DNA of 64,000 nt from Bacteriovoracia bacterium (GTDB taxonomy: Bacteria; Bdellovibrionota; Bacteriovoracia; Bacteriovoracales; Bacteriovoracaceae). The position numbers were made by a program, and so were the translations under genes. The notes beneath the pieces were generated by a model. It did not search any database and had not been told where the DNA came from. It saw only the letters and a list, made by a program, of their open reading frames with translations. The stretch covers positions 310,001 to 374,000 of the forward strand of contig JAUIIL010000002.1 in NCBI GenBank assembly GCA_030431635.1. Direction: 5' to 3'. Numbering within the stretch: the stretch's first letter is position 1; the number at the start of each line of letters is the position of its first letter. Below, piece by piece: positions 1 to 64,000 of this stretch.

Positions 1-1
1 A

Positions 2-355
2 GATGGTCCTATTATTGTTCAGCCCTTTATAGATAAGGTTTATCAAGGGGAGCAAAGGGCGTTGTATTACGCAGGTAGAGAGCTGGGGACGATTCTTAAA
101 AAGCCTTTAGAAGGGGAGTTTTTAAGTAATATTGCTCAAGGAGCTGCCTTTGAGCGCTCGAAGCTTGATTCTCATACAAAGAACCTCTGTGATGAAATAG
201 CATGGGATTTAAAAGCGTATGATGTGCCTCTTGTGGCCTATGATATTCTAGATGGAAAAATTACTGAAGTTAATATCACTTGTCCTGGTCTTATCGTAGA
301 AGTTTCACATGCGATGGGGGTGAATTTGGCTGAAGAGATAGCTAATTCTTTCTAG
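2..355 (+). CDS. gshB: Glutathione synthetase, C-terminal part (5' truncated by window edge)
   Basis: The reading frame is open from base 2, so the gene begins outside the window; 117 residues remain. These match the C-terminal ATP-grasp half of bacterial glutathione synthetase, which joins gamma-glutamylcysteine and glycine using ATP in the cytosol. Recognisable parts are VQPFI near the visible start, the EQRALYY strand, a Gly/Ala-rich stretch (SNIAQGAA) in the place of the family's glycine-rich loop, and the metal/substrate-binding TEVNITCPGL segment near the end. The stop codon overlaps by 4 nt the stop of the convergent lipoprotein gene. A glyoxalase II gene at 60 kb also uses glutathione chemistry. 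Confidence is high for the family. Confidence 0.85.
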   Translation, partial: DGPIIVQPFIDKVYQGEQRALYYAGRELGTILKKPLEGEFLSNIAQGAAFERSKLDSHTKNLCDEIAWDLKAYDVPLVAYDILDGKITEVNITCPGLIVEVSHAMGVNLAEEIANSF

Positions 356-1107
356 TTAAAGTCATCAGTTGTATCTGTGACCCATTGTAATTTGATTCTC
401 CAGCATGAACGGCTAGTAACATCTTTTTCCGCTGGACAACGAGGAGTCGTTCCACCTTCTCCGTGAAACACACATTCAAAGTCTGAGCGGACATCTTCAA
501 CACCCATCACAACTGGAGTTGCGTAAGCTGCTGCCACTTGGTTTTTGAAAGGAATGTCAAAAATTTCAGAGCAACTATTCACATTAACAGGGTTTGTCGG
601 TTCATACACAAAAGGAGTAGGCTCGATTTGGTTTGTCGATTGATTAAGAGTATAGAAGCGAATCTTAAATCTTAATTTGGTATAAAGAGGATAAGTTGGA
701 GAACCAGTTGTTCTTCCTGGACAGTCACTTGGCTGAGAGAGGACTTGTGCTCTAACTCTTAAACGGCTATCAACGCTGTTAAGAAGAATTTGGGCCGTCG
801 AATAATCAATCTGACCAGAAGGAGCAGAGCCATTAACTGGTACCCAATCTGTTTTTCCAGGAAGTTGTATATCAGAAGTAAAAACAGGAGAGCTTCCAGA
901 GCCATCTCCATCTTGTGAATTTCCGTAGCAAGTTCCGCCGGTGCTACCACCAGAACTAGAACCAGTTGTTGTTCCTCCACTCGTTGAACCTGTTGAAATA
1001 GGGTTAGACCCTCCAGTTTGGTTCTGAGAGTTTGATGAACCATCACTACTGCCATTTAGACAGGATTGTAGTAATATAAAACTGAGTAAAATAGTGAGTT
1101 TCTTCAT
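352..1107 (-). CDS. Ser/Gly/Thr-rich lipoprotein
   Basis: 251 residues. The N-terminus is a lipoprotein signal peptide (MKKLTILLSFILLQSC) with a lipobox ending at Cys16. It is followed by a roughly 50-residue linker almost entirely of Gly, Ser, Thr, Asn and Gln, including repeated GGSTSG/GSSSGG motifs, then a globular domain with six or more cysteines that may form disulfides. No known enzyme motif is visible. The low-complexity linker probably spaces the domain away from the membrane anchor. A shadow reading frame on the same strand (759-1055) is an artefact of this biased composition. Function unknown; export and lipidation are confident. Confidence 0.8.
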   Translation of the reverse strand: MKKLTILLSFILLQSCLNGSSDGSSNSQNQTGGSNPISTGSTSGGTTTGSSSGGSTGGTCYGNSQDGDGSGSSPVFTSDIQLPGKTDWVPVNGSAPSGQIDYSTAQILLNSVDSRLRVRAQVLSQPSDCPGRTTGSPTYPLYTKLRFKIRFYTLNQSTNQIEPTPFVYEPTNPVNVNSCSEIFDIPFKNQVAAAYATPVVMGVEDVRSDFECVFHGEGGTTPRCPAEKDVTSRSCWRIKLQWVTDTTDDFN

Positions 1108-1220
1108 TAAAATAATTCCCCATTCAGAATCTCTATAAATATTATCGGTAGCTTGTTAGGAATATTTAAGAAATAAATCATCAGTAAATGTCTGAAAATA
1201 CTTCAAAATCAGGAAAATGA

Positions 1221-1250
1221 TTGATTTGCCCTATTATTAAAGGGTAGAAT
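1221..1250 (+). promoter_or_regulatory. Probable sigma70-type promoter, near-leaderless
   Basis: TTGATT (1221-1226) and TAGAAT (1245-1250) are separated by 18 nt. The predicted transcription start is only about 3 nt before the ATG at 1260, and no Shine-Dalgarno sequence lies in front of that ATG. Inferred from sequence alone. Confidence 0.4.
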
Positions 1251-1259
1251 AAATGGCAT

Positions 1260-1691
1260 ATGAATGATGAATATCCAAAGTGGATAGAAAACACATCTCG
1301 AAAACTTTACTCCTTTGTCTTTTGCCTGATTCCCGATGAGCTTCAAAGCAGGCAACTCGTTATTGATAGCATCTCTAAAGTTTTTATTGAACACAGAGGC
1401 ACCGTTAAAGACAAAAGTCGAATTAAGTTATTGATTTATAAAACAGCTTTTCTTTTGGCCAAGAAAAGGGCTTATCAACTTGACGGTCTTCTTATTGATA
1501 ATGAAGAGATTGAGGTGAGTTGGAAGCGCTTTTATGAGAGATTACCTATAGAGAGAAGGGCCGTTATGTATTTAGATATGAAACTTAGAATGTCTGTTGA
1601 AGAAATAATGGAAGTGACTGAACTTCCACGATTTGAAGTGATTGAAAAAATTTATGGCTCAAGAGATTTATTAATTCAACAAGAGTTATAA
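1260..1691 (+). CDS. Degenerate sigma-factor-like regulator
   Basis: 143 residues. The C-terminal half (LPIERRAVMYLDMKLRMS, then EEIMEVTELPRFEVIEKI) has the pattern of sigma region 4: a run of residues before a helix-turn-helix whose first helix reads MSVEEIMEVTEL. The N-terminal half is weakly like region 2 but lacks its conserved DxxQ-type motifs. The next gene starts 8 nt downstream and resembles an anti-sigma protein, a typical ECF arrangement. It is shorter than usual ECF sigmas (about 170-200). It may be a highly divergent sigma factor or another HTH regulator; no SD precedes the ATG. Family assignment is an inference. Confidence 0.5.
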   Translation: MNDEYPKWIENTSRKLYSFVFCLIPDELQSRQLVIDSISKVFIEHRGTVKDKSRIKLLIYKTAFLLAKKRAYQLDGLLIDNEEIEVSWKRFYERLPIERRAVMYLDMKLRMSVEEIMEVTELPRFEVIEKIYGSRDLLIQQEL

Positions 1692-1699
1692 AGGAGAAT

Positions 1700-2074
1700 A
1701 TGCAAAGCATTTTTGAAAAACCAAACTTTGGAACAGATTTTATCGCCCAAGCAAGAATGGAAGAGGCCTTAAGATTTGTAAGAGAGAACGTGAGTTTTTA
1801 TTTAGATGGTAAGTTAAATCATTTTGAAAAAAAGAAATTTGATTCCTACTTAAAAGACTATCCTGCTTGTGTAAAACTTTATCAAAAAAATAAAACGAAA
1901 AGAGACCTATTAGAAAATCTCATTCCATCAAAGGACTTATCTCTCACTGACGCTCAAGCCCTATCTTTTGAATTAAAAGAGCTCTTTGAGAACTTCAGAC
2001 AAAAAGAGAAAAACTCTTACCAAGATAATTTTTGGAAAAAAGTAACATCACTTTTTAATTCACTTCAAGAGTAA
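1700..2074 (+). CDS. Anti-sigma-factor-like protein (zinc ligands mostly lost)
   Basis: 124 residues, cytosolic, with no membrane segment. Residues about 30-62 (FYLDGKLNHFEKKKFDSYL then DYPACVKLY) follow the pattern of the anti-sigma zinc-finger domain, where the family has H-x3-C-x2-C. Here the histidine and the first cysteine are gone and only one Cys remains, so zinc binding is unlikely. It follows the sigma-like gene with an AAGGAG ribosome site, so the two are surely co-transcribed. The 3' end overlaps the convergent TonB-C-like gene by 20 nt. The partner role is inferred from position. Confidence 0.5.
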   Translation: MQSIFEKPNFGTDFIAQARMEEALRFVRENVSFYLDGKLNHFEKKKFDSYLKDYPACVKLYQKNKTKRDLLENLIPSKDLSLTDAQALSFELKELFENFRQKEKNSYQDNFWKKVTSLFNSLQE

Positions 2075-2903
2075 TGCTGATATTCATTTGCTCGTTTTCG
2101 TTTAAAACTATTTCTGGAATATTAGGAATGATAGAAACATCATTAAGAGAGTTTAAAAAAGCTTCCTGTAATTTATCGTAGTAGGATCCCTTTAAAGTTC
2201 TGACTCTGACTAAATTTCCATTTTTATCATATGTTAATCTACCGGAGAGAATTTCTTTTCTGTTCATCAATAGCTGAGGGAAATGGGGATTGGTTTGAAT
2301 AAACATTGCAAATTGCCTGAATAAAGAAGAAGAAAAAGTTCTCTGAAGCCTAGAGTTAAAACCATAAACAATTTTTTCAAACTGGTTCAACTTTTCTAAA
2401 GCAACCCCTTTAGGAACTTCGAGGTTAAAATTAACCTGGCTATTTGAAAGAATGGGGTTAGAGTTTTGGCTTTGAAATTGCCCCATGGAATGAAGCTTAT
2501 ACCCTTCATCGGATTCAATTAAGGTATAGGTTGTATTTTCTTGTGAGCTAATAGAGAAAATAGTTTTTTTCTTTTTTTGAGACTCAATAGGGGTAATCTG
2601 AATTTCTTTTTTAGAAGTTAAATTAGGGGCATTCAATTTGGTTTTGACGACTTCTTTTGTGAAAGATTTGAGGTTCTTGACCTGGTTTGAGTTAATTTCA
2701 GAATATTTAAAGTAGTTATCGCTCTTACTTAGTGCTTTCTCATCTCCAAGCTTTCTTAATGTAATAGTGAGAGTCTTTTGAGGAGTTTCGTTTTCCAGAG
2801 TAAAAAAATCAAGTTTTTCTGGCAGGCCTAGCTTCAAACACATAAAAAGCGAGTGAAGTATGAAACACAAAATAATAAAATGACGGTAACCTAGAGTCTT
2901 CAT
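2055..2903 (-). CDS. Membrane-anchored protein with TonB C-terminal-like domain
   Basis: 282 residues. One N-terminal hydrophobic segment (about residues 8-25) acts as anchor or uncleaved signal. A long polar, Lys/Ser-rich linker follows. The C-terminal approximately 100 residues (LFRQFAMFIQTNPHFPQLL, then SGRLTYDKNGNLVRVRTLKGS and NISITLEVN) have the YP..A-like start, the G-x-hydrophobic strand and the terminal beta strand of the TonB/TolA C-terminal fold. No ExbB/ExbD genes are nearby, so it is an orphan: it may energise an outer-membrane transporter or only share the fold. Confidence 0.55.
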   Translation of the reverse strand: MKTLGYRHFIILCFILHSLFMCLKLGLPEKLDFFTLENETPQKTLTITLRKLGDEKALSKSDNYFKYSEINSNQVKNLKSFTKEVVKTKLNAPNLTSKKEIQITPIESQKKKKTIFSISSQENTTYTLIESDEGYKLHSMGQFQSQNSNPILSNSQVNFNLEVPKGVALEKLNQFEKIVYGFNSRLQRTFSSSLFRQFAMFIQTNPHFPQLLMNRKEILSGRLTYDKNGNLVRVRTLKGSYYDKLQEAFLNSLNDVSIIPNIPEIVLNENEQMNISITLEVN

Positions 2904-3085
2904 CCAATCTCATTTTAGGGGAGATGGAAGGAAATGGCACTCTTTGTTATTTTGCAGTGTGTAAAAAGTTTATGGAATGCTTTTCCTATTTCCTGCTACT
3001 TGACTCAGAGGCACTATAGGAGGGAGAATAGTATTGAGAGCTGTTGGGCTCTAAATAATTTTCATAGAATCACGGATGGTTCGAA

Positions 3086-4576
3086 ATGTTTCAAAACTTA
3101 ATCAGGAAGATCTCAAGGAAAAAAAATCTCTCAATATTAACAGGGGTTTTAGTTGTAGGAGTTCTTGGCTCTGGTGTTACTTACTTTAGAACACTTGAAT
3201 CCATTAAAACTTCTAGTTTATTAACAACTGGTATTAATACTTGTTTTCAAAGAGTCTCTCAAACATTTACTTCTTTAATGACAGCAGATAAAAGCTCTGC
3301 CTATTTAGATGATAGTTTTACTTCTTTAACTGGTGATTGTTTTGCAGAAGTGAGTTCTATTTTTCAACGCTCACATCTCTCTGCTGATAGCGGTTTGAAA
3401 AGAAAAATCAATGATTTGAGCTCTGACGTTCACTGGTTTCAAAAAAGGGCCAAAAATTTAAGAAGGCTTAACAATCCAAACGAGTACTCAGAAGAGGATT
3501 CGTGGTTTTCTGGAGAAAAATCTCTAGGAAACGCAGACGAACTTGCTGTTAAAAAATTTGAAGACCTTGAAATTCTTAAAGACAAGGTACTAGATACGGT
3601 TGAGTATAATCAATCTCAATTAGAAAGCTATAGTGAGTTTCTCCTTAACTTTCTTATAGGCTTCAGTGCTTTATTAATCTTAGTTGGAATCTATGCGTAC
3701 GGAAGGTTTCAAGAGAGTTTTAGCTTCATTGGGAAGTTTGAAGCTTGGTCTGCTCAAATTTTACAAACAGGAGCTTATCAAGACAGTTATAAAATTGAGC
3801 AGTTATTGGGGGCTATTTTTGAACGGCTACAAATGACCAAAACGAAAGAATTATTCTTTCTTTACCACGAAATTATCTTAGAGCGTTTATCTTCAAAGTC
3901 TTATGTTGAGGGTAAAGCAATTGTTGAAAGTCCAATTTCAAATAGTGTAGAAGAAGTTATTGAGCTTTATGAACAAAGAGAGAGTGAAGAAGTTCTTAAT
4001 GCAAATCTTTTGTTTAGTAATGTCGTTGATCTCATCTCTGAAAAAGTTTTTACCCATGGAATTGTCCTTGATATGGACATAGATGATGACCTTAACATTT
4101 GGGGGAAGGAAGAGCTTCTTCAGCAAGTTTTTTATAATACATTGGCCACAGCAATTGATCACTCAGTTAAACACAATAAAGGAAGAAAGGTTATTATAAG
4201 AAGTAAACCACTTGGTGATACGGCCTATATAAAAGTTATCGTTAATGGCCATAAATATGAATCGAGTGAAATAGGTTATGTGAATTCTTCTAAGGGCTCA
4301 ATAAAGGATATAAACCTTCAGCTCACTTCAGAACTTCTTAACGATATCGATGGTAAGGTTGTATTGAGAAACCTCTTCAATGTTGAGGGTGAGCTTTCTG
4401 GTTCTTGTACTGAAATTCTCTTAAGACGTGCGACACCGACTAGGGCCACAATTATTAGAGAAAAAGAAGATAGAGTGAAAGAGAGTTCAGAGTTACAAGA
4501 GAGCAAGCCTCGTCTTGTTTCTGTCAAAAAAGGAACTAAAAAAGAGATTCTCCAAGAGTTTAGGGCCAATCAATAA
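3086..4576 (+). CDS. Membrane sensor with degenerate histidine-kinase ATPase domain
   Basis: 496 residues. A first TM helix lies at about 17-33 and a second at about 187-204, enclosing a 150-residue periplasmic sensor loop. The cytoplasmic part carries an HATPase-like region with a recognisable N-box-like helix (LLQQVFYNTLATAIDHS, about residue 345-361). The phospho-acceptor H-box is not visible and the DxGxG and later Gly-rich ATP-lid motifs are absent. It is therefore probably a pseudokinase sensor that signals by protein contact. The start ATG has only a weak GGATGG upstream. It overlaps the convergent dtd gene at the 3' end by 7 nt. Partner unknown. Confidence 0.55.
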   Translation: MFQNLIRKISRKKNLSILTGVLVVGVLGSGVTYFRTLESIKTSSLLTTGINTCFQRVSQTFTSLMTADKSSAYLDDSFTSLTGDCFAEVSSIFQRSHLSADSGLKRKINDLSSDVHWFQKRAKNLRRLNNPNEYSEEDSWFSGEKSLGNADELAVKKFEDLEILKDKVLDTVEYNQSQLESYSEFLLNFLIGFSALLILVGIYAYGRFQESFSFIGKFEAWSAQILQTGAYQDSYKIEQLLGAIFERLQMTKTKELFFLYHEIILERLSSKSYVEGKAIVESPISNSVEEVIELYEQRESEEVLNANLLFSNVVDLISEKVFTHGIVLDMDIDDDLNIWGKEELLQQVFYNTLATAIDHSVKHNKGRKVIIRSKPLGDTAYIKVIVNGHKYESSEIGYVNSSKGSIKDINLQLTSELLNDIDGKVVLRNLFNVEGELSGSCTEILLRRATPTRATIIREKEDRVKESSELQESKPRLVSVKKGTKKEILQEFRANQ

Positions 4577-5007
4577 TTAAAGCTAAAAGTCACCGGCCCA
4601 TCATTAAGAAGTGAAATTTTCATATCAGCAGCAAATTCCCCCGTTTCTACCCGGAAACCGAGTTCTTTGAGTTTTTTATTGAAAAGTGCATAGTGAATTT
4701 TGGCTTGAGTTGGAGGCATTGATTTATCAAAACTAGGGCGATGACCTTTTCTACCATCCCAGCTTAAAGTGAACTGGCTAATAGAAAGAATAGCTCCATC
4801 TGCTTGTTTGAGATTGAGATTCATCTTTCCATTTTGATCTTCAAAAATTCTTAAATTAGCAACTTTTTGAACGGCTTGCTCGATTTGAACTTCTCCATCT
4901 CCAACTTCAAAACAGACAAAAAGAAGGAAGCCCTTACCAATTTCGCCAACAATTTGTTCGTTGATTGTACATGAAGCGTGAGAAACTCGTTGGATAATTA
5001 TCTTCAT
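4570..5007 (-). CDS. dtd: D-aminoacyl-tRNA deacylase
   Basis: 145 residues, the usual length. DTD hydrolyses D-amino acids (and glycine) from mischarged tRNA in the cytosol. Visible signatures are the N-terminal MKIIIQRVSHAS strand, the SQFTL motif (about 78-82), the GHRPSF segment and the C-terminal NDGPVT motif that forms the cross-subunit Gly-Pro active site. The start ATG abuts the stop of the upstream ChaN-like gene with no gap, so they form one operon on the minus strand. High confidence. Confidence 0.95.
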   Translation of the reverse strand: MKIIIQRVSHASCTINEQIVGEIGKGFLLFVCFEVGDGEVQIEQAVQKVANLRIFEDQNGKMNLNLKQADGAILSISQFTLSWDGRKGHRPSFDKSMPPTQAKIHYALFNKKLKELGFRVETGEFAADMKISLLNDGPVTFSFNY

Positions 5008-6591
5008 CTAAAAAAACCTTTTCTTTATTTTTTTATAATCAATTTGAGAAAAAATAAGGCTTTTAAAAGAAAGGAAGTTTTTAAATGAGAGTTCTTCATT
5101 ATAAAAATGATTGAAAATAAACTCTCTTAATTCTTGATGTGATTGATTCCTCATAACCTCATATACCAGTTCTCCTATAAAACTACCAAGGATTTTTGCC
5201 ACTCGATAAAGGGAGAGAAAGTTCAAACGACTTAGAGAGGGAGATTCTTCTGCTTCAATAAAAACAAGAACCTTTTTATAGAGTGGCTGTTGTTCAGACA
5301 TATCTCTAAACTCTGCGAAGAGATCACATTTTCGATAAGGATTAATAAATTTCGATAAGAGGTAGCTATGACAATACACAAAGAAGTAATAGGCAAAAAA
5401 GCGTTTTTTATTAGAATAGACCTTTTTAAACTCAAATTTTTTCTTCTTAAGCATTAAGAGATGCAGATGAATTCCTGATAAGTAAATGAGTCTGTTGGCC
5501 GAGTAATTTGAGATAAAGTAGCGAGCTTGATTAAGAAAAGAAAATGACTCTTGGTTAACTAACAAGTCATTGTAGAAGTTTTTTATCTTTTTATCTTTTT
5601 GGAGTTTAATTTTTTTTGCAAAAAATTGAATATCCTTATGGTCATAAAGATTGAAATCTGAAATTTCGCTTTCTTCAAGATCAAGTTGAAGAGCTTGAAC
5701 TAATTGTTTATTAAGAAAAAGAAAGTTATCATCTATATCTGAACTAAAAACTTTTATTCCCGTATCCAAAATATATTCATGAATATCAAAGTCCGGATCA
5801 TCGACTAAATTTTCATACCAGTAGATCATACTCTCGTACTTAAGCCATGGGGGAGAATTAATAAGACAGAACTCATCTCTACTAAATTTATAAAAAACTT
5901 GGGAGGATTGAATGTTTTCAAAATAAATATGATCAATATTTTGATGGATAATAGTCGTTCGATATTTTTTAGGAGAAAGCAACGTGAGTTGTTTAGGGAT
6001 TTTATTAGGGATGATATGTAATTCTCCAAAAAGAAGAAGGATAGGTTTTTGAGGAGATTGTTTTTTTATTTCTAGAAGTTTTTGAGAACAAAAATGATCC
6101 CGTTCCTCTATATTTCCATCACTATTCAATGCAACAACTTCAATATTATGTTTTTTGATAAATTCGAAAAGTATCTTGTAATGATTCCAAGGAAACCTCC
6201 AAGAGTCATGATAATTAATACCTTCAAGAAATTCGAGGTCCGTCATTTGATTTTTTAAAAAGCTATCGAGTTGAACTTGATTTTTATAATGAACAAACTC
6301 AATTCCAAGGATAAAACCAGAACGATTTTGATTTAAATACCTCATGACTCTTAATACATTTCTTATGTTTTGATCAAAGGTATGAATGTCTCCAATCATA
6401 ATAAAATCAGAGTTAATGATAGAGCTAATAAACTCTCTTTCATGGCTTAATTCGTAGTTTCTTTGATAATAGTATTGTTGTTCTTTTCGATAATCAGAGA
6501 TCTGGGGAGAGAAATGCTCAAAACCTAATGCTTTTTCTTTGAGATTTTCAGTTAACTGCCAATGAAGTTTTTTTAGGTGAGAATTGAGCAT
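5008..6591 (-). CDS. ChaN-like domain protein, large cytosolic form
   Basis: 527 residues. Residues about 60-230 match the ChaN/haem-binding-uptake family: a first strand with IGDIHTF (usual GExH), HYKILFEFIKKHNIEVVALN, and LLLFGELHI. ChaN itself is a small iron-regulated lipoprotein that binds haem; here there is no signal peptide and a roughly 300-residue C-terminal extension of unknown function, so it is a cytosolic variant. A GAGG ribosome site precedes the ATG. It lies in the minus-strand run from the 953-residue methyltransferase-like gene to dtd. The fold seems right; the ligand is not known. Confidence 0.65.
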   Translation of the reverse strand: MLNSHLKKLHWQLTENLKEKALGFEHFSPQISDYRKEQQYYYQRNYELSHEREFISSIINSDFIMIGDIHTFDQNIRNVLRVMRYLNQNRSGFILGIEFVHYKNQVQLDSFLKNQMTDLEFLEGINYHDSWRFPWNHYKILFEFIKKHNIEVVALNSDGNIEERDHFCSQKLLEIKKQSPQKPILLLFGELHIIPNKIPKQLTLLSPKKYRTTIIHQNIDHIYFENIQSSQVFYKFSRDEFCLINSPPWLKYESMIYWYENLVDDPDFDIHEYILDTGIKVFSSDIDDNFLFLNKQLVQALQLDLEESEISDFNLYDHKDIQFFAKKIKLQKDKKIKNFYNDLLVNQESFSFLNQARYFISNYSANRLIYLSGIHLHLLMLKKKKFEFKKVYSNKKRFFAYYFFVYCHSYLLSKFINPYRKCDLFAEFRDMSEQQPLYKKVLVFIEAEESPSLSRLNFLSLYRVAKILGSFIGELVYEVMRNQSHQELREFIFNHFYNEELSFKNFLSFKSLIFSQIDYKKIKKRFF

Positions 6592-6624
6592 TTTTTCCTC
6601 TTATCTATTAATGATAGAGGAAAA

Positions 6625-9486
6625 TTAAGAGTTTTGGTTAAGAGAAATAATAAAAAACGAAGAAATTAGCTTATTAATTTTCTTGGCCATTTCAACATAA
6701 GTGGAATTTTTTAAATAGAAGTTTTCGATCACCTGTTTGAGTTGATTGATTTGAGGTATTTGAAGCGTTTGTAAAATATATGGGAGAGGTTCTTGAGCAA
6801 GGTGGTCAAGAAGAATAGATATGAAAACTAACAAACTTTTGTCTGAGTATAAGCTCATGATTTTACTGTCGTTGTGATAGAGTTCTAAACAATGAATAAC
6901 TTCAGAATTAACTAATTTTTTATGTAACTGGTAGCTTGTTACATTTATTTTTTCCATATCTTGAGAAGTTTGATGAAATTCAGTGTAGATATCATCGTGG
7001 CTAGGGAAAAGTGGTTTCAAGCTTAGTTTTGTAAGTTCCTTGTTAAATCTTTGATTAAAAAAGAGTTCTTTATTGATGTGTTCAGGTCCTAAGTTAAAAT
7101 TAACAAGTTTATCCAAAGTAATCTTAAACTGAGTTAACAAGGATAAAATTTCTTTAGGGTATTGTCTAAAAGAGTTTTTAAGCAGCTGCTCAATGACTTG
7201 AAACTTGCTTTCAAAAACCTTTAAATCGATTTGTTCGATTTCAGATGAGCTTAAGGTCAGTAGCTCGAATCCTTTGGCAATAAAATCAGGTAGTCCCTTA
7301 TTATTGATAAGAAGCTTAGGAAATAAGAGCGCACTGAGCTTTGATTTGAATTTGGTATAGTTTCCAGTAAAAGTGAAATCAATAATTTGTTGGCCAAGCT
7401 CGCTATCAAAGTATTCTCTAAAAATGTTTAAGTTAAGTCCTGAAATTTTAGGGTTGAGTCCAAAATACTGACATCTACTTAGACCATACTCATTTGTTTT
7501 TGCTTTAAAGGAAGTGAAAGGGATGACTTCAACTCTTGTTTGATTGGCCAGTCGGTAGTCAACTATCGCCACAAGAGCAAATTGATAGTGAGGGATGGAG
7601 TGAAAAAGTTCTCCACTTTGATCAAACTCGTTTTTGTCATTTTTAATAGGAAAAATATCAAAAAGCTCATCAAACCTTAAACAAGATTTAATAAGGTTTG
7701 AAAAAAAATGAGGATGATTAATATGTTTTGTTGTTTTACTAGGGGAATTAACGAATCTTCCATCTAGCAAGGCATCACTAAAAAACTTGATATTTAGCTT
7801 TTGATTGAGTTCTTTGAAAAAATAAGGAGGTAAATCATAAAGGTTATCTCTGAAAAAACTCTGAAGTCCAGTTGTGAGGTGAGAAAATTCATAAAAAGAA
7901 TCAAGTTCACCAGAGAACTGAAAAGAAGGGAAAGAGTATTTTTGATTAGAATCAAAAGAAGTAGAATCTTGTTTTTTATTAAAAACAAAGATGTAACTCG
8001 GCATTTCACCTTTGCCCTTCACATCTTCAAGAGAAAAATAAGATTCAAAATTAACCTTATTTAATAGAGATTTAATTTTTTCTTTTTGTGAGCTAATAAA
8101 AATGTTTTTATTACAGAGTAAAAATATTTTTCCGTCATCTTTAAGATATTTTAATTGAGTTTGAATTTCGTTAATCAGGAAAAAATAAGGATTATTTTTA
8201 GGAGTATCAACCAAATTGAGAACAATACGATCGTATTTAGAAGCACTTTGAGAAATATCTTCATCAAAAAGACTTCTTTGTCCCAAAATTTCCATTTTCT
8301 TATTCTCTTGATATTTCTTCATTGTTTGGCAAAGAAATGGAACGATTTTATAATTTTGTTTTGAGGCAATTTCGATAGCAAAAGTGAGAAACTGTAGTTC
8401 GTTAAACAGCTTCATATAAGAGCCAGACTCAAACTTGTCCCCTTTAAAGTCAGGGCATAGAAGTTGTCTCCATTTTATATAAAGATTGTTTTGCTGTGCG
8501 AGCCAGTGGGATAAAGACATCGATTCTAAATACTGGCCATGAAACTTACAGCTAATAATCTCTGCTTCTGAGTTATTTTTTATTGATTTTGGAAGTTGTC
8601 CATTTTGGGCCGAGTAAAACCAGTTTGAGTAATTAATAAGAAGTGAGTTAATAAAAAGACCGAAGTTTTTGTGAGAAAAAACATGGGAGTATTGCTTCTT
8701 ATTTAGGTATTCTTGGGTCTTAATAGAAATATTTTTAATAATTTCACTGATACTTAGAGACAAGCTGATTTCGCTTAGATGAGTTACTTCTTCCAGGAGA
8801 GTTGCACTAGGCCTAAACCAGTTATATTGGTTACTTTGAAAAGCTTTTGTAATGAGCTCGTTCGAACTTGCTTTTCTAAAAGTTTGAATAATGAATGAGT
8901 TTGGGTTGAGTAAATGATAGGACGTTCTTTTTATTCCTGATTGCTCAGAAAACTTGCTGATAAAACGAATCTTCAAGAAATAGATTACAGAAACTCTGAA
9001 AGAGTAGATTTTTACAAACTCATCAAGTACTTCTCTTTGAGTTGAGTCTTGCTCAAAAAGTTCATCCCAAAAGTCGACGTAGTTTTCTATATCGGATGTA
9101 CAATAAGACTTAAATTCACAAAAGGAGAGAAATTCATTAAAAATTTCCTCTTTAATGCTTTTACTAAAGACATGATTTTTGAGCCCATAGCAGACGTTTT
9201 CAGTCAGGCTATTGAAGAGAAGCGCTAGTTTTTGGGTTTGTTTCGTTGCCAGGGATTCGCCGTCCCAACCTTCAACAAAGTGCTTGTTTAAAGTCGTGTT
9301 TGATTTAGGGATAAAGCTAGGAAAGATCTCTTCATCAAGCAAAAACGCAGATGTTGGAATAGGAGGTATTTCGTCATGATGAGAAAGAGGTTTGAGCTGA
9401 CCATTGGTCATCTCTGTACTTCCTTTGAGCCAATTCTTGGCCAAAAAGATCTTTTCACTCAACTCTTTCTCTCCAGTTTTAAACAA
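6625..9486 (-). CDS. Large protein with degenerate methyltransferase-like core
   Basis: 953 residues, soluble, not recognised as a whole. The middle (about residues 360-510) resembles the Rossmann core of an N6-adenine-type methyltransferase. After LFDEDISQSASKYDRIVLNL, the position of the catalytic NPPY/DPPY motif reads NLVDTP; it is followed by the KDDGKIFLLCN strand usually seen after motif IV and a SFV-type strand (PSYIFVFNKK). The SAM-binding FxGxG motif is not evident. Flanking halves are helical and have no known motif. It may be a catalytically inactive relative of DNA methyltransferases. It is the first gene of the minus-strand run ending with dtd. Low confidence on function. Confidence 0.45.
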   Translation of the reverse strand: MFKTGEKELSEKIFLAKNWLKGSTEMTNGQLKPLSHHDEIPPIPTSAFLLDEEIFPSFIPKSNTTLNKHFVEGWDGESLATKQTQKLALLFNSLTENVCYGLKNHVFSKSIKEEIFNEFLSFCEFKSYCTSDIENYVDFWDELFEQDSTQREVLDEFVKIYSFRVSVIYFLKIRFISKFSEQSGIKRTSYHLLNPNSFIIQTFRKASSNELITKAFQSNQYNWFRPSATLLEEVTHLSEISLSLSISEIIKNISIKTQEYLNKKQYSHVFSHKNFGLFINSLLINYSNWFYSAQNGQLPKSIKNNSEAEIISCKFHGQYLESMSLSHWLAQQNNLYIKWRQLLCPDFKGDKFESGSYMKLFNELQFLTFAIEIASKQNYKIVPFLCQTMKKYQENKKMEILGQRSLFDEDISQSASKYDRIVLNLVDTPKNNPYFFLINEIQTQLKYLKDDGKIFLLCNKNIFISSQKEKIKSLLNKVNFESYFSLEDVKGKGEMPSYIFVFNKKQDSTSFDSNQKYSFPSFQFSGELDSFYEFSHLTTGLQSFFRDNLYDLPPYFFKELNQKLNIKFFSDALLDGRFVNSPSKTTKHINHPHFFSNLIKSCLRFDELFDIFPIKNDKNEFDQSGELFHSIPHYQFALVAIVDYRLANQTRVEVIPFTSFKAKTNEYGLSRCQYFGLNPKISGLNLNIFREYFDSELGQQIIDFTFTGNYTKFKSKLSALLFPKLLINNKGLPDFIAKGFELLTLSSSEIEQIDLKVFESKFQVIEQLLKNSFRQYPKEILSLLTQFKITLDKLVNFNLGPEHINKELFFNQRFNKELTKLSLKPLFPSHDDIYTEFHQTSQDMEKINVTSYQLHKKLVNSEVIHCLELYHNDSKIMSLYSDKSLLVFISILLDHLAQEPLPYILQTLQIPQINQLKQVIENFYLKNSTYVEMAKKINKLISSFFIISLNQNS

Positions 9487-9669
9487 GATTTATTTTTCGG
9501 TTTCCCAAATAAGTAATAGAAACAATTAACTAAAGTAGACGGGTTTGTCATGGAAAAACTTTCCTTTCTTATAAGATTACAAAATGAATTTTCAAGTTTT
9601 AAAACTGAATGACGATACGCTTTAAAGAAAGGTTATTTAACTGCACTTTGTTAATGGAGTGAGGGAATT

Positions 9670-10077
9670 ATGGCAAACGAAAAAAACGATGAGACAGGAT
9701 TCAACGACGACGAATTAAAGGATATTATGGATGAAATTGAAAGTCTTGAAAAAGAATTTTCAGATGATGAAGTAGTTTCTCCTAGTGAGACTCCTGTTGA
9801 GTCGCCAGAACCCCAAATGACTCAAAGCGAAGTTAAAACGCCTAGTGTTAATAAAGTTGAAAGCATTACAAAAAATTCTCCTAAGGCAACACCATCTTTT
9901 TCCGGTGGAGCAAAGAGTAAAATGTCTTTTAAAGTTGAAGGGCAAATTGCAATGGAGTTAGATTTTGAAGTCTCAGGTAAGAGAGTGAGCCTTTTCGTTG
10001 ATGAACAAGAGGGAATCACAATTGAACTTGAAGATGGAGCTAAGTTCTGTTTGCCAGTCTCAGCTAAAGCAGCTTAA
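9670..10077 (+). CDS. Acidic hypothetical protein with small C-terminal beta domain
   Basis: 135 residues. The first 60 or so are acidic and Pro/Ser-rich, probably disordered; the last 45 (from about KMSFKVEGQIAMELDFEV) look like a compact beta domain ending in LPVSAKAA. A GGAGTGAGGG site precedes the ATG. It lies 9 nt before rsmD and is probably co-transcribed with rsmD and coaD. Not recognised; no enzymatic motif is visible. Confidence 0.65.
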   Translation: MANEKNDETGFNDDELKDIMDEIESLEKEFSDDEVVSPSETPVESPEPQMTQSEVKTPSVNKVESITKNSPKATPSFSGGAKSKMSFKVEGQIAMELDFEVSGKRVSLFVDEQEGITIELEDGAKFCLPVSAKAA

Positions 10078-10086
10078 AAACAGATC

Positions 10087-10641
10087 ATGAGTATTAGAAT
10101 CCTAGGAGGCCAAGCCAAAGGCTTCCTTGTCGATGTTCCAAAATCTCACGATGTGAGACCCACTTCAGTGATGTTACGAAGAAAAATTTTTGACTCTTTT
10201 CAAAATCTAGAAGGATGGAATTTTGTTGATATTTGTTGTGGAAGTGGAGCCGTGGGTTTTGAAGCTCTCTCCAGAGGAGCAGATTCTGTTGTTTTCTTTG
10301 AGCAAGGCCCAAAAACCTTAATCGTTCTTGAAAAAAATATTGAGAGATTTAAAGAAAGAATAAAAACGGCCCATATAAGCTTATTCAAAGGTGATTTTCA
10401 AAAAAGTTGGATTAAATGGGCCCAAACCAAGAGTATTCTTTTTTTTGATCCCCCTTATGAGCAAACACATCTTTATGAGAGCTTTTTTTCTTTCATTAAG
10501 ACTTCTTCGGTTGAACATAGCCTATGGATTGAAAGTGATTCACAAAAAGGATTGAATCTAGAGGTCATAGAAGAGCTTTATGGTCACAAAGCGTCTAAAG
10601 TATTTAAGCATGGTAGTAGTTTTATCTCTATCTTTTCTTAA
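10087..10641 (+). CDS. rsmD: 16S rRNA (guanine-966 N2) methyltransferase
   Basis: 184 residues, the normal RsmD length. It methylates G966 of 16S rRNA in the assembled 30S subunit using SAM. Visible motifs are the start RILGGQAKG, the conserved VRPTS segment, the SAM-binding FVDICCGSGAVGFEALSRGA stretch and the catalytic DPPY motif. In many bacteria rsmD directly precedes coaD, as here (next start 54 nt on). High confidence. Confidence 0.93.
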   Translation: MSIRILGGQAKGFLVDVPKSHDVRPTSVMLRRKIFDSFQNLEGWNFVDICCGSGAVGFEALSRGADSVVFFEQGPKTLIVLEKNIERFKERIKTAHISLFKGDFQKSWIKWAQTKSILFFDPPYEQTHLYESFFSFIKTSSVEHSLWIESDSQKGLNLEVIEELYGHKASKVFKHGSSFISIFS

Positions 10642-10695
10642 GGGCCAATTTACAGATTTAAGCAAGAAAACTAAAGTAGAGAAAAAGGATGAAGT

Positions 10696-11178
10696 GTGAA
10701 TCGAAAAGCTTTGTATGCCGGTACTTTTGACCCCTTTACTCTTGGTCATTTGGATATTGTGAAAAGATCTGAGTCATTGTTTGATGAAATTCATCTTGTT
10801 ATTGCGGCGCCCCCTAAAAAAACACCATTCCTCGCAGTGGAAGAAAGGCGAAAACTTTTAACTGAATTATTTGCTGGTAGTAAAAAAATAAAAATATCGG
10901 TTTGCTCAGGCCTCATTTCTGATTATGCAAAAGAAAATCAAATTAAATTCTTAATAAGAGGTCTAAGACCAACAGGGGATTTTCCTGGAGAATTCCAAAT
11001 GGCAACAATGAATAAAAAAATAGGTAATGGGCTTGAAACAGTTTTTTTAATCGCTGGATCTGAGAACTATTACGTTTCTTCTTCTTTAATAAAAGAGATT
11101 TACCAACATGGTGGAGATATTAGTCAGTTTGTTCCAGAAAACATTCACAAGGCCTTATTGGCCAAAAAGGATTCATAG
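10696..11178 (+). CDS. coaD: Phosphopantetheine adenylyltransferase
   Basis: 160 residues with a GTG start. CoaD adds AMP from ATP to 4'-phosphopantetheine, the penultimate step of coenzyme A synthesis. It shows the nucleotidyltransferase signature GTFDPFTLGHLDI (TxGH motif), the RGLRPTGDFPGEFQMATMN region that binds pantetheine, and the SSSLIKEI motif near the C-terminus. The last stop base is shared with the GTG start of the following aminotransferase gene, so the two are translationally coupled. High confidence. Confidence 0.95.
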   Translation: MNRKALYAGTFDPFTLGHLDIVKRSESLFDEIHLVIAAPPKKTPFLAVEERRKLLTELFAGSKKIKISVCSGLISDYAKENQIKFLIRGLRPTGDFPGEFQMATMNKKIGNGLETVFLIAGSENYYVSSSLIKEIYQHGGDISQFVPENIHKALLAKKDS

Positions 11179-12395
11179 TGTTTTTAAGTAGTAGAGTTAA
11201 GCTTGCTAATGAAAGTGTTACCCTCAAAACAAATCAACAAGTGATAAAGTTAGCGGATGAAGGGATGCATGTGTATAACATGACTGCTGGTCAACTTCCC
11301 TTTAAACCAATTAAAGAATTTATTGAGTGTGTTTCAAAACAAACAAACTTTTTAAAAAGCTATCAATACGCTCCAGTTGCTGGGTTTCCGGAACTAAGAG
11401 AAAAAGTAATAAGTTACACAGAAAAAACAAGAGGGATTGATTTTAGTTATTCTGAAGAAGAGTTTGATGCTGTTATTAGTAATGGTGCGAAACATACTGT
11501 TTATAATGTTCTTGGGACATTAATTGATCCAGGTGACGAGGTTATTCTTATTGCTCCTTATTGGGTCTCTTATCCAGAGATGGTTCAATTTTGGGGAGGG
11601 ACCACTCAGGTTGTAAAAAGTCATTCATTTGATGGTTTTATTCCTGATATTGAAGATATTAAAAAAAGTATTTCTTCAAAAACTAAAGCTATTATTATCA
11701 ATTCTCCTAACAATCCAACAGGGGTTAATTACTCGCAAGCTTGGATGAAACAGTTTGGAGAATTTCTTCTTGAGCATCCAGATATTGTTGTTATTAGTGA
11801 TGAGATTTATCATGAAATTTGTTACTACGACCCTAAGCCTGAATTTTTTTACAAATTCTATCCAGAGCTTTTGGCCAGAACGATTATTGTTGATGGAATT
11901 TCAAAGTCATTATCTTGTACCGGACTTAGAATAGGGTGGTGTGTAGCTCCTAAAAAACTAACCAATGCTTTGACTAAAATCCAAGGCCAAACAACTTCAG
12001 GGGCCAATAGTTTAATTCAAAGAGCCCTTATTGATTTTGATTTTTCTTCTTTTAAGCATTTTCTTTCTCCAGTTAAAGAACATTTAAGAAGAAATGCAGA
12101 TTATTTAAGAGAGAAGTTTTCGGCTCATGGACTTTCAAAATGTTGGTACCAATCCACTTCAGCTTTCTATTTTGTGGTTGATTTTAAAAGAACTCCTTAT
12201 TTTGAAAAAAACTATGCAGACACAGAGGAAGATAAGTCTGAAGAAATCTCATCTAAACTACTCAATCAACATGGAGTTGCACTTGTTCCTGGCTCAGACT
12301 TTGGCGCTCCAAACACAGCTAGAATGAGTATCGTTCTTGAAGAAGCCCCTTTTAACGAGGCCATTGAGAGATTGAGTCTTTTCCTAGGTAACTAA
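11178..12395 (+). CDS. Class I aspartate-type aminotransferase (PLP)
   Basis: 405 residues. A fold-type-I PLP enzyme of the bacterial Ib aspartate aminotransferase group. The N-terminus has the MTAGQLPF motif, NSPNNPTG binds the PLP ring and substrate, ISDEIYHEI contains the conserved Asp and Tyr, and the Schiff-base lysine lies in ISKSLSCTGLRIGW (about residue 243), followed by the phosphate-binding Arg. A typical C-terminal SFGAP-like turn is present (PGSDFGAPNTARMS). Translation begins at GTG overlapping the coaD stop. The substrate (aspartate versus another amino acid) cannot be fixed from sequence. Confidence 0.85.
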   Translation: MFLSSRVKLANESVTLKTNQQVIKLADEGMHVYNMTAGQLPFKPIKEFIECVSKQTNFLKSYQYAPVAGFPELREKVISYTEKTRGIDFSYSEEEFDAVISNGAKHTVYNVLGTLIDPGDEVILIAPYWVSYPEMVQFWGGTTQVVKSHSFDGFIPDIEDIKKSISSKTKAIIINSPNNPTGVNYSQAWMKQFGEFLLEHPDIVVISDEIYHEICYYDPKPEFFYKFYPELLARTIIVDGISKSLSCTGLRIGWCVAPKKLTNALTKIQGQTTSGANSLIQRALIDFDFSSFKHFLSPVKEHLRRNADYLREKFSAHGLSKCWYQSTSAFYFVVDFKRTPYFEKNYADTEEDKSEEISSKLLNQHGVALVPGSDFGAPNTARMSIVLEEAPFNEAIERLSLFLGN

Positions 12396-12482
12396 ACAGT
12401 TAATCTTTGCTCTATATCTTAGAAAAGCCTTCATCAGTTAGAATGGAAGAGGGTTGAATGCTTTACTAGGAAGGTGAGCAAA

Positions 12483-13472
12483 GTGCTCAAGAATCAGTTT
12501 TTATTTATTCTAGCAATAGTCTGTTTGCTATCTTGCAATCCTGATGACAGCGAACAAAGAGGGTATGATGTTGATACTGCTCGCTATTACTTAACGCAAG
12601 GAAACTGTGATGCGGCCATTAACCTTCTGCTATCAACTAAAATTGATACGAGTGATTATGACTATGTTAGAACTCTTTCTTCCGCTTACGCGTGTAGAGC
12701 AGGTTTTTCTGAGTTAACTCTTTTAGAGTCTGACGTGGCCAATTTGGATGCGACAGATGAAACAACGATTATCGGTTCATTTGTTAAATTTTCTACTTCA
12801 CCAGAAACAACAGTGGATAGTTCAAACTACAGTGATCTTTTGGAAGCGATAAATACAATTCTTTATGCTGGTAGTGTATCCAATCCAAGTGTTGCCAATC
12901 GAGTTTCTGTTTTTGGATCATCTCATGCTAATAATCTTAATCTTCAACTCATTTATATGTATTTGGCCCTATTTGGAAAATATTTTTATTACTATGGCGA
13001 TTCTGATTCTAATGGAGTGAAAGCAGCTGGCTCAAATTCTAATAATACTTGTTTGTTTAGCTATACTGACGCAGCGTCGGTTGCTTTCGTAACAACTCAG
13101 GCAACGGGTTCATGTGTGTCAGGAGGAGATGGGCATCCTGAAATGGCAAACGCAGATCCTGCTCTTGGGGGTTATGAGCCAGAAGATCTTCGAAGGATGT
13201 GTGAGGGGTATATTATGTTAACAAACCTCTTAGATCTTATCGCCAATACGACTTTTCCAAGTTCTGACGAACTTGGGGATATGAATAGTATTAAAACAAA
13301 CGTCGTTGATAATATCTACGGTGCTGGAGGGTATTGTGATGACCCCTCTCTTCCTGCTGGAATTTGTGACGAAAGAAGACAATCTGAATGTGAATCCACT
13401 TATTCAAATGCTGCAAACTTTCCGGATTTAGAGCGCTTTTATGCAGTTATTTTTGAGCAAATGTTTATATGA
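12483..13472 (+). CDS. Lipoprotein, helical repeat-like, paired with outer-membrane protein
   Basis: 329 residues from the GTG at 12483, chosen because GGAAGG lies 8 nt before it; the GTG at 12474 overlaps that ribosome site. The signal peptide ends with lipobox LLSC at Cys18. The mature part starts like a TPR-type helical repeat (RYYLTQGNCDAAINLLL) and contains several cysteines. A perfect GAGCA/TGCTC hairpin spans the two possible starts. The next gene, an outer-membrane barrel, overlaps by 4 nt, so the two probably act together at the outer membrane. Function unknown. Confidence 0.7.
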   Translation: MLKNQFLFILAIVCLLSCNPDDSEQRGYDVDTARYYLTQGNCDAAINLLLSTKIDTSDYDYVRTLSSAYACRAGFSELTLLESDVANLDATDETTIIGSFVKFSTSPETTVDSSNYSDLLEAINTILYAGSVSNPSVANRVSVFGSSHANNLNLQLIYMYLALFGKYFYYYGDSDSNGVKAAGSNSNNTCLFSYTDAASVAFVTTQATGSCVSGGDGHPEMANADPALGGYEPEDLRRMCEGYIMLTNLLDLIANTTFPSSDELGDMNSIKTNVVDNIYGAGGYCDDPSLPAGICDERRQSECESTYSNAANFPDLERFYAVIFEQMFI

Positions 13473-14581
13473 AATTTTCCTTATATATCTTATTTGTCTT
13501 TTGTATTACTTGGAGTTTCTCAAGTGAAATAAGATATCCTCTACGCTCACCTCGTGGTCTTCTTATGGGAGATGCTTTTACAGGTGTGGCCAATGATGAG
13601 TATGCCATTTTTTATAACCCTGCGGCCCTCGGTCGTCATCATGGGTTTAATATGACAACAATTAATCCCACTCTTCAGTTTCCGGATATTTTAGATGATA
13701 CAGATAGGTTTGATGATATTCCAGACACGGCCACAGGTGTTTCTGGGGTACTAATGGATTATCCCTTACATTTTGGAGCGGGAATTGCTGCTGGGTTTAG
13801 AGTTGAATCTTTTAGTATGGTTGGCTATTCAACATCACAAAGTAATGTTCTTCTTCTTAATCAAACCTCACCTGAAATTGATGTCGATTATAGGTTGGAT
13901 AATGGTTTTGTCATGAGTTATGCCTGGGCGGTAGGTCCTCATCGGTTAAACAAAAAAGGACAAGGCCAGCAATACTCCCTTGGGCTCTCTCTTCGCTACT
14001 TAAAAAGAAAAGTCTTAAAAGACACTTTTCCTCTACTTGGAACAGAGTTAATGAATATCATTAGTTCTGATCCAGAAGATGTTGGTGATATCATAAATGG
14101 CTTAGGCCCTCAGGTGGGTAAAGCTTGGGCCTATGATTTAGGGCTAGAGTATTTTATGAATTCAGGCATCAATCAACTCGTCATAGGGGTTTCATTTTTA
14201 GATGCAATGGGAACAAGCTTTGATTCAACAGACGCGAGTAACCCTGTTGAAGATCAGGAGATGAGAGTCAGTACAGGAATGGCCTTTAGCCAAAATTTGG
14301 GACTTATGAAGTACACGTTTTCAGCTGATTACCATCCGGTTTTAAGTCCCATCGATGAAGGAAGAAAAATTCACTTAGGGGCTTCAGTTCAACTTGGTAA
14401 CTTAGAGTTATTAACAGGCTATAATGCTGGCTATTATAGCTATGGAGTTGGAATTGATTTTTGGCTTTTTGAAATTTACGCAGGTTTCTATGATATTGAG
14501 GTCGGAAACAATTTTCAGGAGAAAAAGAGCAAAAGAGGGTTGATTTACTTTAATTTGGCCGAACTTGAGTTTGATTTCTAA
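13469..14581 (+). CDS. Outer-membrane beta-barrel protein, PorV/FadL-like
   Basis: 370 residues with a signal peptide (to about residue 19). The mature N-terminus RSPRGLLMGDAFTGVANDEYA then IFYNPAAL matches the start of PorV/OMPP1-like barrels: MGDA..AVADD..A.YYNPA. Alternating hydrophobic strands, paired Tyr/Phe residues and a terminal FDF fit an outer-membrane barrel. ATGA overlap with the preceding lipoprotein gene indicates coupling. A transport or assembly role is inferred only from the fold. Confidence 0.7.
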   Translation: MKFSLYILFVFCITWSFSSEIRYPLRSPRGLLMGDAFTGVANDEYAIFYNPAALGRHHGFNMTTINPTLQFPDILDDTDRFDDIPDTATGVSGVLMDYPLHFGAGIAAGFRVESFSMVGYSTSQSNVLLLNQTSPEIDVDYRLDNGFVMSYAWAVGPHRLNKKGQGQQYSLGLSLRYLKRKVLKDTFPLLGTELMNIISSDPEDVGDIINGLGPQVGKAWAYDLGLEYFMNSGINQLVIGVSFLDAMGTSFDSTDASNPVEDQEMRVSTGMAFSQNLGLMKYTFSADYHPVLSPIDEGRKIHLGASVQLGNLELLTGYNAGYYSYGVGIDFWLFEIYAGFYDIEVGNNFQEKKSKRGLIYFNLAELEFDF

Positions 14582-14648
14582 GAGATTTCTTGCCTGCCAG
14601 TCTTCCAAAATCTAAAATATCAATAATATCCTAATGGGAGGGAGCCTT

Positions 14649-15965
14649 TTGTCTAAAACTTTTGTACTTGATACTAACGTCGTTCTTTTTGATCCACATT
14701 CTATTTTTAAATTTGGTAAGAATAAGGTTTTTATTCCTATTATAGTTGTTGAAGAACTTGATAAGTTTAAAAAAGACCAAAGTGAAAATGGGAGAAATGC
14801 CAGAGAGTTTGCACGCTCCATTGATAAATTAAGAAAAAAAGGCTCTTTAACAGAGGGGATAAAGCTTGATAATGGCGGAGTTCTTCAGATTAGTGTCGTT
14901 GCTGACCCAAATCTCTCTAAAGTAACGGGAATCAATCTGGCCATTAATGACAATTTAATTCTCGCTAATGCTCTGACTTTAAAGCAAGCTGGCGAGAATG
15001 TGATTCTTATCAGCAAGGACATAAACCTTCGTATTAAGTCAGACGCTCTTGATCTTGAGTCACAAGACTATGAAACAACAGATTTAACACCTGATGAACT
15101 TTACAGGGGTCATAGACAAGTTGAAATTACTCCTGAGCAACTTCAAGTTTTTGAAAAAGAGAGATTCCTCTCTTGTGATGATAAAATGATTCAAGGGCTT
15201 TATTCTAATGAATATCTTATTATCGCTGAAAAAAATAACCCTCAAAAAAGAGCTCTTGCGAGGTTTCATCAAAAAAAAGGAGGACTCGTCCCCCTTATTA
15301 AACCAAGAGACGGTGTTTGGGGGATTTATCCTAAAAACCTTGAGCAGCAATTTGCGATGGATGCTCTTCTGAATCAGGAAGTGAATCTTGTCAGTCTGAT
15401 TGGAAAAGCTGGAACAGGGAAAACATTACTTGCCATAGCAGCCGGTTTAGAAGCAGCAATTGGTAAGCAACAATATTCAAGAGTTCTTGTTTCACGACCT
15501 ATTATTCCAATGGGAAGAGATTTAGGTTTTCTTCCAGGGGATGTAAATGAAAAACTTGGGCCATGGATGCAACCCATTTTTGATAATATTGATTTTCTTT
15601 TTGGTAACCAAAGAGCAAGAAATGAAATGACCACTTGGGATGAGCTGATTAATCAAGGTTTACTTCATGTCGAACCTTTAACTTATATTCGGGGAAGATC
15701 TCTTCCGGCTCAATACATGATTGTTGATGAAGCCCAAAACCTCTCTCCGCATGAAATAAAAACGATTATCACTAGAGCTGGGGAAGGAACAAAGATTGTC
15801 TTAACTGGGGATTGTGAACAAATTGATAATCCTTACCTTGATTCAGTCAATAACGGTCTTTCGTATTGTATCGAGAGATTAAAAGAGCAGGATATCGTGG
15901 CCCATACTATGCTTAAAGTAGGAGAGCGTTCTGCACTTTCTGAAATTGCTAGCCAGCTTTTATAA
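14649..15965 (+). CDS. PIN-PhoH family ATPase/RNase
   Basis: 438 residues from the TTG at 14649, which has GGGAGG ending 7 nt upstream; the in-frame ATG at 14634 lies just before that site and is unlikely. N-terminal PIN ribonuclease domain: KTFVLDTNVVL with the first acidic residue, VVEELDKFK, and later IALNDNLI-like ND. C-terminal PhoH ATPase domain: Walker A GKAGTGKT (about residue 252), RPIIPMGRDLGFLPGD, and Walker B VDEAQN. The two-domain PhoH2 architecture combines RNase and helicase-like activities. Its stop overlaps the following PilZ start by one base. Confidence 0.88.
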   Translation: MSKTFVLDTNVVLFDPHSIFKFGKNKVFIPIIVVEELDKFKKDQSENGRNAREFARSIDKLRKKGSLTEGIKLDNGGVLQISVVADPNLSKVTGINLAINDNLILANALTLKQAGENVILISKDINLRIKSDALDLESQDYETTDLTPDELYRGHRQVEITPEQLQVFEKERFLSCDDKMIQGLYSNEYLIIAEKNNPQKRALARFHQKKGGLVPLIKPRDGVWGIYPKNLEQQFAMDALLNQEVNLVSLIGKAGTGKTLLAIAAGLEAAIGKQQYSRVLVSRPIIPMGRDLGFLPGDVNEKLGPWMQPIFDNIDFLFGNQRARNEMTTWDELINQGLLHVEPLTYIRGRSLPAQYMIVDEAQNLSPHEIKTIITRAGEGTKIVLTGDCEQIDNPYLDSVNNGLSYCIERLKEQDIVAHTMLKVGERSALSEIASQLL

Positions 15966-16534
15966 TGAGAGAGAAGAGTTACAATAGGGCCCATCTAAGG
16001 GCTCCTTTTCGTTACAGTGCTTTATTTGAAGATGAAGACTTTGTTTTTAAAGCTGATGTTTTAAATCTTTCTGAAGGGGGAATGCTCTTTGATATGCTCC
16101 CTCACTTCCCTGACAAAGAAGAAGTTTCTATTATGCTTGCAATTCCTTCGTTCCCTCATTTCAAAAATTTTACAGTGGGACGTTTAAAGGATTATTCACA
16201 GGAAATTTATTCTAAAAAAGTGATTAGATTAAAAGGGAAAATGGTTAGAAGAGAAAAGTCTCAAACTAGTATTGATGAAATTTTCTCAACTCGTATAGGG
16301 GTTCAGTTTTCTCAAGTTGATAATAAGGCCAAAAGAGTTATCTCTGAGTATGTGAGTACATTTATAAGTAATGTTGTCCACCTTCAAGCTCTATTAGATA
16401 ACGTGAATTCAGACGCGATAGCTTTGGAGAAGGTGAAAGCACTTTCTTCAATACTGTCTTATCCAAACGACTTGAAAATTTCTTTGTTAAGGAAAAAAGT
16501 CACTGAAGACTACATGAGTCTTCAGTGGCTTTAG
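15965..16534 (+). CDS. PilZ domain protein
   Basis: 189 residues. The PilZ c-di-GMP binding signature is visible: RAHLR near residue 9-13 (RxxxR) and NLSEGG near 35-40 (D/NxSxxG), followed by a beta-barrel-like stretch to about residue 125 and a helical tail. Its stop is in a strong inverted repeat (16498-16530). It shares one base with the PhoH gene, so expression is coupled. It is the only evident c-di-GMP receptor in the window, which has four HD or HD-GYP proteins elsewhere. Effect on binding is not known; family assignment is solid. Confidence 0.8.
   Translation: MREKSYNRAHLRAPFRYSALFEDEDFVFKADVLNLSEGGMLFDMLPHFPDKEEVSIMLAIPSFPHFKNFTVGRLKDYSQEIYSKKVIRLKGKMVRREKSQTSIDEIFSTRIGVQFSQVDNKAKRVISEYVSTFISNVVHLQALLDNVNSDAIALEKVKALSSILSYPNDLKISLLRKKVTEDYMSLQWL
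16498..16530 (+). terminator. Inverted repeat, possible terminator, overlapping PilZ gene end
   Basis: CACTGAAGACT (16501-16511) and AGTCTTCAGTG (16517-16527) are perfectly complementary with a 5-nt loop. Three flanking pairs, one a G-U, extend the stem to 14 bp. A moderately T-rich stretch follows the stop codon. The hairpin lies inside the last codons of the PilZ gene. Confidence 0.5.
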
Positions 16535-16547
16535 GTTAAGATTCTTT

Positions 16548-16901
16548 TTAGCTAAGACCTAAGTCAAACCCTTTGATTTTTTTTGTGATAGCATTTTTCA
16601 TTCCATTAATAGAATTCATCTTTAATGGAGAGTCAGAAATTCTACCAGCTAACTCTTCAAGTAAAACTTGTCCCATTTGGGCTTTGTTTTTTGAAAAAGG
16701 GTGAGATTCAAGAGAAAGAAAGAAACTTTTAATTTCGATTTCTAATTCCTCTTGGCTAAGAACTTGAAGGTAGTTTTTAAATCTCTCTCTTGATTTTTTT
16801 TCTTCCCTTCTTTCCCTAGCTTCACTTAGATCAAAAACATTGTTTGAATTCAAACCTCTCATCTCATTGCTCATTTCAACATCCTCTGTAGTAACGTCCA
16901 T
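16548..16901 (-). CDS. Hypothetical cytosolic protein
   Basis: 117 residues, no signal peptide or membrane segment. The first 20 are acidic, then a charged helix (SEARERREEKKSRERF) and further predicted helices to the end. No homologous motif recognised. It is convergent with the PilZ gene, separated by 13 nt, and stands alone upstream of the peroxiredoxin region. Function unknown. Confidence 0.55.
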   Translation of the reverse strand: MDVTTEDVEMSNEMRGLNSNNVFDLSEARERREEKKSRERFKNYLQVLSQEELEIEIKSFFLSLESHPFSKNKAQMGQVLLEELAGRISDSPLKMNSINGMKNAITKKIKGFDLGLS

Positions 16902-17070
16902 ATAAAACTCTCTCGTTTGCTAATTTGTCTCCCGAACATATTAGCTAACATTTAAATTATAAAGAGAGATTTTGATGACAGGAAAGAATGAAAGAGTCGA
17001 TTGTAAAATTTACCATTGGAGCAACGTAGCAATCCTGTCAGGTTATGAAAGATTTATTCGCGCAAGACAC

Positions 17071-17097
17071 AAAAAAAGCCCTCACGAGGAGGGCCCT
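17071..17097 (-). terminator. Rho-independent terminator of the peroxiredoxin gene
   Basis: On the minus strand GCCCTC, a 5-nt loop, GAGGGC and then a run of seven T. It lies 25 nt after the peroxiredoxin stop codon. The opposite strand also ends in a T run, so it can act in both directions. Confidence 0.85.
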
Positions 17098-17121
17098 TTT
17101 AAAAAAGAAAATAACTTTTTC

Positions 17122-17709
17122 TTACTTGTGTTTTTTAAACCATTCTTTTGAACCAGTTGGATCTGGCTTCATAGAATCATCACCTTCAGTCCAACCAGCA
17201 GGACAAACTTCACCGTGCTTAGCTGTATATTGATAAGCTTTAACAAGTCTTAAAGTTTCTTCTGGGTTTCTTCCAACTGAAAGATTGTTAATTGTCGCAT
17301 GTTGAATAACATCTTGGTCATCAATAATAAATAAACCTCTTAAGGCAACACCAGCGTCCTCTACAAGAACTTCATAATCTCTGGCCACTTGCTTATTTAA
17401 ATCAGCAAGAATGGGAAAGTTTACTTCTCCAAGACCACCCTCATCTCTTGATTGCTCAGTCCAAGCAAGGTGAGAGAAGAAAGAATCAACAGAACAAGCA
17501 ATGAGTTCACAACCGATATTACTAAATTGCTTAGCAGCGTCAGAGTAAGCTACGATTTCTGTTGGACACACAAAAGTAAAGTCTAATGGATAGAAGAATA
17601 AAACTTTCCATTTTCCTTTGTAATCATCTAAGCTGACCTCTTTCTGTCCACCGTTAACAAGGGCAGCCGTTTTAAAATAAGGGGCTTTGTTTCCGACTAA
17701 ACGACTCAT
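17122..17709 (-). CDS. Typical 2-Cys peroxiredoxin (AhpC/Prx1 type)
   Basis: 195 residues from the ATG at 17709, which has AAGGAG 8 nt upstream; an in-frame upstream ATG at 17757 lacks a site. It reduces hydrogen and organic peroxides in the cytosol. The peroxidatic Cys48 is in DFTFVCPTE, the resolving Cys169 is in HGEVCPAGW, and the C-terminus carries the YF-type tail (EWFKKHK) typical of Prx1/eukaryote-like 2-Cys enzymes. No adjacent reductase (AhpF) gene is present, so a thioredoxin probably recycles it. Followed by its own terminator. Confidence 0.92.
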   Translation of the reverse strand: MSRLVGNKAPYFKTAALVNGGQKEVSLDDYKGKWKVLFFYPLDFTFVCPTEIVAYSDAAKQFSNIGCELIACSVDSFFSHLAWTEQSRDEGGLGEVNFPILADLNKQVARDYEVLVEDAGVALRGLFIIDDQDVIQHATINNLSVGRNPEETLRLVKAYQYTAKHGEVCPAGWTEGDDSMKPDPTGSKEWFKKHK

Positions 17710-17933
17710 ACGTAATCTCCTTAAAAATTTATGGCAAAAGCTAAAGTGAGATAACAATAAGGCTGAATGATTGAAAAAACAAGCCTAGCTGACCTTGACC
17801 TTTGCTAATTTATGAACAGTATAAGAACGAGCATAAACTTCTGCGTTTCTTTCATAAAAAATAAGACTAAAATAGAGGAAAAAGTTGTTTAAGCACTTAA
17901 TATCTCGAATAAAATAAAGTTGAAGAAATTAAC

Positions 17934-17945
17934 TCAAGTACTTGA
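17934..17945. promoter_or_regulatory. 12-bp palindrome upstream of clpP
   Basis: TCAAGTACTTGA is a perfect palindrome 43 bp before the clpP start. Just downstream CCGATAA (17954-17960) resembles a sigma28-type -10 box. Possible operator or promoter element; the assignment is weak. Confidence 0.3.
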
Positions 17946-17987
17946 TTGAAATTACCGATAAAGACAGCAGAAACATAAGGATTATCT

Positions 17988-18599
17988 ATGACAAACCCAA
18001 AAGCTTACATTCCCAACCCAATTGTTATTGAGCAAACCGCTAGAGGTGAGAGGCAGTACGATATTTACTCGCGACTACTCCTCGATAGAATTATTTTTCT
18101 TGGGACAGAAGTTAACGATACGGTCGCCAACCTTTTAGTTGCTCAAATGCTCTTTCTAGAACAGTCTGATCCTGAAGCTCCTATTCATTTTTATATCAAC
18201 AGCCCAGGTGGTGGGGTTTATGCAGGACTCGGTATTTATGATACTATGCAGCATGTGAGTTGCCCTGTTCATACTTATTGTGTTGGTTTAGCTGCTTCTA
18301 TGGGGTCTTTACTACTTCAAGCAGGAGAAAAAGGATTCAGACATTCAATGCCTCATAGTCGTATTATGATTCATCAACCTTTAGGTGGGGCCAGAGGTCA
18401 AGCAACTGATATTGAAATTCAAGCAAAAGAGATACTCGACTTAAAAAGACAGCTTAACAATATATATGTCAAGCATACAAGCAAACCGTACGAAGAGGTT
18501 GAAAAGGCTTGCGATAGAGACAACTACTTAAACCCTGAAAGGGCGAAAGAGTTTGGTCTTATTGATGTAATTATTGAGCCAAAAGGAAAAGCAAAGTAG
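17988..18599 (+). CDS. clpP: ATP-dependent Clp protease proteolytic subunit
   Basis: 203 residues. ClpP forms the barrel-shaped serine protease that degrades proteins fed by ClpX or ClpA. The catalytic Ser is in GLAASMGS (about 104), the His in MIHQP (about 129) and the Asp in DRDNYL (about 178). The N-terminus has the conserved YDIYSRLL segment needed for ring contacts. An AAGGAT site precedes the ATG. clpX begins 19 nt downstream, giving the usual clpP-clpX operon; trigger factor (tig) is not adjacent here. Confidence 0.97.
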
Positions 18600-18618
18600 A
18601 TAAATTGGAGTTGATTCT

Positions 18619-19920
18619 ATGGCCAAAAAAGAAAATTTCGGTTCTCTCAATTGTAGTTTTTGTGGAAAGTCGCAAAAGGAAGTAAAAAAACTTATCGCGG
18701 GCCCTGGTGTTTATATCTGTGATGAGTGTATTGAGCTTTGTAATGATATTATTTATGAAGATTCAGTTAAAACAACTTCTCAGGCCTCGCTTGATAATGT
18801 TCCTAAACCTCATGAGATAAAAGCTCATCTTGATCAGTATGTTATTGGCCAAGAAAGAGCGAAGAAGATTATCTCTGTTGCCGTACATAACCATTATAAG
18901 AGAATTTCTCATAAGCCTGTTCGTAATGATGCTGAAGTGGAGCTTGCTAAATCCAATATTCTTTTAGCAGGTCCAACTGGTTCTGGGAAAACTCTTATCG
19001 CTCAGTCTTTGGCCAAGTATCTTAACGTTCCTTTTGCTATAGCTGATGCAACGTCTTTAACTGAAGCAGGTTATGTTGGAGAGGACGTTGAAAATATTAT
19101 TTTAAATCTTCTTCAAAATTGTGACTATGATATTGAAAGAGCACAAAGAGGAATTGTCTACATAGATGAGATTGATAAGATTGCAAGAAAATCAGAAAAT
19201 CCTTCAATCACTAGGGATGTTTCAGGAGAAGGAGTTCAGCAAGCTCTCTTAAAACTTATCGAAGGGACGGTTGCAGCAGTTCCTCCTAAAGGTGGACGTA
19301 AACACCCACAACAAGAATTTTTACAAGTTGATACTACAAATATTCTTTTTATTGTAGCCGGGGCTTTCGTTGGACTTGAGAAAATCATTGAGAAAAGAAT
19401 GACTAAAAGACCAATGGGATTAGGTAGTCATAGTAATAAAGAGAAAAGATCCGTTATCGAAGAGCTCGGAGGAATAGAGCCAGAAGACTTAACAAAATTT
19501 GGTCTTATTCCTGAGTTTATTGGGCGACTTCCTGTTAACGCACTTTTAAAAGAGTTAGATGAAGAAGCTTTGATTCGAATTTTAAAAGAACCAAAAAACG
19601 CGATTACTAAGCAATATGCTAAGCTATTTGAGATAGATGGAATTGAACTAGAGTTTGAAGAAGATGCTCTAAAAGAGGTCGCGGCCATTGCCATTAAGAA
19701 AAAGACAGGGGCCAGAGGACTTAGAGCTATCCTAGAGCAGACCATGCTTGATGTGATGTATGAGATTCCAGGAAATGACAAGATAATGAAATGTATCATT
19801 ACTCAAGATTCAATTTTAGGGAAAGAGCATCCTAAACTCATTGAAGGTGAAAAGAAGATAAAAAATAAAAAGGAGCAGTCACTTAAGTCTCAAAAAGGTG
19901 ATATTGAAAATGCTTCATAG
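18619..19920 (+). CDS. clpX: ATP-dependent Clp protease ATP-binding subunit
   Basis: 433 residues. ClpX unfolds substrates and threads them into ClpP. The N-terminal zinc-binding domain has C-x2-C (CSFCG) and C-x2-C (CDECIELC). The AAA+ module shows Walker A GPTGSGKT, the GYVGEDVEN loop, Walker [10 protein letters not shown], sensor and IGF-region (FIGRLP). The C-terminal tail is Lys-rich. In an operon with clpP; followed by a terminator at 19978. Confidence 0.97.
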
Positions 19921-19977
19921 CTCGAGAGCTAGTGTAAGAAAAGATTAGAATCAGAAAATTTAAGAAATCCATACTTG

Positions 19978-20007
19978 AAAAGTCTCCTTTAAGGAGACTT
20001 TTCTTTT
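19978..20007 (+). terminator. Rho-independent terminator of clpP-clpX
   Basis: AAAGTCTCC, a 5-nt TTTAA loop, and GGAGACTTT, followed by TCTTTTCC. It closes the clp operon 58 nt after the clpX stop. The remaining sequence up to 20244 holds the lon promoter region and no gene I can support. Confidence 0.85.
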
Positions 20008-20121
20008 CCAACTACCCAAAATAACTTGCTAGAGCGGGGTTGAAAAATTTACAAGACTCCTAACTCTGTGTTTCAAGAGGGAGAAAAATACTAAACAAAA
20101 AAATACTTGGGTAAAAATGGC

Positions 20122-20163
20122 CCCAGATTTTTTTTTGAAAATTATATGAATCTGGGTGACAAT
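20122..20163 (+). promoter_or_regulatory. Putative lon promoter with overlapping inverted repeat
   Basis: TTGAAA (20135-20140) and GACAAT (20158-20163) are 17 nt apart, a plausible sigma70-type pair. An 8-bp inverted repeat, CCCAGATT (20122-20129) and AATCTGGG (20149-20156), brackets the -35 box and spacer and could be an operator. No clear CIRCE or sigma32 element is present. Confidence 0.4.
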
Positions 20164-20244
20164 TGTATTAAGAGCTTCTAATGACAGAAGCGAAAATTGA
20201 ACTCGTTGAAACGACTTCATCGAAAACTTTGCGCAGGAGGTGCT

Positions 20245-22665
20245 ATGTCCGAGAAGAAGTCACAAAGTAAATCATTCCCTTTGTTGCCTTTAAGAGATGT
20301 TATTATTTTTCCTCACATGGTTGTTCCGTTATTTGTTGGCAGAGAGAAATCAATCTCAGCTCTTGAGCAAGCTGCTAAAAATGGGAATGAACTTTTTCTG
20401 GTTACCCAAAAGGATGCTAGCATTCTCAATCCAGAAAGAGGTGATGTGTATGATATTGGAACTGTTGTTTCAATCATACAAATGCTCAGACTTCCTGATA
20501 ACACCGTCAAAGTTTTAATTGAAGGCAAGTATAGAGCTACGGTTGATGAGTTCGATTGTTCCGACAGTGGTTATTTTGCAACTGTAAAAAAATGTCAGGA
20601 AGAGCTTGGAGATCAAGTTGGTCTTGAAGCTTCGATGAGAAGTATTAAAAATGTTTTTGAAAATTATGTGAAACTTAATAAGAGGATTCCTCCTGAATTA
20701 TTAATGAGCATTAACTCTATTAACGACCCATCAAGACTTGCTGATATTATTGTGGCCCATCTGACAATGAAGATCCCACAAAAGCAAGAAATCCTTGATG
20801 CGACAAACGTTGAAAAAAGACTCGAGCTTTTACTTGAAAAAATGCAAGGAGAAATCGAGATCATTAACGTTGAGAAAAGAATTCGCTCTAGAGTAAAAAA
20901 CCAAATGGAAAAATCTCAGAAAGAATACTATCTCAATGAGCAGATGAATGCGATTCAAAAAGAGCTTGGAAATAGAGATGATGGAAAGTCTGAGCTTGTT
21001 GAATTTGAAGAAAGATTAAAAGAAAAAGATATGCCAGAAGAGGCCGTTCAGAAAGTTGAGAAGGAGATTAGAAAACTGAAATCAATGTCTCCAATGTCAG
21101 CTGAGTCTGCTGTTGTGAGAAACTATATTGATTGGATGTTAAACCTTCCTTGGAATGAAATGTCAGTTGATGATAATAGCGTAAACAAGGCCAAAGAAAT
21201 TCTTGATAGCGATCACTACGGTCTTGAAGACGTTAAAGAAAGAATCATTGAATATCTTGCCGTAAGAAGTTTAGTAGAGGAAGGTGAAGGTAAGGGAACC
21301 ATCCTTTGTCTCGCAGGTCCTCCAGGTGTAGGAAAGACTTCAATTGCTCGCTCTCTTGCCGAGTCCTTAAATAGAAAATTCGTAAGAATTTCTCTTGGGG
21401 GAGTAAGAGATGAAGCTGAAATTCGAGGCCATAGAAGAACTTACGTTGGAGCAATGCCTGGAAAAGTTATTCAAGCTGTTAAGAAAGCGGGAACTTCTAA
21501 TCCTGTAATTCTTCTAGATGAAATAGATAAAATGAGTAGTGATTTTAGAGGAGACCCTTCTTCAGCGATGTTAGAAGTGTTGGATCCAGAGCAAAATAAA
21601 AACTTTGGGGATCACTATATTGAAGTTGAGTACAATCTTTCTCAAGTCATGTTTATTATGACGGCCAATGATATTGGACGTATTCCAGGTCCTTTAAGAG
21701 ATAGAATGGAAATCATTAATATCGCTGGTTATACTCCATTTGAAAAACTTCAAATTGCTAAGAGATACCTTCTTGGTAGGGCCATGAAGCAAAACGGTCT
21801 GAGAGATGATTACACTGTCACTATTAGTGACAAGCTTTTTAATAGAGTGATTACAGGTTATACCAAAGAAGCTGGCGTAAGAAACCTTGAAAGACAAGTG
21901 AGCACAATCGCTAGAAAATTGGCCACTGAAGTTGTGACTAGCAATATTGAGAAAGGTCGAGAGTTTAAGCTAACAGAAAAACAAATTGAGAAATTTCTTG
22001 GACCGGCCAGATTTGATAGAAGTGAAGTTGAAAATGAATCTGAAGTTGGATTAGTTAATGGACTTGCTTGGACATCAGTTGGTGGTGAAATACTCAATAT
22101 TGAAGTTGTTACAGTTCCAGGAAATGGAAAATTAGAAATTACTGGGAAGCTTGGTGAAGTCATGCAAGAGTCTGCTAAAACAGCTCTTAGTTATGTCAGA
22201 TCTATTGCTGGTCGAGTAGGAATTGGCCATGAGTGGTTTAGTAAAAATGATATTCATATTCACGTACCTGAAGGAGCGACTCCAAAAGATGGGCCATCTG
22301 CTGGTATAACTCTTGCGACAGCTCTTACTTCGGCCATAACTGGAATTCCTGTAAAGCAATCTGTTGCTATGACTGGTGAGATTACACTAAGAGGAAGAGT
22401 TCTTCCTATTGGTGGACTTAAAGAGAAAATGCTTGCAGCGAAACAGGCTGGTGTGAAGACTGTTATTTTTCCATGGAAGAATAAAAAAGATCTTTTAAAA
22501 ATTCCAACTGAAATTAAAGGTGGACTAGATCTGTACCCAGTCAAAGAAGCAGAAGAGGTTATTAAGCTTGCTTTGGAGCTGACAAACCCTGAAGAGTTCT
22601 TTAAGGTTGTTGCCGCAGCGTCACTTAAAGTCGTTGAGGCCGATGAATCTCAAGTCGCAAATTAG
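20245..22665 (+). CDS. lon: Lon protease (ATP-dependent La)
   Basis: 806 residues from the ATG at 20245, chosen for its strong AGGAGG site 4 nt upstream; the longer in-frame ATG at 20197 lacks one. Domains in order: N-terminal LON substrate-binding domain (PLLPLRDVIIFPHMVVPL), helical linker, AAA+ module (Walker A GPPGVGKT, Walker B ILLDEIDKM, sensor DPEQN) and the S16 protease domain with the catalytic Ser in DGPSAG (about 682) and Lys downstream. It degrades damaged and regulatory proteins as a hexamer. Followed by a terminator. Confidence 0.97.
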   Translation: MSEKKSQSKSFPLLPLRDVIIFPHMVVPLFVGREKSISALEQAAKNGNELFLVTQKDASILNPERGDVYDIGTVVSIIQMLRLPDNTVKVLIEGKYRATVDEFDCSDSGYFATVKKCQEELGDQVGLEASMRSIKNVFENYVKLNKRIPPELLMSINSINDPSRLADIIVAHLTMKIPQKQEILDATNVEKRLELLLEKMQGEIEIINVEKRIRSRVKNQMEKSQKEYYLNEQMNAIQKELGNRDDGKSELVEFEERLKEKDMPEEAVQKVEKEIRKLKSMSPMSAESAVVRNYIDWMLNLPWNEMSVDDNSVNKAKEILDSDHYGLEDVKERIIEYLAVRSLVEEGEGKGTILCLAGPPGVGKTSIARSLAESLNRKFVRISLGGVRDEAEIRGHRRTYVGAMPGKVIQAVKKAGTSNPVILLDEIDKMSSDFRGDPSSAMLEVLDPEQNKNFGDHYIEVEYNLSQVMFIMTANDIGRIPGPLRDRMEIINIAGYTPFEKLQIAKRYLLGRAMKQNGLRDDYTVTISDKLFNRVITGYTKEAGVRNLERQVSTIARKLATEVVTSNIEKGREFKLTEKQIEKFLGPARFDRSEVENESEVGLVNGLAWTSVGGEILNIEVVTVPGNGKLEITGKLGEVMQESAKTALSYVRSIAGRVGIGHEWFSKNDIHIHVPEGATPKDGPSAGITLATALTSAITGIPVKQSVAMTGEITLRGRVLPIGGLKEKMLAAKQAGVKTVIFPWKNKKDLLKIPTEIKGGLDLYPVKEAEEVIKLALELTNPEEFFKVVAAASLKVVEADESQVAN

Positions 22666-22686
22666 AAAAACCTTTCAAAGATAGTT

Positions 22687-22715
22687 AAAAGGGCCTTATT
22701 TAGGCCCTTTTTTTG
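22687..22715 (+). terminator. Rho-independent terminator of lon
   Basis: AAAAGGGCC, a 7-nt loop TTATTTA and GGCCCTTTT, running into TTTTGTTTT. It begins 22 nt after the lon stop. Confidence 0.9.
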
Positions 22716-22736
22716 TTTTATCTCAGCTACTTAGTG

Positions 22737-22765
22737 TTGACAGCTTTAAAGCATAGGCCTATTTT
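22737..22765 (+). promoter_or_regulatory. Sigma70-type promoter of tRNA-Val
   Basis: A perfect TTGACA (22737-22742) and TATTTT (22760-22765) with a 17-nt spacer. Predicted start is about 22772, 12 nt before the tRNA. Confidence 0.75.
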
Positions 22766-22783
22766 AGACCTCTACTAAAAAGT

Positions 22784-22859
22784 GGTCGGTTAGCTCAGTT
22801 GGGAGAGCACCTGCCTTACAAGCAGGGGGTCACAAGTTCAAGCCTTGTACCGACCACCA
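22784..22859 (+). tRNA. tRNA-Val (anticodon UAC)
   Basis: 76 nt including an encoded 3' CCA. The acceptor stem GGTCGGT pairs fully with ACCGACC; the discriminator base is A, as expected for valine. D arm GCTC-AGTTGGGA-GAGC, anticodon stem CCTGC/GCAGG with loop CTTACAA giving anticodon TAC, 5-nt variable loop GGGTC, T arm ACAAG/CTTGT with loop TTCAAGC. All arms are intact. Confidence 0.97.
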
Positions 22860-22970
22860 AATCTATAAAAAATTTAAATTTTCAAAAATATCTCGTTTAG
22901 TTTGATTAGTTTTGCAGATCGTCATGCCCTAAATGAATTCAAGAAAATTCGACCTTACACTAGTGATTAC

Positions 22971-22987
22971 CATTTTATGGTAAAATG
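22971..22987. promoter_or_regulatory. Inverted repeat in front of the 22993 gene
   Basis: CATTTTA, TGG, TAAAATG: 7-bp arms with a 3-nt loop, ending 6 nt before the start codon. TAAAAT (22981-22986) could itself be a -10 box with transcription starting at or near the ATG at 22993, so it may be an operator or a leaderless start. Confidence 0.35.
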
Positions 22988-22992
22988 ATAGG

Positions 22993-24108
22993 ATGCTAAA
23001 AGTTGCTGTGATAACCCTCGTTCTTATTGATACTGTTTTTGCACAAATAGCGAGTTCTTCCTTTTTTCCAAATATGAAATCTCTTAATCCTGGAGTTAGT
23101 CATCTGAGAGAGCAGGGTTTCTTATCTGCTAACTATGCGGTCACAAATGTTGAGAAAACCCATGATGTAACTTTGAGTTCACTTGATAGTCCTATAAAAA
23201 CAGAACTCAGCTTGAATAAGACAACTTTCTTTAGAGCTGGTAAAGGACGTGGCCCAACAATAGAACTTCTTTTTGACAAAGAAAGTGCGGAAAAAAAAGA
23301 AGATATTAAATCAAGCTCTCTTGGAGATAGAACAGTTGAAACAGAGGCGGAGTCAAGTTATTACGGTGGAATTTTAGATTTGGGATTTATTGGCGTTCAA
23401 GTGGCCCAAGCTGATTATAGTTATGATTATATCTTTAGAGTCGGTTCAATTCCAAACTTAACGGCCAGGGACCTTATTTGGGCCAGGGATTATTCTTTAC
23501 TTAAAATAGGGACTGCTTTTAAGTTTAAAGGGATAACATTAGGGGCATTTAGTTTTGTTCAAAAATCAGATGGTTCTCTGGATTATACTTTTTATGACCC
23601 AACAACAGGAAATAAAGGTTCAACTGAAAACTATCTTTTTAACACTGAAACAAAAGGATATGGTTTTGGGATTGGATACTCTAACCCAGCGCTCCACCTT
23701 GAATTAAGTTTAGAAAAAACGAACTCCCAATCCTTAAGTAAGCCAAGCGACTTTCCTGTTGATTTAAGCCAAGACCCTCAAGCAAGCAGAATAAGTACGG
23801 TAGCAGAGGTAAAACTCAAGTGGTTTACTATTGGCATGAGAGTTCGCAAAATTGAGGGTAACTTTTATGATTTAGAGGATATTATTACGGCCAACTTACT
23901 TTATAACGAGATGAGTGCAAGTGATTCTAGAACAGATACTACTTTTAATTTCAGTTTTGGAAGCCAAAAAGGTCTTTCCTTCTCAGCTTTTTATTCTTCA
24001 TCAGAAGTTAATACAAATGAAGAAAGTGATATTTTTGCTAACGACGAACTTTATGCTGCTTCAACAAAAACAACAGCTTATGGCTTAAGTATGAGCTATG
24101 TTTACTGA
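22993..24108 (+). CDS. Exported beta-rich protein, probable outer-membrane barrel
   Basis: 371 residues. The signal peptide (hydrophobic to about residue 15, cleavage near VFA) is followed by an all-beta sequence with repeated alternating hydrophobic strands (for example FKGITLGAFSF, GYGFGIGYSNP) and it ends in GLSMSYVY, the terminal Tyr of many barrels. The start has only a weak site. It stands alone downstream of the tRNA. No family recognised; the barrel call rests on strand periodicity and the C-terminal aromatic residue. Confidence 0.6.
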   Translation: MLKVAVITLVLIDTVFAQIASSSFFPNMKSLNPGVSHLREQGFLSANYAVTNVEKTHDVTLSSLDSPIKTELSLNKTTFFRAGKGRGPTIELLFDKESAEKKEDIKSSSLGDRTVETEAESSYYGGILDLGFIGVQVAQADYSYDYIFRVGSIPNLTARDLIWARDYSLLKIGTAFKFKGITLGAFSFVQKSDGSLDYTFYDPTTGNKGSTENYLFNTETKGYGFGIGYSNPALHLELSLEKTNSQSLSKPSDFPVDLSQDPQASRISTVAEVKLKWFTIGMRVRKIEGNFYDLEDIITANLLYNEMSASDSRTDTTFNFSFGSQKGLSFSAFYSSSEVNTNEESDIFANDELYAASTKTTAYGLSMSYVY

Positions 24109-24123
24109 AGCTTTCTTTTGGGT

Positions 24124-24152
24124 TTGACAAGAACTCAGAGTTTTCCTATTCC
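24124..24152 (+). promoter_or_regulatory. Sigma70-type promoter placing +1 at the start codon
   Basis: TTGACA (24124-24129) and TATTCC (24147-24152) with exactly 17 nt between. Standard spacing puts transcription start at 24159, the A of the ATG of the next gene. No Shine-Dalgarno is visible, so a leaderless mRNA is suggested. Confidence 0.6.
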
Positions 24153-24158
24153 ATTTTT

Positions 24159-24911
24159 ATGAAATCATTCATTATGCTATTTCTTCTTGTTGTTCATGCC
24201 TATTCTTCGATAGAGAGCGAATTATTTGAGAAAAACTGGGAGAACCCTCTTATCGAATCAAGGTATTGCGGAAGAAACTCAATGAATTTTATTAAATGGC
24301 TTCATGAGGCAGGTGTTGAGTTAGAGAAAACGCAAATTTGGCAAGTTACAAATCAAGGTTTTAGTTACTTCGGATTGGTTAAATATTATCAAAATCGCTG
24401 GTCAGGCTTTATCCCTTCAAATATTGACCCCAATTATTTAACGAATACTTCTGGAGGGTGGCATTATCATGCTTTTGTTGTTCATCAAGGAAATGTTTAC
24501 GATTTTAGCTATAAAGAAAAACCAACAATTATTCCTTTAAAAGAATACCTTCATGATATGTTTACTGTTCGTTATGATCTGGGGAAAGAGAATTGGTTAA
24601 AAAGAAAGTATTCGCTTGAACTTGTGAAGAAATATCAAATTATAGCGGTAAATGGTCTGGATGTGATTAAAGCGATAAAGAGTGACCAAAAGCTATCTCC
24701 CTATGAGATGAAGCTAGGGGTTGTCGCTGATTATATGGGGTTAGAAAATAGGCAGTTAAATTTCAATATGAGCACTTCAATAAGACCAACCTGGGGAACT
24801 CAGCTTAATAAGCTTGTTAAAAAAATTCCGATGGGGAAGTTGAAGTTTTCTAGGCTCAACAGTTGCGATTCCCTTTTTGATAAACCAAATGAAATGATTA
24901 TTCCCGAATAA
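24159..24911 (+). CDS. Secreted papain/transglutaminase-like hydrolase candidate
   Basis: 250 residues with a signal peptide (MKSFIMLFLLVVHAYS). A Cys-His-Asp order typical of papain-like folds is visible: RYCGRNSMNFIKWL (Cys about 30 on, in a helix), WHYHAFVVHQGNVYDFSY with the His and a following Asp. The spacing resembles N-terminal glutamine amidase (WDYHV...D) and related C39/NlpC-type enzymes, but I cannot assign it to one. If active it would hydrolyse or modify proteins or peptides outside the cytosol. A leaderless promoter is suggested. Function is inferred. Confidence 0.5.
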   Translation: MKSFIMLFLLVVHAYSSIESELFEKNWENPLIESRYCGRNSMNFIKWLHEAGVELEKTQIWQVTNQGFSYFGLVKYYQNRWSGFIPSNIDPNYLTNTSGGWHYHAFVVHQGNVYDFSYKEKPTIIPLKEYLHDMFTVRYDLGKENWLKRKYSLELVKKYQIIAVNGLDVIKAIKSDQKLSPYEMKLGVVADYMGLENRQLNFNMSTSIRPTWGTQLNKLVKKIPMGKLKFSRLNSCDSLFDKPNEMIIPE

Positions 24912-25004
24912 CTTCAAGAGGCTCTCTTTGATTTACCGTAGACATCTTAGGAATATGGCCGGTAGATTTAGTAAAGAGAAAAAAAAGAGGGTAGTATTAA
25001 AAGA

Positions 25005-28000
25005 TTGTTATCTTGCATTATTTTTATCTTCAGTCTGGCATATGCTGATACTGATTGCGATAAGAGTAAAACTTTAGAATCATTTAAAAGCAGTAAGCAA
25101 ATTATTTTAAATCAGGTAAAACAGCTTAGCTTAGTTTCAAGTGGTGTTGTTAACAGAGGAGTGAGTCTTAACAATATCTTTGGTCACAATTTTAAGCTTG
25201 AAGAAAGTGACTCTTACATTCAAAAGCTTCAAAAGCTTAATGAAAGAGAAGATGGAATCGCACCTGAAAATAGAACTTTGTCTTATTGTTTAAAAAAATT
25301 AAAATTAAAGTCTTATCAGAATGAATTAATCAAGATTTCAAAAGAATTTAATAATTTAAAAATCCAACTTTTTAATAAAAATAAGAATTTGAACGATTTG
25401 TTCAAAAAAAGCCTAGAAGTTCAAGCTGACCTTCCTGAGTTTCAAAAAGAGTTACAAAAAGAAAGCATAGAGTCTCAAAAAATTAAAAAAGAGCTAGAGC
25501 AAGACTTACTTAAGTCTGAAGGGCAAAGTTTAAAAGAGAAAGACTTTGTTAAAAAAGAAATTATTGCGTACAAAAATGCGCTGATTAGATATAATATTGA
25601 GCTGATAGAAAAAAAGCTAGATAATATTAAAGCACTTGAAGAGAAAATTAATTACCTTTCTTTAAAGTCTCAAAACCTTTCACTGCTCTCTAAAGAGCCT
25701 TCAGAACAAAAACAACTAGAGGAAAGTTTTAGAAAAATAGACAATATATGGCTAGAAGTAACTCAAGAGGATTTATATAAAATTTTCAATAAAAAATTCA
25801 GCTTCTCTCTTCCCGTAGTACCAGAACTTCCCCGCTTAAAAGAAAGCTCTCGTGAGCTAGAAAGTGAACTTTTAGAACTAGCAAAGAAAAGAGAGGAAGC
25901 TATTTTTCAAAGGCAACAAGCTTTAAAGGAACTTACTAACAAGGAAAAGCAAGAACTCAAGTTTCTTAATGAACTTATTCTTAATATTAACTCTTTAAGA
26001 AGTGAGTATTTCAGTAAGCTAGAAACGCACTATATAATTAGGAAAATTCTCGCCTCTGAGTATTTAAAACTTTTAAAAAATGAGATTGTATCATCTCCTT
26101 ATCGGGTTATTAGTTTCTTCTATTCTAAGTTTTTATATGTCAATGAGAAAATATCAAGAGGTCGAGAAGGTATCTCTGAACTAGTTTTTGATTTTTTTAA
26201 ATTGCTTTTTATTATTTTTCTTTTCTTCTCTTTGAAGTTAAGTTTAGACAAAATCTATACTTATCTTGATGATAAGCAAAATAAAGCAATTAATTACTAT
26301 CGAAATGTTAAATCACTTAAAGTTTTTTCTTCTTTTTGGGTAAGAATAAAACCTAACTTCACTGATATTATCTGGATTTTACTTATTCAGTTCTTAATAA
26401 GTAATTCTTACTTTCGTGACATCACTATTTTATTAAAAGTTGCTAATGTCATTTTTATCTCCAGGGTTATCAAACATTTAGTTATTTTGTTTTTAGGTTC
26501 TGTTTCTAAAATAGATATAAAAAGTTTTGCTAGTTTTAAGAAAAAGGCAAAACTAACTTCAGAGCATTTTTCAAATATATACCTTGCTTACTTTTTAACG
26601 ATGATTTTCATTGAAGCTACAGTCGGTAAAGTTTATATCTACTCTATATTTAATATTATTGTTGTTCTTTTTTCAATTTATCGTCTAATGAATGCAGCTT
26701 CAGAGTGGGAGGACGAATTTAAGACATATCTTGAAAGAAAATTCTCCGGAGTTATTACAGAAAAGATTGATTTTTTACTTAAGTATATGCCTGTCAAAGT
26801 AAGGGCCATACTGATATTTGTGTCAATTGTTTTACTTTCCGCCTTGGATATTTTTATTAAAGCGACAGAGAATTTTGAAATTTCAAAAAAGATTTCTGCA
26901 AACTTGTTTAAAAAACAAATTGAGAATATTGAAGCTGAGGATGGAGCTGATAAGAAAATCCCTCAAGAATATAAAAATGAATTTAAGTATAACTCTATTA
27001 CAAACTTTAATGAATACGTCGTTTCAGACAAAAAGCTTGAGGCAAGTATCTTACTTGAAATTCATGAGTGGTTTGAAGAAAAGTCAGATGAGCACTCAGT
27101 TGTTATCTATGGAGACAAAGGTATTGGAAAAACAACTCTTCTAAAGCATATTATTTCTAACCTTGAAATAGAAGAGACATCAAAAGTTCAGTGTATTTAC
27201 TCTAAAATGCCATCTAAAACGACAAATAAAGAGAGTTTAGAAGCTTATCTCCTGTCACTTTTTGGCCAAGTATGCCAGAGAGATAAATTTGATATTTATG
27301 AAATAGATTCAAAGTTAGATAAAAAAACAGTTGTCGTTATTGACGAAGCCCAAAATATGTTTCTTTCTCAGACAGGAGGATTTGAAGCCTATTATAGTTT
27401 GATTAATTTAATAAACTTAAATACTGAAAAAATATTTTGGGCCATGTCTTTTAATAAATATAGTTGGCTGTATTTGGACAGGGCTTTCGGAAGAAATCAA
27501 TTCTTCAGAAATGTGTATGAACTAAGTGGATGGAGTGATACTAAAATTAAAGAGCTCATTCTCAAAAGGCATCAAAAATCTCCCTATAAACTGTCTTATG
27601 ATTTACTTATAAATGCGACTCGTTCACAAGATGAGATGGATCGGTACGCATCGATTGAGTCAAAGTTTTTTAAACTACTTTGGGAGTTATCAAGAGGTAA
27701 CCCTCGGGCTGCACTTTCTCTGTGGGTTTCTGCTCTTTCTCGTAAAAATCGAGGAAGTTTTAATGTTAATATTCCTAAAGAGTTAGAATTAAGTGGAATT
27801 GAAAAACTACCCGATGACTTAATGTTTGTGATCGCTCACGTTTTGAAGCATGAAAATTTACTTTCAGTAGAAATCGAGAGTACTACAAACCTTCCAAAGG
27901 GAATCGTCAGGAATGCAATTAAAGTTTGTCTAGAAAGAAAGTTTCTCTATCGAGATGAAAGAGGACGCTATATGATAGATATATCGTCTCAGTATGGCCT

Positions 28001-28043
28001 CATAAGATATCTAAGGTTAAAGAATTTTATTTATGGAAGTTAA
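25005..28043 (+). CDS. Membrane ATPase: periplasmic coiled coil, ~6 TM, AAA-type NTPase
   Basis: 1012 residues; TTG start without a clear ribosome site. Signal peptide to about residue 15, then about 370 residues of mostly charged coiled coil, as in the periplasmic part of MscK/MscM. About six TM helices follow (near 398-418, 452-470, 477-500, 524-543, 545-562, 598-620). The cytoplasmic C-terminus is an ATPase of the AAA/ORC1-like P-loop type: Walker A GDKGIGKTT (about 703-711), Walker B VVVIDEAQNM (about 775-785), then a winged-helix-like tail (EIESTTNLPKGIVRNAIKVC). An MscS channel gene overlaps its end by 11 nt. I know of no described protein with this full order. Confidence 0.6.
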   Translation: MLSCIIFIFSLAYADTDCDKSKTLESFKSSKQIILNQVKQLSLVSSGVVNRGVSLNNIFGHNFKLEESDSYIQKLQKLNEREDGIAPENRTLSYCLKKLKLKSYQNELIKISKEFNNLKIQLFNKNKNLNDLFKKSLEVQADLPEFQKELQKESIESQKIKKELEQDLLKSEGQSLKEKDFVKKEIIAYKNALIRYNIELIEKKLDNIKALEEKINYLSLKSQNLSLLSKEPSEQKQLEESFRKIDNIWLEVTQEDLYKIFNKKFSFSLPVVPELPRLKESSRELESELLELAKKREEAIFQRQQALKELTNKEKQELKFLNELILNINSLRSEYFSKLETHYIIRKILASEYLKLLKNEIVSSPYRVISFFYSKFLYVNEKISRGREGISELVFDFFKLLFIIFLFFSLKLSLDKIYTYLDDKQNKAINYYRNVKSLKVFSSFWVRIKPNFTDIIWILLIQFLISNSYFRDITILLKVANVIFISRVIKHLVILFLGSVSKIDIKSFASFKKKAKLTSEHFSNIYLAYFLTMIFIEATVGKVYIYSIFNIIVVLFSIYRLMNAASEWEDEFKTYLERKFSGVITEKIDFLLKYMPVKVRAILIFVSIVLLSALDIFIKATENFEISKKISANLFKKQIENIEAEDGADKKIPQEYKNEFKYNSITNFNEYVVSDKKLEASILLEIHEWFEEKSDEHSVVIYGDKGIGKTTLLKHIISNLEIEETSKVQCIYSKMPSKTTNKESLEAYLLSLFGQVCQRDKFDIYEIDSKLDKKTVVVIDEAQNMFLSQTGGFEAYYSLINLINLNTEKIFWAMSFNKYSWLYLDRAFGRNQFFRNVYELSGWSDTKIKELILKRHQKSPYKLSYDLLINATRSQDEMDRYASIESKFFKLLWELSRGNPRAALSLWVSALSRKNRGSFNVNIPKELELSGIEKLPDDLMFVIAHVLKHENLLSVEIESTTNLPKGIVRNAIKVCLERKFLYRDERGRYMIDISSQYGLIRYLRLKNFIYGS

Positions 28044-28833
28044 TAAAGATTTATCACTCTTAATTTTTGATTTTTTTAAGATAGATAAAATTTTTCTTTT
28101 TATCGTTTTAGTAGCAGTTATTATTTTAATTGTTAAAATTGTAAATATTTGGTCTGAAAAAGTTCAGAGTAGATTTTCAGGAAAAAGGTTAATTGTTCTT
28201 CAACTAACAACAATATTCTCTTTTACTGCTTATCTTTTTGGAATTTTAGGTATTTTTTATTTTGTTTTTAGACCTTCGAGAGAATTACTTGTTGCTTTTG
28301 GAGGCTCAGCTGCTGTTGCTTTTGGTTTCGCATTAAAAGATCTAGTAGGTTCAGTAATTGCAGGTTTTATTTTATTATTTGATAGACCTTTTCAAGTAGG
28401 AGATCGAGTTACTTTTGGAGATTCTTACGGAGAGATAAAGAGCATCGGTTTAAGATCTGTTCGCTTAAATACGTTAGATGATAACTTAGTAACGATTCCC
28501 AACTCTAAATTTTTAACAGATGTTGTTGCGAGCGGAAACAGCGGAGCCTTGGATATGATGGTTGTGACGACCTTTTATGTTTCTCTGTTTGAAAACTTAG
28601 AGAAGATTAAAAAGATTCTTCTTGAAATTGTCATTACAAGCCGGTTTGTTTTTTTAGAAAAACCAGTTTCCATTACTTTTGAAGAAGTTGCGGTTTCAAA
28701 CAATTTTGTGATTAAGGTCAATGTTAAGGCCTACGTTCTTGATGTTAAGTACGAAAAAGCCTTTATGAGTGATATTATTATGCGAGGGGAAAAAATTCTT
28801 CTCGAGCAAAATATTAAGCGCCCAATTCTATAA
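28033..28833 (+). CDS. MscS-family mechanosensitive channel
   Basis: 266 residues. Two N-terminal TM helices (residues about 18-37 and 52-78) and the pore helix AFGGSAAVAFGFALKDLVGS (about 91-110), followed by the conserved FDRPFQVGD and the beta domain (GEIKSIGLRSVRLNTLDD, then VTIPNSKF). These match MscS TM3 and the beta domain. Its first 11 bases overlap the ATPase gene, so the two are translated together and probably form one membrane complex. Typical MscS opens under membrane tension. High confidence for the family. Confidence 0.9.
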   Translation: MEVNKDLSLLIFDFFKIDKIFLFIVLVAVIILIVKIVNIWSEKVQSRFSGKRLIVLQLTTIFSFTAYLFGILGIFYFVFRPSRELLVAFGGSAAVAFGFALKDLVGSVIAGFILLFDRPFQVGDRVTFGDSYGEIKSIGLRSVRLNTLDDNLVTIPNSKFLTDVVASGNSGALDMMVVTTFYVSLFENLEKIKKILLEIVITSRFVFLEKPVSITFEEVAVSNNFVIKVNVKAYVLDVKYEKAFMSDIIMRGEKILLEQNIKRPIL

Positions 28834-28934
28834 AATATGTTTTTTATAGGCATCGTGTAAAGAAACAAATACTCTCAACTATAGTTAAAATTTATTTGGT
28901 GTGCATTTTTTTTTGTAAAGATTAATATACACTA

Positions 28935-30092
28935 ATGTTCTCGATAGAAGACTTCATGCCACATGGACACTGCTACTTATGGAATAAGTGGATACTACTT
29001 GCCCAAGTAGGAGGAGACTCTCTTATTGCTCTTAGCTATTTTTCGATTCCTGTTGCTTTAGGATATTACGTGATTAAGAGAGAGGTAATGACTCATAGTA
29101 AACTTGTTTGGATGTTTATTTCTTTCATCCTCCTCTGTGGAATGACACATGCTGTTTCAATCGTGACTGTTTGGTATCCTTTGTATCAATTAGAGAGTTT
29201 ATTCAAGATACTAACAGCATTAGTTTCTGTATTTGTTGCTGTTTCTCTTTGGCCTTTAATTCCAAGAGCACTGAGACTCCCAACCCAAAAAGAAATGAGA
29301 GAAAAAAACCGAGAGCTTCAGAAAGAAAAAGAACAACTTAGAGAAGCTAATATTCAGCTTAGAAGATACCAAGAAAAAGTCATAGAATCATCTAAGCTAG
29401 CTTCTTTAGGAGAGATGGCCGGAGGTATTGCTCATGAAATTAATAACCCTTTAAGTATTATTAATTCTTCAACAAAAGTTTTAGAAGAGCTTCTTAAAAC
29501 AGAAGGAATTGAAAAACAGGAAATACTCGATCGAATCAATAATATTAATGTTATCGTCAGGAGAATTTCTAAAATTATTAATGGGATGAAAAAAGTCTCT
29601 CGTACAGGAAAAAATGAACGAATGAAAAAATATTCGTGTTTAAAAGTGCTAGAAGATGCGATTAGTTTATCTCAAGAAAAATTTAAATGTGATGGTATTG
29701 ATCTTATTGTTGATTCAAGTGCCATTAGTGATGAGACTCTCGTTGAATGTCGTCCAGTTCAACTATCTCAAGTTTTTATTAACCTTCTGAATAATGCTTT
29801 TGATGTTATAAAATCTCAGACAAAAGATAAGTGGATAAAAATCATTCTTTCAGAAATACCTGATAGGAAAATTCAATTTGATTTTGTTGATAGTGGAGAA
29901 GGGATTAATCCCTATCTTGCGAAGAAAATATTTGAGCCTTTTTTTACAACGAAAGAAGTAGGAGAGGGAACTGGCCTTGGGCTTAGTATTTCATATTCTA
30001 TAGTTGAACAAATGAAAGGAGAGCTTTTTTACAATGAGAGCTATAAGAATACGTGCTTTTCTCTTATTCTAAATAAGGCCAAAGGGACATAA
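28935..30092 (+). CDS. Histidine kinase with ethylene-receptor-like copper-binding sensor
   Basis: 385 residues. The N-terminal 115 residues form three TM helices of the plant ETR1/cyanobacterial type: Asp28, Tyr35, Ile38, Pro39 (SYFSIP) and Cys68/His72 (CGMTH), each exactly three residues beyond ETR1 Asp25, Tyr32, Ile35, Pro36, Cys65, His69, the last two being copper ligands in ETR1. A coiled coil follows, then the H-box AGGIAHEINNPL (His about 169), N-box and G-boxes (DSGEGI, GEGTGLGLS), so it is an intact kinase. No SD precedes the ATG. Heads an operon with an HD-GYP protein and a response regulator. Confidence 0.85.
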   Translation: MFSIEDFMPHGHCYLWNKWILLAQVGGDSLIALSYFSIPVALGYYVIKREVMTHSKLVWMFISFILLCGMTHAVSIVTVWYPLYQLESLFKILTALVSVFVAVSLWPLIPRALRLPTQKEMREKNRELQKEKEQLREANIQLRRYQEKVIESSKLASLGEMAGGIAHEINNPLSIINSSTKVLEELLKTEGIEKQEILDRINNINVIVRRISKIINGMKKVSRTGKNERMKKYSCLKVLEDAISLSQEKFKCDGIDLIVDSSAISDETLVECRPVQLSQVFINLLNNAFDVIKSQTKDKWIKIILSEIPDRKIQFDFVDSGEGINPYLAKKIFEPFFTTKEVGEGTGLGLSISYSIVEQMKGELFYNESYKNTCFSLILNKAKGT

Positions 30093-30094
30093 AT

Positions 30095-31456
30095 TTGAGT
30101 CAAGATAGTAAGGTTCTCGTTTACCACCCAAATGTTTCCTCCGCCAAAGAGTTAAGAATTCAAATATCACAAGAAATTAATTGTAAAGTAGATATTTGTG
30201 TAAACAAACTAGAAGCCTATAAGCTTTTATCCCAACATAATTATGAGAATGTTGTTTTAAACTTTGAAACTCCTAATGAAAACTCTCTTGAATTACTGAA
30301 ATTTATACGCCTTAACTCTAACGACAGAAAAGTTATTTTTCTATGTAAAAGTAGTCGAGATTTAAGTGAAAGTTTTTCAGAAGATAAACTTGCTGAATTA
30401 GGTGTAAGCAGTGTTTTTTATAAAACGGAAGGTTTTAATCGTTTGCTTGATATTATTAAAGCACAAAAAAATAAATTTAGTATTGAAGAACCTATTTTAA
30501 AAAATGAAAAGAGAGAACCGAGTTTTACGAGAGTTAGTCGGAAGTTTTTATCAAGAAAAAACCCTTCTTTTTTTGACTTGTATGTGAAAATTAATAATCA
30601 TTACATCAAAATATTAAAGAGGGGAGATATTTTTGAAGATGAACAATTTGAAAAATATAGTGAAATTGAAGATTTTTTTATTTCAAGAGATGATGAAATA
30701 AACTACGTAAAACATTTAAATAATGTTATTGAAAAACTAAACCAAGAAAAAAAGATGTCTCCTAAATTAAGAAAAAGTGCAACTTGTTTGATAAGGGAGG
30801 CCGCTGAATCTCTTTTTAACTCTGCATTTTGCTCAAGATTAGAGCCGAGACTTTTAGATGAGTGTAGAACATTATGTTATAATGTTAAAAACTATATTGA
30901 AGAATCAAGTTCATTAAAAAATTTGTTTAATACGCATTATAGTGCTGAAAACACAGTAAAAGAGCATAGCTTTTTAACAATGATATACTCCATTGCAATA
31001 TCTATTAAAACTCCTTGGATTAATGAGAGAGTTTTAAGAAATATATCCTTAGCTTCCTTATTTCATGATTTAGGTTTAAAAAGGCTTGATTTTGAGGTTA
31101 ATCAGTACAACTTTAATAAGCTTTCAATGGAGCAGCTGATTGAATATAAAAAACATCCAGAATACTCAGTAGAGATGTTAAATGAAGCTGAAGATCAACC
31201 AGAAGCTTTGAAGCAAATTATTTTCCAGCATCATGAGTATATGAATGGAGAAGGATTTCCGTTAGGACTTTATGAAAGTCAAATTTATCCGCCTGCCAGA
31301 GTTTTATCTATGGCCAATTTTTTTGCTGATAAAATCATTTTAAATCAAGAGTCTCCAGAAGTTGTTTTAAGAGGTCTAATCAAGAATAGAATTAACCTCG
31401 AAAAGTTTGATATCAACGTTGTGAAAGCTTTGGTTGATTGCTTTAAAGCAAGGTGA
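30095..31456 (+). CDS. Pseudo-receiver/HD-GYP protein
   Basis: 453 residues, TTG start 2 nt after the kinase stop. N-terminal receiver-like domain (about 1-125) in which the phospho-acceptor Asp is replaced (VVLNFETPNENS), so it cannot be phosphorylated normally. C-terminal HD-GYP domain: HDLGL (HD), KKHPEYSVEML, and HHEYMNGEGFP (HHExxxGxGYP with F for Y). HD-GYP proteins cleave c-di-GMP with two or three bound metal ions; the main ligand residues look present. Between kinase and response regulator in one operon. A c-di-GMP role is inferred. Confidence 0.75.
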   Translation: MSQDSKVLVYHPNVSSAKELRIQISQEINCKVDICVNKLEAYKLLSQHNYENVVLNFETPNENSLELLKFIRLNSNDRKVIFLCKSSRDLSESFSEDKLAELGVSSVFYKTEGFNRLLDIIKAQKNKFSIEEPILKNEKREPSFTRVSRKFLSRKNPSFFDLYVKINNHYIKILKRGDIFEDEQFEKYSEIEDFFISRDDEINYVKHLNNVIEKLNQEKKMSPKLRKSATCLIREAAESLFNSAFCSRLEPRLLDECRTLCYNVKNYIEESSSLKNLFNTHYSAENTVKEHSFLTMIYSIAISIKTPWINERVLRNISLASLFHDLGLKRLDFEVNQYNFNKLSMEQLIEYKKHPEYSVEMLNEAEDQPEALKQIIFQHHEYMNGEGFPLGLYESQIYPPARVLSMANFFADKIILNQESPEVVLRGLIKNRINLEKFDINVVKALVDCFKAR

Positions 31457-31461
31457 ATGAA

Positions 31462-31911
31462 ATGGAAAAGAAAAATATTCTTCTAATTGATGACGAAGAG
31501 TTAATTTTAAAAGATATTGCTTTTTTGATTAAGAAGCATGTTAAGGAAGTCCATACTGCCAATAATGGGTTTGAGGCACTTGAGGTTTTAAAGAAAAAGG
31601 ATATTGATATTATAGTCACTGATATAAAAATGCCTAAGCTTGATGGCATTGAAATGATGAAGAGCATTCGAGAGAGTGGTTATGAAACACCTGTCATTGT
31701 TTATACTTCCTTTGGTAACGATCAAATAATAAACTCAATATTAAAATATTCTATTAATGACTTTATTAATAAGCCTGATATCGACTCCCTGGTCGAAGCA
31801 ATACTCTTAATACAAGAAACTGAAAATGCAGAGGTTATTAGGAAAGAAAAGTATGAGCAATTGTTGAAATCTTTAATGGAAAGTATTGATAAGAGTCATT
31901 CGAAAAAATAA
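31462..31911 (+). CDS. Single-domain response regulator
   Basis: 149 residues from the ATG at 31462, preceded by AAGGTGA 5 nt away; an in-frame GTG at 31453 lies inside that site. CheY-like receiver: Asp10/Asp11 acidic pair, phospho-acceptor Asp54 (TDIKMPKLDG), Thr/Ser switch (VYTS) and Lys/Pro near NKPD. A 30-residue helical tail follows; no output domain. It is the natural partner of the ethylene-like kinase two genes upstream. A terminator follows at once. Confidence 0.85.
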   Translation: MEKKNILLIDDEELILKDIAFLIKKHVKEVHTANNGFEALEVLKKKDIDIIVTDIKMPKLDGIEMMKSIRESGYETPVIVYTSFGNDQIINSILKYSINDFINKPDIDSLVEAILLIQETENAEVIRKEKYEQLLKSLMESIDKSHSKK

Positions 31912-31937
31912 AAAAGGGTCGGAAATCCGACCCTTTT
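31911..31937. terminator. Bidirectional terminator
   Basis: AAAAGGGTCGG, 4-nt loop, CCGACCCTTTT followed by C and T. It serves the response regulator on the plus strand and the small secreted protein gene on the minus strand. Confidence 0.85.
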
Positions 31938-31939
31938 CT

Positions 31940-32137
31940 CTACTCATCTCCTGACGAGTCAATAGTTATTTCATCATCAGAAATAGGTGTTGGTGCTTCG
32001 TCTATAACGACTTCATCATCGGACTGAGCAACAACTTGCTGAATCTCTTCGCCATTTTCAGTAAATAGCTCAGTTGCATTAGCAGTAGTGTTACTTAAGG
32101 CCAATGTGATAAAAAATAAGCTCATTAAAGTTTTCAT
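31940..32137 (-). CDS. Small acidic secreted protein
   Basis: 65 residues from the ATG at 32137, which has GGAG 6 nt before it; the ATG at 32149 is upstream of that site. Signal peptide MKTLMSLFFITLALSNTTANA. The mature part is short and very acidic, with a repeated SDDEVVID / SDDEITID motif. It has no recognisable enzyme feature and may be a periplasmic or secreted peptide. Downstream of the Cys/Lys-rich small gene, 24 nt away, so the two are probably co-transcribed. Confidence 0.6.
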   Translation of the reverse strand: MKTLMSLFFITLALSNTTANATELFTENGEEIQQVVAQSDDEVVIDEAPTPISDDEITIDSSGDE

Positions 32138-32161
32138 TTTAATCTCCATTTTTTATTAAAC

Positions 32162-32404
32162 CTAAGAAACCTTTTTCTTGGATTTTAATTTTTTTGAAAC
32201 TTTTTTCTTTGTTTTACAAATTTTTTCTGTTTTTTTAGCTGTTATATTACTTTTGCTCCAGCAAAAATAATCTCTCACAGCTCCTTTTACGCTTGAACAC
32301 GAAATCTCTACTAAATTTTTATTCTTAGACTCACATTTGTTTTTTTCTTCAGCAAATGAAGAACTAAGTGTCATCATAAGAACAAGACAAATTGCCTTTT
32401 TCAC
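32162..32404 (-). CDS. Small Lys- and Cys-rich secreted protein
   Basis: 80 residues from a GTG at 32404 with AAGGAG 8 nt upstream. The longer reading frame to 32593 enters the divergent LysR gene and is unlikely. Signal peptide of about 18 residues (KKAICLVLMMTLSSSFA). The mature part has four Cys and a C-terminal tail that is almost all Lys/Ser/Val (KKKVSKKLKSKKKVS), giving a strong positive charge. It is divergent from the LysR gene, across a 13-bp inverted repeat. Possibly DNA- or surface-binding; function unknown. Confidence 0.55.
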   Translation of the reverse strand: MKKAICLVLMMTLSSSFAEEKNKCESKNKNLVEISCSSVKGAVRDYFCWSKSNITAKKTEKICKTKKKVSKKLKSKKKVS

Positions 32405-32457
32405 TCTTAACTCCTTGGTGAGAGTGTTGTTTTCTAGAGTATTATCGTTTATATTCA

Positions 32458-32488
32458 AATTTAGAAATAATCGTTTTATTTCTAAATT
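32458..32488. promoter_or_regulatory. 13-bp perfect inverted repeat, likely LysR-type operator
   Basis: AATTTAGAAATAA (32458-32470) and TTATTTCTAAATT (32476-32488) around a 5-nt centre, in the divergent space between the small secreted gene and the LysR gene. A second pair, AATTAG/CTAATT, lies just to its right (32485-32507). LysR regulators bind such AT-rich dyads and often sit beside them. Confidence 0.6.
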
Positions 32489-32529
32489 AGTTAGTTTAAA
32501 TCTAATTGTTTCGATGTAAGGTGTTGAAA

Positions 32530-33405
32530 TTGCTAGATCGGTTGAATTATAGCCACTTCTATTACTTCTATACTGTGGCCAAAGTAGGATCAATAAAATT
32601 AGCTTCAGAGAAGCTTAACGTGACACAACCCACAATAAGTGACCAAATTAAACTTATCGAAGAATACTTCAATTGCTCGCTCTTTGAAAGGAAGAATAGA
32701 GGACTTGTTTTAACTAGAGAAGGTAGGCTTGCACTGGAATATGCCGAGAAAATCTTTGATTTAGGCAGCGAGCTGACGAGTCGCTTAAGAAATAAGGTTA
32801 TTTTGCCAAAGAGAAGTATTGATATAGGCATTAGTTCTATGATGTCTCATTATTTTTTGTACGACATGATTTTGCCTCTTTTTAAACAAACAGAAATAAC
32901 AGTTAATATAAAGGAAGAGCAAAGACATTTACTTTTAGCAGAGTTAGAAGAGGGACATATAGATATGGTTTTTACTGATAATAAGGATTCAATATCAAGT
33001 ACTATGGATTCTTATAGAGTGGGAGTTAATAAAACTTTTGCTGTTGCTCACAAAAAGTTTCGAAAATTTAAAAAAAATTTCCCTCAGGGATTAAATGAAA
33101 TCCCATTTTTTAGTTATACAGTGGATTCATTTCTTCGCTATGAGCTAGAGCTATACTTTTCAAAAAACTCTATTACTCCTAAGGTGATAGGAGAAGGGGA
33201 TGATATTGAACTCTTGCAAATGGTAGCTCAAGAAGGGTTAGGATTTGTTGTGGTCCCTGAAGTTGCGCAAAAGAGACTGTGTCAGAATAAAGACTTAGTT
33301 ATTTTAGGTGAATTAAAAGAGCTTCAGACATATGTTTGGGCCGTTGTTAAAAAGAGTTACAAAGGGATAGGATACCATTTATTGAAAAGTGAGTTAGAGA
33401 TATGA
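32530..33405 (+). CDS. LysR-family regulator, NhaR-like
   Basis: 291 residues from a TTG at 32530 (AAGG 8 nt upstream); TTG 32506 is also in frame. The N-terminal winged helix begins LDRLNYSHFYYFYTVAKVGS, close to the NhaR start (NYNHLYYF), then TQPTISDQIKLIEE. The remainder is the LysR co-inducer domain. Its stop overlaps the start of the ATP-grasp-like gene by 4 nt, so it leads a four-gene operon or is co-transcribed with it. NhaR itself answers Na+; the signal here is unknown. Confidence 0.78.
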   Translation: MLDRLNYSHFYYFYTVAKVGSIKLASEKLNVTQPTISDQIKLIEEYFNCSLFERKNRGLVLTREGRLALEYAEKIFDLGSELTSRLRNKVILPKRSIDIGISSMMSHYFLYDMILPLFKQTEITVNIKEEQRHLLLAELEEGHIDMVFTDNKDSISSTMDSYRVGVNKTFAVAHKKFRKFKKNFPQGLNEIPFFSYTVDSFLRYELELYFSKNSITPKVIGEGDDIELLQMVAQEGLGFVVVPEVAQKRLCQNKDLVILGELKELQTYVWAVVKKSYKGIGYHLLKSELEI

Positions 33406-34826
33406 AAAGAAAAATAGAGATAATAAAGCCTGAAAACTTTGAACAAGAGAATCATTTTTATCCAAAGGCCCTCAATTCTCAACTACATGCAATGGTAAGT
33501 CATTTCTTTAATCTTGATCACTCTCGAGTTATTAAGAGATATACTCACTTGAATCCTCAGGTAAACGCGAAAATGCTTGAATCGATTTTAAAATATCAAA
33601 ACAAACATTTCTATTGGGGAGGCTCTGATCTTTTTTATGTCACTACTGAAAAGGGACAACGCTCGATGGTTGTTTTGGAAACAAACTCTTGTCCTTCAGG
33701 TCAAAAATCCATGCCTCCAAGAACAGATGCTGACGAGCATAGAGGGTACCGATATCTAATTGAAAACTCATTTCTACCTGCAATAAGAAAGCGAAGATTA
33801 CCCCAGGGGAGTTTGGCCGTTATTTACGATAAAAACTATATGGAGTCCTCTGGGTATGCTCAAACCATAGCAGACCTTACTGGGGAAGTTGTTTATCTTA
33901 TTCCGCATTTTAATAATGAAGAAAGCTTTTTAGGATTTGATGATGGAGTTATGTTTTTTGAAAATGAAGGAAAAAAGAACTTTATTAGGGCAGCTTTTCG
34001 ATATGTGACACAAAAGCCTTGGAATAGAATCCCTGTTCAGACAAAAACCTTTATTTATAACTCCGTTCTTGTTTGTCTTTCAGGTGGAAGAAATAAATTA
34101 GTCGCAAACAAAGCTTATGAACTTTATAACTCAGAGATTTTTGATTCAGGCTTAAGAATCAATACTCCTGAAACAATAAAGGATGTGAGTAAACTTGAGA
34201 TACCTCTTTGGGTACAGAGGTTTGGTGGTAAGGCCGTCATTAAAAACCCTTATTCAAACGCGGGCCAAGGTGTTTATACAATAACAACAGAGAAAGAGCT
34301 CTCTGACTTTATGAAAAATGATTATCCTTATGACCAGTTTATTGTTCAAAGTCTTATTGGACATTATGAATGGAGCTCTCATAGTGAGCATGGGAGATAT
34401 TTTCATGTAGGAACTATTCCTAATAAAAAAGGAAATATCTATATAGCTGATCTTAGAGTGATGGTGTATTCATCTCCCAAAGGTTTTTTCCCGTGTGCAA
34501 TCTATGCAAGAAGGGCCAGAAAACCTCTGGCATCGACAATCGAGGATTCAAGTTGGGAAGTACTAGGAACTAACCTTTCTGTTAAAGTAGGGGAAAATGA
34601 TTGGGATTCTGAAACATCCAGGCTTATGTTAATGGATAGAAAGGATTTCAATACATTGGGCATTGGAATTGACGATTTGATTGAAGCTTATATTCAATCA
34701 GTTTTAAGTCTTGTTGCTATTGATAAGATGGCCCAGAACCTTCTTAATAAAAAAGGGCAATTTAAAATAAAGCTTTTTAAGTCTCTGGATAACGATGAGT
34801 CTCTAATGAAAGAAATCATGATTTGA
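33402..34826 (+). CDS. ATP-grasp-like ligase candidate
   Basis: 474 residues. Residues from about 250 on resemble an ATP-grasp core: VIKNPYSNAGQGVYTI (Lys and Gly-rich loop that cover ATP), DQFIVQSLIG (hinge E/Q region) and IYIADLRVMV (acidic metal residue). The N-terminal part has ETNSCPSGQKSMPP, a possible substrate segment. ATP-grasp enzymes join a carboxylate to an amine or thiol. The pairing with an aspartoacylase-type gene suggests synthesis and cleavage of the same acyl-amino bond. Family call is moderate. Confidence 0.55.
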   Translation: MKRKIEIIKPENFEQENHFYPKALNSQLHAMVSHFFNLDHSRVIKRYTHLNPQVNAKMLESILKYQNKHFYWGGSDLFYVTTEKGQRSMVVLETNSCPSGQKSMPPRTDADEHRGYRYLIENSFLPAIRKRRLPQGSLAVIYDKNYMESSGYAQTIADLTGEVVYLIPHFNNEESFLGFDDGVMFFENEGKKNFIRAAFRYVTQKPWNRIPVQTKTFIYNSVLVCLSGGRNKLVANKAYELYNSEIFDSGLRINTPETIKDVSKLEIPLWVQRFGGKAVIKNPYSNAGQGVYTITTEKELSDFMKNDYPYDQFIVQSLIGHYEWSSHSEHGRYFHVGTIPNKKGNIYIADLRVMVYSSPKGFFPCAIYARRARKPLASTIEDSSWEVLGTNLSVKVGENDWDSETSRLMLMDRKDFNTLGIGIDDLIEAYIQSVLSLVAIDKMAQNLLNKKGQFKIKLFKSLDNDESLMKEIMI

Positions 34827-34836
34827 GGAATGAAAC

Positions 34837-35844
34837 ATGAGCAATGTTTTAGTTATAAAAACAAAAGAAAAACTTAATCTTTCTTCTTTAAAAAAGGGGA
34901 GTATTCACAGACTCCATATTCAGCTTTCGGATAATTCACTTGGAGTTCCATGGAGGGTTCCAGTTATTGTTGTTAAGGGAGTGGGAAAAGGACCAGTGAT
35001 AGGAATAACAGCGGCAGTACATGGAGATGAGTTAAATGGTGTTTCTACTATTTTTAAACTTCTTGATGCTGTTGATCCCAAAACGATGAAAGGAACATTA
35101 GTTTTAGTACCAATCTCAAATACACCTGGATATTTGATGAATCAAAGATTTTTCCTTGATGATGTCGATTTAAATCGAATTATGCCTGGTAAAGAGTTTG
35201 GAAGCTCTAGTGATATTTATGCACATTTTTTTATTACCAAAATAGTCAAAAGTTTTGATTATCTTCTCGATCTTCATACCGCTAGTCATGGACGTGTAAA
35301 TAGTCTTTACCTAAGAGCTGATTTAGAAGTTAAGGAGTCGAGGACTTTGGCCTATCTTCAGCATCCTCAAATAATTGTTCAAAAAGATGATGATGAAAAA
35401 ACATTAAGAGGATGGGCGAACAGGCATGGAATTCCTGCCATAACAATTGAGATTGGAAATCCCAATACATTTCAAGCGACACTCATAGATGAAACATTAG
35501 ACGGAATATTTAATACATTAAGATACTTTAAAATGATTCCAGGAGAAGTGCAGGATTTTGTTTCACACGCAGCAACCGTCTGTGATCATTCCTATTGGAT
35601 TAGAAGTCAGAAAGGAGGAATTATAGAAGTTTTTCCAGAGCTGGCCGAAGTTGTTAAGAATGGACAGTTAATCGCAAAGGTGTACGATGTTTTTGGACAA
35701 GTACGTGAAAAAATATATTCAAATAGAGAGGGGATTGTTATAGGGAAAAATATTAGACCAATCTGTGACTCTGGAACGAGAGTACTGCACCTAGGCGTAA
35801 ATATCCAAGAACCTCTGCCAGAGATGATTCCAGGACATCATTAA
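34837..35844 (+). CDS. Succinylglutamate desuccinylase/aspartoacylase family zinc hydrolase
   Basis: 335 residues. M14-like zinc enzyme: the HGDELNG motif gives two zinc ligands (HxxE) near residue 67, DLHTASHG gives the third His, and ITIEIGNP holds the catalytic Glu. A C-terminal beta-barrel domain ends in a lipoyl/biotinyl-type hairpin (GGIIEVFPELAEVVKNGQLI, then GIVIGKN). Enzymes of this group remove N-acyl groups from amino acids. It starts 10 nt after the ATP-grasp-like gene. Substrate not known. Confidence 0.8.
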   Translation: MSNVLVIKTKEKLNLSSLKKGSIHRLHIQLSDNSLGVPWRVPVIVVKGVGKGPVIGITAAVHGDELNGVSTIFKLLDAVDPKTMKGTLVLVPISNTPGYLMNQRFFLDDVDLNRIMPGKEFGSSSDIYAHFFITKIVKSFDYLLDLHTASHGRVNSLYLRADLEVKESRTLAYLQHPQIIVQKDDDEKTLRGWANRHGIPAITIEIGNPNTFQATLIDETLDGIFNTLRYFKMIPGEVQDFVSHAATVCDHSYWIRSQKGGIIEVFPELAEVVKNGQLIAKVYDVFGQVREKIYSNREGIVIGKNIRPICDSGTRVLHLGVNIQEPLPEMIPGHH

Positions 35845-35909
35845 GAAAATAATACAACTAATAGAAACAATTGTTTAAAGTTTATTTTTTGTTTGATATA
35901 CCAAACAAA

Positions 35910-37166
35910 ATGAAAGGTATAATTCTAATTTTTGCTGTTTTATTGACGCAAGGACATGCTCATGATGATCATGGTGCTGATGAAGTGAGAGATGTTTATG
36001 CTCTCGTTCACAATATTAGTGTTGAAGAATTCTTAAAAAACAAAAGGTACTACTCTGATGAGATTTTAAAAAGCTCTCATGAAGCAGTTGAAACGACACT
36101 TCCACCGCTAAAAGGGACTGATTGGAGCAAAGTTACCTTAACTTTAAAAAAACTTGAAGAGAGCTTAAGTATTAATAGAGAGAACATGTCTAATTGGTAC
36201 AAATGGCTACCATGGATTTGGAATACAGGAGTAAAAATTCCTTATGCCATAGCTCGATATGCTCATCCAAGTAACTTTAGAGAGATTAGTTATAATGTTC
36301 AAAGATGGTTTAATATGTTTCAACCTCATGCACCTCAAGAGCTTGAGAAGCATATGATGAACCTTGCTCTTCTATATGTTGCCTCTCATACAACAGAGTC
36401 CGTTTTTGGTCCTTTGTTTGGAACTTTAGGCCCGGAAACGTTTTTACAATCTTTAAACATAGAGTTTATTACTACAATGCTAGAGTCTCCTGTTGCGATA
36501 GGTGCCCTGCGCTTCGGAGGGACTTTGGCTGGTTTTATGATTGCGGTACCAGGACTTGATCCATTGTGCATTATAATGGGGGCTTCGTATGTGAGATACC
36601 CCCAGTTAAGAAGAGTGACTTGGGAACCGATCTTTTCTGTTCCAAGAATTGTTTTATTTAAAGGAGGAAAATTTCTTTATAAGGCAGTCGGGGCAAAAGC
36701 ATTAATGGCAATGCTCTTAGAAACTCAAGATTTTAAAGACTATTTAATAGGAAAAATTGGAGAGAATCCCAGGATTCTAGTTAAGACGAAAAAAGAGCAA
36801 TTAGAACTTAATTTTAATATTGAAGGAGAAAAACCTATCATTGATATAAAGCTTAAAATGGGTCATAAAGGACAGTATTATTTATCAGAACTTATCTTTT
36901 ATGAAGATGCTAAAAAACTCTCTAGAGCAGAAATAAGAAAACGAGTTGCTCTATTTGGGGTAACGAGCTCTCCTTTTAATACTCCTATTACAGAAGCCAT
37001 TCTTCAGGCCCATAAAAGATTTCGAGCGAATGACTTAGAAAGTTTTTATGAAAATGCTTTTTATGTAAAAAAAACGAGTATTCATCAAGGTAGCTTTCAA
37101 ATTGAATATTTTCCGAACTCTATTCGTTTAAAAAGATTTCATCATTGCTTGAGACATTTTCAATGA
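35910..37166 (+). CDS. Exported membrane-associated protein, His-rich N-terminus
   Basis: 418 residues from the ATG at 35910, where a signal peptide begins (MKGIILIFAVLLTQGHA). The TTG at 35871 would add a 13-residue prefix. The mature protein opens with HDDHGADE, a possible metal-binding His/Asp cluster, then contains at least two hydrophobic stretches (GGTLAGFMIAVPGLDPLCII). No known family recognised. It begins 65 nt after the aspartoacylase stop and ends 7 nt before a convergent gene; its promoter may be separate. Function unknown. Confidence 0.55.
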   Translation: MKGIILIFAVLLTQGHAHDDHGADEVRDVYALVHNISVEEFLKNKRYYSDEILKSSHEAVETTLPPLKGTDWSKVTLTLKKLEESLSINRENMSNWYKWLPWIWNTGVKIPYAIARYAHPSNFREISYNVQRWFNMFQPHAPQELEKHMMNLALLYVASHTTESVFGPLFGTLGPETFLQSLNIEFITTMLESPVAIGALRFGGTLAGFMIAVPGLDPLCIIMGASYVRYPQLRRVTWEPIFSVPRIVLFKGGKFLYKAVGAKALMAMLLETQDFKDYLIGKIGENPRILVKTKKEQLELNFNIEGEKPIIDIKLKMGHKGQYYLSELIFYEDAKKLSRAEIRKRVALFGVTSSPFNTPITEAILQAHKRFRANDLESFYENAFYVKKTSIHQGSFQIEYFPNSIRLKRFHHCLRHFQ

Positions 37167-37173
37167 AATGTTG

Positions 37174-37419
37174 TTATTCGATCCAAACTTTGTAACTTTT
37201 AATTTCTTCAGAGATTTCAAATACGGTTTGTGGCCTATAATTGGATTCTTTTATTTCCTTTATCATTGTTTCCAAATGAATATTTCTTTTTTGTAACTTG
37301 CTTAAAACAAATTCAGGCATAATCGATTCAATAATATTCAAAGTGTGGATAGGGAAGGATAAGTCTACTTTTTCCTTCCCCTTTTCCATAACTAACACTC
37401 TGAGATTTCTTGCTTGCAT
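37174..37419 (-). CDS. Small conserved-looking hypothetical protein next to cheW
   Basis: 81 residues. MQARNLRVLVMEKGKEKVDL then SFPIHTLN resembles the short beta-hairpin plus PLSL-type segment seen in YvlB/SHOCT-like proteins that carry RIRVxxGKxKVNLxLPL. The ATG overlaps the cheW stop by 1 nt (TAATG-type), so it is translated with cheW and cheA. It may be an accessory of the chemosensory complex. Confidence 0.5.
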   Translation of the reverse strand: MQARNLRVLVMEKGKEKVDLSFPIHTLNIIESIMPEFVLSKLQKRNIHLETMIKEIKESNYRPQTVFEISEEIKSYKVWIE

Positions 37420-37868
37420 TAAATGATTTTATTGAGATCAAGGAGAATCAGCAGTTTGTCCTTGAGAACAAAGACTCCTTTTATATATTTTTGGAGATTT
37501 TTATCAATGATGTCTTGAGATTGTTCAAATTTTTCATTCTCAACAGAAATGACATCAAGAATTTCATCAACAACGAGTGAAAAGAGAGAGTCATCTTTTT
37601 TTATAATGACATTCATATGGTTATCCCCATAATCTTCTTCGATTTGAAAAAGCTTCCTTAAGCTAAGAGAGGTGACAATTTGCCCTCTTAGGTTAATAAG
37701 ACCTCTAATATACTCCTCAACAAGAGGAATCGGAGTAATGGAATGAGGTTTAACTACTTCTTGAACATCTAGCACAGAAATTCCATAATAATTTTCTCCA
37801 ACTCTAAAACCTGTCACTTGAGTTGGAATGTCTTTCTTTTTTAGATTTCTTGTTTCGATTTCACTCAT
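37419..37868 (-). CDS. cheW: Chemotaxis coupling protein
   Basis: 149 residues. CheW-type SH3-like double domain: VTGFRVGENYYGISVLDVQE, then ITPIPLVEEYIRGLINLRGQ and the closing IVTSLSLRKLF. It links receptors to CheA. Overlaps the stop of the adjacent cheA by 4 nt, and the small downstream gene by 1 nt, on the minus strand. Confidence 0.93.
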   Translation of the reverse strand: MSEIETRNLKKKDIPTQVTGFRVGENYYGISVLDVQEVVKPHSITPIPLVEEYIRGLINLRGQIVTSLSLRKLFQIEEDYGDNHMNVIIKKDDSLFSLVVDEILDVISVENEKFEQSQDIIDKNLQKYIKGVFVLKDKLLILLDLNKII

Positions 37869-40645
37869 AACGAACCTTCTTTTGCAATAATATCAATTTT
37901 CTCAATAATAATATCTTTTTTAAATTTCTCGAGATGATAATCAAAACCAATCTCTTTTGTCTTTTGTAAATCGGATTCTTTAACTTTAGAAGTAAGTGCG
38001 ATAAGTTTAACATTTTTTAAACTCTCATTTTCTCTAATGGCTTCACCAAGTTCAAACCCATCCATAACAGGCATTTCAATATCACTGATAACTAATTTAA
38101 TATCCTTATTTTCCTTAAGGATATCTAAGGCTTCTTTCCCATTGTGAGCAATAACTGGAGTTAGGTTAATTTCAAGTAGTAAATCTGTAATGAGCTTTCT
38201 GAAAATAGCAGAGTCTTCAGCTAGTAAAACTTTTTGCCTGGAATAGCGTGAGTGTTCAAAAGGTTTTATTCCTGTTTTTAATTCTACAACACGATAGAAA
38301 TCAAGAACAGTAACGGCCCTGTCATCAATAAATATTGTTCCTAAAACGCCGTCAATTTTAGAAGCATCCGAGTTAATTTCATCTTGGTTTTTAGAAATAT
38401 CGAAAATTTCATCAACTATAATCCCATAACTGAGTTTATTTATCGTAACAACAATACATTTTAATTTATTGTCATTTTGACTAAGACTGATAGGCTTTGC
38501 GTCAGTTGCAATAAAGTCCTCCAGCAGAATGAGTGGCATAGGTTTATTTCTATAATGATAAATTGGTTGTTTACCGGTAAATTCAACTTTTCTAGAGTCT
38601 ATTTCTTCTAAACGGTCAACGAGAACAAGTGGAAGAGCATACTTTCTTTTATCTTGTAGTGTGAAAATAAGATACTCTTGTTGAAGGTTTCCTGAAATTT
38701 GTAGACCTTGCTTTAAAGTAAAAGTTTTTGTCTCAGATTTTTCGTCATGATAATGACCAAAAGTATTAAGAAAACCTACAACGTCTATAATCAAAGTTAC
38801 TTTTCCATTTCCAAGAATGGCCGCTCCGGCAAATGCTGAAATTTCTTTAACCTTTGAACTTAATGGTTTAACAACAATTTCCTCAGTATCTAGAATTTCG
38901 TCAACAATGAGACCATAAATTTGTCCATCAGCGTTTAAAACAACAATGTTGGTAACAGTGTTTTTATGAGCGGATATTTTTTCTATTCCTTCTTCAAATT
39001 GAGCATTAATTCTTAAGGAACTCTCATGAAGAACCTCGAGATTAAGAGATTTTTTTAGGTTTAATAAAGGAATAATTTCACCTCTTAATCTTAAAAGTTG
39101 AGTGCCCTTTATTGTTTCAATTGATTGATGTAGGTTTTCTTCTTCAATTCGAACCAATTCAATGAGGTTACTTTGAGCAATCGCAAAGTTCTCACCCTCT
39201 GCACAAACATGAAGGGCTGGAATAATAGCTAAAGTTAAAGGAATTTTAAGCTTAAAGGAGGAACCTTCTCCTAAATGAGAGTTAATATGAACAGAACCTC
39301 CAATTTTTTCAATATTACTTTTAACAACATCCATCCCAACACCACGGCCAGAAATGTTGGTCACTTTCTCAGCTGTAGAGAATCCTGGTGTAAAGATCAG
39401 ATTTAAAATCTTCTGTTCTGAAAATTGAGCAGCTTGCTCCTGTGTGATGATAGATTTTTCGATCGCTTTATTAAGTATTTTTTGAGGGTCAATTCCAGCA
39501 CCATCATCAGAGATCTCAATAGCAACTTGTCCACCTTCATGATAAGCTCTTATGTTAATTGATGCCATCTCTGGCTTGCCTCGAGCTTCCCTTACACTTG
39601 GAGCTTCAATTCCGTGATCGACACAATTTCTTACTAAGTGAGTAAGAGGATCTTTGACGGACTCAAGAAGGGTTTTATCAAGTTCTGTATCCTGTCCAGA
39701 GATATGGAGTGTGATTTTTTTTCCTTGAGTTTTAGCAAGGTCTCTAATAACTCTTTCAAATTTATTGATAACATTCCCGACGGGTTGCATTCTTGTATTC
39801 ATTATTTGGTTTTGTAGCTCACTCGTAATAATATTAAGTTTGTGAGAGAGCTTTTGAAGCTCATACTCTTGGCAATCGTTCATATATTGCATAATTTGGT
39901 TTCGATTAAGAACAAGTTCTCCAACAATATTCATAATTTTATCAAGAAGACTAACATGAACCCTAACGTATGAGTCTGCTGATTTGTTAGAAACGTTCTT
40001 GTTTGCTGCATCTTCAGTTAATTCTTTCTCTAGTTCCATTTTGATCTCACTATCTTTTTTTTGTTTTGGTGTGGATTGAGTACTTAAATTTATATTCTCA
40101 ACAGTTTCTTTCACAATGTTAAGGGAAGCCTTCTCTTTTTGTTTATTATCAACTTCTTCGGATTTTTTCTCTAACTGAGAAATATCAGGTTTTTTTAGTT
40201 GTATTGAAGAGGTTAAATTTAATTGAGTATCATCTAGGCTAAAGTTTTTTTCTTGTAAAATACTTTCAAGGAAGGAGAGAAGTTGTAGTCTTAAGGTGTC
40301 AAAGTTGCCTTCACCTTCAGTTTCATTCTCTTCTATATTCTTAACGATTACCTGACAAGAATCAAACCCTTTTAAAAGAAGATCTGTAAGGTTTGAATTA
40401 ACTTCAATTTTATGTTCTCGGACTAGATCGAGTATATTTTCAAGGATATGAGTGATTTTTTGAAGTTTCTTAAACCCTAAAAAGTTCGCGCTTCCCTTCA
40501 TTGTGTGAACTTTCCGATAAACTTCGTTAAGTATTTCAACATTAGTCGTATCCGATTCAAACTGAGTCAGTTCTTGACCAATACTTGATAAACTTTCATT
40601 AGTTTCAAAGATAAACTCCTCAATGATTGCCTTGTTCTGACTCAT
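37865..40645 (-). CDS. cheA: Hybrid CheA histidine kinase with two CheW domains and C-terminal receiver
   Basis: 926 residues. Order: Hpt (His47 in VHTMKGSA), a long acidic/Lys-rich linker (about 140-220), dimerisation helices, HATPase (HLVRNCVDHGIE, DDGAGIDPQ, FTPGFSTAEKV, GRGVGMD), first CheW-like domain (about 480-600), second CheW-like domain (about 630-760) and a receiver with Asp near 850 (SDIEMPVMDG). The intact motifs show an active kinase. An AAGGGG site precedes the ATG. The second CheW domain is not in the usual CheA and may recruit another coupling partner. The divergent cheB starts 82 nt away. Confidence 0.93.
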   Translation of the reverse strand: MSQNKAIIEEFIFETNESLSSIGQELTQFESDTTNVEILNEVYRKVHTMKGSANFLGFKKLQKITHILENILDLVREHKIEVNSNLTDLLLKGFDSCQVIVKNIEENETEGEGNFDTLRLQLLSFLESILQEKNFSLDDTQLNLTSSIQLKKPDISQLEKKSEEVDNKQKEKASLNIVKETVENINLSTQSTPKQKKDSEIKMELEKELTEDAANKNVSNKSADSYVRVHVSLLDKIMNIVGELVLNRNQIMQYMNDCQEYELQKLSHKLNIITSELQNQIMNTRMQPVGNVINKFERVIRDLAKTQGKKITLHISGQDTELDKTLLESVKDPLTHLVRNCVDHGIEAPSVREARGKPEMASINIRAYHEGGQVAIEISDDGAGIDPQKILNKAIEKSIITQEQAAQFSEQKILNLIFTPGFSTAEKVTNISGRGVGMDVVKSNIEKIGGSVHINSHLGEGSSFKLKIPLTLAIIPALHVCAEGENFAIAQSNLIELVRIEEENLHQSIETIKGTQLLRLRGEIIPLLNLKKSLNLEVLHESSLRINAQFEEGIEKISAHKNTVTNIVVLNADGQIYGLIVDEILDTEEIVVKPLSSKVKEISAFAGAAILGNGKVTLIIDVVGFLNTFGHYHDEKSETKTFTLKQGLQISGNLQQEYLIFTLQDKRKYALPLVLVDRLEEIDSRKVEFTGKQPIYHYRNKPMPLILLEDFIATDAKPISLSQNDNKLKCIVVTINKLSYGIIVDEIFDISKNQDEINSDASKIDGVLGTIFIDDRAVTVLDFYRVVELKTGIKPFEHSRYSRQKVLLAEDSAIFRKLITDLLLEINLTPVIAHNGKEALDILKENKDIKLVISDIEMPVMDGFELGEAIRENESLKNVKLIALTSKVKESDLQKTKEIGFDYHLEKFKKDIIIEKIDIIAKEGSL

Positions 40646-40727
40646 TTTTCCCCTTAAATATTTTTATATATAGAACACTCATAATTATACCGATTCCCTT
40701 AAAGCAAATAAAGTGGGGAAAGTATAG

Positions 40728-41771
40728 ATGTTTAAAATTCTCATTACAGATGATTCAATTGTTTACCGCTCGGCCATCACACAGGCTTTATCAACTTCTA
40801 AATTAGAGTTAGAAATAACGACGGCCAGTAATGGTAAAATTTGCTTAACAAAATTTCAAAATTCTAAATTTGATCTCGTTATTACCGATCTTGAAATGCC
40901 TGAAATGAATGGGATTGAAGTGATTAAATCTATAAGAGAAACGAATAAAAGTGTGCCTATTATTGTTTATTCATCTTTGACACTTAAAGGTGCTGAAAAG
41001 ACGTTTGAGGCCTTAGCAGCCGGTGCAACTGATTTTTCTACCAAAGTTGAAAATGTTGGCGATATTGATGAGGGAATCAAAAAAATACAAATGGAGCTTT
41101 TGCCTAAAGTTGAAGGGATTTTAAGAGGATTTCAAGCTAAGCAAAAAAAGGAATTTTCACCTTCAAAATTAAACGATTTGATTTTAACAACTTTTAGACC
41201 ATCTCTTATTGCCATTGGTTCTTCAACGGGTGGTCCTGAAGCTTTGAAAAACATTTTTCGAAATATTAATTGTGAAATAAAAGTACCTCTTGTTATTGTT
41301 CAGCATATGCCTAAACTTTTCACAAAAAAACTAGCTGAAGATTTAGATAAGCTAACTCCAATTAAATTTAAAGAAGCTGAGGAGAATGAAATCCTCGTCC
41401 CCAATACAGCCTATATTGCTCCCGGTGATTTTCATATGACAATAAAAGATGTTGCAGGAAAAAAGGTTGTGAAGCTTAATCAAGAGGAAAAAGTTTGCTT
41501 TGTAAGACCCTCAGTGGATGTTCTCTATGATTCAATAGCTCCACTTTACCCAGGAAAAATTCTCTCTTTTATTTTAACAGGTATGGGGAGTGATGGAATG
41601 AATGGTTCTCAAACATTAAGACAGAAAGATTGTCCTGTTATTATTCAAGATCGTGAAAGTTCTGTAGTTTGGGGAATGCCTGGAGCCATTGCAGAAAAAA
41701 ATATACAAACAAATATTATGAGTTTGAAAGATATAGCACAAACAATTAAAGATTTGGCAGGTATAAGATGA
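40728..41771 (+). CDS. cheB: Chemotaxis response regulator methylesterase
   Basis: 347 residues. Receiver with Asp9/Asp8 acidic pocket and phospho-acceptor Asp54 (TDLEMPEMNG), then a methylesterase domain with catalytic Ser in GSSTGGPEAL (about 165), His in IVQHMPK (about 191) and Asp in GMGSDGMNG (about 288). It removes methyl groups from MCP glutamates. Divergent from cheA; the stop overlaps the next gene by 4 nt. Confidence 0.94.
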   Translation: MFKILITDDSIVYRSAITQALSTSKLELEITTASNGKICLTKFQNSKFDLVITDLEMPEMNGIEVIKSIRETNKSVPIIVYSSLTLKGAEKTFEALAAGATDFSTKVENVGDIDEGIKKIQMELLPKVEGILRGFQAKQKKEFSPSKLNDLILTTFRPSLIAIGSSTGGPEALKNIFRNINCEIKVPLVIVQHMPKLFTKKLAEDLDKLTPIKFKEAEENEILVPNTAYIAPGDFHMTIKDVAGKKVVKLNQEEKVCFVRPSVDVLYDSIAPLYPGKILSFILTGMGSDGMNGSQTLRQKDCPVIIQDRESSVVWGMPGAIAEKNIQTNIMSLKDIAQTIKDLAGIR

Positions 41772-43084
41772 GTTTTGCAGTTTATTTATTGAGCGAAAAA
41801 GTAATTGATTTAAAGGCATTATCCAAAGTCATGGGTAAACAGATGAGAACACAAAAAAGTTTACTCGAAGTTTTTATTGACGAACTTGAGATAAGTCACC
41901 AAATAATATGCCAACTCATAAGTAGTTATGAAGATCAAAAAGGAAAAAGTTTTCATGATTTTCTTTGCTCCTCAAACCTCATTAATGCCGAAATTATTCA
42001 AAAAGGTTTTGATATTCAGAGAGAATCACAAAAAAGTATTAGTGAAATTTTAGTGGAAGAAAATATATTAAGTCTTGATGAGGTAGAGAAGTTTCTTTAT
42101 GACTACGTTTCATTGAAACCTAGTCTTAAAAAAGAACAAATACCTTCTGATAATTCAAGTCTTAATGAGGATGAGGCACAAGTATCCTCAGCGGCTCTGG
42201 ACTCTATAAGAGAACAAGTTGAAGCGGGAGTCCTTGATCAAGGCGTGTTAGATGAATTAGAGAATTCAGCTAACGAAAAATCAGAAAAAGTTGAAGAACA
42301 AGAAAATGACACCGAATCACAAATCTCTTTAGCGGCTCTTGACTCTATAAGGGAGCAAGTTGGAGCCGGTGTTCTTGATGCAAGTGTTTTAGACGAGTTA
42401 GAGAGTTCCGCTAATGAAGAACCAGAAAAGATTGAGAAGCAAGAGAACGATAACGAACCTCTAGTCTCTTTAGCGGCCCTTGACTCTATAAGGGAGCAGG
42501 TAGAGGCAGGAGTTCTTGACCCAAGTGTCTTAGAGCAACTCACTCAAGACTTAAAACAAGAAGAAAAAGTTGAAGATAATACCGAACATAGTCCTGAGTT
42601 TGATATTCAAGAAGAAGAGTATTTTATTTCTAAAATTTTTTTAGAAAAAGTAAGGGGAACAGAAATTGATTCTTCTTCGATGGACTTTATTTCTCAAACC
42701 CTTAATGAGGGAGAAATAAAGAAATATTTAGGAATGATCCAACAGTTGATGAACGTAAAGGATATTGTAGAAGCAAAAACAATCTCTAAGGATTTAGCAG
42801 AGTGTTTTCACCTTCAAAGAGGGGGAGCTAAAATTATGAATGCCCTTTTACTTGAAAAATGCTTGGCTTTTTTAGAGAAAGTTTTTGATGGTTATTCAGA
42901 ATTTTCTGAATTAAGTGAGAACAAGAAAGAAGCTCTTGAAAACATTTTAAGGTTTTTGAAAAAATCTCTCGAATTAAAATTAAGTATTGAGAAAAATAAA
43001 TCTGAAGTTCATTTTTTAGATGAGAATGAATCAGAATTACTAACTCTTCAAGATTCCATCGTTTCGATGTTAAAGGTAGGATAA
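41768..43084 (+). CDS. Chemosensory-cluster protein with three 47-residue repeats
   Basis: 438 residues. The N-terminal third has MshEN-like helices (FHDFLCSSNLINAEIIQKGF). Residues 142-260 are three near-identical repeats. Each begins AALDSIREQV and continues with GVLDxxVLDELE, followed by an acidic linker. The C-terminal third is helical and Glu/Lys-rich, perhaps phosphotransfer- or receptor-like. It sits between cheB and cheR with no gap (overlap 4 nt, then a 4-nt gap), so it is likely a fixed part of the system. No known family. Confidence 0.6.
   Translation: MSFAVYLLSEKVIDLKALSKVMGKQMRTQKSLLEVFIDELEISHQIICQLISSYEDQKGKSFHDFLCSSNLINAEIIQKGFDIQRESQKSISEILVEENILSLDEVEKFLYDYVSLKPSLKKEQIPSDNSSLNEDEAQVSSAALDSIREQVEAGVLDQGVLDELENSANEKSEKVEEQENDTESQISLAALDSIREQVGAGVLDASVLDELESSANEEPEKIEKQENDNEPLVSLAALDSIREQVEAGVLDPSVLEQLTQDLKQEEKVEDNTEHSPEFDIQEEEYFISKIFLEKVRGTEIDSSSMDFISQTLNEGEIKKYLGMIQQLMNVKDIVEAKTISKDLAECFHLQRGGAKIMNALLLEKCLAFLEKVFDGYSEFSELSENKKEALENILRFLKKSLELKLSIEKNKSEVHFLDENESELLTLQDSIVSMLKVG
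42191..42545 (+). repeat. In-frame tandem repeats, 141-nt period
   Basis: Three units starting at 42191, 42332 and 42473. The period is exactly 141 nt (47 codons). The third copy is cut short before its acidic linker. Confidence 0.9.
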
Positions 43085-43088
43085 TAAA

Positions 43089-43919
43089 ATGGATAAGACG
43101 CTGATTTACAAGTTTTTCGCAGACTTTATTTATGAAAAAACAGGAATTGTATATCTTGAAAAAGATTACTATCGTCTGGATTCTCGACTGAAAGCTTTAT
43201 GTAATTTTTGTAAAGTATCAACCCCTGAAGATGCTATGAAACTTTTCAAAAATGGGGTGTCTCGTTCTGTTCAAAGTTTCTTCCTCGATTTAGCAACAAA
43301 TAATGAGACATATTTTTTCAGAGATAATAGGCCTTTTGATGCCTTTTCAAAGTTACTCGAGCGTGTTTTGGCTGACAATCCATCAAGGAAAATTAATGTA
43401 TGGTCTTGCGCTTGCAGCACAGGGCAAGAACCTTACAGTTTGGTGATAAAGGCTTTAGAGGTTTCTTCAGTTTTACTTCCTTCAAGATTTCAGATTTTTG
43501 CAAGTGATATTTCTCTTGAGGCACTAGAAAAAGCCAAAAACGGTATTTATCAAAAACTAGAAGTAAGTAGAGGGATGCCAGAAGAGATGTTGAAAAAATA
43601 TTTTCAACAAAAAAATGAAACTCAATGGCAAGTTAAAGATAAGTTAAAGCAATACATTCAATTCGGAGAGTTTAATTTATTTAAAGATGCATTCATAAGC
43701 GATTCATATGATATCATTTTTTGTCGTAATGTTTTGATTTATCAAAATAGTGAAAACAAAAGTGAGATTCTGAGTAATATTTTTCGTTCTCTTAAAAAAG
43801 GAGGAATCCTTTTCCTTGGGAATGGAGAGAGTTTAATTGGTACCGGCCATCAAATGAGGAAAGAGTGCATTGATGGAGCATTTTATTATTTAAATGAAAG
43901 AGATGAAAAGGCTGCCTAA
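43089..43919 (+). CDS. cheR: Chemotaxis protein methyltransferase
   Basis: 276 residues. Methylates MCP glutamates using SAM. Visible features are the N-terminal helical domain, NNETYFFRD, WSCACSTGQEPYS (the SAM-binding motif), FQIFASDISLEAL and IFCRNVLIYQ, followed by GGILFLGNGESL. Stop and the next start share one base, so cheA2 is coupled. Confidence 0.93.
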   Translation: MDKTLIYKFFADFIYEKTGIVYLEKDYYRLDSRLKALCNFCKVSTPEDAMKLFKNGVSRSVQSFFLDLATNNETYFFRDNRPFDAFSKLLERVLADNPSRKINVWSCACSTGQEPYSLVIKALEVSSVLLPSRFQIFASDISLEALEKAKNGIYQKLEVSRGMPEEMLKKYFQQKNETQWQVKDKLKQYIQFGEFNLFKDAFISDSYDIIFCRNVLIYQNSENKSEILSNIFRSLKKGGILFLGNGESLIGTGHQMRKECIDGAFYYLNERDEKAA

Positions 43920-46459
43920 TGGTTTATAAAATCGTTTGTGTTGATGATGAGAACGGAATCCTTGATTTATATAAGGATATCTTATCTGACTTCTCATATG
44001 ATGTTCATACTTTCTCCAATCCAGTAGAGGCCTTTACTTTTATTGAAAAAAATAATGAGGAAATTGTTTTAGTCATTTCAGATTATAAAATGCCTGAAAT
44101 GTCAGGTTTTGAGTTAAGACAAAAAACACTTGATATTGGAATGAAAGCTCCTTTTTGTGTTATTACTGCTTTTTACGAACAAGACCTCGTTAACGAAGCG
44201 ATTTCCTTATCGGTTTGTAAGCTTTTATCAAAGCCTTTTAGCTTTGAAGATGTTGAAGGAATTGTTCGGGATTTCATCGAAGATAGGGAAAAAAGTTTAG
44301 ATGAAGACAGAGAGTTAGTAGAAGGATTTCTTGAGGAAACTCTTCCAATGGTGGAAGAAATTGAAGATCTTATTCTCGAACTTGAAACTGATCCTAAGAA
44401 TCTTGATATCACAAATACGTACTTTAGAATTCTTCATACAATAAAAGGAACAGCAGCTTGTGTTGGACTAAGTAATCTCTCTCATTACGCTCATGAATAC
44501 GAAAACTTTATTTCTCTACTAAAAAAGAAAGAATTAGAAGTTAATAAAAATGTTATTGATGTGCTCTTGAAAGGATTGGATGGTCTAAAACAGTATGTCC
44601 AGTATATTGTCTCTCACTACGAGGATGAGAAGATTGATAAGGAGTCTTTGGCCCATTACCTAGAATATTCCTTAGCGAATTTAAGAGAAGACAATAAAGA
44701 AGATAGTGAGAAAAAAGATACTGCTGCTTCAAAAAAGGCAGGAAGCTCGCCCAGTCGTGAAGGTGGAGAGAAAACAAGTATTTCTATTAGTCTTCTTGAT
44801 AGTTTTATGGAACTAAGTGGAGAAGTTACAGTTATTAGAAACTCTATGATGAAAAAATTTAAAGATATAGAGTCTCTTTTACCTGGTCACCCTGTTGTTG
44901 ATCAGATGAGTGATTTTTTATACAGCTTTCATAAAGTAACAAGTCAAATGCAGGCGCAAATTAACTTTATGAGAAAGGTTACCCTGGGTTCTGTGACGAA
45001 ACCCTATAAGAGAATTATTCGGGATATTGCAAAATCAAATTCAAAAGAAGTTGATTTCAATGTTGTTGGTGAAGACATTCTCATTGATACCCAGATGGCA
45101 AAAACATTATCAAATTGTTTGATCCATCTTGTTCGAAATAGTATTGACCATGGTATCGAACCTGTAAGTGAGAGATTGGAAAAAGGAAAAGAAAGAGAAG
45201 GGAAAGTTAGTCTTGAGGCCTATGATAGAGGGGAGTTTATAGAGGTAAAGATAACTGATAATGGTCGAGGACTAAATTCACAAATATTAAAAGATAAGGC
45301 TCTTGAAAAAGGAATGTATTCGCAATCAGACCTTGAAAATATGAGTGAAAAAAGAATCTTTGATATGATTTTTGAATCAGGGTTTAGCACAGCGAAAGAA
45401 ATAACAGACATATCTGGTCGTGGGGTAGGGATGGATATGGTTAAAAGTAGCATTACTCAAAAGGGTGGTAAAATCCTTATTGATTCGAAAGTTAATGAGG
45501 GGAGTAGTTTTACGCTCCAACTCCCATATCCTAAATCAGTTTTGATTGTAAATAGCTTGTTAGTCGCAATTAGAGATTATAAGTTTGTGATTCCAACAGA
45601 AGAAATTTCTGATGTGAACAAAATTAATCTTAACTCTTCATTATTAAAAAAAATGGGTGATGATTATTATTTTCAAAGAGAGTCAGGTTTATGTCGCCTT
45701 ATTCAACTGGAAGAAATTTTAGGGTTAAAAGAAGTAAAACAATTTAAAGAAAATTTAAACGTTGTTTTTCTTAATAATGGTAATAAAGAATATGGTTTAA
45801 TTGTTGATGAAATCATTGACCTCGAAGAAGTTGTGAAAAGAAAGTTATGGTCTTCAATTAATCAGAATATTTCTTATTTCTGTGGAGCTTGTGTTTTGGG
45901 CTCAGGTGAAGTTGTTTTGATGCTAGATAACGAAGGAATCGCTCAGAATAGAGGTCTTAAAATTGAAGAAACGATGGAAGAAAATCAAGAGTTTAAAAAA
46001 GAAGACCAGAAAGAAATCTTTGAGTACCTCCTTTTCTCTCTTGATTCAAACGAGCACTTCGCAGTTGAACTAAAGTATGTTGACCGAATGGAAATGATTT
46101 CTTCTAAGTTAATAGAATATAGCACTGGTAATTATCTTGTTAAATATAGAGGACGTCCAATGCCTTTGATCTTACCTGATACACTGTTACATCTTAGTGA
46201 AGATTCTTTTAACCCTGATAAAATTGATAAAATTAATCTGGTTGTTGTTAGTTGTGAGCAACGATTATATGGCTTTGTGGTTAAAGAAGTCTTTGAGATT
46301 TGTCAGGTAGAAAATAATTTAAACTCTGATAACATTGACAGAAAAGGGATTAAAGGAACTTTTTACTATAAGGAAAAAACTAAAACAGCAATTAATGTCG
46401 AAGAAATTTTAGCCGAATATAGTTTTACAAATAAAAGAGTAGATAAATCAGCGGCATAA
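43919..46459 (+). CDS. Hybrid CheA-type kinase with N-terminal receiver
   Basis: 846 residues. Order: receiver (Asp55 in ISDYKMPEMSG), Hpt (His about 172 in LHTIKGTAA), dimerisation helices, HATPase (HLVRNSIDHGIE, DNGRGLNSQ, FESGFSTAKEI, GRGVGMDMV), CheW domain (about 540-680), and a second CheW-like domain (about 705-830) as in the first CheA. A receiver in front of Hpt is the reverse of the first CheA. The two together give one cluster two distinct kinase outputs. Motifs are intact. Confidence 0.92.
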   Translation: MVYKIVCVDDENGILDLYKDILSDFSYDVHTFSNPVEAFTFIEKNNEEIVLVISDYKMPEMSGFELRQKTLDIGMKAPFCVITAFYEQDLVNEAISLSVCKLLSKPFSFEDVEGIVRDFIEDREKSLDEDRELVEGFLEETLPMVEEIEDLILELETDPKNLDITNTYFRILHTIKGTAACVGLSNLSHYAHEYENFISLLKKKELEVNKNVIDVLLKGLDGLKQYVQYIVSHYEDEKIDKESLAHYLEYSLANLREDNKEDSEKKDTAASKKAGSSPSREGGEKTSISISLLDSFMELSGEVTVIRNSMMKKFKDIESLLPGHPVVDQMSDFLYSFHKVTSQMQAQINFMRKVTLGSVTKPYKRIIRDIAKSNSKEVDFNVVGEDILIDTQMAKTLSNCLIHLVRNSIDHGIEPVSERLEKGKEREGKVSLEAYDRGEFIEVKITDNGRGLNSQILKDKALEKGMYSQSDLENMSEKRIFDMIFESGFSTAKEITDISGRGVGMDMVKSSITQKGGKILIDSKVNEGSSFTLQLPYPKSVLIVNSLLVAIRDYKFVIPTEEISDVNKINLNSSLLKKMGDDYYFQRESGLCRLIQLEEILGLKEVKQFKENLNVVFLNNGNKEYGLIVDEIIDLEEVVKRKLWSSINQNISYFCGACVLGSGEVVLMLDNEGIAQNRGLKIEETMEENQEFKKEDQKEIFEYLLFSLDSNEHFAVELKYVDRMEMISSKLIEYSTGNYLVKYRGRPMPLILPDTLLHLSEDSFNPDKIDKINLVVVSCEQRLYGFVVKEVFEICQVENNLNSDNIDRKGIKGTFYYKEKTKTAINVEEILAEYSFTNKRVDKSAA

Positions 46460-46510
46460 AATAGTTTTAATAAAATATTTAACCAGAAATTTTAGGAGAT
46501 GGAGTCAAAG

Positions 46511-48052
46511 ATGCAAGAAGCCAAAAAAACAGAAACCTTTAACGAGTTTGAAGCAATGATTAACGGAATTAAGCAATGTTATGCTTATATCGAGTTTAAA
46601 CCAACTGGAGAAATTCTTGATGCTAATGATGCTTTTTTAGGAGCTCTTGGTTATCAACTTTCTGAAGTGAAGGGAAAGCATCACCGTCTTTTTGTTGATG
46701 AAGAGTACGCTAATTCTATTGCTTATAAAAGGTTTTGGGATGAGTTAAAAGATGGTCTTCCTCAAACAAGAGATTTTGCAAGGGTGACAAAAAAGGGAGA
46801 TGTTATTTGGATTAATGCTTCCTATATCCCAGTTAAGGATAAAACTGGTAATGTTTATAAAGTTTTTAAACTTGCTCAAGACATTACGGCAATGAAATTT
46901 AATGCTCTTTTAAAGCAGTGTGTAGATTTGGTTCCAGTTAATACAATGTATGCTGATAAAGATGGAACTCTTAGATATATGAATCAAAACTCAATTAAAA
47001 CTCTAAAATCTCTTGAGCATCTTCTACCTGATAAAGTAGATAACTTAGTGGGGCAAAGCATCGATATTTTTCACAAGGTCCCTTCCCATCAGAGAAAAAT
47101 TATCTCCGACCCAAGAAATCTTCCGCATCAAGCAGTCATTCAACTTGGCGATGATAAATTAGATCTTCTTGTTTCTCCTGTTTATGATGAAAATGGAGAC
47201 TACATCGGACCAGTTGTTACTTGGGAAGTTGTAACAACAAAATTGCAGCTTATTGATTCATTAACTCAAACAGCACAAGAATTAGGAGCTTCTGCGGAAG
47301 AGCTTATTCAAGTTTCTTCGACAATGTCAGCAAACGCGGAAGAAACATCTGCGCAGGCAAACACGGCGAGCACTGCTTCAGAAGAAATTACAGCAGGTAT
47401 TTCAACTGTGGCCTCAAGTATGGAAGAGATGACAGCTTCTATTAAAGAGATCACAAAGCAAACGAATGATTCTTCGGATAAGAGTAATCATGCGAAGTCT
47501 TTAGCTGAAGAAGCAGATAGAATTATTTCTGCATTAGGTGAGAGCTCTCAAGATATTGGAAACGTTATTAAGGTTATTACTTCTATTGCTCAACAGACAA
47601 ACCTTCTTGCTCTTAACGCAACAATTGAGGCAGCCAGAGCTGGAGAAGCAGGGAAAGGGTTCGCTGTTGTTGCGAATGAAGTTAAAGAGCTTGCTAAGCA
47701 AACAGCGTCAGCGACTGAAGATATCTCGAGAAAAATCGAGGCCATTCAGGAAGATTCTAAGTCTGCTGTTAACTCCATTGGAACTATCACAACGTCAATT
47801 GGAGAGCTTAATACAATCGCAAATAACATTGCCGCTTCAGTTGAAGAGCAGGCAGCTACAACGACAGAAGTTTCTAGAATTACACAAGAGTCTTCTGAGG
47901 GAGTGAAGCAAATCTCTGAAAATATTTCTCAGGTTTCTGAGGCTTCGGTTGAGACTGGTAAAGGAGCCATTCATACCCAAGAAGCGGCTCAAGCTTTAAA
48001 TGGTATTGCGAAAAAGTTAAGTGAACTTGTAGAGAGCGTAAGAAAGTCCTAA
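46511..48052 (+). CDS. Cytoplasmic methyl-accepting chemotaxis protein with PAS domains
   Basis: 513 residues from the ATG at 46511; the ATG at 46499 lies within its TAGGAG/GGAG ribosome site. Two PAS-like domains (about 20-130, with [20 protein letters not shown]; and about 140-240), then an MCP signalling coiled coil with the hairpin tip [20 protein letters not shown] (about 355-375). No TM segment or HAMP domain, so it senses a cytosolic signal. There is no NWETF-type CheR/CheB docking tail. A terminator follows. Confidence 0.9.
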
Positions 48053-48080
48053 TAAAGAAATAAAAATTTTACTAAAAAGG

Positions 48081-48110
48081 AAAAGGAGGGAAATTTCCCT
48101 CCTTTTTTTT
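48081..48110. terminator. Bidirectional terminator between MCP and Hpt-like gene
   Basis: A perfect inverted repeat AAAAGGAGGGAAATTTCCCTCCTTTT spans 48081-48106 and runs into further T residues. It ends the MCP gene and, with A residues on the other side, the convergent gene too. Confidence 0.9.
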
Positions 48111-48603
48111 ACAGACCTAGATTCTTTAGAAGAGCTTCAATTGATTTTTGATCGTGTTCACTTACTTCTTCTGTTGCCACTGATGTTCTTGTAATATCAT
48201 TAAATTTTTCACTGACAACTACTGCTCTTTTTGTAATTCTCTCAAGACCGAGTGACTTTAAAGCAATGAGTTCTCTTTTTTCTATTTTATGAATATATTT
48301 TTTAGAGACCTCGACGAGATCAAAGAGAATTGCTGTAATAACCTCTCCTGCTTCAGGATTACTTACCTGGCTTGCCTTGTAGCCTAAAGTTTTACCAAGC
48401 TCAGTCAGAGCACCAAATTCATCAAGTTGTAAGGTTCTAGCTGCTCCCATAATTCTATCTATTTTTTGGCCAAAAGATTCAAATAGTTTTGAAGAAGGAG
48501 CATCTTCAAGTTCGTCGAGAATCGTCTCTAACTCATCAATGATATCGAGGGATTCCTCACAAAAACCATCAATTACTTCCTGCATATCTGGATCTTCAAG
48601 CAT
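48109..48603 (-). CDS. Hpt-like protein lacking the phospho-histidine
   Basis: 164 residues, helical. FGQKIDRIMGAARTLQL fits the Hpt motif VHTIKGSARxLG, but the His is replaced by Asp and the KGS by MGA, so phosphotransfer is unlikely. Placed convergent to the MCP and divergent from an HD-GYP gene, with AAAGGAG before the ATG. It may act as a decoy or adaptor for CheA/receiver surfaces. Confidence 0.55.
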   Translation of the reverse strand: MLEDPDMQEVIDGFCEESLDIIDELETILDELEDAPSSKLFESFGQKIDRIMGAARTLQLDEFGALTELGKTLGYKASQVSNPEAGEVITAILFDLVEVSKKYIHKIEKRELIALKSLGLERITKRAVVVSEKFNDITRTSVATEEVSEHDQKSIEALLKNLGL

Positions 48604-48641
48604 TTAATACTCCTTTTTCTTGATAGAAATATTATAATAGA

Positions 48642-49592
48642 ATGACTAAAGAGAATACTATGGAGAATTTTGTTACTATCAGAACAAAGACACTAAAGCC
48701 TGAAATTCGGTTGGGCTTTAACGTCTATATTAAAGTTGGAAAGAGAAATCTCCTCTATACAAGAGCTGAGGATGACTTTGATGAGGAGAGGTTAAAAAGT
48801 CTAAACGAAAAGAAAGTAAAAAAACTTTATATACCTTCAAATGATGAAGAGAATTATCAAGACTATCTACAACGGTGTCTTGACTGGGCCCTATCTCGAA
48901 CTGATGATTCGGGAGCTGAAGTTATTACTGGTGCTTGCGCATCAAGTATAGAAAACTTTTATGATGATCCAACGAGTCAAGCTTCTTATAAAGCCGCAGA
49001 GGGGGCAGCGAAAGGAATTATTAAAGCTTTATCAAAAAAAGAGGGGATTCTTAAAGAAATCTTTGATGGAGGTGGAGAGGAAGAAGTTCATATCAAGTAT
49101 GCTATAAATGTATCGACTCTTTGTGTGAAACTGGGAGAGACGATTTCGCTTTCCCAATCAGAGATTGAAGTTTTAAGCTTAGCAGGTCTTCTTCATGATA
49201 TAGGGAGAATTAAAATGCCTATAGAAACGCACCATTTATTTGAAACTGATTATGAGAAATTTACTAATGAAGATTGGAAATCTTATAAGGATCATCCTCG
49301 TTTAGGAGCTGAAATGATGCAGGATAAAGAGTATGCCTCTAGAGATCTTATTCAACTCATTTTACTTCATGAAGAAAAACTCTCAGGAGAAGGGTTTCCA
49401 AACAAAACACGAGATCTTGACAGTAAAGCACAGGTTCTTTCCCTAGTATGTGCTTTTTACCGAGAGGTTTTTTTTCTCAAAAAAGAGCCAGGTGAAGTTA
49501 TCAAAGATTTCATGATGAACCAGATTGGTAATTACGAACTAGAGTTAATGAAAACGTTTAAAAAAGTTTTAAAACAAGTTCAGTTAACTTAA
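48642..49592 (+). CDS. HD-GYP-type phosphodiesterase candidate
   Basis: 316 residues. Residues about 1-90 match a DUF3391-like N-domain; then an HD-GYP region with LLHDIGRIKMP (HD), YKDHPRLGAEMM and LLHEEKLSGEGFPNKTR. The second signature has LHE where HHE is usual, so one metal ligand may be missing, and GFP for GYP. If active it would cleave c-di-GMP. Divergent from the Hpt-like gene, convergent with the CheX-like gene. Confidence 0.7.
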   Translation: MTKENTMENFVTIRTKTLKPEIRLGFNVYIKVGKRNLLYTRAEDDFDEERLKSLNEKKVKKLYIPSNDEENYQDYLQRCLDWALSRTDDSGAEVITGACASSIENFYDDPTSQASYKAAEGAAKGIIKALSKKEGILKEIFDGGGEEEVHIKYAINVSTLCVKLGETISLSQSEIEVLSLAGLLHDIGRIKMPIETHHLFETDYEKFTNEDWKSYKDHPRLGAEMMQDKEYASRDLIQLILLHEEKLSGEGFPNKTRDLDSKAQVLSLVCAFYREVFFLKKEPGEVIKDFMMNQIGNYELELMKTFKKVLKQVQLT

Positions 49593-49599
49593 AATTTAA

Positions 49600-50106
49600 T
49601 TAACCATCCTGATAGCAAAGCTCAATAAAAAATTCTCCATGACTACTATTCATTGGAATCATGATGACAATGGTATTAGAAGGGTAATTCACCTTGTGAT
49701 CTTTCCCACTTACAGTTGAGGGAGTAGACATATCCAGGAAATAGCCATCAGGGTTAAGATTCTTTTTGGCATTCCCTGTTATAATATTGGTTAATTCAGC
49801 ACCCACATCAATAATATCATCAGTTATTTCTGAATGCTCTTCCATCAACATAGCACTTGCTACTTTACAATACGTTGACTCAGGAAAAGACATGACAAAC
49901 ATTCCTTTAAAAGTCGTTTCTTGTCCATCTTTTATAAGCTTCCCTGACAATCCCATGATGGCCGATATATCACCTTTAGCGATAGGGTTTGACTTTAATT
50001 GTGGCTTACCATGCTCAAGCTCAGAAAAAACCATCGTTTTAAAGACGTTCTTGGCTCCATCAATAAAAGGTTTAGAGAAATTAATAAATTTTTCATGTGT
50101 TGACAT
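49600..50106 (-). CDS. CheX-like chemotaxis phosphatase-type protein
   Basis: 168 residues. Helix DIIDVGAELTNIITGNAKKNL contains the ExxN catalytic pair of CheC/CheX phosphatases, and the protein has the alternating beta strands of that fold. CheX dephosphorylates CheY-P. It lies 6 nt downstream of cheY on the minus strand, the natural substrate. Confidence good on family, less on activity. Confidence 0.75.
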   Translation of the reverse strand: MSTHEKFINFSKPFIDGAKNVFKTMVFSELEHGKPQLKSNPIAKGDISAIMGLSGKLIKDGQETTFKGMFVMSFPESTYCKVASAMLMEEHSEITDDIIDVGAELTNIITGNAKKNLNPDGYFLDMSTPSTVSGKDHKVNYPSNTIVIMIPMNSSHGEFFIELCYQDG

Positions 50107-50112
50107 CTTGGC

Positions 50113-50508
50113 CTACTTAAAAATCTTATCGATTTTATCTTGCAGTTGAACTGCAGAGAAAGGTTTAACAATGAAGTTACTGACTCCAGCCTTAACAGCA
50201 ATGATAACATTTTGTTGTTCTGCTTCAGCTGTTACCATCAAAAAAGGCATTTTTTTATATGCATCAGTTGAGCGGATTTTTTTCAAAAGGTCGATACCTG
50301 TCATACCAGGCATATTCCAATCAGATATAATGAGATCATAGGGTTTTCCAGACTCATGAGCGTTTTGTATCATCTCCCAACCAGGAATACCGTCATCAGC
50401 TTCTTCTAGATTTTTGTGTCCCATTTTTAAAAGCATATTCTTGATTATTTTTCTCATAGTTTGCATATCATCTATGATAATAATCTTGGCGTCTTGTTTT
50501 AGAGGCAT
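50113..50508 (-). CDS. cheY: Chemotaxis response regulator CheY
   Basis: 131 residues, a single receiver domain with the CheY motifs: Asp13/Asp14, phospho-acceptor Asp63 (SDWNMPGM), Thr in VTAEA and Lys in VKPFSA. CheY-P binds the flagellar switch or other outputs. An AAGGA site precedes the ATG. Paired with the CheX-like phosphatase. Confidence 0.93.
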   Translation of the reverse strand: MPLKQDAKIIIIDDMQTMRKIIKNMLLKMGHKNLEEADDGIPGWEMIQNAHESGKPYDLIISDWNMPGMTGIDLLKKIRSTDAYKKMPFLMVTAEAEQQNVIIAVKAGVSNFIVKPFSAVQLQDKIDKIFK

Positions 50509-50610
50509 ATTTGTTCCTTTTAAGTTTTACTTCTGATAGTTTATTATAATTAGAGGAATCAGAGCAAGTTGAAATTATTTCTTACTCAAAAACGAGGAAA
50601 ATAAGTTTTT

Positions 50611-51435
50611 ATGAATGATTTTGAGGACGATTTTTTTATTGAAGCAACTGAACTTCTGGCCGAGACAGAAGATGCTTTAATGGATATAGAAAGTGGTAAA
50701 GAGGTAGACGAGAACTTTAATCGAGCTTACCGTAATTTTCATAGCTTGAAAGGGACTTCCGGGATGCTTGGGTATACTAAATTACAAGAATATACCCATA
50801 TTCTAGAATCCTCCTTTGAGGATTATAGAGAAAGAAAAAAAGCTCTAGCAATGAACATTGATTTTTTTCTTAAAGGCGTGGACGTTGCTCGCTCTATTCT
50901 CAATGGAGAAGATGTTGATGTATCAGGTGATTTCGTTAGTGGATTGGTTAAGGAATCTTCAATGGTACCTTTGTTTTATGTGTCAACTTCTTCAGAAAAA
51001 TTTAAAGGCCTTGTTGATAATTATGACGTAACGCTACTCTCAGGACTTGAAGAATATAAAACTAACCTAAAGAATGAAATACTCATTATTGATGAAGAGC
51101 TCATAAATGAAAAAACGCAATCAGATTTAAAAAGCCTTCAATGCAAAGTTGTTGTATGCATTAATGATTTTTCTGATGAAATGAATTCTACAAACTATTC
51201 AAAAATTCATAAAACGGACTGTCTTGCAAGCGTAAAAAACACACTGCAAATTCTTGAAAAACAGTTAATACTTGAAGTTTTATTTGATAAAACATTTACG
51301 CTTTTTATGTACCAATATGTCGATCTTGAAGAATTCTTAATAAAAAAAGGTAAGTCAGAGATTGTAAAAAATATAAAGTCCCAGCTCTCTCAAATAATGG
51401 TCGAAAAAAAGAAAATATCTGGAGATAAACTATGA
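50611..51435 (+). CDS. Hpt domain protein with receiver-like C-terminus
   Basis: 274 residues. The N-terminal Hpt domain keeps His44 in FHSLKGTSGMLG, the phosphotransfer site. Residues 125-220 look like a receiver-type Rossmann fold (PLFYVSTSS, EILIIDEELINE, KVVVCIND) without the acidic pocket. First of a four-gene operon overlapping by 4 nt with the next. Possible phosphate donor is one of the CheA kinases nearby. Confidence 0.65.
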   Translation: MNDFEDDFFIEATELLAETEDALMDIESGKEVDENFNRAYRNFHSLKGTSGMLGYTKLQEYTHILESSFEDYRERKKALAMNIDFFLKGVDVARSILNGEDVDVSGDFVSGLVKESSMVPLFYVSTSSEKFKGLVDNYDVTLLSGLEEYKTNLKNEILIIDEELINEKTQSDLKSLQCKVVVCINDFSDEMNSTNYSKIHKTDCLASVKNTLQILEKQLILEVLFDKTFTLFMYQYVDLEEFLIKKGKSEIVKNIKSQLSQIMVEKKKISGDKL

Positions 51436-52676
51436 GTCATTTCTTAGTTTTATCTAGCAATAGTGATATGTCCTTAAAAATTAAGCGTCTTATCAAGGGG
51501 TTCACCTTTATGGAGAAAGTATCAATTTTTGAATCAGCAGATGAGATACCTGAATTGTTAGGAGATGAGTTATTGATTTTTGATGGAGATGAGAAGAGTT
51601 TTCTTTATTATGCTGAGAAGTTTGCAAAGACAAGCTCTTCTTTAATAGGGTTTTCCGAAAAGGGAGGTATTTCTTTAGGAAGTTATGAAATATACTCTAA
51701 AAAAAAGTTAGGAATATCTCTTCTTAATTTTATCAAAAAAGAGAAATACGACAAAGAAAACTTAGATTATATTGCGTTTGACATCAGTTTTTTAGCTTTA
51801 GGACTTGCTCATGTTAATTTTTATTTAAAAAAAACAGAAAAAAAATTTGAACTTATTCTAAAGAAAGGAACTCAAATTTCTAAAGAAAAACTGGATTCTT
51901 TAAAAACAAGCAAAACCACCTTATATATTAAGACAAATGATTTTTATAATGAATCAAATGAGCTTTTTTTAACACAAATCGTTGAACGTGTGGGTTCAAT
52001 TGAGAAGAAAAGCTTTGACTTAAAAGTAGTGGCAAATCTCTGCCATTCGTTGAACATTCCTGAGGGTGAAATTAATGAAGCGAATAGATATTGTAAAAAC
52101 TTTATCGAAAAACTAAAGGAAGGTGGGTCTCCCTTATACAGAAAAGTGGAAGAACTTTTTCATCGAACAATCTTAAATCATAGTTACCTCATAGCTGTTT
52201 TTTCACTTTATACTTCGAAAAAATATGATTGGATGACTACAGACATGAGAGAGAATCTCTTCATTGCAGGATTATTACATGATATAGGGATAGAAGCCAA
52301 TAATAAATGTGAAAGTTTAGAATTCATTGATAATGACAATTGTACGGAGAATAAAGAGCACATTGTTAAGGCTATAAACATATTAAAAAAAGAACATCTT
52401 ATTGATGAAGAAGTCATTAAAATAATCAACTTTCATCATCACTTAAATTCATTTCCTTATCAACGTTCAAGTGAGTATTTTCAAATAGACAGACTTTCTG
52501 CTCACTTTTCTTTGGTGCATTATTTTTTAATGAAGGCCAAGTCCTCTTTATTTAAAAAAGAAAAAATAAAAAAAATATTAGAGGAAATGAAAATTCAACT
52601 AAGCTCTCCTATCTATAAAAATATAGTGACAGTCTTTTGTGATGAGTGCTTTTTATTATTTGAACATAATAAGTGA
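51432..52676 (+). CDS. HD-domain protein, HD-GYP-related
   Basis: 414 residues. N-terminal receiver-like region without phospho-acceptor, then from about 240 an HD domain with LLHDIGIEA (HD), EHIVKAINILK and FHHHLNSFPYQR in place of HHExxxGxGYP. It is therefore a degenerate HD-GYP relative with probable but uncertain catalysis. Overlaps the upstream Hpt gene by 4 nt. A c-di-GMP role is an inference. Confidence 0.55.
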   Translation: MSHFLVLSSNSDMSLKIKRLIKGFTFMEKVSIFESADEIPELLGDELLIFDGDEKSFLYYAEKFAKTSSSLIGFSEKGGISLGSYEIYSKKKLGISLLNFIKKEKYDKENLDYIAFDISFLALGLAHVNFYLKKTEKKFELILKKGTQISKEKLDSLKTSKTTLYIKTNDFYNESNELFLTQIVERVGSIEKKSFDLKVVANLCHSLNIPEGEINEANRYCKNFIEKLKEGGSPLYRKVEELFHRTILNHSYLIAVFSLYTSKKYDWMTTDMRENLFIAGLLHDIGIEANNKCESLEFIDNDNCTENKEHIVKAINILKKEHLIDEEVIKIINFHHHLNSFPYQRSSEYFQIDRLSAHFSLVHYFLMKAKSSLFKKEKIKKILEEMKIQLSSPIYKNIVTVFCDECFLLFEHNK

Positions 52677-52681
52677 TGTAA

Positions 52682-54397
52682 ATGGACAAAAACATTATTT
52701 TTCTTTACCCCTTAATCGAGGGAATAAATAATTTTAAAAGTTCACTTAGTTCTGATGAATACGAAATATATGAAATTGATAATTTGAATGAGTATTCTCA
52801 AATTATTGGAATTCTTGATAAATCAATAACCATTTCTTCAGATTATGAAAAAACAAAAAGACTTGTTAATGAAAATGAACAGTTTATAAAAAAGAAAACA
52901 AGTAAAAATATTCTTATTACTTCCAAAGAAATCCCGCCCCATATTCAACTTTCGCTTAAAAATAAAGGACTGGATGAAATCCTTCCAGAAAAAAACATTG
53001 AAAAAACTCTAAGTCTTAAAATTAAAATTTTTTTTGATTCTAACCAAAATCAAAAATCAAGTGCTAGTAACGATTCCTTATTTTCTTTGAACTATCAATC
53101 AAAATCTAAGGGAGAAAAAATAGATACTATGCAAGCTCAGAGAGTTGAGAGAATGCTTAGTAGTGAGGATGAAGGTGAACTGAAAGAAAATAAGTCCACT
53201 CAGAATAAGCTACGCTCTTTTGAACAAAACAACAAGGGGCAGCAAGGAAAACTAAGAGAGGTTGAAAGGGATTTTTCTCGTAAAAACCTCCATAAGTTGC
53301 GTGATTATGATAATGAGAATAAAGATAAGGCCAATCAAAAATTGAGAGAATTAGAAAGAAAAGATAAGCCCGGTCAAAAATTGAGAGAGGTTGATAAAGA
53401 GCTAAGTCAAAAAGAGCTTCCTTCTTTAAGAGGAGGACAGGCCTCTGAAGAAGAGCTTAAAAGTTTAAGACTGTTTGACGAACTTGATAATAAAGAAGAT
53501 TTAGGCAAACTCCGTGAAAATAAGTCTCTCGATGAGTCTAAGTTAGGGAAGTTGCGCTCTTTTGAACCAGAAAATAATAGAAAAGACACAAAATTGAACG
53601 AAAGAGACATATTGAATAAAAAAGAAGGGAAATTAAGAGAAGGTCAATTACCAACAATAAATAGAGAAGGTATTGAAAGAGAGCAAATTCAAGCAAAAAA
53701 AGAGGATAAACAAGATGTTTTAGATGAAGAATATTCAGACTTAGAAGAAGACTTTGAACTCGAAAAAGAAGTTTTTGAAAATAGCGATGGTGGCTTTATA
53801 GGTGCAGATAAAGAACTAAATCAGGATGGAATATTTAGCTTTTCAGAGAAAGAGCACGATCTCTTCAAAGAAATTAAACATTTTGAAGAGACCGCTGATG
53901 ATAATCTGACAATAGAGAAATTATTAGAAGAAAAAGAGTATTTTTATTATCCACCTATAACAAATGCTGCATTATACTCTGTTTTTGTAGAAGAAATTCT
54001 CTACTCTGAACTATTTCAGCCTATTTACATTTATAAATATATTGATTTGATTCTTTTTAACAAATTCAAGGGATGTTTTTTATTCGCTCATTTAGATGGT
54101 TCATCTTTTTACCTTGATTTTGAAAGCTATTCACTAAGAGGTAAGTTTATTGAAAACGTGGCAAGTTTTGTTGAACATAAGAGCTCTGATTTTAAAGAGA
54201 CGCGAGTACCTACTTGGAATGATGAAACTTTTCAGAGTAAGGTTATCACTTTTACCTATCCTTTAGTTGAGAATGATCTTTTAAAAGGAACTTTTTACGG
54301 ACATTTTGAAGGTGGTGTCCATTGTTATGAAGATGCGAGTGCTATTGAAGCGATTGTTATGTTAGCCAGATGTTTATACTTAAGAGGTGAGAGTTGA
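52682..54397 (+). CDS. Protein with 11 KLR-type repeats
   Basis: 571 residues. The centre (about residues 175-325) carries about 11 repeats of 13-15 residues that each begin KLRE, KLRS, KLRD, SLRG or SLRL followed by charged residues. The N-terminal 120 residues are ordinary Rossmann-like; the C-terminal 150 form a mixed alpha/beta domain (KYIDLILFNKFKGCFLFAHLDG). It lies between two HD proteins and overlaps the next start (TTGA). No family recognised; the repeats suggest a scaffold or docking role. Confidence 0.5.
   Translation: MDKNIIFLYPLIEGINNFKSSLSSDEYEIYEIDNLNEYSQIIGILDKSITISSDYEKTKRLVNENEQFIKKKTSKNILITSKEIPPHIQLSLKNKGLDEILPEKNIEKTLSLKIKIFFDSNQNQKSSASNDSLFSLNYQSKSKGEKIDTMQAQRVERMLSSEDEGELKENKSTQNKLRSFEQNNKGQQGKLREVERDFSRKNLHKLRDYDNENKDKANQKLRELERKDKPGQKLREVDKELSQKELPSLRGGQASEEELKSLRLFDELDNKEDLGKLRENKSLDESKLGKLRSFEPENNRKDTKLNERDILNKKEGKLREGQLPTINREGIEREQIQAKKEDKQDVLDEEYSDLEEDFELEKEVFENSDGGFIGADKELNQDGIFSFSEKEHDLFKEIKHFEETADDNLTIEKLLEEKEYFYYPPITNAALYSVFVEEILYSELFQPIYIYKYIDLILFNKFKGCFLFAHLDGSSFYLDFESYSLRGKFIENVASFVEHKSSDFKETRVPTWNDETFQSKVITFTYPLVENDLLKGTFYGHFEGGVHCYEDASAIEAIVMLARCLYLRGES
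53203..53650 (+). repeat. KLR-repeat region (11 degenerate units of 13-15 codons)
   Basis: Degenerate protein-level tandem repeat inside the 52682 gene. The consensus is KLREx3-6 (acidic/Lys-rich), with variants SLRG, SLRL and KLNE. Units are not identical at DNA level, so the repeats look maintained by selection rather than by recent duplication. Confidence 0.7.
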
Positions 54398-55350
54398 TTT
54401 TCTACTATATTAATTCTGAAATTCTTCAAGAGATTAAAAATGTAGATATTTTCACCTTCGATCCTAGAACAAAGAGGAGAGATCTTTTTTTAAGTAAAGA
54501 TGAATCATTAACAGATGATTTAATTGCTAGGGCCACTCATTTATTTGAAAAAGAAGTTCGTTTTCAGTTATATAATAAGAGTTTAAATTCTCTGGAAGAA
54601 AAAACTCAAGCAAAGATTAAAGCTTTAAATAGCGAACAGTTAGAATTGGAATCTATCCAGAGACAGAGAAATGAATTAGCTATTGAAAATCTTGACGAAT
54701 CTTTTAATATTATGCGAGAGCTTAGAAATGTTGTTAGGACGGATGATTTTTCAACTCTCAGAGGAAGGGCCCAAAATGAATTCTTACTAATCCCTTTGTT
54801 TCAATCGGAATATATCTCTTCGGCTTCTAACTTTCTTTTGAAACTTTTTGAAAGAGACACTCAAACTTTAAAAGAAGTAGGTTTCTGCTATTTTTTTGCT
54901 AAGATGCTCAAGGTACATAACTGGGAAGAACTGATTGACATTATGATGGCTTGTATTTTTAAAGATATTGGTTTAACTCAAATTCCTTATGGTAAGATCA
55001 GAAGTTTTGAAGATGAGTCATATCAAAAACATACGATGTATACTATTTATGTTCTTAAAAAAGCTGGATTAAATTTATCCGACAGCGCCAAACGTTACAT
55101 ATTAGAACATCATGAACAAATCAATGGGCAGGGATTCCCTAGAGGTAAGACTGAGGCACATATAGCTCCTTATTCACAATTGATTTCACTAGTCGATCAG
55201 GTTTTTTCTTTAAAGTTTGGAAGGCTAGACAAAAAACAAAGAAATTTAAAGCAATCAATTGAAATGCTTAAACATCGCTCGGAAGTCCCTGGTCTAGTCT
55301 ATGATTTTAATATAAATTTTCTGTCTAGTTTATTTGCTCTTCTTGACTAA
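54394..55350 (+). CDS. HD-GYP-like protein with altered HD motif
   Basis: 318 residues, TTG start with GAGGTGA 5 nt upstream. It has FKDIGLTQIP where HD-GYP enzymes have HDIG (Lys for the first His), then KHTMYTIYVLKK and EHHEQINGQGFPRG (HHExxxGxGYP, intact save F for Y). The catalytic HD is lost, so it is probably an inactive relative that binds c-di-GMP or a partner. Last gene of the operon starting with the Hpt protein; overlaps the convergent cytochrome gene by 21 nt. Confidence 0.65.
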   Translation: MIFYYINSEILQEIKNVDIFTFDPRTKRRDLFLSKDESLTDDLIARATHLFEKEVRFQLYNKSLNSLEEKTQAKIKALNSEQLELESIQRQRNELAIENLDESFNIMRELRNVVRTDDFSTLRGRAQNEFLLIPLFQSEYISSASNFLLKLFERDTQTLKEVGFCYFFAKMLKVHNWEELIDIMMACIFKDIGLTQIPYGKIRSFEDESYQKHTMYTIYVLKKAGLNLSDSAKRYILEHHEQINGQGFPRGKTEAHIAPYSQLISLVDQVFSLKFGRLDKKQRNLKQSIEMLKHRSEVPGLVYDFNINFLSSLFALLD

Positions 55351-56124
55351 ATCTTCTTTTAAATAAAAAAGAAAGCTTGCTATATCTTGGGCCATTTCTT
55401 TTCTATCCTTTGCATCCAAGGGAAGCATTGGCATTTCAGATTCAGGCTTTGAAAGTCTTGGGTTTAAAATGTAACTAATAAGTTTATTTTGGTTTTCTTT
55501 TACTAACAGTTTTGAATTCAATATTTCTAGAGAGTTCTTTTTTAGTTGATGACAACTTAAACAGTATTTTTGATAAAGCTCATGACCCTTGGTAAAGTTT
55601 TGATTTTGCGGTTTTAATTGAAGGAAAGGGTCTTTAAAACTAATAAGATCGAACGCTACGATTTGATATGGCCAATAACTTGGGGGAATCAATTGGGATA
55701 GATTCTTTTTGGGTGATGCCCAAATAAGATAGAGTGGAGCGAGTGATGCTGACTTATTTTCACTACGATTAAAAATGCGAAAAGGTTTTTTCGTTGTAGA
55801 ATAAGAGTAGGCTAGAAATGAATCATATTTAAGAAAAAAAGAGATAGGAACTTCGGGTTGGAAACCATCTGCGCATGTAAACCTAATACGATTGAAATTT
55901 TTCCATTCTCTCCCATAGATGGCGTGAAAGAGTTGTTTAACTTTTATCACTTTAAAAGTTAATCTGGTTGATTGAAAAGGGTCATTAATGGAAAGATCTC
56001 TAGTTTCAAATTTTTGAATAAGACTTTCTAAATCATTTTTCTTAAAGAGAACACTTTCTTTATAAAAAGAAATCTCCCCTGCAAAGGTTGAAGAGAGAAG
56101 AAAAAAGACAAGAGCGATTTTCAT
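55330..56124 (-). CDS. Periplasmic cytochrome c-type protein with unknown N-terminal domain
   Basis: 264 residues, signal peptide MKIALVFFLLSSTFA. The N-terminal 165 residues are a beta-rich domain of unknown type (SFYKESVLFKKNDLE ... PYQIVAFDLISF). The C-terminal 100 form a single-haem cytochrome c domain: CLSCH binds haem and a later Met (SEMPMLP) is the likely second ligand. Starts 6 nt after the DUF2141 stop and has no good ribosome site, so translation is probably coupled. Likely role is periplasmic electron transfer. Confidence 0.7.
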   Translation of the reverse strand: MKIALVFFLLSSTFAGEISFYKESVLFKKNDLESLIQKFETRDLSINDPFQSTRLTFKVIKVKQLFHAIYGREWKNFNRIRFTCADGFQPEVPISFFLKYDSFLAYSYSTTKKPFRIFNRSENKSASLAPLYLIWASPKKNLSQLIPPSYWPYQIVAFDLISFKDPFLQLKPQNQNFTKGHELYQKYCLSCHQLKKNSLEILNSKLLVKENQNKLISYILNPRLSKPESEMPMLPLDAKDRKEMAQDIASFLFYLKEDLVKKSK

Positions 56125-56130
56125 ATTAAA

Positions 56131-56568
56131 CTATTTTAACATAATACTATGTTTTATTAATTTATTATTAACCTCAAATAGGGTTTCTTCAAAGGCTGGA
56201 GGACCGAGGAGTCCTCTTTTATTATTTGAAAAACCATATCTTTCAGTTGGCCATCCCAATAAACTATAAGTCATATCATTACTTTCATCTGTATCTTGAA
56301 CCACTGAAAGAGAGTATTTCCCATAAGGTATATTTTTAATGAAAACACTCATCGTTTGAGCCCTAACCTCAAGGTTCGTTTTAATTAAATTAGTGATACT
56401 ATTAGGTTTATCCGGGTAAGTTTCTTTGCTCTTATGAATAAGAACGAGAACTTTTCCATTTTCCTTGCTTTCACTTTTATAATCTAAGTTATTTAAAGTC
56501 AGTTCAATTGAGCCTGTTTGGCCGAAACAAATAAGTGGAAAGCAAAAAAGAAGGGGTATTTTTTTTAT
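56131..56568 (-). CDS. DUF2141 family secreted protein with no standard start codon
   Basis: 145 residues if translation starts at ATA 56566-56568. The C-terminus, IPYGKYSLSVVQDTD then LLGWPTERYGFSNN and LLGPPAFEETLFEV, closely fits the DUF2141 pattern LPPGxYAVxxxHDxNxNGxLDxN. The reading frame continues upstream through a DUF2141-like N-domain to a good signal peptide KKIPLLFCFPLICFGQ and an AAAGGAA site 8 nt before ATA. No ATG/GTG/TTG is in frame before the ATG at 56352. A one-base change in an 8-A run could instead restore an upstream ATG. Family confident, start uncertain. Confidence 0.65.
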   Translation of the reverse strand: MKKIPLLFCFPLICFGQTGSIELTLNNLDYKSESKENGKVLVLIHKSKETYPDKPNSITNLIKTNLEVRAQTMSVFIKNIPYGKYSLSVVQDTDESNDMTYSLLGWPTERYGFSNNKRGLLGPPAFEETLFEVNNKLIKHSIMLK

Positions 56569-56687
56569 GATAAGATTTCCTTTTGTTTTGCATTGCGTTC
56601 AATGATTCGCTTATTATTTACAGTACGTATCTTTTTTTTTACTTCCAAGCAACTGTATTTAACGCATTGCTCTCTTGTAAGAACGCG

Positions 56688-56743
56688 CGGTCGCTTTATA
56701 GGATAGTACCTTATAAAAACACTACATTAATTGAATGCGACCG
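56688..56743 (+). promoter_or_regulatory. GC-rich nested inverted repeat before the 56760 gene
   Basis: Outer arms CGGTCGC (56688-56694) and GCGACCG (56737-56743); inner arms TTTATAGG (56695-56702) and CCTTATAAA (56709-56717, one bulged T) with a 6-nt loop. A promoter-like TTGTAA with TATAGG at 16-nt spacing overlaps it. Could be an operator or a structured mRNA leader. Conspicuous in such AT-rich DNA. Confidence 0.5.
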
Positions 56744-56759
56744 TAGAGAAGGAATTTGT

Positions 56760-57461
56760 ATGAAAAAATGGATATTGCTAGTTTTGAGCTTGGCCCTTTT
56801 TAGTACTTTGAATTCGTATTCAGGCACGATGTCTGATGAACTAGAAAAAGAAATAGAGCTTAAAGATATAGGATATGATGCTAATAGTTTTTTGTTAAAA
56901 ACCGCAGATAGTTTGAGATCAACTTTTGTTATTAATGATAGCGACATTACCTTTAAGGTTTATGAAACTTTTTTTCGAAGGTTTATTGATGGTTATCAAC
57001 CTTGTATTTTAGAGCCAAAAGGAGAGGATTTTACTCTTATAAGAAGTGCTGAAATTGATGATGAGAACCAGTTTCAAGTTAGTCTTCTTTATCCTTTTCT
57101 TACAGATAAAGGTTGTGATTATAAGCCAGTGAATCTTAAGTATGAGTTAACTAAACTCTTAGACCAAAACAAGATTACTTTTTCTTTTGAGAATGATTAT
57201 GGTTATAACAGGCTTGCGATTAACTTGTGGATTTTCTCTGAAGGATATAAGTCTATTGTTCCATTAAAAACAACTGTCTCAATTGAAGTTTCAGAAGAAA
57301 AATCAAAAGCTTTTGTAAGAGTTAAAACAGAATCAATGTCAAATATTCCTAAGAAGAAAAAGGATGAAAAAGCTAAAACAATAGGTTTAAGCCTAGAATC
57401 TCATAATGAAGAATTGTTAGATGTTTTAGAGGACATTATCTATAGTATCATTTTAAATTAA
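56760..57461 (+). CDS. Exported hypothetical protein
   Basis: 233 residues from the ATG at 56760, which has AAGGA 6 nt upstream and begins a clear signal peptide (MKKWILLVLSLALFSTLNSYS). The in-frame upstream region to 56583 contains the structured repeat and no start with a ribosome site. The mature protein is mixed alpha/beta with a Lys-rich patch (IPKKKKDEKAK). Ends 4 nt into the convergent zinc-ribbon gene. No family recognised. Confidence 0.6.
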   Translation: MKKWILLVLSLALFSTLNSYSGTMSDELEKEIELKDIGYDANSFLLKTADSLRSTFVINDSDITFKVYETFFRRFIDGYQPCILEPKGEDFTLIRSAEIDDENQFQVSLLYPFLTDKGCDYKPVNLKYELTKLLDQNKITFSFENDYGYNRLAINLWIFSEGYKSIVPLKTTVSIEVSEEKSKAFVRVKTESMSNIPKKKKDEKAKTIGLSLESHNEELLDVLEDIIYSIILN

Positions 57462-57847
57462 GAGCCTTTTGATATTGATTTAATATCAATGGGAACAGAA
57501 TATTTAGAGGCTTCTTCTTCTAAAATTTCGTATACTTTTTGAGCATTAAATAAAATATTTAAAAGAGTAAACTTTGTTCCAATATCAAGTTTGCAGTTGT
57601 TTTTGCAAACAAAGTCTTGAGAGAAAACTTCAAACTTTTTAATAGGGCTTTTATTTTGAAATCCTGAGTACCATTGAAAAAATTCTGCAATTTTCTCTCG
57701 TAACTTTTCATAAATTTGCTCTGGGGATTCTTGTTTAATATTATAGAGAAATTGACTTGTATCCATCTGCTTTCCATTAAACAGAAGTTTGGCCACTCCT
57801 CTGGAGTGAACACTTAAGGTATCGTTAAAGCATTTAGGACAGTACAT
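57458..57847 (-). CDS. Zinc-ribbon-like hypothetical protein
   Basis: 129 residues. An N-terminal CPKC at residues 3-6 and a central VCKNNCKLD suggest one four-Cys zinc site. The remainder is helical and polar. Convergent with the exported protein (4-nt overlap) and 68 nt from the divergent hydrolase gene. Function unknown. Confidence 0.55.
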   Translation of the reverse strand: MYCPKCFNDTLSVHSRGVAKLLFNGKQMDTSQFLYNIKQESPEQIYEKLREKIAEFFQWYSGFQNKSPIKKFEVFSQDFVCKNNCKLDIGTKFTLLNILFNAQKVYEILEEEASKYSVPIDIKSISKGS

Positions 57848-57915
57848 GAACTGATTATATCAAAACTTTTAAATTATTGTTAAAATAGATAAAAATTGGC
57901 AAGAAGGTATCAAAA

Positions 57916-58773
57916 ATGACGGAAGAAGTTCGAAAAATTAAGACGATAGATAACTTAGAAATTAACTGCCATATCAGAGAAACTGGTTCAAAAACCTGGA
58001 TAATTCTCACTCATGGGGTTGGTGAATATGCTCAGAGGCATAATTATTTGTTTAAACTTCTTTCTCAGTATTTCAATATCTGTCTTTATGATTTAAGAGG
58101 GCATGGACAGAGCGAAGGAAAAAGAGGCCATGTCAATGATTTTGGAGATTATTGTCTTGATTTAGATAGTGTCATTTCTTACCTTAGGGCCAAGTACTCT
58201 ATGCAAGAATACTGTTTAATGGGGCACTCAATGGGAGCATTAATAACTGCTAGTTTCATTCAAAATCACCTTGCCAATAAGCAATGGCCCAAGAAAGTTT
58301 TTTTAAGTGCTCCTCCAGTTAGTGCTTCAGGCTTTCTTGGTTCAATGTTGCATTATGCTCCAGTTGGGTTGAGTAAGTCTCTTGCTGAACTCAATTTGTC
58401 TGTACCCATAAAAGGGCTCATTCCAATGAAGTACTTATCTCACGATAAAAGAGTCATTCAAGATTATATGAGTGATCCACAAGTTCAGCTAAGTTTGCAT
58501 TCAAGGCTTTTGCTACAACTTGTGGCCCATGCAAGAAATGTTTTTTCAAGACCTCTGAGATGCGAAGGAGAGCTTTTTGTGGCTTTCGGTAGTGATGATA
58601 AAGTGATTAATACTCAGACACTCAAACGCTATTTTGGAGAGATTGAAAAAAAAGCAAATGTGTTAGAAGTTGATGGTGGTTATCACGAACTTCATAATGA
58701 AATAGATAAATATAGAAAACCCTATTTTCAATTTCTTCAAGAAAGTTTTTTAAGTCGAGACCAGGTTCTTTAA
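57916..58773 (+). CDS. Alpha/beta hydrolase, monoacylglycerol lipase-like
   Basis: 285 residues, no signal peptide. THGVGEYAQRHNYL oxyanion segment, YDLRGHGQSEGKRGH, catalytic Ser in GHSMG (about residue 104), then LFVAFGSDDKVI with the Asp and DGGYHELHNE with the His. This order is typical of lysophospholipase/monoglyceride lipase (Hydrolase_4). Likely hydrolyses acylglycerols or lysolipids. AAGGT site before ATG. Ends convergent to the M48 gene. Confidence 0.85.
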   Translation: MTEEVRKIKTIDNLEINCHIRETGSKTWIILTHGVGEYAQRHNYLFKLLSQYFNICLYDLRGHGQSEGKRGHVNDFGDYCLDLDSVISYLRAKYSMQEYCLMGHSMGALITASFIQNHLANKQWPKKVFLSAPPVSASGFLGSMLHYAPVGLSKSLAELNLSVPIKGLIPMKYLSHDKRVIQDYMSDPQVQLSLHSRLLLQLVAHARNVFSRPLRCEGELFVAFGSDDKVINTQTLKRYFGEIEKKANVLEVDGGYHELHNEIDKYRKPYFQFLQESFLSRDQVL

Positions 58774-60024
58774 ATTTTTGATTCTCTCTAAAGCAGGGGG
58801 ATGAGAATGATAGAATTTTGAATAAACAGGGTCTGGTGTTAGTGTGCTCGCATTTTCTTTATAAAGTTTAACAAGAGAAGAGATAAGATCGTATGCATCT
58901 GAATTTTCAGCAGCAAATTGATCGGCTTCGTATTCATTTTTTCGAGATAAAGCAGAAGATATAGGAGTAAATAAATAACTATAAATAGGTAAAACGATAC
59001 TAAAAAGTAGTAGTGCCATGTAAGAGGATTGATTTTTTATAAAATGAATATCAAAAAACAACGGGCTTTTTAGGCATTGCCCCAATAAGAAAAAAAGAAT
59101 TAAAGACAAAAGAAGAGAGCGCAGAAGTGACTTCTGAATATGTTTTTTCTTAAAATGGCCTAACTCATGGGCCAAAACGGCTTGAACCTCATTAGGAGTG
59201 AGGTTTTTTAAAAGAGTATCAAAGAAAACAATTCTTTTTTTGTTTCCTAGCCCTGTGAAGTAGGCGTTTCCGTGTGAGCTTCTTGATGAAGCATCCATAA
59301 TGAAAAGACCATTTGAATGAAAACCTGTTCTTTCAAGTAAATCATTGATTTTATCAAAAAGTTCTCCCTCTTGAATGGGAGTAAACTTATTAAAAAGTGG
59401 AGCAATAAAAACAGGGTAGGCCCAAAGAATAATAAATTGAAAGGTAGTGACGACGATCCAGGCAAGAATCCACCAATTATCACTATACTTATGAACGAGG
59501 TACAAAATAAGAAAACTCAGAGGAAGCAAAAAAAGACCACCTAAAAGAATGGATTTTATTTGATCGAGACAAAAAAGTTTTAAAGTCATTTTATTAAAAC
59601 CAAACTTTTCTTCAATAACAAAGGTTGAGTATAAATTTTCTGGTAGGCCAAGAAGATAAGAGATAGTGCTAAAAATGACAAAAAGCGCCATGCCCTTTGA
59701 GATCTCAGTCATGAAATAGTCTCTGAGAAAGAGGTCAAGAGAGTTTAATAGGCCTGTAGGTAACCACAAAAGAAGAATCACAGCATGAAAAACAATAAGA
59801 AGCTGAGAAAAACAAGTTCTCTCTATAGTGTAAGATGCTGCCTTTTGGTGTTCTTGTAATGTTATTTTTTCTTTAAATTCAATAGGAACTTCTTGGGAGT
59901 GTTGTCTTACATAAGCTTTATTTCTTTGTAGTAAATAAAGCTGTACAATAGTTTTGACGGCAAGAAATATAACGAAAAGAGAAGAAATAAACATAAGATC
60001 TTTATAATGAAAAGGTTGTCTCAA
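58750..60024 (-). CDS. M48 family zinc metalloprotease, CAAX-protease-like
   Basis: 424 residues with about seven TM helices. The zinc site HEXXH appears in LAHELGHFKKKH (about 285), with the downstream Glu ligand in NEYEADQFAAEN. The N-terminal part (YRKE..FGFNKMTLKLF) matches the peptidase M48 Ste24 N-domain, which in eukaryotes cleaves prenylated CAAX proteins; bacteria use it in membrane protein quality control. Start is adjacent (shared base) to the gloB start on the other strand. Confidence 0.87.
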   Translation of the reverse strand: MRQPFHYKDLMFISSLFVIFLAVKTIVQLYLLQRNKAYVRQHSQEVPIEFKEKITLQEHQKAASYTIERTCFSQLLIVFHAVILLLWLPTGLLNSLDLFLRDYFMTEISKGMALFVIFSTISYLLGLPENLYSTFVIEEKFGFNKMTLKLFCLDQIKSILLGGLFLLPLSFLILYLVHKYSDNWWILAWIVVTTFQFIILWAYPVFIAPLFNKFTPIQEGELFDKINDLLERTGFHSNGLFIMDASSRSSHGNAYFTGLGNKKRIVFFDTLLKNLTPNEVQAVLAHELGHFKKKHIQKSLLRSLLLSLILFFLLGQCLKSPLFFDIHFIKNQSSYMALLLFSIVLPIYSYLFTPISSALSRKNEYEADQFAAENSDAYDLISSLVKLYKENASTLTPDPVYSKFYHSHPPALERIKNLKNLVST

Positions 60025-60761
60025 TGCAAGTAAAACGCATCTTTGCTCATAATAGTCTTAGGAATTTTATCTATTTCTTGGTTGATGAAGGGAAAAAGAC
60101 AGCCATCTGCATTGATCCTTATGATTCAAAAATTGTTCTTGATTTTTTAAAAGAGAATCAATTGAGCCTGACAGAAATATGGAATACCCATCAGCATCCC
60201 GATCACATAAGGGGGAACAATGAACTTATACAAAAAACGGATGCTGAGATAAGAACTCCACAAGCAGCAGAGGTGAGAACTTTTGAAAATGGAAAAAGTA
60301 AAGTTTTATCTTATCTGACGCCTGGACATACGATGGATCATCTTTGTTTCCATCTCTATGAGAATGAGCAATCAAAGGCGCTCTTTTGTGGTGATACTCT
60401 TTTTCACGCAGGAGTAGGACATTGTAAGTTAGGAGGAGAACCCCAAATTTTATATCAAACTATCTGTGAATTAAAGAAAATGATTCCTAAAGAAACTAAT
60501 CTGTATGTTGGCCATGACTATTTCGAAACAAACCTTCTATTTGCTCAGGATATTAACCCTTCTAACTCAGAGATTGATTCCTGGCTTCTAAGGCTCAAGA
60601 GTCATCAATCGTTTGTATTGCTTAACTTTGAAGAAGAAAGTAAGATTAACCCGTTTTTGAGATTAGATTGTGAAGAGATTCGTAAAAATCTTCACTTAGA
60701 TAAAAATGCCTCTGATTGTGAGGTTTTCTGTTCTCTGAGAACAAAAAGAGACAGTTGGTAG
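60024..60761 (+). CDS. gloB: Hydroxyacylglutathione hydrolase (glyoxalase II)
   Basis: 245 residues. The metallo-beta-lactamase fold: THQHPDH (HxHxDH) and CGDTLFHAGVGHCKLGG, HDYF and the C-terminal NPFLRLD then VFCSLRTKRDSW, the glutathione-binding region. It hydrolyses S-lactoylglutathione to lactate and glutathione, completing methylglyoxal detoxification. Followed 13 nt later by bcp. Confidence 0.88.
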   Translation: MQVKRIFAHNSLRNFIYFLVDEGKKTAICIDPYDSKIVLDFLKENQLSLTEIWNTHQHPDHIRGNNELIQKTDAEIRTPQAAEVRTFENGKSKVLSYLTPGHTMDHLCFHLYENEQSKALFCGDTLFHAGVGHCKLGGEPQILYQTICELKKMIPKETNLYVGHDYFETNLLFAQDINPSNSEIDSWLLRLKSHQSFVLLNFEEESKINPFLRLDCEEIRKNLHLDKNASDCEVFCSLRTKRDSW

Positions 60762-60774
60762 AAGGAGAAATAAA

Positions 60775-61251
60775 ATGAGTTCGTTACCTAAAGTGGGCAA
60801 TCTCGCTCCAACATTTGCGCTACTAGATCAGGACGGAAATAAAGTGAGTTTAAAAGATTTCAAAGGGAAATCTAATGTTGTTTTATACTTTTATCCCAAG
60901 GCCATGACCCCTGGTTGTACAGTTCAGGCTTGTGGGATAAGAGATTCAAAAAGTGATTTTAGTAAAGTCAAAACAGTCGTACTTGGCGTGAGCCCTGACA
61001 AACCAGAGAAACTTAAGAAGTTTATTGAGAAAGATAAACTTAATTTTACATTGCTTTCTGATGAAGATCATAAAGTTTGTGAAAAGTATGGTTGCTGGGG
61101 ATTAAAAAAATTCATGGGAAAAGAGTATATGGGAGTACTTAGAATTACTTTCATTATTGGTAAAGATGGTCGAATTAAACATGTTATGGATAAAGTGAAA
61201 ACGAAGAGCCACCATGATGATGTTTTGAGTTTTATTAAAGAGAATCTCTAA
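60775..61251 (+). CDS. bcp: Thiol peroxidase, Bcp/PrxQ type
   Basis: 158 residues. Peroxidatic Cys48 and resolving Cys53 lie in TPGCTVQACGIRDS, the CxxxxC pattern of Bcp. YFYPKAMTPG and VLGVSPDK are family motifs. Reduces hydroperoxides in the cytosol using thioredoxin. AGGAGA site before the ATG. Probably co-transcribed with gloB. Confidence 0.92.
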   Translation: MSSLPKVGNLAPTFALLDQDGNKVSLKDFKGKSNVVLYFYPKAMTPGCTVQACGIRDSKSDFSKVKTVVLGVSPDKPEKLKKFIEKDKLNFTLLSDEDHKVCEKYGCWGLKKFMGKEYMGVLRITFIIGKDGRIKHVMDKVKTKSHHDDVLSFIKENL

Positions 61252-61504
61252 CAATATCTTTATGATAGGAAAGAAAAGGATTTCTTTGATTAAGTTGCTC
61301 AAGAATTCGACTGACCTCAGTTTCCCATTCAATTGGTCCCCAAATATGAATCTCCCGAAAACTTTGTCCTTTTTCAAAATTGGCCGTTGAATAAAAGCAA
61401 AGGCCTTCATTTGATTCTAAAATAAAGTAAATGAAATAGCTCTCGTCCTTATTGACTTCGATTCGATGGTGAAAAAGTTCTTTGCTCAGGTAATAAGTAT
61501 TCAT
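61235..61504 (-). CDS. Small hypothetical protein, DUF4911-like
   Basis: 89 residues with the pattern ESYFIYFILESNEGLCFYST similar to the DUF4911 family found in deltaproteobacteria. Overlaps the bcp 3' end by 17 nt on the opposite strand. Function unknown; family call is tentative. Confidence 0.5.
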   Translation of the reverse strand: MNTYYLSKELFHHRIEVNKDESYFIYFILESNEGLCFYSTANFEKGQSFREIHIWGPIEWETEVSRILEQLNQRNPFLSYHKDIVRDSL

Positions 61505-61533
61505 ATTCGCTATCCATTAAGTTCTTAATTTCA

Positions 61534-61561
61534 TTGACTTGAATTTACCATGGATTAAAAT
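61534..61561 (+). promoter_or_regulatory. Sigma70-type promoter of the TPR lipoprotein gene
   Basis: TTGACT (61534-61539) and TAAAAT (61556-61561) with a 16-nt spacer. Predicted start at about 61568, which rules out the upstream in-frame ATG at 61539 and supports the ATG at 61611. Confidence 0.7.
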
Positions 61562-61610
61562 AAAGTATAGGGAAAGTCAAAACCTGATTTGTCATGGAGG
61601 ACAAAAAGTC

Positions 61611-62366
61611 ATGAATCGTTTTTTACCTCTTCTTTTTGTAGCTCTTTTTTCTTCGAGTTGCTCTTATCTTAAGAGCGCGAGGAGAATGATATTCAATGAA
61701 GAAGAGCCTCCTAAGCAAAAAGTCGTTCCTAAGGCCCAATATGATGAGTTGATGAGAAAATATGAACAGGCAACAAAGGATTCCAAGGCCACTGGAACAA
61801 CAATAGAGAATCCAGATGCTTATTCAAATATTAAGGATGAAAACCCTCCGTTAGAAAAAATTCAAATGAATAACTCTGGAGAGAATTCAGATTTAGTGGA
61901 AACTGTTGATGTTTTTAAAGAATCTAAGTCACCTGAGGAGGACTCTAATATGAATTCTCCATCAGGTAAGGTTGTTTATAAAGCGGCTCCTAATGTTATT
62001 GCACTGTCTGATAAAGCAGTTAGTTCTGAGCAAGTAAAGAACGAAATTATCCTTTTTAGAAAAGGACTTTCATACATGAATCAAAATAATCTTGATGGGG
62101 CCATGAGAATTTTTCAAACGCTTGAAAATTCTTCTATCGCTCAAGTACGAGTACGGGCCAAGTACAAGATAGGAGAAATTCTTCAGCAGCAAAAAGAATA
62201 TGACTTGGCATTACAGGTTTATGAAGAGTTGATTAATCATTATGCGTTTTCAGGAATGGTTATCCCGACACTCAAGAACTTAATTCTGTGTTCTGAAAAA
62301 TTAAATTTGAAAGATAAGAAAGCAAAATATCAATCCATTTTAGTGGATATTTTTGAACAAGGTTAA
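61611..62366 (+). CDS. TPR-type lipoprotein
   Basis: 251 residues from the ATG at 61611 (GGAGGA upstream). Lipoprotein signal with lipobox FSSSC at Cys17. A disordered acidic/Pro-rich linker follows, then a C-terminal TPR pair (LSYMNQNNLDGAMRIFQTLEN, AKYKIGEILQQQKEYDLALQVYEELIN). It precedes a LysM protein by 7 nt, so the two probably act together in the envelope. Confidence 0.8.
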   Translation: MNRFLPLLFVALFSSSCSYLKSARRMIFNEEEPPKQKVVPKAQYDELMRKYEQATKDSKATGTTIENPDAYSNIKDENPPLEKIQMNNSGENSDLVETVDVFKESKSPEEDSNMNSPSGKVVYKAAPNVIALSDKAVSSEQVKNEIILFRKGLSYMNQNNLDGAMRIFQTLENSSIAQVRVRAKYKIGEILQQQKEYDLALQVYEELINHYAFSGMVIPTLKNLILCSEKLNLKDKKAKYQSILVDIFEQG

Positions 62367-62373
62367 TGAGAAC

Positions 62374-64000
62374 TTGAAATTCATTATTTTTTTTACTATT
62401 TACTCTTTCTTTTTGTATGCACAGACAGACAAAGAGAGTGCATTTCTAGAATCAAGCGAGATAGATGCTCTTTTAAATGAAGTTCCTTCAGAGAATGATC
62501 TATCAAATTCTGAAGTGAAAGATTTAAATAGTCTGCAGGAAGATAAAAAACTACTCAACAAACTAGATTCGTTGGAGTCTGAAACTTCTATTATTCAAGA
62601 AGAAGAAGTAGCTGATAAAGATGATCTTGATTTACTCAAAGAGGATTTAGGAGATCTTAGTTTTGAAGGACCTAAAGATGACGATTTATTAATTGAAGCC
62701 TTTGAAGAACAAAAAGAAAATAAAGAGACGCCTGTTATTTTTTCTGAAGAGAAAAAAGAGAAGCAGGAAGAGAAAATTAAAATTGTTAATGAAGGAACAC
62801 CTGAAACAAATACAGCTCTTATTTTTGATGTTGGCCAAGAAGAGAAAAAACTACTAGAAATGGCCAAGCTAATTTCAGGGAAAACTTCTGATAATGAGTG
62901 GAATGAAATTGCAAGTGCTTCGAACACGTCAAGTTATACTGTCGTAGAAGGCGATTGGTTATGGAAGATTTCTGAAAGACTTTTTGGCTCTGGGTTTTAT
63001 TATTCAAAAATATGGTCACTCAACCCTTATATTACGAATCCCCATTTGATAGAACCAGGAATGACTCTTGTTTTTACGACAGGGAATTCAGAGAATATGC
63101 CAGATGTTCAATTGGGTTCTTTTAGTAACAGAGATAAAAATCAGTTTGATAATGGTCTTCTCTCTGGAGGCGGGGCACTTAACTACTCGGAGTGGGGTGA
63201 TGGGAAAGCTCCTGACTGGTTTAAACAAAAAAATGAACTTGTCGATCAAGGTGTTTATGTTCAGTATTCGACTTCTAATACAATTGATGATGTTGAAGAC
63301 ATTAGTAAAAAAAGTCTGAACCAAGAGTATCGAAAGTATTCACCACCAGATGAGAATATCGAAATTAAAATCCCAGAGGAAGAGTATGATTCTTCAGGTT
63401 TTGATAGAAACGCCAAGATAGATTTTCCTTTTAAAGAAGGTTTTTACCTTAATACCTTTGTCAGTTCTAATATCGTTCAAGATTTTGGTAAAATTGATTC
63501 ATCTCCTAAGGAAGGTGTCCTTTTAACAGCTGGTGATAGCATCTATTTAAAGTTTGATTCTTCAATTAATGTTCTTCCAGGAGACAAGTTCTCTATCTAT
63601 CATGCGGGAGGAAAAGTTTCTCATCGAAACTCTGAAAGAGTTGGTTATAAGTATACGATTGTTGCCAATGTCCAAATTGTTGCAGAGAAAGGAAGTAAGT
63701 GGTTAGCTGAAATCATTGAATCCACAGGAGTTGCCACTAGAGGAGATAGAGTTACGGTCTATACTCCAAAAATCGAGAGGATTTCAAAGACATTTAATGA
63801 CCAAATCATTGAAGGGGCCATCATCGGTGGATACTCTGATGTTCAAACAACATTCTCTTTTGGAGATGTCCTTTATTTAGATAGAGGGAGAGCTGATGGT
63901 GTTGAGATTGGAAATATTTTTGAAGTTTATGATTTTAAAGATCGACTCACTGATAAAAATATCACTGAAAACCCAACTTATAAAACAGGGGAAGTAACAG
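62374..64000 (+). CDS. Secreted LysM-domain protein, 3' end beyond the window
   Basis: TTG start at 62374 gives at least 542 residues with the stop off the right edge. Signal peptide (KFIIFFTIYSFFLYAQ), a very acidic Glu/Lys region (about 20-185), and a LysM domain at about 190-235 (YTVVEGDWLWKISERLFGSG, IWSLNP, IEPGMTLVF). From about 350 on a repeated beta-rich region (GVLLTAGDSIYLKFD, GDVLYLDRGRADGVEIGN) like the peptidoglycan-linked LysM proteins of Bdellovibrionota. It probably binds peptidoglycan. Not in a standard gene model because it has no stop here. Confidence 0.8.
   Translation, partial: MKFIIFFTIYSFFLYAQTDKESAFLESSEIDALLNEVPSENDLSNSEVKDLNSLQEDKKLLNKLDSLESETSIIQEEEVADKDDLDLLKEDLGDLSFEGPKDDDLLIEAFEEQKENKETPVIFSEEKKEKQEEKIKIVNEGTPETNTALIFDVGQEEKKLLEMAKLISGKTSDNEWNEIASASNTSSYTVVEGDWLWKISERLFGSGFYYSKIWSLNPYITNPHLIEPGMTLVFTTGNSENMPDVQLGSFSNRDKNQFDNGLLSGGGALNYSEWGDGKAPDWFKQKNELVDQGVYVQYSTSNTIDDVEDISKKSLNQEYRKYSPPDENIEIKIPEEEYDSSGFDRNAKIDFPFKEGFYLNTFVSSNIVQDFGKIDSSPKEGVLLTAGDSIYLKFDSSINVLPGDKFSIYHAGGKVSHRNSERVGYKYTIVANVQIVAEKGSKWLAEIIESTGVATRGDRVTVYTPKIERISKTFNDQIIEGAIIGGYSDVQTTFSFGDVLYLDRGRADGVEIGNIFEVYDFKDRLTDKNITENPTYKTGEVT

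Follow-up and report, generated by a model that had tools for sequence, protein, structure and literature searches.

A membrane-anchored AAA+ protein is the fixed partner of one clade of MscS-family channels and may regulate their opening

Within the window, the 64,000-nucleotide stretch of DNA that we analyzed, a large gene for a membrane ATPase (gene A) runs into the gene for a small channel protein (gene M; Table 1). An earlier note on this DNA had described a large reading frame whose end overlaps an intact MscS gene by 11 bp; the ORF list and the sequence show both frames intact and agree with it in extent and overlap. The TTG start chosen by the ORF caller, at 25005, leaves A with a signal peptide that lacks a basic end. 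An in-frame ATT codon at 24996, with GAGGG shortly upstream, gives the N-terminus MKRLLSCIIFIFSLAYA-D, and homologues of A start with MK and hydrophobic residues, resembling this longer form. We infer that ATT 24996 may be the real start of A.

Table 1. Features of the A-M locus, in window coordinates
Feature	Position	Strand	Basis and remarks
Gene A, long form	24996..28043	+	possible ATT start 24996 (1015 aa); ORF caller's TTG 25005 (1012 aa)
A signal peptide MKRLLSCIIFIFSLAYA, predicted, cleavage before D	24996..25046	+	sequence; signal-like N-termini of long homologues
A periplasmic helical domain, ~375 residues	25047..26180	+	AlphaFold helices 23-387; alignments
A membrane domain, six hydrophobic helices	26181..26867	+	odd number (probably five) must span
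A membrane-proximal linker, conserved KKISAxxFKKxLE motif	26874..26960	+	alignment consensus; model helix 628-642
A AAA+ ATPase domain, ORC/Cdc6-TnsC-STAND kind	26961..27710	+	Pfam AAA_22; structural matches to archaeal ORC, Cdc6, TnsC (Z 14-16)
A Walker A GDKGIGKTT, residues 706-714 of the 1015-aa form	27111..27137	+	three Gly 41/41, Lys 40/41, Thr/Ser 41/41
A Walker B VVVIDEAQNM	27330..27359	+	Asp 41/41; next position Glu 24, Asp 13, Asn 4
A GNPR motif	27696..27707	+	GNP 41/41, Arg 35/41
A winged-helix domain, invariant His (KHENL)	27804..28025	+	MarR_2 matches in 3/41 members; model secondary structure; ORC match to residue 1010
A/M overlap ATGGAAGTTAA	28033..28043	+	11 bp, joins A to M
Gene M, MscS-family channel	28033..28833	+	266 aa; lacks the C-terminal beta-barrel strand of E. 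coli MscS
M pore helix TM3	28279..28380	+	Lys102 invariant, Asp103 nearly invariant; alignments, model

The AlphaFold model of A (pLDDT 85) is helical up to residue 387 and continues through six long hydrophobic helices into an alpha/beta ATPase and a winged helix. Its signal-like N-terminus and the model helices up to residue 387 are in line with the signal peptide and long helical periplasmic part that had been proposed for this protein. The periplasmic domain has one Cys close to the N-terminus of the mature protein and a second about 75 residues on, both common to most long homologues, and the domain is reduced or absent in some members of the family. The proposal of six transmembrane helices held in part: six hydrophobic helices are present in the model, but all six cannot span the membrane as drawn, because a periplasmic N-terminal domain and a cytosolic ATPase can be joined only by an odd number of crossings. 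Three of the helices, TM2-TM4, are borderline, with a family mean predicted dG of 1.1-1.5, and the charge patterns of TM1-5 read in/out/in/out/in; about five of the helices probably span the membrane. Pfam placed no family on the periplasmic or membrane half of A in any of 41 members.

The C-terminal part of A is a P-loop ATPase, as had been recognized earlier, with an AAA_22 match at residues 695-804 (Pfam, E=3.5e-10), the Walker A motif GDKGIGKTT and the Walker B motif VVVIDEAQNM, the three features that mark an AAA+ protein of the AAA_22 type. AAA_22 was found in 40 of the 41 members. Beyond the ATPase, toward the C-terminus, lies a winged helix that the earlier note had missed. The model has an ORC-like fold that includes this winged helix. 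It matches A. pernix ORC2 at Z 16.4 (rmsd 10.8 over 321 residues) and, at the same Z, one chain of Drosophila ORC-Cdc6 (rmsd 3.5 over 250 residues). ATP-dependent opening, as suggested in the earlier note, remains conjectural: most members keep the P-loop, but the catalytic Glu is replaced by Asp or Asn in 17/41, the Walker motifs are broken in two short forms, and the P-loop is lost in the soluble partners described below. Scores of the window protein for STAND families lie below the respective cut-offs (NACHT 22.8 vs 26.7, nSTAND3 21.7 vs 27.2 and NB-ARC 18.6 vs 23.5 bits), its NCBIfam matches are far below the cut-offs of named equivalogs, and Pfam detected no effector or repeat sensor domain fused to the NTPase.

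M is an intact MscS channel gene, as first described: it matches PF00924 with 74.4 bits (E=7.6e-21) against a curated cut-off of 20.2, and its model (pLDDT 78) is of the MscS type, with three N-terminal helices followed by beta and then alpha/beta domains. Both model and alignment place a pore-lining TM3 ahead of these two domains, in the order typical of the family. The nearest solved structures are the MscK C-terminus, YnaI and MscS, and for the pore the MscK C-terminus was the best match in NCBIfam and in the PDB. The C-terminal barrel strand, a feature of E. coli MscS that is not needed for membership of the MscS family, is absent, with M ending at KRPIL, 8 residues past MscS position 263 vs 23 for MscS itself. 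In TM2 we observed the M-specific residues Q57, T60, Y67 and G70; these residues and the absent strand would be compatible with a partner. The source genome encodes two other MscS channels.

The pairing of A with M is fixed. In the class of the source organism A lies directly upstream of all 43 cognate M genes, overlapping them by 11 bp in 30 of the 43 pairs and by 8 bp in 8, and an independent scan recovered the pair at 49/49 loci, including those of Gammaproteobacteria, Betaproteobacteria and Spirochaetes; the expectation that an MscS gene always follows homologues of A was thus borne out in both surveys. Plasmid records extend the pair to Alphaproteobacteria. Among 369 Bdellovibrionota genomes, 68 contain A and 64 contain its own M subclade, and in the four genomes with A only, the gene is cut by contig ends. 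As A without M was seen nowhere else, the claim of a fixed two-gene system stands. No member of M's own clade lacked A in the genomes scanned, the sole near-exceptions being two sister-clade MscS genes (G271 and G276) without an adjacent ATPase, and A and M are separate genes in every homologue checked.

The two proteins also show correlated evolution. Identity among MscS sequences is bimodal, with cognate M proteins 42-77% identical and the next MscS at ~27%. In a tree whose other MscS sequences came mostly from the same or related genomes, the partnered MscS proteins and a small sister group formed one clade (support 99/98), separate from E. coli MscS, YnaI, MscK, MscM and the other MscS. 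Distances within A and within M were correlated (r=0.91, 0/2000 permutations), in part through shared species history, and five pairs of strongly supported splits disagree between the A tree and the M tree. Upstream of sister-group MscS genes we found soluble, P-loop-less homologues of A that have no membrane part and are related to its ATPase domain (hhalign probability 95.5%, E 1.4e-8). As the partnership outlasts loss of both the membrane domain and ATP binding, it points to a docking subunit.

On balance we lean toward a model in which M is a tension- or osmotically gated pore, with A as a regulatory subunit dedicated to it. A would be made from the same message as M and anchored in the inner membrane through helices of its own, with its helical sensor extending into the periplasm. 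The AAA+/winged-helix module would make physical contact with M by docking on its cytoplasmic cage, which is without the usual C-terminal barrel, and docked A would set the ease with which M opens or inactivates. Binding of ATP or ADP may serve as a regulatory switch tied to an envelope signal and not as a power stroke, and some lineages may have dropped nucleotide binding and kept docking alone. More tentatively, A-M could represent a widespread two-protein MscS class in which an AAA+ subunit, anchored in the membrane, reads the energy state of the cell together with an envelope signal and sets channel opening accordingly. Such a pair would amount to a mechanosensitive channel under nucleotide control, and derived lineages would have lost nucleotide binding and retained the docking subunit.

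The fixed pairing and the gene overlap would fit co-translational assembly equally well, and the ATPase of A falls into a wider AAA_22 group with ExeA. Some membrane ATPases, ExeA among them, have a role in assembly, and A could likewise insert, oligomerize or place M, for example at envelope-stress sites, without gating it. However, the existence of soluble P-loop-less partners suggests a stable subunit over an ATP-driven assembly factor, and to our knowledge other MscS channels, the two in the source genome among them, do not require an assembly helper; we regard such a role as unlikely. A main role of A as a transcriptional regulator at the membrane, with its winged helix on DNA and M merely co-transcribed, appears improbable: A does have a winged-helix domain, and its closest folds, ORC, Cdc6 and TnsC, bind DNA, but M is the only constant neighbor of A in all loci checked, the soluble version stays next to MscS, and the M clade has residue conservation of its own.

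In a further explanation, which elaborates on the defense role suggested in the earlier note, A would detect a signal from a phage or predator and the opening of M would then kill or depolarize the cell, making the pair an abortive-infection or other defense effector. The patchy occurrence (68/369 genomes) and the STAND-like matches of A (NB-ARC, NACHT, nSTAND) agree with this idea, and membrane depolarization is a known mode of defense, exemplified by Cam1 (PMC10808066). However, PADLOC matched the window protein at the level of the P-loop only (mad8, residues 697-730) and gave no match for M, no known defense family occurred among the clustered neighbors of A-M, and 50,697 phage records yielded no match. 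The one recurrent informative neighborhood consists of rimK/aspartoacylase genes, found beside A-M in about nine loci from about five genera of one family only; rimK adjoins other MscS genes elsewhere, and these neighbors are compatible with an osmotic setting. A defense function was not supported by these results, and we consider it very improbable.

The usual view of MscS channels is of valves that need no partner and open through membrane tension alone. We found no paper on the A-M pair among open-licence PMC papers, a conflict-systems survey covering STAND NTPases does not mention MscS, and a partner subunit of this channel seems undescribed so far. If A regulates M, osmotic release in some bacteria would be adjusted to the nucleotide state of the cytosol and to a signal from the envelope, by a pair whose conservation extends over Bdellovibrionota, three proteobacterial classes and at least one spirochaete. 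The pair offers a clean system for asking whether the cytoplasmic cage of MscS docks regulators, and natural versions of the partner (full, short, P-loop-broken and soluble) are available for comparison.

Among known systems, MscK and MscM (KefA/YjeP) resemble A-M in combining an MscS pore with additional membrane helices and a large helical part in the periplasm, and A had been read as their sensor part split from the pore. We detected no significant homology of A to MscK or MscM that would support this reading: hhalign runs with the whole protein and separately with its periplasmic, membrane and ATPase parts, against a template of two E. coli sequences, MscK and MscM, gave probabilities of at most 18%, Pfam assigned no family to the periplasmic or membrane half, and a PDB profile search with the membrane part returned nothing pointing to such an origin. 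MscK and MscM are single chains without an ATPase, whereas at this locus and in the homologues checked there are two ORFs, the extra parts reside on a separate AAA+ protein, and M belongs to a different clade. M shares its three N-terminal helices, beta domain and alpha/beta domain with MscS and YnaI, and the Lys-Asp of its pore helix with YnaI, but differs from both in its missing barrel strand, its obligate partner gene and its separate clade. With the AAA_22 ATPases (ExeA, TniB, TnsC, ORC/Cdc6 and the XrtA-associated ATPase) A has in common the P-loop, DE(A)Q Walker B, GNPR motif and winged helix, with structural Z of 14-16 to ORC and TnsC; unlike them, it has a fused periplasmic and membrane domain and a channel partner, and it scores far under their equivalog cut-offs. 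The STAND NTPases resemble A in its weak NB-ARC, NACHT and nSTAND matches, its D[DEN] Walker B and its GNP motif, whereas A carries no repeat sensor and no fused effector, and its best structural matches are to AAA+ ORC proteins, not to NB-ARC.

Both genes of the pair claimed in the earlier note are real and intact. Gene A, which encodes a protein with periplasmic helices, a membrane domain and an AAA+ ATPase, and gene M, which encodes an MscS-family channel, are open reading frames sharing an overlap of ATGGAAGTTAA, with Pfam matches to AAA_22 (E 3.5e-10) and the MscS beta-domain (E 7.6e-21), respectively. Initiation at the TTG codon deprives the signal peptide of A of its basic end, and initiation at ATT 24996, shortly 3' of GAGGG, restores this end as MKRLLSCIIFIFSLAYA-D. 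From the window sequence and the N-termini of homologues, we infer that ATT 24996 is likely the better start. The gene just upstream of A encodes a secreted-looking 250-aa protein with no Pfam match.

Positions of the A-M pair, its neighbors and related loci
Feature	Location	Strand	Detail
Gene A	window, TTG 25005 to 28043	+	1012 codons
Gene M	window, ATG 28033 to 28833	+	266 codons
Secreted-looking protein	window 24159-24911
Histidine kinase, ethylene-receptor-like N-terminal membrane domain	window 28935-30092		PF25487 ETR1_N, E 2.4e-31
Receiver/HD-domain protein	window 30095-31456
Single receiver	window 31453-31911
Soluble P-loop-less partner	L207 6129-7406		upstream of sister-group MscS
Soluble P-loop-less partner	L208 6795-7964		upstream of sister-group MscS
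Soluble P-loop-less partner	L220 about 5200-6350	-	upstream of sister-group MscS
rimK/aspartoacylase-like/Zn_protease cluster	L067 4844-7184		beside A-M; also L073, L078, L083, others
Caulobacter plasmid genes	L219 2879-7301		ATPase, cognate MscS, second unrelated MscS
Split A with M (G618)	L215 3234-7282

The AlphaFold model of A (41 sequences, pLDDT 85) contains, from the N-terminus, long helices (residues 23-387), six long hydrophobic helices to about residue 624 and a membrane-proximal helix, followed by an alpha/beta ATPase and a winged helix. Residues 653-1010 fall with archaeal ORC, Cdc6 and TnsC (Foldseek and VIA-align, Z 14-16); the periplasmic and membrane halves matched no Pfam family in any member. 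Across 41 members, the Walker A glycines are invariant and its lysine is kept in 40, while the Walker B aspartate and a GNP motif are present in all 41, the position after the aspartate being Glu (24), Asp (13) or Asn (4). Part of the family consists of shortened forms of about 750-780 aa missing most of the periplasmic domain, a few members (about 620-640 aa) lack it wholly, and the Walker motifs are broken in two short membrane forms (loci L102 and L103). Six spans, as in the six transmembrane helices previously described from sequence, clash with a periplasmic N-terminal domain and a cytosolic ATPase. TM2-TM4 are marginal by predicted insertion energy (approximate values from a re-implemented published dG scale), and the sixth helix of the Novosphingobium protein is weak and arginine-bearing. 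Five membrane spans appear likeliest.

Gene A is present in 42 of 129 Bacteriovoracia genomes. Relatives of M in this class form two groups, 43 genes at 42-77% identity and a remainder mostly under about 32%, and A lies directly upstream of all 43 genes in the former. Of these pairs, 30 overlap by 11 bp and 8 overlap by 8 bp, and in nearly every junction a TATG within the last codons of A holds the M start codon. A second survey, using one A motif against 84,980 species genomes, recovered 49 loci, all with M directly downstream, although the Bacteriovoracia loci of the two surveys are often identical contigs and the counts are therefore not independent. The carriers were Bdellovibrionota, Gammaproteobacteria, Gallionellaceae and one Spirochaete. 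In the phylum Bdellovibrionota, 68 of 369 genomes yielded A and 64 the cognate M; in the remaining four (G166, G203, G222 and G267), A reaches the contig end or stops within 180 bases of it. Whether an MscS gene always follows A, a check proposed with the original observation, is answered positively in these surveys, with gaps in the phylum only at contig ends.

Elsewhere the pair is rare: the order that includes the Gallionella carrier has it in 2 of 250 genomes and the phylum of the Spirochaete in 1 of 247, both counts including the centre genome. It was also found on Novosphingobium and Caulobacter plasmids. On the latter, the A-M pair stands in a row with another, unrelated MscS gene, and a mating-pair gene lies nearby. 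In genome G618, A is split into three pieces in different frames beside an intact M, reflecting either decay or assembly errors. Distances for A and M correlate (r=0.91, 0/2000 permutations), despite which five pairs of strongly supported splits conflict between the two proteins.

In a maximum-likelihood tree, all partnered M proteins fall in one clade (support 99/98), separate from E. coli MscS, YnaI, MscK, MscM and other MscS proteins. This clade also includes a sister group of five MscS genes, three of which (in two Gammaproteobacteria-order genomes and Halomonas) have upstream of them a gene whose soluble product, of about 390-425 aa, shows no predicted membrane helix; no such gene adjoins those of G271 and G276. 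Two of the soluble-partner genes are intact, with no Pfam family, and the Halomonas gene is frameshifted in the examined record. By hhalign (probability 95.5%, E 1.4e-8), these partners are homologues of the ATPase/winged-helix part of A, but they lack the P-loop lysine and Walker B acids. Given these proteins and the broken Walker motifs of L102 and L103, the MscS partnership has survived the loss of the membrane domain as well as of nucleotide binding, which argues for docking of a regulatory subunit and against universal ATP-driven opening.

The best-supported reading makes M the channel pore and casts A as the subunit that regulates it. The AAA+/winged-helix module would lie on the cytosolic side and contact M by docking at its cage, the periplasmic helices would act as a sensor, and nucleotide state would probably modulate the channel opening threshold. 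The pairing could instead reflect a role for A as an assembly factor, which we consider unlikely, or as a transcription regulator, which is improbable even with a winged helix in A; a defence effector, an option raised in the earlier note, seems slightly less probable still.

M is the sole constant neighbor of A. Only one recurrent neighborhood is informative: in about nine loci from five genera, the pair adjoins rimK (RimK ATP-grasp), an aspartoacylase-like gene and a RimB-like Zn_protease gene, and rimK also adjoins other, unrelated MscS-type genes in G002, G003, G049 and G074. These neighborhoods possibly link peptide osmolytes to MscS channels, and an osmolyte or ion-balance role for A-M would fit this circumstantial evidence. 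The window genome has two MscS-family genes besides M and no rimK match; directly after M is an apparent signalling operon, made up of the histidine kinase, the receiver/HD-domain protein and the single receiver. For some Bdellovibrionota groups, mscS has been reported as enriched among marine genomes, in an analysis that did not separate the A-paired clade (PMC8067016).

The model of M contains the usual MscS elements, with hydrophobic residues kept at the pore constriction. Near-invariant TM2 residues of its subclade (Q57, T60, F64, Y67 and G70) are not shared by other MscS genes of the compared loci or the window genome. M shares a pore-helix Lys-Asp with YnaI, but it lacks the C-terminal strand that forms a barrel in E. 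coli MscS. Searches of the open-licence literature uncovered no account of an MscS channel paired with an ATPase. The parts of A and M each belong to known families, and their combination is new among MscS systems; if nucleotide gating is shown, A-M could prove to be a new kind of system.

Follow-up and report, generated by a model that had tools for sequence, protein, structure and literature searches.

An ethylene-receptor-type histidine kinase in a member of the Bacteriovoracaceae and its likely part in a three-gene signaling run

What might a bacterium of the Bacteriovoracaceae sense with a histidine kinase whose N-terminus resembles that of the plant ethylene receptors, and to which partners might it pass the signal? 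This question is raised by a gene in a 64,000-nucleotide stretch of contig JAUIIL010000002.1 (positions 310,001 to 374,000; Bacteriovoracia bacterium, assembly GCA_030431635.1), hereafter the window. An earlier note had read the gene product as an ethylene-receptor-type domain joined to a histidine kinase with intact H-box and ATPase, and both parts of this reading are borne out by the following features:

28935..30092, + strand: histidine kinase of 385 aa with an ethylene-binding domain (EBD); intact open reading frame with an ATG start, recognized by its Pfam domains
Within 28935..30092, + strand: EBD at about residues 1-115, linker helix at about 116-157, HisKA at 158-223, HATPase_c at 274-381
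28935..29279, + strand: EBD with three membrane helices (PF25487 match, structural model, binding residues)
29016-29018, 29136-29138 and 29148-29150, + strand: codons of the copper-site residues D28, C68 and H72
29433..29435, + strand: codon of His167, the predicted phospho-acceptor in the GIAHE box of the HisKA match

When residues 1-115 are aligned with the ethylene-binding profile (ETR1_N, PF25487), the match covers residues 21-115 with an E-value of 2.4e-31 and 108.3 bits against a cut-off of 27; as this profile was found in none of 14 control genomes, the match is not attributable to chance. HisKA (E 2.6e-7) and HATPase_c (E 5.8e-19) follow, with all diagnostic boxes preserved, namely GIAHE from residue 164 (containing His167), NLLNN at 283, DSGEGI at 319, FEPFFTT at 333 and GTGLGLS at 345. 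The seven binding positions of the EBD read D28, Y35, I38, P39, I65, C68 and H72 (pattern DYIPICH); they include all six residues singled out earlier (Asp28, Tyr35, Ile38, Pro39, Cys68 and His72) along with Ile65, which that list had lacked, and the SYFSIP and CGMTH motifs are likewise present. Those outside the copper site correspond to what we take to be Tyr32, Ile35, Pro36 and Ile62 of ETR1. The constant offset of +3 to ETR1 that had been claimed holds in helices 1 and 2 and fails in helix 3, where, by the ETR1 numbering that we assume, it is 0 (Lys91 to Lys91). The three remaining positions, D28, C68 and H72, match Asp25, Cys65 and His69, which constitute the copper site of ETR1 according to a published account (PMC12643061). 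Three hydrophobic stretches (29-47, 56-80 and 85-111) agree with three membrane helices, and an AlphaFold2 model of the EBD from 49 aligned rows has long helices at 18-48, 55-80 and 84-105 with a mean pLDDT of 87.6. Among structures in the PDB, a Foldseek search with this model recovered none at E <= 0.001, and phmmer with the EBD recovered no chains at E <= 10. Judged from its sequence, the window protein is a genuine member of the EBD family and a complete ethylene-receptor-type sensor kinase.

The closest experimentally studied counterpart lies on a plasmid of Azospirillum brasilense Sp7, in a frame that we take to be AzoEtr1 from its strain, size and layout. Residues 2-130 of the window EBD are 45.7% identical to this frame, and a local alignment of the two proteins gives 42% across 151 aa of the EBD and 33% across 231 aa of the kinase. 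The first 130 residues of AzoEtr1 bind labeled ethylene, as reported in PMC11819568. Based on the presence of all binding positions and the EBD identity to this ethylene binder, the window EBD is likely to bind Cu(I) and ethylene.

We then examined the genes around the kinase, which are arranged as follows:

28033..28833, + strand: MscS-type channel gene (PF00924, 7.6e-21), 101 bases upstream of the kinase
30095..31456, + strand: HD protein with a receiver-like N-terminus and an HD-GYP-like C-terminus (Pfam, alignment), starting 2 bases after the kinase stop
31453..31911, + strand: single-domain response regulator of 152 aa (Response_reg, 4.3e-27), overlapping the HD protein gene by 4 bases
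31910..31939, no strand assigned: hairpin of 13 pairs, 6 of them G-C, directly after the regulator gene and listed as terminator-like on the - strand

From this spacing we infer that the genes for the kinase, the HD protein and the regulator form an operon; whether the MscS-type gene belongs to the same run is uncertain. The hairpin likely marks the end of the run; one terminator-like hairpin was found against 1.2 expected from shuffles, and sigma-70-like promoter sites were not informative (16 against 15.4 expected). Elsewhere in the window, a tandem repeat at 42190-42534, with 2.4 copies of a 141-base unit that match at 80%, lies inside an open reading frame at 41768-43084. The regulator retains D13, D14, D57, T85 and K107; among 14 related regulators, T85 recurs in 11 and the other four in all.

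We accordingly propose, with a probability of roughly three in four, that the protein is a bacterial ethylene-receptor-type kinase that uses Cu(I) to sense ethylene or a small alkene, thereby controlling His167 and phosphotransfer to the co-encoded regulator. Asp28, Cys68 and His72 of the three-helix N-terminal domain most likely hold one Cu(I), at which ethylene or a similarly small alkene would bind. Binding would alter the helical linker (about 116-157) and hence autophosphorylation of His167, which ethylene would lower by analogy with ETR1; the phosphoryl group would then pass to Asp57 of the regulator encoded at 31453-31911. Bearing on this last step, a small regulator gene lies no more than 100 bases downstream of 15 of the 55 EBD genes found in 65 loci of the phylum. 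Weighing against the proposal are the lack of a significant match among solved structures, the greater likeness of the kinase part to kinases of its own genome than to AzoEtr1, and the position of the EBD away from others of its family. To name ethylene as the ligand in nature for a bacterium of this sort is an assumption of ours.

Within the family, PF25487 occurs in 28 of the 129 genomes searched (27 of them over the cut-off), and across the phylum in 62 of 368 (59 over the cut-off), a sample that includes those of the family. The earlier note had let its reading hang on the Cys and His being kept in close relatives, and here the record is mixed: among 62 EBD rows from the phylum the Cys is present in 54 and the His in 59, both together in 54, Asp, Cys and His in 47, and all seven residues in 28. 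The most changeable binding position is Pro39, which is Pro in 33 rows and Ser in 17. Such variation near the ligand, set against the steadier His and Cys, favors the view that fold and copper site were kept while the natural signal is something other than ethylene, for instance copper supply, redox state, CO or a longer alkene. A PHGHC stretch ahead of helix 1, found in most rows, might be thought to offer a second metal site, albeit the scan that supplied the 81 named rows used that very pattern, which makes its conservation among them a circular finding. This candidate site (PHGHCYLW) is weakened by AzoEtr1, which has PHGVC, with Val at the place of His12, and yet binds ethylene, so that His12 is not needed for ethylene binding. 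Against a different signal there also stand the complete set of seven residues in the window copy and in 28 of the phylum rows, the resemblance of the window copy to a proven ethylene binder, and the scan of seven neighboring proteins, which revealed no copper gene among them. We consider a signal other than ethylene unlikely. A further clue to copper supply was discarded as uninformative: two Cu-ATPase genes of this genome score over the cut-off (TIGR01511), but so do 13 of the 14 control genomes, all of which have a match.

A second alternative accepts ethylene as the ligand and places the main output in the HD protein and cyclic-di-GMP instead of the small regulator. It draws on the close apposition of the HD protein gene to the kinase gene and on the retention of H291, H324, D325, H354, H379 and H380, which are found in 18 to 21 of 21 full-length relatives. 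Moreover, 105 of the 124 genomes of the bacterial family that were searched contain this protein family, and the genome of the window has six matches. HD-GYP domains that act as cyclic-di-GMP phosphodiesterases are recognized by complete metal ligands together with the HDxGK and GYP motifs. The window protein departs from this pattern in three places: a metal-ligand Asp is replaced by Asn408 (Asp in 11 and Asn in 8 of the 21 relatives), the Lys of HDxGK by Leu328 (Lys in 14 of 21), and GYP by GFP. In addition, the phospho-acceptor position of the receiver is Asn56 (Asp in 15 and Asn in 4 of 21). These alterations make a direct cyclic-di-GMP output improbable; since the receiver lacks its Asp and the HD site is partly changed, the HD protein is probably a partner or effector placed between the kinase and the regulator that would receive the phosphoryl group.

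The gene neighborhoods of the HD protein place the window run in a wider setting. The 21 full-length copies comprise 20 regions, some of which end at contig ends, plus one further locus, L201. In 10 of the 21 the HD protein gene is followed by genes for a protein of about 530 aa and a small regulator, a common run of the family exemplified by L239:2729-6174 and nine other regions; the window has no such middle protein. Homologues of the ~530-aa protein were detected in 11 other regions, and the single copy scanned gave no Pfam match over the cut-off. Two of the 21 copies directly precede the regulator gene as in the window, and in three (L238, L249 and L201) the gene just upstream encodes a kinase. 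This gene order around the HD protein copies suggests that the window kinase heads a local variant of the common run. At L201:5851-7266 such a run is headed by a PAS histidine kinase bearing a degenerate EBD, with Cys replaced by Ser and Pro by Val, which perhaps represents a sensor with a lost copper site. A common origin of this run and that of the window might be supposed, as both have an EBD-like kinase before the HD protein, but 21 other HD protein copies outrank that of L201, and the EBD branch of L201 is very long (4.15). That the window EBD is itself a fossil, serving only as membrane anchor and dimer former, is most improbable: Cys, His or both are missing from eight of the 62 phylum rows (one of them a fragment without letters there), and the site-losing L201 heads the same kind of run, but both EBDs of the genome of the window retain all seven residues.

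The second of these EBDs belongs to another kinase of the same genome (locus L161:6440-8351; 154991-155269 of contig C15, genome G000; 518 aa from the start used). Like the window protein it combines a complete EBD and a histidine kinase with a small regulator downstream, in this case a 124-aa regulator whose gene overlaps that of the kinase; it differs in its longer middle region. To place the two, 149 EBD rows including the window were aligned (loci L202-L205 gave no row), and a tree was computed from 102 rows and 124 columns, in which the deep forks are unresolved; it left out rows shorter than 85 residues, L141 and L144 as duplicates, and three quarters of the cyanobacterial rows, of which the named rows contain 55. 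L161 falls in a ten-row clade (support 99), mostly from this family, to which the window copy does not belong; a small regulator gene lies at most 100 bases downstream in nine of the rows, and the tenth, L190, lies close to where its contig stops. The window EBD is joined in the tree to L148, from a genome of the same phylum and another family (G241; support 95), and the remaining EBDs from its family sit apart from it in several other groups. The kinase part is most similar to other kinases within its genome and phylum (38-44%). Kinases L002-L005 of that genome (42-44%) are nearer to it than AzoEtr1 is (34%), so that the EBD may have been placed on a kinase recruited locally. Domain shuffling or transfer, in whichever direction, is likely.

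The partner of the window EBD in the tree is not a fusion. Among the 55 EBD genes noted above, eight encode fewer than 210 aa; with L190 set aside for its contig end, seven stand-alone genes are left:

L148:721-1335: stand-alone EBD gene (204-aa protein), 11 bases before a kinase gene
L152:6925-7326: stand-alone EBD gene
L154:7055-7477: stand-alone EBD gene
L155:434-805: stand-alone EBD gene
L156:7165-7560: stand-alone EBD gene
L163:6944-7309: stand-alone EBD gene
L165:6993-7397: stand-alone EBD gene

Each retains all seven binding residues, and the gene for a histidine kinase comes next, either overlapping it or no more than 11 bases away (recognized by blastp in six cases and by Pfam for L165). 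Five EBDs of this split type group together (support 91), and their partner kinases have an N-terminal membrane region of their own, about 110 aa long and alignable across all five. Such pairs provide a natural two-piece receptor for studying how the copper domain talks to its kinase.

EBDs also extend to virus genomes. A tblastn search with the EBD in a set of 50,697 phage records retrieved five, all of Maribacter phage Molly, and IMG/VR contigs encoding PF25487 proteins (L258, L259, L260, L265, L266 and L270) add further cases:

L256:3929-4798: EBD protein of phage Molly, 289 aa (PF25487, 1.5e-16; binding pattern NYISICH; no recognized kinase domain)
L258:7971-9086: EBD fused to an HWE kinase, on an IMG/VR contig filed as viral
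L259:7968-8387: EBD only, on an IMG/VR contig filed as viral
L260:7830-8645, L265:7893-8417, L266:7728-8537 and L270:7935-8357: EBD proteins without a recognized kinase domain, on contigs filed as viral

The viral nature of the L258 and L259 contigs (279 and 350 kb) is unsettled. The Molly gene lies between an amidase gene and a hypothetical-protein gene, the latter just after a BACON-domain gene and one other; the word "ethylene" does not appear in the main text of the Molly isolation paper (PMC8776804). Against BFVD, the window model scores best with a protein of 289 aa (TM 0.72, E 1.2e-3), which is probably this Molly protein. The L260 gene is near a terminase gene (phrog_38, 8e-30) and that of L270 near a tail-fiber match; among the neighbors of L265 and L266 scanned against PHROGs there was no structural phage gene. 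Some viral EBD genes thus stand beside tail, lysis or packaging genes, and one may speculate that a three-helix viral EBD is a holin-like or host-sensing protein.

In a broader perspective, we tentatively suggest, while rating the whole scenario as rather doubtful, that the copper-alkene sensor of the Bdellovibrionota is an exchangeable module that occurs fused to local kinases, as a split subunit before a membrane-region kinase, or acquired by phages, and that through the window copy a predator would detect ethylene from plants, algae or their microbes, shifting the balance between free life and attachment to prey or surfaces via the HD protein and regulator. A predatory life is presumed from taxonomy, the organism sharing a phylum with Bdellovibrio MAGs and belonging to another family. 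In the literature seen, the bacterial ethylene receptors tested so far come from cyanobacteria and a plant-associated alphaproteobacterium, and the open-access literature searched yielded no description of such a domain from predators or from Bdellovibrionota. The complete site in the phylum of Bdellovibrio, together with the 62 of 368 genomes, suggests that alkene or copper sensing reaches wider than a story of plant partners, and the three-gene run presents a small, testable signaling system.

Finally, we compared the window kinase with the known receptors. Arabidopsis ETR1 and ERS1 share with it the three-helix EBD, the Asp/Cys/His copper site and, by a numbering that is partly our assumption, the other four binding positions; they presumably lack the PHGHC stretch. 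Unlike what is proposed for the window kinase, the plant receptors signal mainly in a kinase-independent manner, as stated in PMC11819568. SynEtr1 (slr1212) of Synechocystis is likewise a bacterial EBD kinase, with phosphotransfer to a regulator according to the same source (PMC11819568), and differs in sensing light too. The nearest parallel is the AzoEtr1/AzoRRetr1 pair of A. brasilense Sp7 (L257), which also has an EBD with all seven residues, a related HisKA-HATPase kinase and a co-encoded single-domain regulator. AzoEtr1 is described as a 525-aa protein with EBD, PAS and kinase domains and a single-domain regulator downstream, and the inhibition of kinase activity by ethylene seen in ETR1 is predicted for it as well (both from PMC11819568). 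A PAS domain separates its EBD from its kinase part, whereas the window kinase gave no PAS match; and the regulator gene of AzoEtr1 comes directly next, whereas in the window the HD protein gene stands in between, so that the two do not form a direct pair of the AzoEtr1 type. According to a review (PMC7700396), many Proteobacteria and Cyanobacteria contain EBDs. The window kinase is a new member of an already known family of EBD kinases.
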